IMG/VR virus record: IMGVR_UViG_3300006919_000297
Span: 1-28,775 of that record
Reading direction: 5' to 3' (one strand)
Length of the DNA stretch: 28,775 nucleotides
Origin: a virus
Shown: piece after piece, positions 1-28,775 of the stretch
Numbering within the stretch: position 1 is the stretch's first letter
Layout: each line of letters opens with the position of its first letter
Made by a program: the position numbers and the translations under genes
The notes under the pieces: generated by a model
Seen by the model: the letters and a program-made list of their open reading frames with translations, nothing else
Told to the model about the DNA's origin: nothing
Database searches by the model: none

Positions 1-795
1 AACTATTTTCTTTGCATCCTCAGAATTTTTACCAATATCATCTACAATTGCTCTTGCTCTGTCTGTAACCTCACCAACATTACCTTTCATTCCTTTGATC
101 ATAAGGTCAGCAACTGCTGCATTAAGGGCAGTCATATCACCACTACTCCAACCAGCAGTGTTATTATCAGATGCACCTCTGGGAACAGGTAAGAAAATAG
201 TTGCTATTGGACTGCCTGTGGGTTCACCACTTCTACCACCATATAAACCATCACCTAGACCACCAGGTTCATAATTAAGTATTTCAATTTTCAATGCTGC
301 TTGGTCATCTGTCAGAGTTGTTGGATAATATAATGCTGAACCAGTGAGAGTACCGATGGCACCCTCCTGATTACCTATAACTTCAATTTCAAGACTTGAA
401 GTTTTTGATTGGTCCGCAGTTTCATCAGGCACACCTTCAGTTGCTTCGGGTGAATTTATACCAGAAAGACCTTCATCTGAAAGTTGTTTCTTTACAGCAT
501 CAGATGAATTTTCATTTATAATATTTGCTCTATCTCTATCTGCTCTCCTCTGAAAATTCTCTGTAAAATAATCTTCAAACTCTGAGCTTGATAAACTTTC
601 ACCTGTTGTTCGATTAAACTTTCTTCGGAATCTAGATTCAAGATCCCAGGTTCCATTATTATTACCAGTCGCAGCAAGTTTTTCCTCACCATCAACAAAG
701 ATAAAAATCTCTGACTTTCCAGTGTCGGTATCTACTTTGGTTGTGGTTTGTATCGGAGGATTCCCGTAGGTCCTGCTAGATGTAACTGTAGCCAT
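1..795 (-). CDS. gp48-like baseplate/tail-tube cap protein (partial, C-terminus beyond left edge)
   Basis: The minus-strand frame is open from an ATG at 795 to the window edge: 265 codons without a stop. The protein starts MATVTSSRTYGNPP and has a hydrophilic first 130 residues. It then carries a segment of the form ALYYPTTL...IEILNYEP...TIFLPVPRGASDNNTAGW. A 'YYP..L...I.F..L.YEP' stretch followed by 'I.LP.P....D.N...W' is how I remember T4-type gp48 tail-tube-cap proteins of cyanophages; that family call is from memory and not certain. In T4, gp48 sits on the baseplate hub and starts the tail tube with gp54. It lies downstream of gp4 and a 115-residue gene on the same strand. A CTAAATA element overlaps the stop of the preceding gene 18 bases upstream of this ATG. 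No clear ribosome binding site is visible. Real CDS: high confidence; gp48 identity: moderate. Confidence 0.72.
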   Translation of the reverse strand, partial: MATVTSSRTYGNPPIQTTTKVDTDTGKSEIFIFVDGEEKLAATGNNNGTWDLESRFRRKFNRTTGESLSSSEFEDYFTENFQRRADRDRANIINENSSDAVKKQLSDEGLSGINSPEATEGVPDETADQSKTSSLEIEVIGNQEGAIGTLTGSALYYPTTLTDDQAALKIEILNYEPGGLGDGLYGGRSGEPTGSPIATIFLPVPRGASDNNTAGWSSGDMTALNAAVADLMIKGMKGNVGEVTDRARAIVDDIGKNSEDAKKIV

Positions 796-811
796 TACGC
801 AGGTTTTTTAT

Positions 812-1159
812 TTATTTAGTGAGGATTTTTGCATAAGGTAACGCAAGTAAGTCATCTAGTTCTTGCTTGCTTACTATGTATACTACTCCTCCTAGTTCTT
901 CCCAGGTGTATCGTCTAACCTCACCCCAATGATAGTTGATTCCTTGAAATCCCCAAGGGTATAGTTCAGTAACAGCAACTAACGGATGCTGGTCATATGT
1001 TACACCCGGAGTCTTAGCATTATATTCAAAGGTACAGAACTGCCCTGGTTCGGGAATAGGATCAGTAGTATCACTCAGTGCATCCATAATCAAGAACATC
1101 AGTTCTTCTGGATCATTAGTTTTGACGGTCTCTGGATAGATTGCTTCGATGCGGTTCAT
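812..1159 (-). CDS. conserved-looking 115-residue protein of unknown function in the gp4 operon
   Basis: I do not recognise a function. The protein is acidic, with no signal peptide or membrane segment. Its centre is rich in aromatic and turn residues: a TPGVTYDQHPLVAVTELYPW segment (about residues 50-69) followed by GF.GINYHWGEVRRYTWEE (about 71-89). It ends in a helix-like stretch, DDLLALPYAKI. Its ATG overlaps the gp4 stop by four bases (ATGA), a layout typical of translational coupling, so it is probably made together with gp4 and the downstream gp48-like protein. The position suggests a structural or assembly role, but nothing in the sequence proves it. It does not resemble T4 gp53, which is longer. 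Confidence 0.8.
   Translation of the reverse strand: MNRIEAIYPETVKTNDPEELMFLIMDALSDTTDPIPEPGQFCTFEYNAKTPGVTYDQHPLVAVTELYPWGFQGINYHWGEVRRYTWEELGGVVYIVSKQELDDLLALPYAKILTK
813..819 (-). promoter_or_regulatory. late-promoter-like element CTAAATA (minus strand)
   Basis: Read on the minus strand this is CTAAATAAATA, close to the T4 late element TATAAATA. It overlaps the stop codon of the 115-residue gene and precedes the gp48-like ATG by about 18 bases. That leaves a very short leader, so it is weaker evidence than the other copies. There is no -35-like sequence, as expected for T4-type late promoters. Confidence 0.35.
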
Positions 1160-1587
1160 CTGTATTTGATACCCAGTTCGTCTTCTGTTATAATTATGAA
1201 TTCAACTTTTCTATCAGCACAAAATTCTCTTGCTGCTTTCCATTTTGCCTGATTGACTGCATAAGTTTTCATCTCATACAGGTTCTTTCTTTTAGGTGGT
1301 TTCGTTTCTCTCTTTGGTTTGACTTCTACAATATATGTTTTTATATTTCCAGTTGCTTCTTTGACTTTCATTATGAAGTCAGGGTAATATTTATGAACCC
1401 GATTATCAACTGGACTGATGTAAGGTATTGCTAACTCTTCACTTCCCCACGTCAAAATATTTTTACTGCGGTCACAATACATACAAAACTTTCGCTCCCA
1501 GTTACTGCGACAAATAATATTGTTAGGATTGCCTGCGTATTTTTCTGGGTATGATGGTTTGTAAATACTTTTATGACTTTTGGCCAT
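1156..1587 (-). CDS. 4: head completion protein gp4 (T4 gp4-like, nuclease-fold)
   Basis: The 143-residue product matches the T4 gp4 head-completion family over its whole length. Visible hallmarks are YAGNPNNIICRSNWE.KF (about residues 17-33), an ILTWGSEELAIPY block (about 44-56), SPVDNRVHKYYPDFIMKV (about 58-75), YIVEVKPKRETKPP (about 85-98) and YAVNQAKWKAAREFC (about 108-122). The spacing E31...D69...E87-V-K89 resembles the PD-(D/E)XK nuclease core, consistent with the endonuclease-like fold proposed for this family. In T4 the protein is needed to finish DNA-filled heads before tail joining. It heads a minus-strand operon and is divergent from the tail genes to its right. A CTAAATA element on the minus strand lies 22 bases upstream of the ATG. 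Length agrees with the family. Confidence 0.93.
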   Translation of the reverse strand: MAKSHKSIYKPSYPEKYAGNPNNIICRSNWERKFCMYCDRSKNILTWGSEELAIPYISPVDNRVHKYYPDFIMKVKEATGNIKTYIVEVKPKRETKPPKRKNLYEMKTYAVNQAKWKAAREFCADRKVEFIIITEDELGIKYR

Positions 1588-1609
1588 ACATAATATATAC
1601 CAGTAAATC

Positions 1610-1616
1610 TATTTAG
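1610..1616 (-). promoter_or_regulatory. late-promoter-like element CTAAATA upstream of gp4
   Basis: The minus strand reads TCTAAATAGA here, 22 bases upstream of the gp4 start codon. The gap between the divergent gp4 and tail-tube-fold genes is only 29 bases (1588-1616), so promoters for both directions must overlap the genes themselves. On the plus strand the gap holds only A/T-rich sequence (TAATATATACC) with no clear element. Confidence 0.45.
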
Positions 1617-2189
1617 ATGACTAGACCAAGGTCAGTAGCAGAAATCAAAGCAAAGTTATTGAGACCAGCAACTACAAATCACTTCTCTGTGAATATCACT
1701 CTTCCATCAGGATTGAGAGAAATTTTACCCAGTTATAACCAAGATGATTTGAACTTGATGTGTTCCGATGCATCTCTTCCTGGTCATAGGTTAGCAACAT
1801 TTGAAGCAACCAATGATAGGTATGGTGTTACTGAGAGACACGCATATAGAAAAGTTCACGATGATGAGATGAGCCTCACATTCTACGTGGATGAAGAGAA
1901 GTATCTTCCCATAAGAGTGTTTGAAGGTTGGATGGCATTTATTACAAATGAAGCTGATAATTCAGGAGACTATAACTATTCATATAAGGTAAAGTATCCT
2001 AGAGAATATAGAAGTTTTATGGAAATATATAAATTTGAGAAAGATTATGATACCTCTGTGATGTATCAGTTCTATGATTGTTACCCAACTTCAATTGCAT
2101 CAACACCAGTATCATATTCAGATCAGAATAGTCTGCTGAAATATACAGTTGGATTCTCTTATATCAAGTATAGAACATTCATACAATGA
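1617..2189 (+). CDS. tail-tube-fold protein, gp54-like baseplate tail-tube initiator
   Basis: The 190-residue product has the layout of the T4 gp19/gp54 tail-tube fold. A strand-rich start (TNHFSVNITLPSG) leads to the CSDASLPGHRLATFEA motif (about residues 49-64). Then come DDEMSLTFYVDEE (about 82-94), a helix IRVFEGWMAFI (about 98-108), and a closing YQFYDCYPTSIASTPVSYS...LLKYTVGFSYIKYRT (about 151-187). The 'C.P..I....VSY......L.Y.V.F.Y' ending is shared with gp54 and gp19. At 190 residues it is shorter than T4 gp54 (about 320) and close to tube-protein size. Because it neighbours gp26 and the hub genes, I favour the tube initiator over the major tube protein. It is the first gene of the plus-strand tail operon and starts right after the divergent gp4 promoter region. 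Confidence 0.72.
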   Translation: MTRPRSVAEIKAKLLRPATTNHFSVNITLPSGLREILPSYNQDDLNLMCSDASLPGHRLATFEATNDRYGVTERHAYRKVHDDEMSLTFYVDEEKYLPIRVFEGWMAFITNEADNSGDYNYSYKVKYPREYRSFMEIYKFEKDYDTSVMYQFYDCYPTSIASTPVSYSDQNSLLKYTVGFSYIKYRTFIQ

Positions 2190-2191
2190 TA

Positions 2192-2198
2192 CTAAATA
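2192..2198 (+). promoter_or_regulatory. late-promoter-like element CTAAATA upstream of gp26
   Basis: ACTAAATAAAA lies just after the stop of the tail-tube-fold gene, 28 bases before the gp26 ATG. The same motif at nearly the same distance recurs before the 2056-residue fibre gene, which supports a shared late-promoter role resembling T4 TATAAATA. A TATAGGT stretch before the ATG may act as a weak ribosome binding site. Confidence 0.5.
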
Positions 2199-2226
2199 AA
2201 ATCAAATGAAATGTTTATAGGTCATT

Positions 2227-2946
2227 ATGCCTTTACCAAAGATTGCTACACCAACTTATGAACTTGAGTTGCCTTCATCAGAAAAAACGATTAAATACAG
2301 ACCCTTCCTTGTAAAAGAAGAGAAACTTCTTGTGATTGCATTGGAGAGTGAGGACAATAAGCAAATCACTACAGCAGTCAAGAGTGTTATTCAAAACTGT
2401 ATTTTGACTAGAGGAATCAAAGTAGAGCAACTGCCTACGTTTGATATTGAATTCTTGTTTCTAAACATTCGCGGCAAGTCTGTTGGTGAAGAACTTGAAG
2501 TGAATCTTATCTGTCCTGATGATGGTAAGACACAAGTATCTGTCTGGTTAGACCTGGATGATATCAAAGTATTCAAACCAGAAGGTCACGACAAGTGTAT
2601 CAAACTTGACGATACCATTGCAATGGAGATGAAGTATCCATCACTGGAACAGTTTATCTCTAACAACTTTGACTTCACGGATAAGAATGCGATGGATCAA
2701 TCGTTTGAATTGATCGCATCTTGTATTGATAAGGTGTTCACTGAAGAAGAGGTGTGGGCAGCAGCAGATTGCACCAAGAAAGAAATCAAAGAATTTGTTG
2801 AGTCAATGAACTCTTCGCAGTTCAAGAAGATTGAGAAGTTCTTTGAGACAATGCCTAAACTGTCTCATAAACTTACGATCAAGAACCCTAAGACTAAAGT
2901 AGAAAGTGATGTCATCCTGGAGGGACTTGCATCTTTTTTCGCGTAG
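2227..2946 (+). CDS. 26: baseplate hub / tail assembly protein gp26
   Basis: The 239-residue protein belongs to the T4 gp26 (T4_baseplate) family. Hallmarks are the N-terminal YELELPSSEKTIKYRPFLVK followed by EEKLLVIALES (about residues 11-41) and the VIQNCILTRGI segment (about 54-64). Also present are FDIEFLFLNIRGKSVGEELEV (about 72-92), a cysteine-containing CPDDGKT (about 96-102), and the C-terminal FFETMPKLSHKLTIKNPKT...VILEGLASFF (about 205-238). T4 gp26 takes part in hub assembly. By position, just before tape-measure-like genes, it occupies the place of the tail assembly chaperone in other phages. It ends TTT TTC GCG TAG, so only one alanine follows the slippery phenylalanine codons; see the frameshift entry. 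A CTAAATA element precedes it. Length is close to T4 gp26 (208). Confidence 0.93.
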   Translation: MPLPKIATPTYELELPSSEKTIKYRPFLVKEEKLLVIALESEDNKQITTAVKSVIQNCILTRGIKVEQLPTFDIEFLFLNIRGKSVGEELEVNLICPDDGKTQVSVWLDLDDIKVFKPEGHDKCIKLDDTIAMEMKYPSLEQFISNNFDFTDKNAMDQSFELIASCIDKVFTEEEVWAAADCTKKEIKEFVESMNSSQFKKIEKFFETMPKLSHKLTIKNPKTKVESDVILEGLASFFA

Positions 2947-2967
2947 CCCTGATCCATATGGATCTGG
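2919..2967 (+). promoter_or_regulatory. programmed -1 ribosomal frameshift signal at the end of gp26
   Basis: Three parts line up as in classical bacterial -1 sites such as dnaX. (1) A Shine-Dalgarno-like GGAGGG lies at 2919-2924. (2) Nine bases later is the heptamer T TTT TTC at 2934-2940, exactly in gp26 phase (X XXY YYZ), where both Phe tRNAs can re-pair with TTT TTT after slipping back. (3) A hairpin follows, with the stem GATCC/GGATC around an ATAT loop (2951-2964), extendable by CC/GG across a T-T mismatch to 2948-2967, beginning 7-10 bases after the heptamer. The gp26 stop codon follows at 2944. The frame entered is open to 3122. Sequence parts are seen directly; function is inferred. 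Confidence 0.72.
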
Positions 2968-3122
2968 AAAACTACTATCGTCTAAACTTTGCCTTGGTGC
3001 AGTACCATAAATATTCATTGACTGAAATTGAAAATCTTATTCCTTGGGAACGAGACATTTATGTTGGTTTATTAGAATCGCATCTTGAAGATGAAAAACT
3101 AAAACAACAGCAAAATGGTTGA
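2958..3122 (+). CDS. C-terminal extension of gp26 made by -1 frameshifting (tail assembly chaperone, gpT-like); also a possible 54-residue stand-alone ORF
   Basis: This frame is -1 relative to gp26 and is open without interruption from the slip site. After slipping, the first new codon is CGC at 2940, and 60 codons follow to TGA 3120-3122. The predicted fusion is about 298 residues, joining the gp26 ending GLASFF to RVALIHMDLENYYRLN. An internal ATG at 2958 would give 54 residues, but it lies inside the hairpin and has no good ribosome binding site. The product is helical and acidic, with a compact YHKYSLTEIENLIPWERDIY segment and a charged tail EDEKLKQQQ. This shape and its place directly before the tape-measure-like gene parallel the T part of lambda gpG/gpGT chaperones. 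Its last eight bases overlap the start of the next gene. Whether T4 gp51 is related I cannot tell. Confidence 0.68.
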   Translation: MDLENYYRLNFALVQYHKYSLTEIENLIPWERDIYVGLLESHLEDEKLKQQQNG

Positions 3123-6100
3123 CTATAAGATAGAACCCCCTTATGAAGCACTAGACAAAGACCGTCCTTGGTATACTGCTAAGGTTGGTGTAACCACTTG
3201 GAATATTCTCAAGGCAAAATTGACCGGTGGTACTGAACCTGGTGGTACATCATATGCATCAACAGTCAATCTATCTGATGAAGATGCTGATAAACTCATA
3301 GAAAATATGAAGAAGGATCCTAGAGGGTATCCTCAATTTGATGATGGTGGCGGGGGAATGAAATTCTATGAAAATTATGAGAAGTATCAGGCGTGGTTAG
3401 TAGAACAATACTTGGGCAAACCAGTAGAACAAGAAGAAGAGGAAGAGTTAGAAGAAGATATTCCAGAGGGACTTGACGATCTGTTAGGTTCTATACAAGA
3501 AGATGATGAAGAAATACCAGCAGGACTTGATGACCTTCTAGGATCTATTCAAGAACCAAAAGTAACTACTATAAAATCATCTGCGATTGTACCTACCAAA
3601 TTTCTTGGCGAAAGGTATGAGAAGTATCGTGATGAGTTGATAGCAGAAGGCACCATTGAAGGTGAGCAACTGACTGGCGAAGAAAGAAAAGAAGGATTCA
3701 AAACAAGAAACGATCCTAATAAATTTGGTACATTCATTGAAAATTTTCTAAACCGAAAGAAAAAATCTGATGAGGTAGAGACTGCTGGTGGTGGTGCAGT
3801 TATAGTAACAAAACAACTTATAGACCCAGATAAGATTGTTCCTCTGGAAGAAGATGATGATGGTTTAGATTCAGTAACAAAAAAACTTGATGAACTTCTT
3901 GCTACGGTCAAAGAAGGTTTCAAGTTAGAAGAAGATAAAGCAGAGTCAGATAGAAAAGCAGAAGAAAAGAAAAAGAGAAAGAAGACAGAAAAAGAATTAG
4001 AAACCAGTAAGGAATCTTTTTTAGGTAAAGCAGCAAAGCAAATAATCAAACCAGTCAAGAGTTTACTTGATAAGATATTTGGTTTCTTGAAGACTCTCTT
4101 ATTAGGCAAGGCATTGATGTCCTTGATTGATTGGATTGCTAACCCAGAGAACAGAGGAAAGATTGATACTATCTTCAGGTTCTTCAAGGATTGGTGGCCT
4201 ACCTTACTTGGTGCTTACATACTATTTGGTACGTCATTTGGTAAATTTGTACGGTCAATCATTGGACTGACTGCTAGATTTACTAAGAAAATACTTACTA
4301 AGGCATTACCATCTCTACTGAAAGCAGCAAAAGCAAATCCAATTGCTGCTGCTGGTCTTGCTGTTGTAGGCACTGCTGCTGTAGGTGGTATTGCACAGTC
4401 AATGACGCCATCTAATGACCCCGAAGCAGAGGAAGGTCAGTCACAACTAGACGATACTCAAGACTTTGGCGGTATCACTGGTGCTCCCATCAGTGGTGAT
4501 ATGCTTGGGTTCCAAGGTGGCGGCGAAGTCAAAGGTAAACCCGGCATTGACCAGAACCCTGCTATGCTCACTGATGGTGAGTTTGTAATGAGCAAGGGTG
4601 CCGTTCAGAAGTATGGACTTGATACATTAGAGGCAATGAATGCTGCTGGAGGCGGCACCAATATGCCTAAGATAATGAACAAGATTACCTATGCTGCTGG
4701 TGGTGGTTTGATTGGTGAGAGAAAAGGTGATAAGTATGAGAAACCATTACCAGAACCAGTAGCATTAGCAATGGATGGTGGTGGAGAAAGTTTCAATATA
4801 TTCAATCCAATGTCCTGGTTTAGGGGTGATGCACAGAAGGCAACCAAAGGCGAACTACAAGATGTAAGTAACGACACTCTTGCTGGTAAATTATATAACA
4901 GAAGAAAGAAACAAGAAGAAGCAATGAAGATGCTTCGTGGTTATGATGGAGGTGGCGAAGTTAAAGGTGGTAGCAGTTTCAACATATTCAATCCAATGTC
5001 TTGGTTCAGTGGTGATGCACAGAAAGCGACTGATGGTAAGTTAGATAATGTGAGCAATAATACTCTTGCTGGGAAGTTATATAATAGAAGGAAACAACAA
5101 GAAGAAGCAATGAAGATGCTTCGTGGTTATGATGGAGGTGGTGAAGTTGAACAGACACCTATTGAGAAGATGGAGTTCAACCCTAGCAATTATTTCCAAG
5201 GTGATAATGTATACAGTAGTAAGAGAATTGTAAACCCAGGTCAAACAGGTAAGAGTTTCTTTGTTAGATACGCACAGAATGATGATGGAAGCATAGAAGT
5301 TAGACAAGTCAATAAGGTTGTAAAGGATGGTAATATCTTCAATGGATTTACTCCTGACCTTACAGGAGTCAAACCTGGTTCAGAAGAGTTCCAAAAGGTA
5401 GTTGGTTCCGCCAATACTAAAAATATAATTGAAAATGAACTAAAAGATAGAGCAAAATTTACCACTAGAAGTTCAAGTGTTTCAAAAGAAATGAAACCTG
5501 AACGTGATAAAGTAAATGCTTGGATAAAGGGTGGTAGAAATCTAACCGTCAGTCCACACGCTATGGTTGGATATGATTACAACCAATCATATCAAACAAC
5601 TAAACAAGCATTTGCAGATAGAGGTGTTGAAGGTAAGAAAGGAGAAGAGTTATCTGCATCGGCAGCAGCACAACTTGCTATGCCTACTCTTGAGGATGAT
5701 AAGACTGTGTTACCTACATCTGATGAGTCACGCATCTCTACTGATACTGTAAATCAATATACTGTTGCTAAAACACCACAGAAACAAGATAATAAACCAG
5801 AGAGTGCTCTTGATATCATTAAGAATTACTTGATGGCGGGTTTGAGTATGAGTGGTGAAAAAAAGAAAGATAAAAAGGAAGACAACTCACTGGGTGAAAT
5901 TATCACTGGGGAGACTCAAGAGAAAGAAACCAGACTTACAAGTCCAAGTGCAGGGTATGGTAGTCAGGGTAGTAAGATTGCAGGTAATCTTGGCAAATAT
6001 ATTGAACAGAATCTGGTGTCTGCTGCGAAAGCATCTGATGGTTATGGAGACTACAATAAAATTACAGAACACCCAGACTTTGGTGGTGTTGTAGGTAGAC

Positions 6101-6723
6101 ACGCCACAGGTTCATATCATGATGATGGTAGAGCACTTGATATTGGTGCATATACAAATGAACAGGGTAAGATTGTAAAGGTCATAAACGAATTCAATAG
6201 AAAGAATAGCGTCAGACCAGCAGAGTTGATTACTGGTAGACAGTTCCAGGGCACTACGATGGTTGACCCTGGTGGACATAGTGACCACGTTCACGTTGCA
6301 TATAGTAGTGGTGGCGAAGTCAAAGGTAAACCTGGTATCGATAAGAACCCGGCTATGTTGAGCAAGGGTGAGATTGTTATGAACAATGAGGCAGTACAAG
6401 GTGTTGGTAAACAAAATCTACTTGCTGCTAACAAATATTATGGTGGACAGGATGCAAACAAACCCAAGATTGTAAAGGGTACAATGCACGCCGCTAGTGG
6501 TGGATATGTTCCTGGTCCTGCTCCTGCAATGGTTGGTGATAAGAGTGTGAAGTCTACACCGATTACCCCATTGAATAGGTCGAAACCAAAGGTTACTTTT
6601 GTTGACCTTGGTTCTGATACTGAGACTATTGGTCCTACTGGTGGTGCTGAATCATCTATTCCAGCATTCAGTGCTGCTTCTAGATCAAGAACTAAACTCA
6701 ACACACTGGGGATTAATCTCTGA
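3115..6723 (+). CDS. tape-measure-like tail protein with C-terminal M15-type peptidase domain
   Basis: The 1202-residue protein directly follows the chaperone genes, the usual slot for a tail tape measure. Residues 1-320 are charged and repetitive, with two copies of a 'G.DDLLGSIQE' unit near 117 and 136 and a Lys/Glu-rich coil near 270-300. Hydrophobic stretches follow (about 325-380 and 400-440: FGFLKTLLLGKALMSLIDW, PIAAAGLAVVGTAAVGGIAQ). Two 'GGEVKGKPGID.NPAML..GE.VM' motifs appear near 470 and 1065, a pattern seen at tape-measure C-terminal regions. Between them lie a 62-residue tandem repeat (about 559-680) and, at about 983-1064, an M15-like zinc peptidase domain with SYHDDGRALDIG (H1002, D1009) and GHSDHVHVAY (H1058, H1060). 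Such a domain would cleave peptidoglycan peptides during DNA entry. The stop overlaps the next ATG (TGATG). Tape-measure role: inferred. Confidence 0.75.
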   Translation: MVDYKIEPPYEALDKDRPWYTAKVGVTTWNILKAKLTGGTEPGGTSYASTVNLSDEDADKLIENMKKDPRGYPQFDDGGGGMKFYENYEKYQAWLVEQYLGKPVEQEEEEELEEDIPEGLDDLLGSIQEDDEEIPAGLDDLLGSIQEPKVTTIKSSAIVPTKFLGERYEKYRDELIAEGTIEGEQLTGEERKEGFKTRNDPNKFGTFIENFLNRKKKSDEVETAGGGAVIVTKQLIDPDKIVPLEEDDDGLDSVTKKLDELLATVKEGFKLEEDKAESDRKAEEKKKRKKTEKELETSKESFLGKAAKQIIKPVKSLLDKIFGFLKTLLLGKALMSLIDWIANPENRGKIDTIFRFFKDWWPTLLGAYILFGTSFGKFVRSIIGLTARFTKKILTKALPSLLKAAKANPIAAAGLAVVGTAAVGGIAQSMTPSNDPEAEEGQSQLDDTQDFGGITGAPISGDMLGFQGGGEVKGKPGIDQNPAMLTDGEFVMSKGAVQKYGLDTLEAMNAAGGGTNMPKIMNKITYAAGGGLIGERKGDKYEKPLPEPVALAMDGGGESFNIFNPMSWFRGDAQKATKGELQDVSNDTLAGKLYNRRKKQEEAMKMLRGYDGGGEVKGGSSFNIFNPMSWFSGDAQKATDGKLDNVSNNTLAGKLYNRRKQQEEAMKMLRGYDGGGEVEQTPIEKMEFNPSNYFQGDNVYSSKRIVNPGQTGKSFFVRYAQNDDGSIEVRQVNKVVKDGNIFNGFTPDLTGVKPGSEEFQKVVGSANTKNIIENELKDRAKFTTRSSSVSKEMKPERDKVNAWIKGGRNLTVSPHAMVGYDYNQSYQTTKQAFADRGVEGKKGEELSASAAAQLAMPTLEDDKTVLPTSDESRISTDTVNQYTVAKTPQKQDNKPESALDIIKNYLMAGLSMSGEKKKDKKEDNSLGEIITGETQEKETRLTSPSAGYGSQGSKIAGNLGKYIEQNLVSAAKASDGYGDYNKITEHPDFGGVVGRHATGSYHDDGRALDIGAYTNEQGKIVKVINEFNRKNSVRPAELITGRQFQGTTMVDPGGHSDHVHVAYSSGGEVKGKPGIDKNPAMLSKGEIVMNNEAVQGVGKQNLLAANKYYGGQDANKPKIVKGTMHAASGGYVPGPAPAMVGDKSVKSTPITPLNRSKPKVTFVDLGSDTETIGPTGGAESSIPAFSAASRSRTKLNTLGINL
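4789..5148 (+). repeat. tandem duplication, period 186 bp, inside the first tape-measure-like gene
   Basis: Two in-frame units of 62 codons start at 4789 and 4975; similarity stops near 5148. Each begins SFNIFNPMSWF.GDAQKAT and ends KMLRGYDGGGEV. DNA differences are mostly at third positions (for example tcctgg/tcttgg, gaagcaatgaagatgcttcg identical), so this is an older duplication kept under selection rather than an assembly artefact. Confidence 0.9.
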
Positions 6724-9700
6724 TGGCAGTAGATATTCAAAAACTTTTACCACAAAGACCGGTAGAGAACAGAACCATAGTTCTTCTCAGTGATACTTCT
6801 ATCATCAAAGTTGGTGATAGAAAGAAGGAGAAGTATGCAGAGGTAACAGAGAAGATTGATACTGCAACTAAACTTTTAGCAGGGACACTTGCTGAAGAGA
6901 AGAAAAGAATCAATGATGAGAGGAGAGAGAAAGAAAAAGAATCAAGATCTGGACAGGAAGCAGATTTAGAAAAAGGAAAGAAGAAGAAAAGTGAGAAAGA
7001 TTTGACGGTAAAGAAACCGAAGATGAGTTTCCTTGATAGGATAAAGAAGTTTATCAATGATATTATCTTCGGGTTTCTTCTGATAAAATTAGTAGACTAT
7101 GCACCAGTATTAGTTCCGATTGCTAAAGGACTAGCAGCAACAGTCAAGTTTGTTGTTGATATTGCTGGTAAGATACTGAATAGTCTAGTAACTCTTGTTG
7201 ATTGGGGATACAAGGCATACGACTGGACTAGAGGTGCGATAAAAAATATCGGTGGAGAAGAAGCAGCAGAGAACTTTGATAAGTTAGCAGGTGCTCTCAA
7301 TAAGTTCCTGAATGCTGCATTGATTGTTGCTATGGCGTCTTCTGGTGCCATGGGCAAAGATAAGTCTTTGAAACCTGGTGCAGGTAGACCTGATGCTAAG
7401 GTTAGAACTTCCAAAGCAAGTAAGGCAGCAAGAGTCAGATATGCTAGAAGGTTTGGTGGTGATGCAGCGAGGAGAAGATTCAAAGGCAATGTTGCTGGTA
7501 GAGGATTTGGTGCTGCTGTAGCAAAGAGAACACCCCAGGCACTCAAAACAATATTCAAACCACTCAAACCTTTCCTGAAGAGGATACCTTTCATTGGTGG
7601 TCTGATTGACTTTGCAATCAATTACTTTATCCTGAAGGAACCACTAGGCAAAGCAGCATTCAAAGCAATTGGTAGTACAATTGTTGCTGGTATTGGTGCT
7701 GCTATTGGTAGTGTGATACCTGGTCCTGGTACACTTGTTGGCGCTGCACTTGGTGGTATGGCGGGTGATGCTTTAGCAGATACCATCTATGATATGATAT
7801 TCAAGAAGAAAGAACCTAAAGAACCCAAAGTTGAAGGGCAGTCAGAAGGTGGTATTTCTTCTAGAACTATTGGTGGCGAAAGAAAAGATATTGGTGCCAC
7901 AGTCAAAGAAGATACACAACGTAAACCTGATCAAGTAAAGATAAAGGGAAAAGAAGAAATCAGCACAGATTATAGTAAGATAGATTACTTTGGACCTATA
8001 CTTGCTGTATCTAATAAAATGATATTGGGTGAGCAGATTACACCACGCGACTATGAAAGTATTGGTCAAGGTTTTACTAACCTATATCTTGATGGTATAG
8101 AAGATGGTGAGATAAAAGGTAAGTCAGGTATCAAGGAGTGGGTCACCAGTTCTATGGAGAAAGAGGTTGAAAAGAATAAAGAGACTCTGAAAAAAGTAGA
8201 GAGTGAATCAGAAATAGGGGATGAAGAAGATGAAGATACGCCAACAACTGCTGAAGGTCTGATTGCCGAATATCTCAAGACAAAACTAGGAATAAAACCA
8301 CCTAAACCTAAAACTAAATCTACAGCAGGAACAGGAACTGTTGCTGGTGATAGAGACAGTGCTACTGGTGCATTGATGGATGCTAACATAGCAGGCACAG
8401 AGTTAGATTTATTCCAGAGATTAGTTATTGCCGAGTCTGGTGGTGAAGGACCAGTAGGTATGGCTTTGGTTGCTAGAAGCGTATTGAATCGTGCTGGTCT
8501 AATACAATCAGGTAAGGCATCAACAGGTACATTCTTGGCGAATGACTCTAGTATCACTGGTGTAATTATGGGATCTGGTCAATATCAACCTATCTCAGAT
8601 GGTAGTATCAATACACCTAGAACAGATGCTCAAATGGCGACTGCTCTTGAGGCAATCAAGACAGCACAGAATGTAGATAAGTTGAGAGGTATTCTCAAGA
8701 GTGAAGGGTATGATGACTCTACTGTGACCAAGATGTTAGCAGCAACTGGTTTCAGAACTGGTAGTGCATTCAGAGATGCATCACAGCAAGTCAATGTAAC
8801 TCAACACGGCAATCATTTCTTCAACACAGCAGGTAATACTGGGTTACTAATTGTTGGTGGTAGTCTTGCTGATGCTCAAGCACCATCTGCCGATATACAA
8901 GACGATATCAAACCAGGAAGAGATAAGAAGTTATATCTACACTGGACTGCTGGTGGATATAATGACCCTATTGGCGGATATCACACAGTCATCACTGGTG
9001 ATGGTAAAGTACACCGTAAGATAGACTACAATAAGACAGGCAAACATACAGAAAGTCGTAATCAGAACTCTGTTGGTCTTGCAGTTGCTGCTATGGCAGG
9101 GTCAGAAGGTAACTATCAGTGGCCAAAGCAAATACAAATTGATAGATTAGCAGAAGAGTCGGCTAAGATTACAAAGGCTTGGGGTTGGACACCATCAGAT
9201 ATCACTATCAATAAGGTAATGACTCACGGCGAGGCAGGTTCAGGTAAGGATGGATACTTACCTGCTGTTAGTAGGAAACCATACAACTATGGTCCTACTG
9301 TATGGGGTGGTGATGGTTCTCGTTGGGACTTAGATATGCTTTCACCATCTGATAAGATTGGTGATGGTGGACAGAAACTTCGTAGTATGATAAAGGCGAA
9401 GTATGCTATGGGTGGTAAGACAAAACCTGGTCCACACTTAGCAATGGTAGGTGAGGAAGGAACAGAGTTTGTTCTTGACCACGATTCGTTCAAGGCAATT
9501 GAACAGGCAGCACCTGGTTTCCTTGACCTTCTGAATAAAGCAGAGGGTAAGAAAGCAGCAGACTTGCTGATGAATTACACATCATATAATGACCCAACCG
9601 GTGGAGAGACTATTGTTATGAGTAAGACTAAGGTCAGACAAATTGTTGCTCCATACAGTGGTAGTACATCAACTCGTTATGTTCCTATGGGAGGAGGTTC

Positions 9701-9734
9701 ATCTAACAATGAAACTCTTGATTATTATGGTTAA
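6723..9734 (+). CDS. tape-measure-like tail protein with SleB-type hydrolase and zinc amidase domains
   Basis: The 1003-residue protein repeats the plan of its upstream neighbour. It has a Lys/Glu-rich coil (about residues 30-100), a hydrophobic segment (about 104-160, IKKFINDIIFGFLLIKLVDY), a basic Arg-rich stretch (about 217-265), and Gly/Ala membrane-like segments (about 308-355). Two lytic domains follow. At about 560-702 is a SleB/CwlJ-type cell-wall hydrolase: FQRLVIAESGGEGPVGMALV with candidate catalytic E571 or E575, VLNRA, GQYQP, and the closing H.FF. At about 736-873 is an amidase_2-type N-acetylmuramoyl-L-alanine amidase: LYLHWTAGGY with zinc ligand H740, VMTHGE with H835, and RWDLD with D869. 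The C-terminus carries PHLAMVGEEGTEFVL, a motif typical of tape-measure ends. It overlaps the previous gene by one base. Lytic activity is inferred from these residues. Confidence 0.8.
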   Translation: MAVDIQKLLPQRPVENRTIVLLSDTSIIKVGDRKKEKYAEVTEKIDTATKLLAGTLAEEKKRINDERREKEKESRSGQEADLEKGKKKKSEKDLTVKKPKMSFLDRIKKFINDIIFGFLLIKLVDYAPVLVPIAKGLAATVKFVVDIAGKILNSLVTLVDWGYKAYDWTRGAIKNIGGEEAAENFDKLAGALNKFLNAALIVAMASSGAMGKDKSLKPGAGRPDAKVRTSKASKAARVRYARRFGGDAARRRFKGNVAGRGFGAAVAKRTPQALKTIFKPLKPFLKRIPFIGGLIDFAINYFILKEPLGKAAFKAIGSTIVAGIGAAIGSVIPGPGTLVGAALGGMAGDALADTIYDMIFKKKEPKEPKVEGQSEGGISSRTIGGERKDIGATVKEDTQRKPDQVKIKGKEEISTDYSKIDYFGPILAVSNKMILGEQITPRDYESIGQGFTNLYLDGIEDGEIKGKSGIKEWVTSSMEKEVEKNKETLKKVESESEIGDEEDEDTPTTAEGLIAEYLKTKLGIKPPKPKTKSTAGTGTVAGDRDSATGALMDANIAGTELDLFQRLVIAESGGEGPVGMALVARSVLNRAGLIQSGKASTGTFLANDSSITGVIMGSGQYQPISDGSINTPRTDAQMATALEAIKTAQNVDKLRGILKSEGYDDSTVTKMLAATGFRTGSAFRDASQQVNVTQHGNHFFNTAGNTGLLIVGGSLADAQAPSADIQDDIKPGRDKKLYLHWTAGGYNDPIGGYHTVITGDGKVHRKIDYNKTGKHTESRNQNSVGLAVAAMAGSEGNYQWPKQIQIDRLAEESAKITKAWGWTPSDITINKVMTHGEAGSGKDGYLPAVSRKPYNYGPTVWGGDGSRWDLDMLSPSDKIGDGGQKLRSMIKAKYAMGGKTKPGPHLAMVGEEGTEFVLDHDSFKAIEQAAPGFLDLLNKAEGKKAADLLMNYTSYNDPTGGETIVMSKTKVRQIVAPYSGSTSTRYVPMGGGSSNNETLDYYG

Positions 9735-9755
9735 ATAGAATAAAGATAAACAGAA

Positions 9756-11093
9756 ATGGCAGAGGGTTCTTCTTACAAGGCAGCTCCGGGTGGTGTTAGA
9801 CTATTCATATCATCCAATAAGGGTGGCAAGTCAACTGATGTTACGGCAGGTATTATTGACTTCAGATACTTTGAAAGTATCTTGAGCGATACTATCAGTG
9901 TGCAAGCAACTTTTGTTGATAGTGGTGGTTCTACTAGTGGACAATCTGTTCTTGATGGTATGCCTATTGTAGGAGGTGAAAGATGTCAGTTTCAGATAAC
10001 CGATTTGAATAATGTACAAGTTTCAGACGTACCTTTATATGTGAATATGGTCAACCCTATCAGTGATGATAACAGGGGACAGATTGTACAAGTTGAATTG
10101 AGGTCAAAAGAATTTTTTCTTGACGACAAGATTAGATTGAAGAAAAAGTTTACAGGTAAGATATCTGAAAGTGTTGCTGATATCTTATCCAATAGTGAGT
10201 ATGGACTAGGTACAGATAAAGTTCTGGTTGACTTTGAAGAGACTATCAACAATCTAAACTTCATGGGTAACATGAAGAAACCTTTCTATACAATCAACTG
10301 GTTAGCAAAGAAGAGTGTTCCTGGTTCATCTAGTGATGCTCTTGGTAACACGGCAGGTTTCTTCTTCTGGGAGACATCATTGGGATATCATTTCAGGTCT
10401 ATCGATACGATGATGGATAAGAAAAAGAATGAACCGAAGAGGTCAATCATTTATACTAATACAGATGATGAACTAGGTGCTAAGACTCCAAAGAAATATA
10501 CTACAAAGGCATTGGAGTTCAATACAAATGTTCCTACTAATACTTCTAACAGACAGAAGGTAGGTGCTAATCAAACAAAGATGGTTTTGTTTGACCCATT
10601 TACTTGTTATTATGAAGTAGTTTACAACAATAGTTTCTCTAATCAGTCGGGATACACTTCTAGTGGTGAAGAATTAGTTCCAATTCAACCAGAGTTTGAT
10701 ACACCAGCAACTACAAACTTCTCAAGAACAACATACTATCTCTTGGATAAGGGCACACTTCCTGATGGTCCGACAGAACAGCAACTAGAAAAGTCAAAGG
10801 AAGAAAACTTTGAGTATTCAAAAATATTGAATCAGTCTATAATGAGATACAACCAGTTCTTTGGTTATCAAGTTGAGGTCACTATTCCAGGTGACTTTGA
10901 ACTTCACGCAGGTGATATGGTATTCGTTGACTCTGCGGAAAAGAAAGATGTAAACTCCGGTGATGTAAACCAGAATTCTGGTGGTCTATATATTATATCG
11001 GAACTATGTCATTTCTTGTCACCCAAGGGAACCTATACTAGACTCAATTTAGTCAGGGATTCCGTTGGAAGAACTGGTAGACCAACTGCATAA
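9756..11093 (+). CDS. gp27-like baseplate central hub protein
   Basis: The 445-residue protein looks like a contractile-tail hub (T4 gp27-type). The first domain reads GVRLFISSNKG...IIDFRYFESI...ISVQATFVDSG (about residues 8-57), then LDGMPIVGGERCQFQITD (about 66-83). This is followed by PLYVNMVNPIS and a KEFFLDDKIRLKKKFTGKIS block with ADILSNS (about 118-147), the usual path of the hub's first barrel and helix. The middle holds FFFWETSLGYHFRSID (about 203-218). The C-terminal part, VEVTIPGDFELHAGDMVFVD (about 376-395), is typical of the hub's last barrel, where the spike docks. T4 gp27 is 391 residues. Its place between the tape-measure-like genes and gp5 fits gp27, which forms the (gp27)3(gp5)3 complex. 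No lytic motif is seen. Confidence 0.77.
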   Translation: MAEGSSYKAAPGGVRLFISSNKGGKSTDVTAGIIDFRYFESILSDTISVQATFVDSGGSTSGQSVLDGMPIVGGERCQFQITDLNNVQVSDVPLYVNMVNPISDDNRGQIVQVELRSKEFFLDDKIRLKKKFTGKISESVADILSNSEYGLGTDKVLVDFEETINNLNFMGNMKKPFYTINWLAKKSVPGSSSDALGNTAGFFFWETSLGYHFRSIDTMMDKKKNEPKRSIIYTNTDDELGAKTPKKYTTKALEFNTNVPTNTSNRQKVGANQTKMVLFDPFTCYYEVVYNNSFSNQSGYTSSGEELVPIQPEFDTPATTNFSRTTYYLLDKGTLPDGPTEQQLEKSKEENFEYSKILNQSIMRYNQFFGYQVEVTIPGDFELHAGDMVFVDSAEKKDVNSGDVNQNSGGLYIISELCHFLSPKGTYTRLNLVRDSVGRTGRPTA

Positions 11094-11099
11094 AATCCT

Positions 11100-11327
11100 A
11101 TGGAAAGTATCGAAAAGCATATTGAAAAGGATAAGGAAATCCTTGAAGATCCTACGACAAATCCACAGATGCGCCGTCACATTGAAGGCGAACTTCATGA
11201 TTTGGAAGAGTATGTGGAGAATCATAAAAAAGAAATTGAAGCAGGGGATCATCACGATCCATCTTATCTAGAACTTTTTTGCGATCAAAATCCTTCCGAA
11301 CCCGAGTGTTTGGTATATGATGACTAA
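11100..11327 (+). CDS. CP12-like small protein embedded in the baseplate operon
   Basis: The 75-residue product has two parts. Residues 1-50 are a charged helix (EKHIEKDKEILEDPTT...HDLEEYVENHKKEIEAG). Residues 54-75 read YLELFCDQNPSEPECLVYDD, which matches the C-terminal end of cyanobacterial and plant CP12: a Cys-x8-Cys pair with Pro in the middle, then EC..Y.D. In CP12 this disulphide-forming tail binds GAPDH and helps shut down the Calvin cycle; cp12 is a known auxiliary metabolic gene of cyanophages. The N-terminal Cys pair is absent, and the central AWD_VEEL core is not evident (only a weak DLEEYVE). The gene sits six bases after the gp27-like gene and its stop overlaps the gp5 start (TAATG), so it is co-transcribed with virion genes. 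It may therefore be a structural protein that borrowed the motif. CDS certain; CP12 function uncertain. Confidence 0.75.
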   Translation: MESIEKHIEKDKEILEDPTTNPQMRRHIEGELHDLEEYVENHKKEIEAGDHHDPSYLELFCDQNPSEPECLVYDD

Positions 11328-11482
11328 TGGAAGGTAGTACATTCAACCCCGGTTTTCTAGGTTCCCATTTTAATTGGTGGGTCGGTCAGATTGCTGACGA
11401 TTCTACTTGGAGAGACAACATACTCCCAGGTAAGTATGATGACCACAACAAATTAAAGGTTGGGGTAGAAGATATAAGGTGA
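11327..11482 (+). CDS. 5: gp5 N-terminal segment (frame 1 of an interrupted gene)
   Basis: ATG at 11327 overlaps the stop of the CP12-like gene. The 51-residue frame starts MEGSTFNPGFLGSHFNWWVG and continues QIADDSTWRDNILPGKYDDH. The WWVGQIADDS part corresponds to the start of the T4 gp5 OB-fold (WFVGVVEDR). The frame then ends at TGA 11480-11482 after VGVEDIR. In the -1 frame the same bases (11458-11478) encode GWGRRYK, which joins directly to VRIFGLHP of the next entry. That combined string is what the gp5 family shows at this place (T4: LGRVRVRVVGLHP). So this is the N-terminus of gp5, separated from the main frame by the equivalent of one missing base near 11450-11458. Confidence 0.75.
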   Translation: MEGSTFNPGFLGSHFNWWVGQIADDSTWRDNILPGKYDDHNKLKVGVEDIR

Positions 11483-13104
11483 GGATTTTTGGTCTTCATC
11501 CTGTAGGGGAAGAAACACCTTCTGAAGATTTGCCGTGGGCACAGGTAATGTATCCTGTGACTGCTGGTGGTGGACAAGCAGAAGCAGCACAAACATCCAA
11601 CCTTCGTCAAGGTAACATGGTGTTTGGGTTCTTCCTTGATGATAAGGAACAGCAAGTCCCAGTTATTATGGGTGTTCTGGGAAATAATTCCCAGACTCCC
11701 CTGAAGAATACTATTGGAACTGGTGAGGTAAATGACAACTCACCAGGTAGTCTTGCTACAAGTGGATACGCCACTGGTAAATTAGCAAAGACTGAACAGA
11801 CTTCAGAGAAAGTACCTGATGAAGGTCTTCAAGTATCAAGACCTGGTGTATCAGCACACTCTATTCCTGCTGCACCTGCAACACCTGTTGATAAGTATGG
11901 AATTCGTGCAGACATTCCATATACGAATGAAATCAGAGGGTACATTCAAAATGCAGAGAAGTTAGCAGATAAAAAGAATATAAAAGATAGTAAAAGAGAT
12001 AACTTTGTTAGGAATAAAGTTCAGCAGAGTATAAAAGCACAAAGTAATCTCGAAAACTCTCCTCTTCAACCAGCACAACCTGGAGCAACCAGAGAAAATG
12101 TTGATGGCGTTCATCAGTTACAGGTAGCTGATATCAAACGTGAAGAGTATATGGATAAAAGAACCCCTATGATGAAACCTGATGATAAGGTGGGTTCTGC
12201 TATCAGTGCTATTCAAACAGTCATCGACAACTTGATGAACTCTGTTGATAAGTATCTTCAGGCATTTCAATCATATCTTGAGGCAGCATCTGGTGCTATC
12301 ACAGATAGTAGTGGTTTAAAAAATCTTATCAAGAAAACATCACAAGAAATTGCAAAGTATATGAAGATAGTCTTTGATAAGATTATCGAATATGTACAAA
12401 AGATTTTCAACAATGCAATGTCTGCTGTGGTATCAGCTACACCAGCAAACTTTAGACATTTGATGGGTGATATGAAAGAACAGACAACTGCATTGATTAC
12501 TTGTCTGTATAATAAGATTGTAGAAACACTTGCACAGTATATTGAGGATGCTCTTTTGGATGCTATCGATCTTGATTCATTGGAGCGGGCAGCAAAACAA
12601 GCAATGGTAGATAGAAAACAGTATCAGACTTTCCCATCGGCACCAATATGTTTTGCTGAAGATGTTGTTGCGACTGTGATTGCAGCAAAACGAGATGCCA
12701 TCAATAATGCAAACAATTCATTGGTAGAGAACCTGAGTAGTTTTATTACTGAGATTCAAACAATGATTGCAGGTGAGAGTTCTGCGTTAGGTGATATCTT
12801 GAATCAAATTCCAGACATCGGTGGTAATATGAGTGCTGCCCTTGGATTTACTAATCTATCTTTAAATGTTTTTGGTTGCCAGTTGTCACCAAACATCGCT
12901 ATATCTGACTTCTACACTTTATCTAATGGTGGATCGGGTCAAACTCAAGTACAGAAACCAAGTGCAGGTGCAATCAATAAGAAGTCACAACAAAAACCAG
13001 GCAATAAAGCAACAGAACCACCTAAACAATACGCACAACCTGCTAGAGGTCAGGAGACTGTTAGGTATGATAAACCACCTAAGGTAACAGTCAAACCAAC
13101 CTAA
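11479..13104 (+). CDS. 5: gp5-like baseplate hub/spike OB-fold protein, lysozyme domain absent
   Basis: From the GTG at 11479 the frame encodes 541 residues beginning VRIFGLHPVGEETPSEDLPW, the second half of a T4 gp5 OB-fold. It includes LPWAQVMYPVTAGG, QGNMVFGFFLDD and VPVIMGVLG (about residues 18-68), equivalent to T4 LPWMSVIQPIT...VYGHFLD...IVLGTYGG. GTGA overlaps the upstream stop, so some re-initiation is possible, but a functional OB-fold needs the 11327 segment. The rest differs from T4. There is no lysozyme domain and no beta-helix, but a long helical region (about 230-440, NSVDKYLQAFQSYLEAAS...), two lone cysteines there and one further on (about C359, C395, C473), and a Pro/Gln-rich tail. 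The spike and lytic functions appear to lie in other genes of this cluster. Confidence 0.82.
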   Translation: MRIFGLHPVGEETPSEDLPWAQVMYPVTAGGGQAEAAQTSNLRQGNMVFGFFLDDKEQQVPVIMGVLGNNSQTPLKNTIGTGEVNDNSPGSLATSGYATGKLAKTEQTSEKVPDEGLQVSRPGVSAHSIPAAPATPVDKYGIRADIPYTNEIRGYIQNAEKLADKKNIKDSKRDNFVRNKVQQSIKAQSNLENSPLQPAQPGATRENVDGVHQLQVADIKREEYMDKRTPMMKPDDKVGSAISAIQTVIDNLMNSVDKYLQAFQSYLEAASGAITDSSGLKNLIKKTSQEIAKYMKIVFDKIIEYVQKIFNNAMSAVVSATPANFRHLMGDMKEQTTALITCLYNKIVETLAQYIEDALLDAIDLDSLERAAKQAMVDRKQYQTFPSAPICFAEDVVATVIAAKRDAINNANNSLVENLSSFITEIQTMIAGESSALGDILNQIPDIGGNMSAALGFTNLSLNVFGCQLSPNIAISDFYTLSNGGSGQTQVQKPSAGAINKKSQQKPGNKATEPPKQYAQPARGQETVRYDKPPKVTVKPT

Positions 13105-13110
13105 TAAATA
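13104..13110 (+). promoter_or_regulatory. late-promoter-like element ATAAATA upstream of the large adhesin gene
   Basis: AATAAATATAAAC directly follows the gp5 stop, 29 bases before the ATG at 13140. The spacing matches the elements before gp26 and before the 2056-residue gene. The start at 13140 is preceded by AGGAT, a weak ribosome binding site. Confidence 0.45.
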
Positions 13111-13139
13111 TAAACACAACAGGTAGAAAAGTATAGGAT

Positions 13140-16100
13140 ATGTCCTTTGATCTTTTTGGAAATACTACAAGAAGAGACATTAGAGTTGGTTACATCTCTA
13201 CTGATAGAGGATTTGTATCTAATATTTCCATCTACGAAGCTAATAAGTATGCTGAGTTGAATCCTGGTGCTCAGTTTGTCGTAAATAATAGAGATAAAGT
13301 AGCATATGTTAATATCAATGAACTGAATGAGAAGAGTAGGAAAAATATAGATTTCTTTGAACCAGATAGCAATTCTTGTGATGGTCTAAATTTCAATTTA
13401 GAAACCGAAGATATTGATGGTAAATTCGGCAAGAACTTCCGTGGATTGACTATTGACTTTTTAGGTGGCGGTGGTGTTGGAGCACAAGCAAACCCAGTCA
13501 TCGGTAAAGATGGTACACTGATGGCAGTGGACTTGATTCATGGTGGGTTTGGATATCAATATCCTCCTGCTGTTCAAGTCACAGATCCTAGTGGTATTGG
13601 TGCTGGTGCAAGAGCATATGCTTACCTAGGTGAGTCTGCAGAGGGAGTAGAGACTTATCAGGATGAAGATTCATTTGAAGATTTAGACTTCAGTCTTGCT
13701 CCTAATTTTTTAGTAGATAGATGGGGTGATAGACGTGATCCAAAGGGTTTATCTATTGGTGACTGGAATCCAGGTGATTATGCAAACCTAACGACTGACC
13801 CCATTCGTAGTGAGGTTCTAAAGTATCAGAAGTTTATAGAAAGAAAGACAATAGGTGATACTTGGTGGGATATTAGACGGTTTATTCCATTAGAAGTAAC
13901 ATCACCTGGAAGAATCAGTAGAGTCAAGTATGATGTATCTCATCCATTCTGGGGTGGCAAATATATTCCAGAAGAAAAGAATGATGGTCTCATTCAGGTG
14001 TTCTTTACCGTATATTCCCAGGGTAGTGTAAAGAATAGAGCTATCAAATTTGATTTTGTATCAGAGGACGGAACGCATAAGTTCTCTGTTCAAGGCATCA
14101 CTCAAAAGAATCAAAGTGATAAGCAAGTTGTTCGTATTGCAAAGGTAAGAGTCAACACAACTTACATCGTTACTACAAGCGACAAAAGAAAGAAGGTAAA
14201 GCAAACCGGTCGTGCTATTGAGCAGGGGTTTGTTAAGAATGAATATGGTCGTGCATTAGAAACAAATAGTTCTTCTCCATATGCTGGTGTTGGTCAGGTT
14301 ATCTTTGCTGATGTTGTCGATTCTGTAAATGATAATGATGATCTCCAAGTCTACACAGATCGTGGTAGATTCAAGGCAACTAATAAGAAAAGTATCAAAG
14401 AGTATTCAAAGAAAAAGCAAAAGATAAGAAAGAGAAGTACCTATGAGTTGACTTATAGAGTCAATCATGGCAATCCTATCAAGACACCAAGGACTTCTAA
14501 GATTAAAGACACCTTTATGAATACCTATGCGGTGTCTCCTATTCCTCCTGTAAACATTCCAGGATCTGATTATGCTGGGCAGTCATTTACTATGACTTGG
14601 TCTGAATATTTTCCATATACTGGTGACTATACTTTCAAAGGTCTTGCTGATAATGAGGCAGTTCTAACTCTTTCTGGCGGCAACACAGGTGAAGAAGTTT
14701 TTGAGAAGAAACTTGGTAGAATTAGGAGTGATGAAGCAACTAAAGAAAACTTCCCACCCAAAGAATTTACAAAGACCATACAAGAAGGTCTCTATAATAT
14801 TCGTATTGATGTTCAAAACAAACCACAGTATGATAAGTTAGTCAATAAGAGTGGTGGTGACTCAATCTTTGATTCAATGTCTTCTAAGGATAAAGCAGAC
14901 AGACGTTTGTGGAGAATGAACCCAACTGCCACAAATAAGAAGAAGGATAAAGATGCTAACTTCTTGAATAGGTATGGTGTATGTCCATTTGACCCAGGCA
15001 AACCCCAGGTAGAAACTGTTCCTTCAAGCATCAAGTTTGAGAAAGATGGGGATAAAATTTATGTAAAGGCAGAAGGTGCTGGTCAGATTGAAGGTTTCTT
15101 CCAATTAGATATTGATGATGACCCAGACAATGCTGGATTAGCAGTAAAAGAAATTTCTATCGAAACCGACAATGACCTTCTTCGTATTAGAAGAGGAAGG
15201 CACGGTGATGATGGAAATTATGATACTGGTGCGTGGAGAGAGAATGATAAGAAGACTGGTAAGGGCATCTTCACAGCAGGTAAAAGGTATAGAGTAAAAG
15301 TTCTTGGTGGTGCGAAAGGTTCTGGTATCTATGATTTCAGTGGTGATTCATTTAAGATTGATGATAACATTGGTAACGGCACAGACGAAAATGCTGAGTT
15401 TGAAATCAAGAGTTTCAGAACAGTTGGAGATACAAATCAAATTCAAGCATCTGATGATTATGCTGGTGAGCATCTAATTCGTTGGGAGAATGTAAAGTTT
15501 CCAGAGAGTGGTAACTATAGTATCAAAGCACAAGCAGATGATAGTGCAAGAATTTTGATTGGTAACTCTGGTAGTGGTGGACAGATTGCAGATGGTTCTG
15601 GTCTCAGGAATAGAAATAATGAGAAGAGGAAAGGGGATGAAGAGATTTTCAGTGCAGGTAAAGGACAGGTCACAGAGACAACTAGATTTTTTGAGAAGGG
15701 TAAGTATAGAATTAGAGTAGAACTAACTCAATTACCTGGTAAAGCATTGAATAAGGGTAATCCTATGGGTATTGCCTTGAAGATTATGACTGCTAAACAG
15801 AGAGAAACGGAGAAAATTCTTTCTGATACATCTTGGGTAGAGAATCCAATGGGTGTGGCTCTAACAATTGATGCACCTAAGGCACCAAAACCACAAGAGA
15901 CACCACCTCCACAGAGAGGTAGATGTCCTAACAATCCATTATGGACATCTAGATTTACAAAGGGTCAGTCAGGTAGTAGTTGGTATCCTTGTTTCTATCC
16001 TGCTTGGTCACCTTTTATGAATCGCTATGCGATATCACCAATTCCACCCAAGGCATCAGAAGGTAGTGCTTTGAGTGGTAATACTTGGTCAAAATCTTGG

Positions 16101-18890
16101 AGGGTAAAGGTTCCTTATGATGGTTTCTATGGAGTCAGAGGTACTTCAGATAATAATGGAACTATCACAGTTGGTGGTGAATCATTCAAACTAAATGGAT
16201 TTAAGAATTCTGAACCAGATTTGAATAAGGTTTTCCTGAGAGAAGGAAGTACAACAATAAGTGTTGAGGTTCAAAATGAAACTAGAGAATTCTTTGAACC
16301 AAAACCAAAGGTAATTTTTGATACTGCTGACTGGACATCAGACCCAATAACTTTGACGCCGGAAAGGGTTAAAAAAGAAATTATCTGTCGTGCTGGTGGT
16401 GGTTTTGGCGGTCGTTCAGATAAAACACAAGATAAAGTTGGTAGAGTTAAAGTTGGCAAAGGAAATGATGGTGGTAAAGGTGAAGGTGATGAGACAAGAG
16501 ACGGTGGTAACGGTGGTGGTGCTGGTCTGAGAAAAGGTCAAGCACAATCTGGTAAAGGTGGTACAATTGATGGTGGTTTTGGTTCTGATGAACTTGGTCA
16601 AGAGAGAGGAACCAATGATGAGGTAAGATCAGACGGAGACTCTGGTGGTGACGGTGCTAGTTACGGTGGCGGTGGTGGCGGTAGCCGCAACAGGAGACCA
16701 GCAGGTAATGGTGCTGATGGTGCTGTGTATATTATTTGGGGTAGCACTGGTAAATCAGTTTTATTCAACAAACCCGGTGTGTATGAAGTTCTTGTTCCAG
16801 AATCTGCTCCTGGTAGAGACCTAAGAACTTCTGTTAGAATGCATTGTATTGGTGGCGGCGGTTCTGGTTATACTGAAACCAATAGAGACTCAAAAGAAAA
16901 AGTAAAAATTGGAGAAGGTAGATATGATGGAAGAGATATAGACGTATATGCAGAGCGTGAAGTTATATCTGGTGGCGGTGGTTCCGGTGGCGCATATGCA
17001 TATAACACTATGAAACTTCCAGCAAATGCTAGACTTCAGGTTGTTGTTGGTGAGGGTGGTAAAGCTTACTTCACCAAAGGTTCATCAAATGGTTTCGATA
17101 GTTATGTAAAGGTATTGAAAGCAGAGTATGATCCCAAATATAGAGCAGGAAGAAAAATCAAAGGCAAGAATGGTATCAAGTATACGGGACCTAACCTTGC
17201 TACTTACACGAAGAAAGGACCACTTGCACCATATCTCTCCCCATTCCTTGTGAGTGGTAGACTTGCTACCGAAGAAGTCAATGGTAGAGTATGGACTTTT
17301 GTTTGGGATAATGTAAATTTTGAAATAGATGGTAAGTATCAAATTGATGTCGTATCAGACGACAGCGTAAATATTTTTATTGATGGAGTGAAATTCTACA
17401 GGACCAAAACTATTGGTAGTTTAGAAACAAAAATAAGAAGATTGAAACCAGGTAAGAAGCAAGTTGTAATCGAACTTACAAACTCTAACCAACCCGGTAC
17501 TAACTACAACTTGAACCCAGTCTATGTTGGTATGCAAATCAAGGCATTAGTTCCTGAACAGACTGAAGACCCTAGGTCTTGGACACAAAATCCAGTAGGT
17601 GTATCTGCTATGTTGATACCACCACCTTGTCCAAAGATACTTGGCGGTGTTGGTATTATTACTTCAGTTGTACCTGTAAATCCAGGAACAGGTTACACAG
17701 TTCCTACTGGTCCAGGTTATCCAGGTATTATCGAATTGATTGATGTTGAAGTAATTGAACCTGGTATCAACTATGATCCATTTGATCCTGTTATATTCAT
17801 TGCACCTCCAGTCACACCATTAGGACCCATTCCTCCTCTGAATGTTCCTAATCCCCCTGGACCTAGAGGTCCAAGTGATCCTGGTGATACACTTCAACCA
17901 GACTTTAGACCATTTACTCCTAGCACCCCGCTTGTAGTCAATCCAGGCGATCCTGGCACCCCTTCAAGTGGTACAAACCCACCACCTCCTGGCGTACCAG
18001 TTGATGGCGGTGGCGGTGGTGGTGTTCCCACTGACCCTGGCGGTGGATTTGGTGGCGGCGGTGGTGGTGCTGGCGGCGGTGGAACTGGCGGTCCTGGTGG
18101 GGGCACTGGTGGTGGTGGTGATCCAAGAATACCAGATCCAACAATTCCAACCACACGTCCTGGTGGTCCTGATGGTGTTACTACTGGTGGACTTGGTCCA
18201 GTTGATGGTGGTAGTGGTGGACCCGGTCTTGCTCCCGGTGATGGTGGTTCTATCATTGCACCTGGCGGTCAGGTTGTTGACCCTGGTGGTCCTGGTGGTA
18301 CTGCACCTGCTGGAACAGAGGTTGTTCTTCCTGGTGGTGCTGTCCCTATTGGTGCTGGTGGTGTTATAACTAATCCAAGTGCTCCTAATGATATACCTGG
18401 TTCTGGCGCAGCAATCGTAAATAATGATGCTGCTCTCGGTGCTGTTGTTCAAATTGTAACTGGACCTTTTGGTAGAATCATTGCTGCTAATGTTCTAGCA
18501 CCAGGCAGAGGTTTCACTGCTACACCAACAATCAAGGTTCTATCTAATACGGGTGTGAATGCTGTCCTCAGACCAATCTTTAGACTGGTTAGAGATCCTC
18601 TTGGTGTTGACCCAGGCAGACTTATTCAAGTTACTGACTTGGTTGGTTTGAAGCAGACAGGTTATGTAAATGGTCGTGCATATTATGGTCAAGTATTCTT
18701 CAAGAATGGATTCAAATATGCTGGCGTCTATGAGACCGCTGGTCAACTTGTACAGGTATATGATACTCTTGCTGAAAGTATTGCTGGTGAGGTCACCACA
18801 CCTCCATCTGCAATCCTCAGGCAGGGCACTGATGTACAAGATAATATATCTCAACTCAATATTCCTGATACTCCACAAGACTTACAATAA
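13140..18890 (+). CDS. giant virion adhesin-like protein with PA14-like modules and glycine-rich domains
   Basis: 1916 residues. The N-terminus has a loop-rich module with 'GGFGYQYPPAVQV' (about 110-165); similar G-(Y/F)-x-x-P modules recur near 1500-1560 and 1780. PA14-like beta modules lie at about 459-570 (FMNTYAVSPIPP...YTFKGLADNEAVLTL), 755-870 (YSIKAQADDSARILIG), 958-1060 (FMNRYAISPIPP...) and 1365-1470 (YQIDVVSDDSVNIFIDGVKF). Two glycine-rich blocks follow the pattern of polyglycine phage adhesins. One, at about 1085-1200, ends in AVYIIWG. The other, at about 1235-1305, has IGGGGSG and GGGGSGGAYAY then LQVVVGEGG. A Pro/Gly-rich collagen-like stretch lies at about 1564-1740, before a C-terminal module containing YVNGRAYYGQVFFKNG. 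This suggests surface or receptor contact, perhaps glycan binding, but no substrate can be named. Codon usage is like the neighbours; the stop overlaps the next ATG. Confidence 0.78.
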   Translation: MSFDLFGNTTRRDIRVGYISTDRGFVSNISIYEANKYAELNPGAQFVVNNRDKVAYVNINELNEKSRKNIDFFEPDSNSCDGLNFNLETEDIDGKFGKNFRGLTIDFLGGGGVGAQANPVIGKDGTLMAVDLIHGGFGYQYPPAVQVTDPSGIGAGARAYAYLGESAEGVETYQDEDSFEDLDFSLAPNFLVDRWGDRRDPKGLSIGDWNPGDYANLTTDPIRSEVLKYQKFIERKTIGDTWWDIRRFIPLEVTSPGRISRVKYDVSHPFWGGKYIPEEKNDGLIQVFFTVYSQGSVKNRAIKFDFVSEDGTHKFSVQGITQKNQSDKQVVRIAKVRVNTTYIVTTSDKRKKVKQTGRAIEQGFVKNEYGRALETNSSSPYAGVGQVIFADVVDSVNDNDDLQVYTDRGRFKATNKKSIKEYSKKKQKIRKRSTYELTYRVNHGNPIKTPRTSKIKDTFMNTYAVSPIPPVNIPGSDYAGQSFTMTWSEYFPYTGDYTFKGLADNEAVLTLSGGNTGEEVFEKKLGRIRSDEATKENFPPKEFTKTIQEGLYNIRIDVQNKPQYDKLVNKSGGDSIFDSMSSKDKADRRLWRMNPTATNKKKDKDANFLNRYGVCPFDPGKPQVETVPSSIKFEKDGDKIYVKAEGAGQIEGFFQLDIDDDPDNAGLAVKEISIETDNDLLRIRRGRHGDDGNYDTGAWRENDKKTGKGIFTAGKRYRVKVLGGAKGSGIYDFSGDSFKIDDNIGNGTDENAEFEIKSFRTVGDTNQIQASDDYAGEHLIRWENVKFPESGNYSIKAQADDSARILIGNSGSGGQIADGSGLRNRNNEKRKGDEEIFSAGKGQVTETTRFFEKGKYRIRVELTQLPGKALNKGNPMGIALKIMTAKQRETEKILSDTSWVENPMGVALTIDAPKAPKPQETPPPQRGRCPNNPLWTSRFTKGQSGSSWYPCFYPAWSPFMNRYAISPIPPKASEGSALSGNTWSKSWRVKVPYDGFYGVRGTSDNNGTITVGGESFKLNGFKNSEPDLNKVFLREGSTTISVEVQNETREFFEPKPKVIFDTADWTSDPITLTPERVKKEIICRAGGGFGGRSDKTQDKVGRVKVGKGNDGGKGEGDETRDGGNGGGAGLRKGQAQSGKGGTIDGGFGSDELGQERGTNDEVRSDGDSGGDGASYGGGGGGSRNRRPAGNGADGAVYIIWGSTGKSVLFNKPGVYEVLVPESAPGRDLRTSVRMHCIGGGGSGYTETNRDSKEKVKIGEGRYDGRDIDVYAEREVISGGGGSGGAYAYNTMKLPANARLQVVVGEGGKAYFTKGSSNGFDSYVKVLKAEYDPKYRAGRKIKGKNGIKYTGPNLATYTKKGPLAPYLSPFLVSGRLATEEVNGRVWTFVWDNVNFEIDGKYQIDVVSDDSVNIFIDGVKFYRTKTIGSLETKIRRLKPGKKQVVIELTNSNQPGTNYNLNPVYVGMQIKALVPEQTEDPRSWTQNPVGVSAMLIPPPCPKILGGVGIITSVVPVNPGTGYTVPTGPGYPGIIELIDVEVIEPGINYDPFDPVIFIAPPVTPLGPIPPLNVPNPPGPRGPSDPGDTLQPDFRPFTPSTPLVVNPGDPGTPSSGTNPPPPGVPVDGGGGGGVPTDPGGGFGGGGGGAGGGGTGGPGGGTGGGGDPRIPDPTIPTTRPGGPDGVTTGGLGPVDGGSGGPGLAPGDGGSIIAPGGQVVDPGGPGGTAPAGTEVVLPGGAVPIGAGGVITNPSAPNDIPGSGAAIVNNDAALGAVVQIVTGPFGRIIAANVLAPGRGFTATPTIKVLSNTGVNAVLRPIFRLVRDPLGVDPGRLIQVTDLVGLKQTGYVNGRAYYGQVFFKNGFKYAGVYETAGQLVQVYDTLAESIAGEVTTPPSAILRQGTDVQDNISQLNIPDTPQDLQ
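17830..18360 (+). repeat. low-complexity Pro/Gly-coding tract
   Basis: About 175 codons dominated by GGT/GGC glycine and CCT/CCA/CCC proline, including runs of five to six glycines near 18003-18070 and irregular G-x-P or P-G-G triplets after 18150. This raises local GC well above the rest of the window. The tract is in frame and continuous with the surrounding gene, so it is a flexible or collagen-like linker rather than a separate element. It is also a plausible recombination hot spot. Confidence 0.85.
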
Positions 18891-19519
18891 TGGCACAACA
18901 GAAACACTCATTCCCAAATAGATTACCTAGTGGAGAGTTTGCATCAGGTGACGCAAACTATACAGCAATTCGTTACGGTAATGATCACGGTTCAATTCGC
19001 TTTGGTCATATTCATGAGAAAGCAGATGTAACATCATCGGTGCTGCTTCAAGCACAAGATGGTCGTCAGATGCTAACGATGGATCAAACTGGACATCGAA
19101 AAGGATGGACATCTATCACCGCGCCCGCTAATTTTTCTGTTAGGTGTGGTGAAGATAATGATGAGGGGATGGACACCTTGTTTTTAAACGCATTGAATGG
19201 TAATATAGTAATCAATGCAGAGAATGGTAAAATTCGGATGCAGGCTACCGATATTGAATTATTATCAACAGGTGCAGGTACAGGAAAAGGCAACATTCGT
19301 ATTGATGCTAGTGAAAATCTAACATTAGATGCGAAACAGATAACTGTGACTGCCAAGAACATCTATAGAATTGCATCTGCAGGTATAGGTGAAATTATTG
19401 CTAACTCACAGTTACAAGTCTATGGGTCTGTAATTCGTGGAGTTACTGATGCTTGTGCAGTCAAGGACTCTAAGAATAATAATCAAAGAGTCCAGCAAAA
19501 GAATACTCAAACAGTATAG
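18890..19519 (+). CDS. beta-helical spike/needle candidate protein
   Basis: The 209-residue product begins with a globular part (YTAIRYGNDHGSIRFGHIHE, LLQAQDGRQMLTMDQTG). At about residues 96-165 it becomes a regular series of short strands: GNIVINAENGKIRMQATDIE, GNIRIDASENLTLDAKQI, TVTAKNIYRIAS, GEIIANSQLQVYG. Alternating hydrophobic residues every 7-9 positions, ending in glycine or asparagine turns, are typical of triple-stranded beta-helices at the tip of T4 gp5 and VgrG-like spikes. The gp5 of this phage lacks that part, so this separate gene could supply the membrane-piercing needle; the idea is inferred from fold pattern and position. A polar Gln/Asn tail ends the protein. ATG overlaps the upstream stop (TAATG). 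Alternative: another tail-fibre segment. Confidence 0.7.
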   Translation: MAQQKHSFPNRLPSGEFASGDANYTAIRYGNDHGSIRFGHIHEKADVTSSVLLQAQDGRQMLTMDQTGHRKGWTSITAPANFSVRCGEDNDEGMDTLFLNALNGNIVINAENGKIRMQATDIELLSTGAGTGKGNIRIDASENLTLDAKQITVTAKNIYRIASAGIGEIIANSQLQVYGSVIRGVTDACAVKDSKNNNQRVQQKNTQTV

Positions 19520-19526
19520 GAGAAAA

Positions 19527-20300
19527 ATGGCTTTTGGTTTTGATGATTTACAGGTAGGTGGTCAACTCAGAGTAGGTATGGGTATCTGTCCTGCCATCAA
19601 GGAAGGAAATTCTAAAATCAATGGTTCGGCACACATTGAAGGACCAATGGTTGTTGGTAGTGGATTACATTTTCCAACTCCTTATGCTACCTTGATGGTT
19701 GGTCCTAATACCAACATTGACCCAGATAATACACCAACTACAGTTCCTGGTGCATTGTGTCAGGGTATTAGTCCACCATACTCTTTGGCAGTGTCTGCTA
19801 ATGCTGCTATCATGGGCAACCTTGATGTAAACTTCCGCATTCAGTGTGGTGGTTTGATTGTTGCTGGTGCTGACGTTGTATCGCAGTGTGGTAGACACTG
19901 GTTGTCTGCAAAGAAAGACTTTGATATCACACACCCAACTAAAGATGGTTGGAGACTGCGTCACGTTGCTCCAGAAGGTCCTTCTGCAGATGTATACTAT
20001 CGTGGTAGAGTATCTAACAAGAAAGAGATTCAACTACCAGATTATTGGAGAGAGTTAGTTGACCCAACAACAATTACAGTCAACCTAACTCCTATCGGAG
20101 CACATCAAAATGTAATCGTCAAAGGTATTACAAATAATAAAGTTCTCTTACAGTCTAACAGCGGTATTCCTATCAACTGCTACTTTCATATATACGGTGA
20201 GCGTCAAGACTGTGAGAGAAATATTCCAGAGTATGAAGGAACGTCTCCAAGAGATTATCCAGGAGATAATTCAGAGTACTTACAATCAGGTCAAGTTTAG
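19527..20300 (+). CDS. tail fibre/baseplate protein, first of a paralogous pair
   Basis: The ATG at 19527 is chosen because AGGAGAAAA lies just before it; the frame is open further upstream, but only over the preceding gene. The 257-residue product starts MAFGFDDLQVGGQLRVGMG and has a strand-rich, fibre-like first half (GSAHIEGPMVVGSGL, IMGNLDVNFRIQCGGLIVAG). The C-terminal domain (about residues 130-235) reads KKDFDITHPTKDGWRLRHVA, PEGPSADVYYRGRVSN, IQLPDYWRELVDPTTITVNL, then TPIG. This His/Arg-rich module recurs in the next gene and, from memory, in many cyanophage and bacterial fibre-like proteins; its function is not known to me. The protein probably sits at the baseplate periphery or a fibre tip. 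Seven bases separate it from the spike candidate. Confidence 0.78.
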   Translation: MAFGFDDLQVGGQLRVGMGICPAIKEGNSKINGSAHIEGPMVVGSGLHFPTPYATLMVGPNTNIDPDNTPTTVPGALCQGISPPYSLAVSANAAIMGNLDVNFRIQCGGLIVAGADVVSQCGRHWLSAKKDFDITHPTKDGWRLRHVAPEGPSADVYYRGRVSNKKEIQLPDYWRELVDPTTITVNLTPIGAHQNVIVKGITNNKVLLQSNSGIPINCYFHIYGERQDCERNIPEYEGTSPRDYPGDNSEYLQSGQV

Positions 20301-20309
20301 AGGTAAAAT

Positions 20310-21032
20310 ATGGCAGATGATTTAGGCATTTCACCAGGGCAACCAGAAGGTGCTAATTTCCCTGGTGAATTTATTCCGTCGCAAAGAAGAGAGTGTGAAG
20401 ACTTTCACTATGCTGGTGGTTGGGGAAGACCAACAAGCACTCACGAATATATTTGGTATGGTAATCTAAGTGAAGACGATTATCCAAATGAAGCGTGTCA
20501 ACCTTGGTATCATAGACTAGCAAGAATCAATAGTCTTCAAATCTTGAATCCAGGTGAGTCTGGTAACGTAGCTGGTATTACAGGTTCTGGTGGCATCTCT
20601 ATTACAGGCAATATATTTGCAACAAATGGCACTTTTACAGCAAACGTAACTGCTCTCACTTTCAGTGCGACAGCAAAACTATTCGATATTCCTCACCCAA
20701 ATAAAGAAGATCATAGGTTGAGACATGCCTGTCTTGAGGGACCAGAGAATGGTGTATATCATCGTGGTCGTCTCACTAATAAAGATACTATTGTACTTCC
20801 TGATTATTGGGATGGATTGATTGACCCAGAAAGTATTACCGTAACACTGACTCAAATCCGCACATCACAAGACCTTATTGTTGATGCTATCGAATGGGGT
20901 AAGCGTATCAAGGTGAAGTCTGGTAACGCATCTAACATTGATTGCTTCTATACCGTACAGGCAACCCGTATAGATGTGGCACCTCTTGAAGTGGTCTATG
21001 AGGGCAGCGAAGCGACCCCACAGGCGCTATAA
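20310..21032 (+). CDS. tail fibre/baseplate protein, second of a paralogous pair
   Basis: The 240-residue protein is preceded by AGAGGT eight bases before the ATG. The N-terminal 80 residues differ from its neighbour (EFIPSQRRECEDFHYAGGWG, EACQPWYHRLARINSLQILN). A glycine/threonine strand region follows (VAGITGSGGISITGNIFATN). The C-terminal domain (about residues 125-230) is clearly homologous to the preceding gene: KLFDIPHPNKEDHRLRHACL, EGPENGVYHRGRLTN, IVLPDYWDGLIDPESITVTL. It ends QATRIDVAPLEVVYEG, comparable to HIYGERQDCERNIPEYEG in the paralogue. A shared attachment or trimerisation domain with variable N-termini would let both proteins occupy related sites in the virion; that role is inferred. 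It is the last structural gene before the small-gene island. Confidence 0.78.
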   Translation: MADDLGISPGQPEGANFPGEFIPSQRRECEDFHYAGGWGRPTSTHEYIWYGNLSEDDYPNEACQPWYHRLARINSLQILNPGESGNVAGITGSGGISITGNIFATNGTFTANVTALTFSATAKLFDIPHPNKEDHRLRHACLEGPENGVYHRGRLTNKDTIVLPDYWDGLIDPESITVTLTQIRTSQDLIVDAIEWGKRIKVKSGNASNIDCFYTVQATRIDVAPLEVVYEGSEATPQAL

Positions 21033-21055
21033 TATACAGGTAATCAAACAAGGCA

Positions 21056-21235
21056 ATGGAAGAGTATCTGTCGAAGGTCGTCATCGACCCATTGAAATGG
21101 AAGATTTCTATGTACTCTGACCAAGGTAGTGAACATGTTGAGGACTTTGATAACATCGACGTGTTTCTTGACCTGGTCAACTTCGTCCGTGAAGAAGCAA
21201 GTCCAGATGTGATTGAGTACGCATCCCCTATGTGA
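21056..21235 (+). CDS. small acidic protein of unknown function (59 residues)
   Basis: ATG at 21056, stop TGA at 21233-21235. The product starts MEEYLSKVVIDPLKWKISMY and continues with SDQGSEHVEDFDNIDVFLDL, then an acidic C-terminal helix ending EYASPM. There is no membrane segment or known motif. GGCA before the ATG is at best a weak ribosome binding site. It is 23 bases after the fibre gene and begins a series of small same-strand genes. I do not recognise it. Confidence 0.6.
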   Translation: MEEYLSKVVIDPLKWKISMYSDQGSEHVEDFDNIDVFLDLVNFVREEASPDVIEYASPM

Positions 21236-21263
21236 GGGAAAAATCAACTTTCGTTTCAAAAAT

Positions 21264-21284
21264 CGGGCGAAAAATTTTCCCGCC
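21264..21284. other. imperfect A/T-centred inverted repeat in the gap before the small genes
   Basis: The sequence CGGGCGAAAAATTTTCCCGCC has an A/T core flanked by GGCG and CGCC, inside the 21236-21306 gap. It could be a protein-binding site or a weak hairpin. The outer arms pair only if the core is shifted, and no U-run follows, so it does not look like an intrinsic terminator. The remainder of the gap holds A/T-rich sequence without a consensus promoter. Confidence 0.3.
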
Positions 21285-21306
21285 AAAAATTGCCCTATTA
21301 GGTTTT

Positions 21307-21447
21307 ATGACCATCTACAAAGACTCTTTTTACGAAGAAATCCTGGAGTGCTACAATTATGAGACCAGAAACCCGTCAGTCTATGGAAATGTTATTCGCC
21401 GCAAAGTGGAATCTTCCAAAAGCAGCAAGAAACTGCAATCTGACTAA
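21307..21447 (+). CDS. possible 46-residue ORF overlapping the next small gene
   Basis: ATG at 21307 follows AGGTTTT and gives MTIYKDSFYEEILECYNYET, then a basic Ser/Lys-rich end. The frame is open further upstream to 21232, but that part translates low-complexity intergenic sequence. Its second half overlaps the better-looking 51-residue gene at 21359 in another frame and looks like a shadow of it, while the first half looks protein-like. Both could be used, but I would not rely on this one. Confidence 0.3.
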   Translation: MTIYKDSFYEEILECYNYETRNPSVYGNVIRRKVESSKSSKKLQSD

Positions 21448-21514
21448 CAAAGAGATGAAAATCACTTTCAATGAATACTGTCGTATGAATCCTCCCACTT
21501 GGAACCCCGAATAG
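21359..21514 (+). CDS. small conserved-looking protein, 51 residues
   Basis: ATG at 21359 with GGAG 11 bases upstream; stop TAG at 21512-21514. The product begins MRPETRQSMEMLFAAKWNLP and continues KAARNCNLTNKEMKITFNEY before a short C-terminal end, PPTWNPE. The 'AKWNLPKAARNCNLTNKEMK.TFNEYC' stretch has the spacing of a small helix-turn-helix-like DNA-binding fold, though this is only a visual impression. I recall closely similar short proteins in marine T4-like cyanophages, without an assigned function. Codon usage is phage-like throughout, and the frame continues past the competing ORF at 21307-21447. It ends ten bases before the tRNA. Confidence 0.62.
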   Translation: MRPETRQSMEMLFAAKWNLPKAARNCNLTNKEMKITFNEYCRMNPPTWNPE

Positions 21515-21523
21515 GGATTTTTT

Positions 21524-21608
21524 GGGAGTGTGGTGGAATCGGTAGACACACCGGATTTAAAATCCGTTGACTATTGCAGTCGTGCGAGTTCAAGTCTCGC
21601 CACTCCCA
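21524..21608 (+). tRNA. trnL-UAA: tRNA-Leu(UAA)
   Basis: All arms can be drawn. The acceptor is GGGAGTG/CACTCCC with discriminator A. The D-arm region is GTGGAATCGGTAGACAC. The anticodon loop is TTTAAAA with anticodon TAA, on a CGGA/TCCG stem with a C-T mismatch at its far end. A long variable arm GACT/AGTC identifies a class II leucine tRNA, and the T-arm is GCGAG-TTCAAGT-CTCGC. CCA is not encoded, as is common in cyanobacteria. The 85-nt length is normal. It would read UUA (and UUG) codons, frequent in this AT-rich genome. It sits alone within the small-gene island. Confidence 0.97.
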
Positions 21609-21614
21609 TAAATA
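21608..21614 (+). promoter_or_regulatory. late-promoter-like element ATAAATA after the tRNA
   Basis: CATAAATAATATC begins at the last base of the tRNA and lies 23 bases before the ATG at 21637. It resembles T4 TATAAATA and the elements before gp26, the adhesin and the fibre gene. A chance match in AT-rich sequence is possible. Confidence 0.4.
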
Positions 21615-21636
21615 ATATCTAGGGTACGAAAGTGTT

Positions 21637-21906
21637 ATGAAGTATCAACTTAGCACTAAATACGCTTGGTATAATCATGAGACAATGCTTGTCTTATTGT
21701 ATTGTATTCAGGGGATTCCCTTCACATTTGATGAACTTCCCAGCATAGCATATGATAATCCAGAGGTTCTGGAATTAGCAAAAAAAGAAAAGAGTTGGGA
21801 AGTTGAAGAAATGTATAGAGCATCGATGTATTTGATGGCGGAAGAGTGTCATCCTATGATGTATGAGTTAGAATTAGAAAACCCAGAACTTATGCCGTTA
21901 GAATAA
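21637..21906 (+). CDS. hypothetical protein, 89 residues
   Basis: The product starts MKYQLSTKYAWYNHETMLVL, followed by LYCIQGIPFTFDELPSIAYD, then an acidic helical part (ELAKKEKSWEVEEMYRASMY) and a Met/Glu-rich tail ending MPLE. It has no signal peptide, and the short hydrophobic run near residues 17-24 is too weak for a membrane anchor. I do not recognise a family. The stop is two bases before the next ATG, so the two genes are probably translated together. Confidence 0.65.
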   Translation: MKYQLSTKYAWYNHETMLVLLYCIQGIPFTFDELPSIAYDNPEVLELAKKEKSWEVEEMYRASMYLMAEECHPMMYELELENPELMPLE

Positions 21907-21908
21907 TT

Positions 21909-22073
21909 ATGGTCATCAACCTTTGGCGCAACAATTGCATGAATCAGTGGAGATGGACTTTGACTGACCCCAAGACAATGGAACAGCATTCTGGTGGTCA
22001 AGACGAGTTGAGATTAGCAATGGATGATGTAGCAAATACAGTAGAATATATACTTGACAAAGAAGAAAAATAA
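21909..22073 (+). CDS. hypothetical protein, 54 residues
   Basis: ATG at 21909, stop TAA at 22071-22073. The product begins MVINLWRNNCMNQWRWTLTD and continues PKTMEQHSGGQDELRLAMDD before a helical end VANTVEYILDKEEK. It is Trp-rich at the N-terminus and acidic at the C-terminus, with no recognised motif. The last 20 bases of the coding sequence contain the -35 box and most of the spacer of a perfect sigma70 promoter, so coding and regulatory sequence overlap. Tight spacing to the previous gene supports it being real. Confidence 0.62.
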   Translation: MVINLWRNNCMNQWRWTLTDPKTMEQHSGGQDELRLAMDDVANTVEYILDKEEK

Positions 22074-22082
22074 GGGTATAAT
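22054..22082 (+). promoter_or_regulatory. perfect consensus sigma70-type promoter
   Basis: TTGACA at 22054-22059, a 17-base spacer, and TATAAT at 22077-22082. Both hexamers and the spacing are the exact bacterial consensus. Such a site should be read by the unmodified host RNA polymerase, unlike the late-type elements elsewhere here. Transcription would start near 22089, just before a strong terminator. Confidence 0.8.
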
Positions 22083-22088
22083 ATAGTT

Positions 22089-22150
22089 TCCGTGTGAAGG
22101 TAGGCATCTGTGCATATGAGGGCGATTGCTATGGCAGTCGTCCTTTTTTT
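22089..22150 (+). ncRNA. candidate small RNA (about 60 nt) between promoter and terminator
   Basis: The predicted transcript runs from about seven bases after the consensus -10 box to the U-run at 22150. It contains an unstructured-looking first half (GTTTCCGTGTGAAGGTAGGC from 22086) and a stable 11-bp hairpin. No ORF longer than a few codons fits between start and terminator. Position and architecture are seen directly; that it is a regulatory RNA is inferred. An alternative is a leader that attenuates transcription of the 2056-residue fibre gene. Confidence 0.5.
22119..22150 (+). terminator. intrinsic (Rho-independent) terminator hairpin
   Basis: An 11-bp stem AGGGCGATTGC / GCAGTCGTCCT with two G-U wobbles closes a TATG loop. 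It is followed directly by seven T residues (22144-22150). It separates early-type transcription from 22054 from the late-type element just downstream. Confidence 0.82.
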
Positions 22151-22153
22151 ATG

Positions 22154-22160
22154 CTAAATA
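22154..22160 (+). promoter_or_regulatory. late-promoter-like element CTAAATA upstream of the large fibre gene
   Basis: GCTAAATAACC lies four bases after the terminator U-run and 30 bases before the ATG at 22191. The spacing to the start codon matches the elements before gp26 and the adhesin. Position between a terminator and a giant structural gene makes this the best-supported copy. Confidence 0.55.
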
Positions 22161-22190
22161 ACCATAACAGGAACTATAAGCGTCAATAAA

Positions 22191-25100
22191 ATGGGTCTTA
22201 CCAGATTAGATAATTTTCTGAAATCGTCAAAAGGCACTATCTTATATGTCAATCCAAATGATTTGGATTCTACTGATAGTATCGAGAATAAAGGTAATTC
22301 TCTTACACGTCCTTTTAAGACGATTCAACGTGCTCTGGTAGAGTCTGCTAGATTCTCATATCAGAGAGGTTTGAATAATGATAGATTTGGTAAGACTACC
22401 ATTCTATTATATCCGGGTGAGCATTATATTGATAATAGACCTGGTTTTATTCCTAATGGTCAAAACAATTACCTGACTAGAAGTGGTGCTTCTACTTCTG
22501 ACCTTCCTGAGTATGAACTGAATACCAACTTTGACGTACAATCTGTTACTAACGAACTCTACAAACTCAACAGTGTTAGTGGTGGTGTTATTGTTCCTCG
22601 CGGTACATCAATCGTTGGTTTAGACCTTCGTAAAACCAAGATTCGTCCTCTTTATGTTCCTGACCCTCTGAATGATCAGATTGAGAGAACTGCTATCTTC
22701 AAAATTACTGGTGCTTGCTATTTCTGGCAGTTCTCCATATTTGATGGTAACCCAAATGGAAGCGTCTACAAAGATTACACTAGCAATACATCTGTTCCTA
22801 ATTACTCTCACCATAAACTTACTTGTTTTGAGTACGCTGATGGCGTAAACAACGTAGCAATTAATGACGACTTTATCAGCAATTTCGTTACTGATAGAAC
22901 TGACCTTGATATGTACTATGAGAAGGTCAGTATTGTATATGGCAACTCTTCTGGTAGAACAATTGCACCAGATTATCCAAGTCCTAATATTGATATTGAG
23001 AAGAAGATTGATGAATATCGTATTGTTGGTGCAACTGGTGGTGAAATCGGTATTACCAGTATCAGAGCAGGTGATGGTGTAACATCTTCCACTGTTATTA
23101 CAGTAACTACATCTGGAGATTTGGATTCATTAGAAGTTGATACTCCATTTAGAATTGAGGGTATCACTGCTAATGGTTATAATGGTCAGTATGTTGTAGC
23201 ATCTAAAATAGATGATAGAAATCTTACATTCAATGCTCCTACAATTCCAAATGACCCACTTCCAAGTGTATTTGGTTCTACACTGACTCTAAGTAACGAT
23301 ACTGTAACCTCTGCTTCACCATATATCTTCAACACCTCTCTGAGGTCTGTTTTTGGTATGAACGGTATGCACGCTGATGGTGCAAAAGCAACGGGTTTCC
23401 GTTCAATGGTTGTTGCCCAGTTTACTGGTATTGGTCTTCAAAAGGATGATAGAGCATTTGTTCTGTTCAACCAAAATTCACCATCTACTGGTCTGTATGA
23501 TGACAGCAGCAGTGCTGGTAATGAGACTCTAAGTAATAATTCAAGAGCAATTCACAAACCTGAGTGGAGAAACTTCCACATCAGAGTATCAAATAATTCT
23601 GTTGTTCAGTCTGTTTCTTGCTTTGCTATTGGTTACGCAGAACAGTTTATAACCGATAGTGGCGGTGATATTTCTTTAACCAACTCAAACTCCAACTTTG
23701 GTGCAGTAGCTCTGGTATCTGATGGTTTCAGACCAGAAGCATTCCCACAGGACAATCAAGGTTATATTACACATGTTGTTCCACCAAAGAACATCAATCT
23801 TGATGAAAAGTCAATTGAATTTACTTCTATCGACGTTCTGAGAACATTACCACAGTCTTATAGTTCAATTGGTGTTGGTAGCACAGGTAGACTGTATCTT
23901 TATAATGAAACCAATGCTCAGACTCCACCAGAGCATATCTTACAGGGTTATAGAATTGGTGCAAAGCAAGAAGATACCCTGAACTTCTTACACGGTGATG
24001 GAACTTCAACTCTGGAGAACTATTCGGCACGTATCACGATGCCGGTCAGTCAAACATTCCTTTCATATCAGGATCAAGATCATAACATTACAGGTGAGAA
24101 GTCTTATAGAGTTGGTAGAAGTGTTGCTGGTATTAGCAGTATTGGACCTACTAGTGTTGGTGGTAATATAAACGTCATTTCTCTTGAGAGAAATCATAGT
24201 TTTATCAATGGCGAGTCTGTTCGTATCATATCAGAAAACGCACATCTCCCTGATGGTCTGTTACCAAATACAATATACTATGCTATCACTAGCGGTACTG
24301 GTATTTCGACCAGTCAGAATATCAAAATTGCTAAGACCAAAACTGATGCGTTGAATGGAACTGCAATTTCTTTCAACAACAAAGGTGGTCAACTGAGAGT
24401 TACAAGTAGAGTATCAGATAAAGAACCTAATGAAGAGGGACACCCCATTCAATATGATACTGCTAATTCCCAGTGGTATATCAATGTTTCGACTGCTAGC
24501 ACACAGAATTCTATATTCAGTAACATTGTAGGTCTTGGTTCTACCTCTCTGGGTGCAGCAACACCAAGAACCTTTATCACCAGAAAGAGTGATTCTAGAA
24601 CAACGTTTGATAGACTTTATCACGTTCGTTACATTATTCCTAGAAACTCTGGTACAAATGCTAGACCACCCATTGATGGTTACATTCTTCAGGAGAGTAG
24701 CACTGGTATTGGTGCAACTGATTCTGAAATTCAGACTTATTATAATGATGGTTCACTTACAAATGAGTCACAGCAAAGAAACTTTAGTTTCATCTCCAAT
24801 GCATTATGGAATGGTGTTAACACCGTCACTATTGATACAGAACTACCTCACCATCTGACGATTGGTTCTCAGGTCGAACTTCGTAACATTACCTCAACTG
24901 AAAATACTTCTGGTGCTCTGAATGTTGGTTACAACAGGTCATATGAAGTCACTGGTATCAGTAGCGCAAAGCAGTTCAATGTTGGTCTATCGACTGATCC
25001 TGGTCTGTTTACAAATACAACAAATATTAGAAATGTAAGTCTTCCATATTTTTATAGAAGAAACTATTCTAAGAACTTCTATGTTTACAGAATCAATGAA

Positions 25101-28100
25101 TTTAGAAGATATATTCAAAATGAACAAGATGGTGTTTACTATCTGACTCTAGTTGAAGCATCTATCGAACCTACTGTATCACCATTCATTGGTCAGAAGT
25201 TCTCACAACCAGTTGATAAACTGTATCCTCAATTAGATAGAGACAATCCTCAATCTGACCCTAAAGGTGCAATATCTCATGCTAGATCTTCTCTGATTGG
25301 TAAAGTAGATATTTGCGAATCTACTAACAGCATTACAAACAAATCTAATGCAGATTTCTGCTTAGAGAATAATTCTTTTGGTATTGTAAGTATTGAATCT
25401 AACTCAGGCAATAGTCACGTTATTACTACTGATGTTGAACACCAACTCAATCCTTTGGTCAAAGTTCAAATTGTTGATCCTGGTACAAACTACGGTGTTC
25501 TTTCAGGTTCTGATGAGATTTACTATAATGCTAGAATTGCAGGAACTGGTTCTTCAATTTCCGGTAAAACAGCAACTGCTAAGGTTACTGTTGGTGTAGG
25601 TGGTACTATTAAGGATGTAAAAATTATTGATGGCGGTGCTGGATTTGAATTTGGTAATACTCTTACAATCGCTGGTATTACAACAGCAGCAAACAATAAT
25701 GCCGCACTGTTGAGAGCAAATATTGTAAGAAATGATATTGGCAAAGCAGTAAGAATTAGCGGTATCACCTCAGAGGGCAATAACCCATATAATACTGTTT
25801 ATAGAGTTACTGATGTTCAAGCAGGTGCAGCAAGATCATTCACCGTTGCTTCTGCTAGCACAATATTCAACTTTACGCCGAACGGTATTCCCGCAAATGC
25901 TCTGACTAACGCAGAAGTTTATTATACTGGTGAGTCCGTAAGCATTACAAATTATACTTATAATCAAACTACAGGTATTGCTACAGTATCTACATTTGGT
26001 CCTCATGGGTATGATGTAGGTAGATGTGTCTTTATTGGTGGAGCAACTAATGATAAGTATAATGGTTTCTTCGATGTAACCGAAGTTCTTGATAACTTAG
26101 GTGTACCTTCATATGGTTTTGCCGTCAAGGTTGGTGTAGGAACAACGACTCCACCATCTGGTTCAAATATGATCACATATCCTAAGGGTTATGGTTCAAA
26201 TGCTGGTTCTCTTGATGTAAGTATTGAAAACATTCGTGGTAGAATGGCTGGTTATTATGCTGGTATCACTACTACATTATCTGCTCCTATTCAGAACCTG
26301 TCGGATACACTCATCTATATCAGAAATGTAGACCAGTTTGACTTTACTATTGGTGATTATATTCAGGTAGACAATGAGGTAATGAGAATCAGGGATACTG
26401 TAAACACTTCTAGTGTTCTGAATTATCCTAATTCTACTCAAAGCAATCAATCTATTGCTGTCTTCCGTGGTGTTCTTGGAACTAGAGCAGCAACTCACTT
26501 AGGGAATTCTGTTGTAACAAGAATTAGTCCAGTTCCTGTTGAATTTAGAAGGCACTCCATCATTCGTGCTTCTGGTCATACGTTTGAATATGTTGGTTAT
26601 GGTCCTGGTAACTATTCTACTGCCTTCCCAGATAGACAGGACAGGGATATCACACCTGAGCAAGAATTGATTGCTCAGTCCACGAAGAGGGCAGGTGGTA
26701 TCAACTTCTACACAGGTATGAACGACAAGGGTATTTCATACTCTGGTAATAAAAAACTCAGCACTATTACGGGTACTGAAGAAATCTTTGATACTCCAGT
26801 TCAAACTATAACTGGTGCGGACATTTCTGTCAGTCCAAAACTGAACGTTCTCAACCCAATTGAAGCTGTATTTGATCGTTCTATCCGTGTTGATGGTGGT
26901 GTCAGTGGAGAGGCAATTTCAGAGTTCACTGGACCTCTGATTGTCAATAATAAGGTTGTTGTAAACTCACCTAAGGGTGTTGAGACCGATAACTTGTTCT
27001 TACAAGGTGATACTACAGTTTCTAGAAAGTATACTGTTGGTCTTGGAACACCTTCACTTGCTGGTAACCCTGGCGACATTGTATATAACGCAAACCCAGT
27101 TCCAGGTGGTTCTACTGGTTGGATTTATACTCTTTCCAACAATTGGAAGTCTTTCGGCACTATCTCACTGGAGAGAGATACCAAAGAAGACATCTTTGAA
27201 AGAGTTGGTATTGCTACCACAACAGCAGGTGATAAGAGACTGAAGGTTTACGGTGGAACTAGAGAAGTTTCTATTGATGATGATGGTAGAGTTGGTGTTG
27301 GTACTTCTGCTTCTCCTTATAAGGTTCACGTCATTGGTGATACTAACCTGGTTGGTGATATCAATGTAAGTGGAGCATCAACAGTAGGTAATCGACTTAC
27401 GGTTCTTTCTGGTGGTGTAAACGTCAGTGGTTCTAGTACAATTACTGGTGTTGGTATTGTATCGGAAACTGTTGGTACGCACGCTGGTGCTGGTGTATCG
27501 ATATATGCTGTTGGTGCTGGTCAGACTATCTACTACTATGGTGATGGTCAAAACTTAGTCAACCTGAATGCTGACCAAGTTGGTTGGATTAGACAAGGCA
27601 ATAACTTATCGTTTGAAGACGTTCTAAATGGTTCTGTTGGTATTGGTACTTCTGTCCCAACAGGTGGCACTGCTTCAGATTTCCTGCTTGGTTATTCACT
27701 GACTGTTGGTTCTGCTATTCCTGGTCTTGGCGGCACTAGCGCACACTTCCACGACGGTATTCACGTCACTGGCGAGGCAAGAGTTGACCTAGGTATAAAT
27801 GTGACGGCAGGTATATCGTCTATAATGGGACCATATGCCTTTGAAAATAATACCAAGGGTACTATTGTCGGCACAGCAGCAACATTTAGTCAAAAACTTG
27901 ATGTAAGTGCTGGTTTCTCTACCTTCAAGGATGTCTTGGTTTCTGGTGTTACCACTCACACAAATCATACATATCATCACGCATTCTCAGAAGCAAATGG
28001 AACTGCTACGATAAATACTGGTAACGGATTCCTTACTTTAGACCTGTCTACAGGACAAAACTTTGAATTTACTGTTGATCAACAAATCAATAAGATTATC

Positions 28101-28361
28101 TTGTCTAATGCTCCTGCTAATGTAAGTTCAATGTCCTTTACACTCAAGTTGACGCAGAATGCTTCTGCTAATTACTTTGTAGACATTGATGACTTTGAGT
28201 TCAATACAAATCCAGTTCCTGTTTATTGGCCTGGTGGTGTTGTTCCAGTTGTGTCCAGAGCGAATGGAAAAACGGACATATATAACTTCAAGACATTCAA
28301 TACTGCGAGTATTGATACTGCCGGATTATACGGAATTGTCGGAGGACAGAACTTCTCATGA
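22191..28361 (+). CDS. giant tail-fibre-like virion protein (2056 residues)
   Basis: The protein begins MGLTRLDNFLKSSKGTILYV. The N-terminal NKGNSLTRPFKTIQRALVES (about residues 33-52) with ILLYPGEHYIDN and GVIVPRGTSIVGLDL (about 132-146) follows a pectin-lyase-like beta-helix start. The middle is a long series of beta-rich repeats (for example VTTSGDLDSLEVDTPFRIEG, VKVQIVDPGTNYG, IKDVKIIDGGAGFEFG near 1140). The C-terminal third (from about 1530) is fibre-like: short strands such as NNKVVVNSPKGVETDNLFLQ and GDINVSGASTVGNRLTVLSG, a GWIYTLSNNWKSFGTISLER segment and AHFHDGIHVTGEARVD. It ends in a compact head, FVDIDDFEFN...PVYWPGGVVPV...YGIVGGQ. It may play the role of a T4 long tail fibre part or side fibre. 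I see no catalytic residues. The stop overlaps the next ATG (ATGA). Confidence 0.8.
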   Translation: MGLTRLDNFLKSSKGTILYVNPNDLDSTDSIENKGNSLTRPFKTIQRALVESARFSYQRGLNNDRFGKTTILLYPGEHYIDNRPGFIPNGQNNYLTRSGASTSDLPEYELNTNFDVQSVTNELYKLNSVSGGVIVPRGTSIVGLDLRKTKIRPLYVPDPLNDQIERTAIFKITGACYFWQFSIFDGNPNGSVYKDYTSNTSVPNYSHHKLTCFEYADGVNNVAINDDFISNFVTDRTDLDMYYEKVSIVYGNSSGRTIAPDYPSPNIDIEKKIDEYRIVGATGGEIGITSIRAGDGVTSSTVITVTTSGDLDSLEVDTPFRIEGITANGYNGQYVVASKIDDRNLTFNAPTIPNDPLPSVFGSTLTLSNDTVTSASPYIFNTSLRSVFGMNGMHADGAKATGFRSMVVAQFTGIGLQKDDRAFVLFNQNSPSTGLYDDSSSAGNETLSNNSRAIHKPEWRNFHIRVSNNSVVQSVSCFAIGYAEQFITDSGGDISLTNSNSNFGAVALVSDGFRPEAFPQDNQGYITHVVPPKNINLDEKSIEFTSIDVLRTLPQSYSSIGVGSTGRLYLYNETNAQTPPEHILQGYRIGAKQEDTLNFLHGDGTSTLENYSARITMPVSQTFLSYQDQDHNITGEKSYRVGRSVAGISSIGPTSVGGNINVISLERNHSFINGESVRIISENAHLPDGLLPNTIYYAITSGTGISTSQNIKIAKTKTDALNGTAISFNNKGGQLRVTSRVSDKEPNEEGHPIQYDTANSQWYINVSTASTQNSIFSNIVGLGSTSLGAATPRTFITRKSDSRTTFDRLYHVRYIIPRNSGTNARPPIDGYILQESSTGIGATDSEIQTYYNDGSLTNESQQRNFSFISNALWNGVNTVTIDTELPHHLTIGSQVELRNITSTENTSGALNVGYNRSYEVTGISSAKQFNVGLSTDPGLFTNTTNIRNVSLPYFYRRNYSKNFYVYRINEFRRYIQNEQDGVYYLTLVEASIEPTVSPFIGQKFSQPVDKLYPQLDRDNPQSDPKGAISHARSSLIGKVDICESTNSITNKSNADFCLENNSFGIVSIESNSGNSHVITTDVEHQLNPLVKVQIVDPGTNYGVLSGSDEIYYNARIAGTGSSISGKTATAKVTVGVGGTIKDVKIIDGGAGFEFGNTLTIAGITTAANNNAALLRANIVRNDIGKAVRISGITSEGNNPYNTVYRVTDVQAGAARSFTVASASTIFNFTPNGIPANALTNAEVYYTGESVSITNYTYNQTTGIATVSTFGPHGYDVGRCVFIGGATNDKYNGFFDVTEVLDNLGVPSYGFAVKVGVGTTTPPSGSNMITYPKGYGSNAGSLDVSIENIRGRMAGYYAGITTTLSAPIQNLSDTLIYIRNVDQFDFTIGDYIQVDNEVMRIRDTVNTSSVLNYPNSTQSNQSIAVFRGVLGTRAATHLGNSVVTRISPVPVEFRRHSIIRASGHTFEYVGYGPGNYSTAFPDRQDRDITPEQELIAQSTKRAGGINFYTGMNDKGISYSGNKKLSTITGTEEIFDTPVQTITGADISVSPKLNVLNPIEAVFDRSIRVDGGVSGEAISEFTGPLIVNNKVVVNSPKGVETDNLFLQGDTTVSRKYTVGLGTPSLAGNPGDIVYNANPVPGGSTGWIYTLSNNWKSFGTISLERDTKEDIFERVGIATTTAGDKRLKVYGGTREVSIDDDGRVGVGTSASPYKVHVIGDTNLVGDINVSGASTVGNRLTVLSGGVNVSGSSTITGVGIVSETVGTHAGAGVSIYAVGAGQTIYYYGDGQNLVNLNADQVGWIRQGNNLSFEDVLNGSVGIGTSVPTGGTASDFLLGYSLTVGSAIPGLGGTSAHFHDGIHVTGEARVDLGINVTAGISSIMGPYAFENNTKGTIVGTAATFSQKLDVSAGFSTFKDVLVSGVTTHTNHTYHHAFSEANGTATINTGNGFLTLDLSTGQNFEFTVDQQINKIILSNAPANVSSMSFTLKLTQNASANYFVDIDDFEFNTNPVPVYWPGGVVPVVSRANGKTDIYNFKTFNTASIDTAGLYGIVGGQNFS

Positions 28362-28775
28362 GTAGAATAAGTAGAGATATCTTCACTCAGTTAGATCTTA
28401 ATGGACCTTATCTGAGAATTGATTCTCAACCACAGGACATTACCAAAGAATCAGTCTTTGGTAATTCTGCTCCTGGAAGAGAAAGTAGATATACTGCTAC
28501 TTTTACTGTAGCAGTCAGCACTTATTATATGACCGGTGACGAAGCAGATATTGGTGACCGTAATGTCATTGAAGAAGATGCTGTTCCTCCTACTGTAGAT
28601 AATTCTGGTTATATTGCATATCAGTGGTATGAGCAGAGGGGTGCCTCTCAAGATCTTGATACTGATATCAAATTGAGAAATGGTATTGATGATACTACAG
28701 GTGTAGATACAACAACTCTGTCTATTACTAATCTTCAATCACCTGAAGACAACCAAAGAAAATTTTATTGTAATA
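28358..28775 (+). CDS. virion protein with Ig-like domain (partial, runs off the right edge)
   Basis: ATG at 28358 overlaps the stop of the fibre gene by four bases; the frame stays open for 139 codons to the window end. After MSRISRDIFTQLDLNGPYLR the sequence from about residue 48 has an Ig-like outline: YTATFTVAVST, then GYIAYQWYEQRG with the central Trp, then TTTLSITNLQSPEDNQRKFYC, where 'TLSI.NL....N...YC' is the usual approach to the second Ig cysteine. The first Ig cysteine is not seen. Ig-like domains are common on phage surfaces, where they bind weakly to cells or carbohydrates. Function beyond structural is not deducible from the fragment. Confidence 0.75.
   Translation, partial: MSRISRDIFTQLDLNGPYLRIDSQPQDITKESVFGNSAPGRESRYTATFTVAVSTYYMTGDEADIGDRNVIEEDAVPPTVDNSGYIAYQWYEQRGASQDLDTDIKLRNGIDDTTGVDTTTLSITNLQSPEDNQRKFYCN

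Follow-up and report, generated by a model that had tools for sequence, protein, structure and literature searches.

The question raised by this locus is whether the short open reading frame (ORF) downstream of gp26, usually treated as a gene of its own, is translated independently or is the second part of a longer gp26 product that arises by −1 ribosomal frameshifting. The stretch of DNA that was analyzed, called “the window” here, is the complete IMG/VR record IMGVR_UViG_3300006919_000297 with 28,775 bases. It is an incomplete phage contig and represents a fragment of a T4-like cyanophage from the ocean, with Synechococcus and Prochlorococcus myoviruses as the nearest named relatives. The gene order around the site is a tail tube-like gene, gp26, and a large ORF with weak matches to tape measure proteins, the assignment of this last gene being weak. 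The features of the locus are as follows.

1617 to 2189, plus strand: tail tube-like gene, upstream syntenic context (phrog_45 “tail tube,” E = 2.3e-37; PF23849, E = 2.2e-6)
2227 to 2946, plus strand: gp26 short form, putative G-like tail assembly chaperone of 239 amino acids (PF12322, E = 2.2e-74; phrog_150 “baseplate hub,” E = 4.2e-80)
2919 to 2924, plus strand: GGAGGG, Shine-Dalgarno-like motif inside gp26, likely 5′ frameshift stimulator (conserved spacing, codon bias)
2934 to 2940, plus strand: T_TTT_TTC, slippery heptamer in the phase of gp26 (zero-frame codons TTT at 2935 to 2937 and TTC at 2938 to 2940)
2940 to 3122, plus strand: −1 frame extension, T-like domain of 60 amino acids plus stop (phrog_634 and the C terminus of phrog_150; kept in the frameshift relatives)
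2944 to 2946, plus strand: zero-frame stop codon TAG of gp26 (read directly)
2951 to 2964, plus strand: stem-loop GATCC-ATAT-GGATC, likely 3′ stimulator (central part of a larger fold, 2943 to 2975)
2958 to 3122, plus strand: ORF of 54 amino acids, usually annotated as the separate gene gp51 (ATG inside the stem-loop, no Shine-Dalgarno sequence)
3115 to 6723, plus strand: large ORF of 1202 amino acids, candidate tape measure protein (tail length tape measure PHROGs matched weakly, E = 4e-4 to 6e-4; position)

The matches to PF12322 and phrog_150 spanned the whole length of gp26, and the PF12322 score of 250.3 bits was above the Pfam gathering cut-off of 24.5. A preliminary description of this sequence had named GGAGGG, the in-phase T_TTT_TTC, the hairpin, and a −1 frame open to position 3122, and all of these were found where it had placed them. 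The −1 frame had no stop between a point upstream of the heptamer and the TGA at 3120 to 3122, the stem-loop began 10 nt past the heptamer, and the ATG of the large ORF overlapped the end of the −1 frame ORF. A shift at the heptamer would add 60 residues after the SFF of gp26, RVALIHMDLENYYRLNFALVQYHKYSLTEIENLIPWERDIYVGLLESHLEDEKLKQQQNG, and the predicted GT-like long form would be composed of residues 1 to 238 of gp26 plus these 60 residues, 298 amino acids altogether. The junction peptide expected of this product is LASFFRVALIHMDL. Adjoining the tape measure candidate, an ORF of 1003 amino acids at positions 6723 to 9734 of the window contained an N-acetylmuramoyl-L-alanine amidase domain (PF01510) and also matched the cell wall hydrolase PF07486, just under the cut-off.

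Evaluation of the importance of such a site needs to consider how often it may occur by chance. The main ORFs of the window contained 32 in-phase heptamers of the X_XXY_YYZ type, and only that at 2934 to 2940 combined all parts of the signal, defined as a motif resembling a Shine-Dalgarno sequence, a fold of −8 kcal/mol or lower on the 3′ side, and a −1 frame passing the end of the gene. Synonymous shuffles of gp26 generated the heptamer alone in 16% of the trials, so that it is not rare in a single window, and the heptamer together with a Shine-Dalgarno-like motif in 7%. Judged from the sequences, the evidence of the single window is moderate and that of the comparison strong, with the weight coming from conservation across the relatives.

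The comparison used 321 loci from IMG/VR and from named phages with a readable gp26 stop. An in-phase T_TTT_TT[C/T/G] was positioned not more than 24 nt from this stop in 311 of them, and 6 of the remaining 10 possessed an in-phase heptamer slightly further upstream because their zero frame runs on longer. The slip site was kept with a zero-frame stop several codons downstream, and thus with a longer tail of the short form, in the loci L253, L279, L298, L299, L301, and L313. Only 4 of the 321 loci, 2 from Tevenvirinae and 2 from Vibrio phages, were without the heptamer. In the first set of IMG/VR relatives, TTTTTTC was located at the identical distance from the gp26 stop in every junction shown. 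The heptamer was kept in phase in Kyanoviridae and in phages of Sinorhizobium, Rhizobium, Aeromonas, Vibrio (KVP40 type), Cronobacter, and Stenotrophomonas, down to a protein identity of roughly 20 to 25%.

Codon choice at the site was evaluated in 222 distinct loci, which had been selected for the T run and are related, so that their counts are not independent trials, and nearly all loci qualified for this selection. The heptamer was TTTTTTC in 211 cases, TTTTTTT in 10, and TTTTTTG in 1. The Phe-Phe pair was encoded by TTT-TTC in 211 of the 222 sites (95%) compared to 10 of 227 pairs elsewhere in the same genes (4%). The base preceding the pair, a free third codon position, was a T in 222 of 222 loci versus 39% at the third positions of these genes, and the codons concerned varied, specifying Ser, Asn, Asp, Ala, Gly, Thr, or His.

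Upstream of the heptamer, within 20 nt, GAGG was present in 122 of the 222 distinct loci versus a background of 5.9% per 20-nt window, and in 114 of these 122 loci it ended at a distance of 10 nt from the heptamer. The glutamate codon supplying the GAGG was used with a GAG:GAA ratio of 114:29 at the site versus 1639:3618 elsewhere. Between about a third and a half of the loci had no Shine-Dalgarno-like motif. In dnaX and in many IS elements, −1 shifting is known to be stimulated by a Shine-Dalgarno sequence on the 5′ side (PMC5009743).

On the downstream side, the RNA from 2941 to 2985 of the window folded at −11.2 kcal/mol (z = −2.7). The mean folding energy of 45-nt windows over the 222 loci displayed a sharp minimum of −10.4 kcal/mol at +6 nt from the start of the heptamer, versus about −5 kcal/mol in most of the surroundings. 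This minimum was present in four cyanophage groups with differing stem sequences, being formed by 5-bp palindromic stems such as GGTCC-ATAT-GGACC in the window-like phages and by 9- to 11-bp stems in the P-SSM2-like and ACG-2014j-like phages. The stem-loop was weak or missing in distant phages (groups E and F). Covariation in the window-like loci was modest (0.88 paired versus a row-shuffle maximum of 0.84), and RNAalifold did not recover the stems of the single folds in groups B and C. A second, weaker minimum of the mean folding energy was located about 102 nt past the heptamer, within the −1 domain (about 3036 to 3080 in the window), and was strongest in the ACG-2014j-like phages. The alignment of the junction across relatives, which the preliminary description had suggested as a check of its reading, came out in favor of this reading for the heptamer and, in part of the loci, for the upstream motif and the fold.

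The −1 domain was assigned to phrog_634 “baseplate hub assembly catalyst” (E = 7.7e-25). A further match was to the C-terminal 40 positions of the profile for the gp26 family (phrog_150, positions 241 to 281, E = 2.2e-5). This indicates that some members of the gp26 family carry both parts as one chain. The domain was conserved in the frameshift relatives, the records of which call the ORF gp51 or hypothetical, or omit it. In L085, L088, and L089, it is unannotated and lies in a gap of about 160 to 180 nt between gp26 and the next gene.

If the −1 ORF was nevertheless an independent small gene gp51, its translation should begin at the ATG at 2958 or at one close to the stop of gp26, perhaps through coupled re-initiation. 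Most records annotate it as a gene, ATG codons recur at two positions (in 79 loci at each), and TAATG or TGATG overlaps exist in several distant phages and in the two Vibrio phages without heptamer. Within the first 15 codons of the −1 frame, however, an ATG was absent from 98 of the 222 distinct loci and any ATG, GTG, or TTG from 49, while a Shine-Dalgarno-like motif preceded such a start in only 15; a well-conserved independent start with a ribosome binding site, named in the preliminary description as a finding that would speak against frameshifting, was thus not encountered over the 222 loci. Moreover, the conserved part of the domain starts upstream of the ATG, the conservation of the heptamer and of its codon choice would be left unexplained, and the domain is fused to a gp26 domain in T4 gp51. 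Since neither the starts nor the ribosome binding sites are conserved, a separate gene was rejected as the general answer and is considered very unlikely. In Syn19 and ACG-2014j (Synechococcus), Cronobacter S13, Aeromonas 65, and ZPAH1, frameshifting would be the only evident route to the whole domain as far as their sequences indicate.

Alternatively, the RNA polymerase instead of the ribosome may slip on the run of six T, which would agree with the conservation of this run and with the slippage on A or T runs known in bacteria (PMC5009743). The bacterial cases, however, occur at runs of about nine A or T (PMC5009743), and transcriptional slippage needs neither a Shine-Dalgarno-like motif at a fixed spacing nor a downstream stem-loop, leaving this explanation hardly credible. 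Readthrough of the gp26 stop codon was considered and rejected: in the window, the zero frame closes again one codon further on (TAG CCC TGA), and the relatives differ widely in the length that follows the stop.

The number of gene copies is also informative with respect to frameshifting. One PF12322 gene was present in each of the 15 heptamer-bearing named phages that were searched as whole genomes, and two were present in T4, CGG4-1, and KMB19 in the same type of search. The slip site was missing in all three phages with a second PF12322 gene. The window, as an incomplete contig, contained one PF12322 gene, and the T4 arrangement of separate full-length long and short genes was seen neither there nor in the heptamer-bearing named phages searched. 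At the equivalent place, the end of T4 gp26 is GAG TTC TTT GAG, without heptamer. T4 gp26 and the short form aligned from end to end (E = 1.8e-18). T4 gp51 matched the gp26 domain (E = 8.9e-7; PF12322, E = 3.9e-52), and its last 50 residues matched the −1 domain (E = 7.3e-6) when the profile of this domain was built without T4 sequences. T4 gp26 resembles the short form and gp51 the gp26 domain plus the tail, which indicates that T4 makes both forms from two paralogous genes. In T4 and its close relatives, homology assigns the short form to gene 26 and the long form to gene 51. A passage in PMC10885494, crediting Vladimirov et al. 2022, states that the short and long chaperones of T4 come from separate genes.

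The Vibrio phages D503 and K474 lacked the heptamer and had one gene of the gp26 family, with a TAATG stop-start overlap leading into the −1 domain (2200 to 2240 in L091 for D503 and 2200 to 2240 in L328 for K474). This arrangement is possibly a third way of making the −1 domain, or it yields a free T-domain protein. A search of IMG/VR with the D503 query found no relatives. A disrupted heptamer, another finding that the preliminary description had listed against its reading, was limited to Tevenvirinae, which have the second full-length gene, and to these two Vibrio phages with their overlap.

The conservation of the site, its codon choice, the RNA structure, the absence of start codons in many loci, and the number of gene copies are the reasons to read the end of gp26, as the preliminary description did, as a three-part −1 frameshift signal from which a chaperone pair of the lambda G/GT type would arise, with a probability of roughly 93%. 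The gp26 protein would be the short form of the tail assembly chaperone. Ribosomes would pause at the last Phe-Phe due to the upstream Shine-Dalgarno-like sequence and the downstream stem-loop, and a minority of them may re-pair both Phe-tRNAs from TTT-TTC to TTT-TTT, enter the −1 frame, and finish the 298-residue long form. In lambda, gpG and gpGT attach to the tape measure protein and bring in the subunits of the tail tube (PMC5009743). By analogy, the tape measure protein of this phage would be covered by many copies of the short form and few of the long one, and tail tube subunits would be brought in through the extra domain of 60 residues. We infer the frameshifting event, its rate, and the chaperone role from the observed signal and its conservation. 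An AF2 model of gp26 (pLDDT 87.7) used for a fold search of the PDB retrieved the HK97 chaperone 2ob9 at rank 6 to 7 as a weak match (E = 0.7 to 1.5, probabilities of 0.33 and 0.14), and a sequence search of the PDB with the gp26 profile gave nothing meaningful.

Like the pair proposed for gp26, lambda gpG/gpGT consist of a short protein and a −1 extension, with slippage where the first ORF ends. The lambda genes are located between those for the tail tube and the tape measure, and gp26 follows a tail tube-like gene and precedes the weakly assigned tape measure candidate. On the other hand, gp26 belongs to a different protein family by sequence than lambda G, carries T_TTT_TTC instead of the lambda site, and has an upstream Shine-Dalgarno-like motif, and the fold match to this type of chaperone is weak. 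T4 gp26 and gp51 are homologous to the short and long forms, but the two genes are divergently placed and without a slippery site. In the TAC-N/TAC-NC pair of Vandenendeviridae (Pseudomonas phage Adele, PMC12846349), a poly-T slip site also ends the short chaperone, and the −1 ORF was also formerly annotated as a hypothetical gene. The Adele motif is GTTTTT in another phage family, and the passages of PMC12846349 concerned with it mention neither a Shine-Dalgarno sequence nor a stem-loop. The dnaX gene of Escherichia coli shares the upstream Shine-Dalgarno sequence, the slippery heptamer, and the downstream stem-loop with gp26 (PMC5009743). Unlike gp26, it is a cellular gene that slips at A_AAA_AAG and yields a shorter protein. 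The frameshift efficiency at dnaX is about 50%.

Vladimirov, Gautam and Davidson reportedly identified the T4-like chaperone genes (Virology 2022, 566:9-15). PMC12846349 (2025), the title of which stresses a mechanism other than frameshifting, contains a passage that credits this work by Vladimirov et al. with poly-T slippery sites in the short chaperone genes of T4-like phages. The core finding was therefore probably already reported, and the belief in the preliminary description that no site of this kind had been described in gp26 was probably wrong. Frameshift-made chaperone pairs as such are well known; what may be new is the lineage-adapted signal with its three parts and how widely it is conserved.

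There is about an even chance that the T4 superfamily as a whole keeps such a lineage-adapted three-part cassette at the end of gp26, with T4 as a derived exception due to gene duplication and some Vibrio phages using a stop-start overlap. If true, three interchangeable ways would exist to make the same chaperone pair. According to a 2016 review, long-tailed phages conserve the tail frameshift “except T4” (PMC5009743), and the two paralogous genes would account for this named exception. The “gp51, baseplate hub assembly catalyst” of cyanophages and many other T4-like phages would be explained as the tail of a frameshift product and not as a gene, which would correct a frequent misannotation or omission of this ORF in T4-like genomes. 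The gp26 locus would also provide a T4-related system in which synonymous mutations can alter the ratio of the short to the long chaperone.
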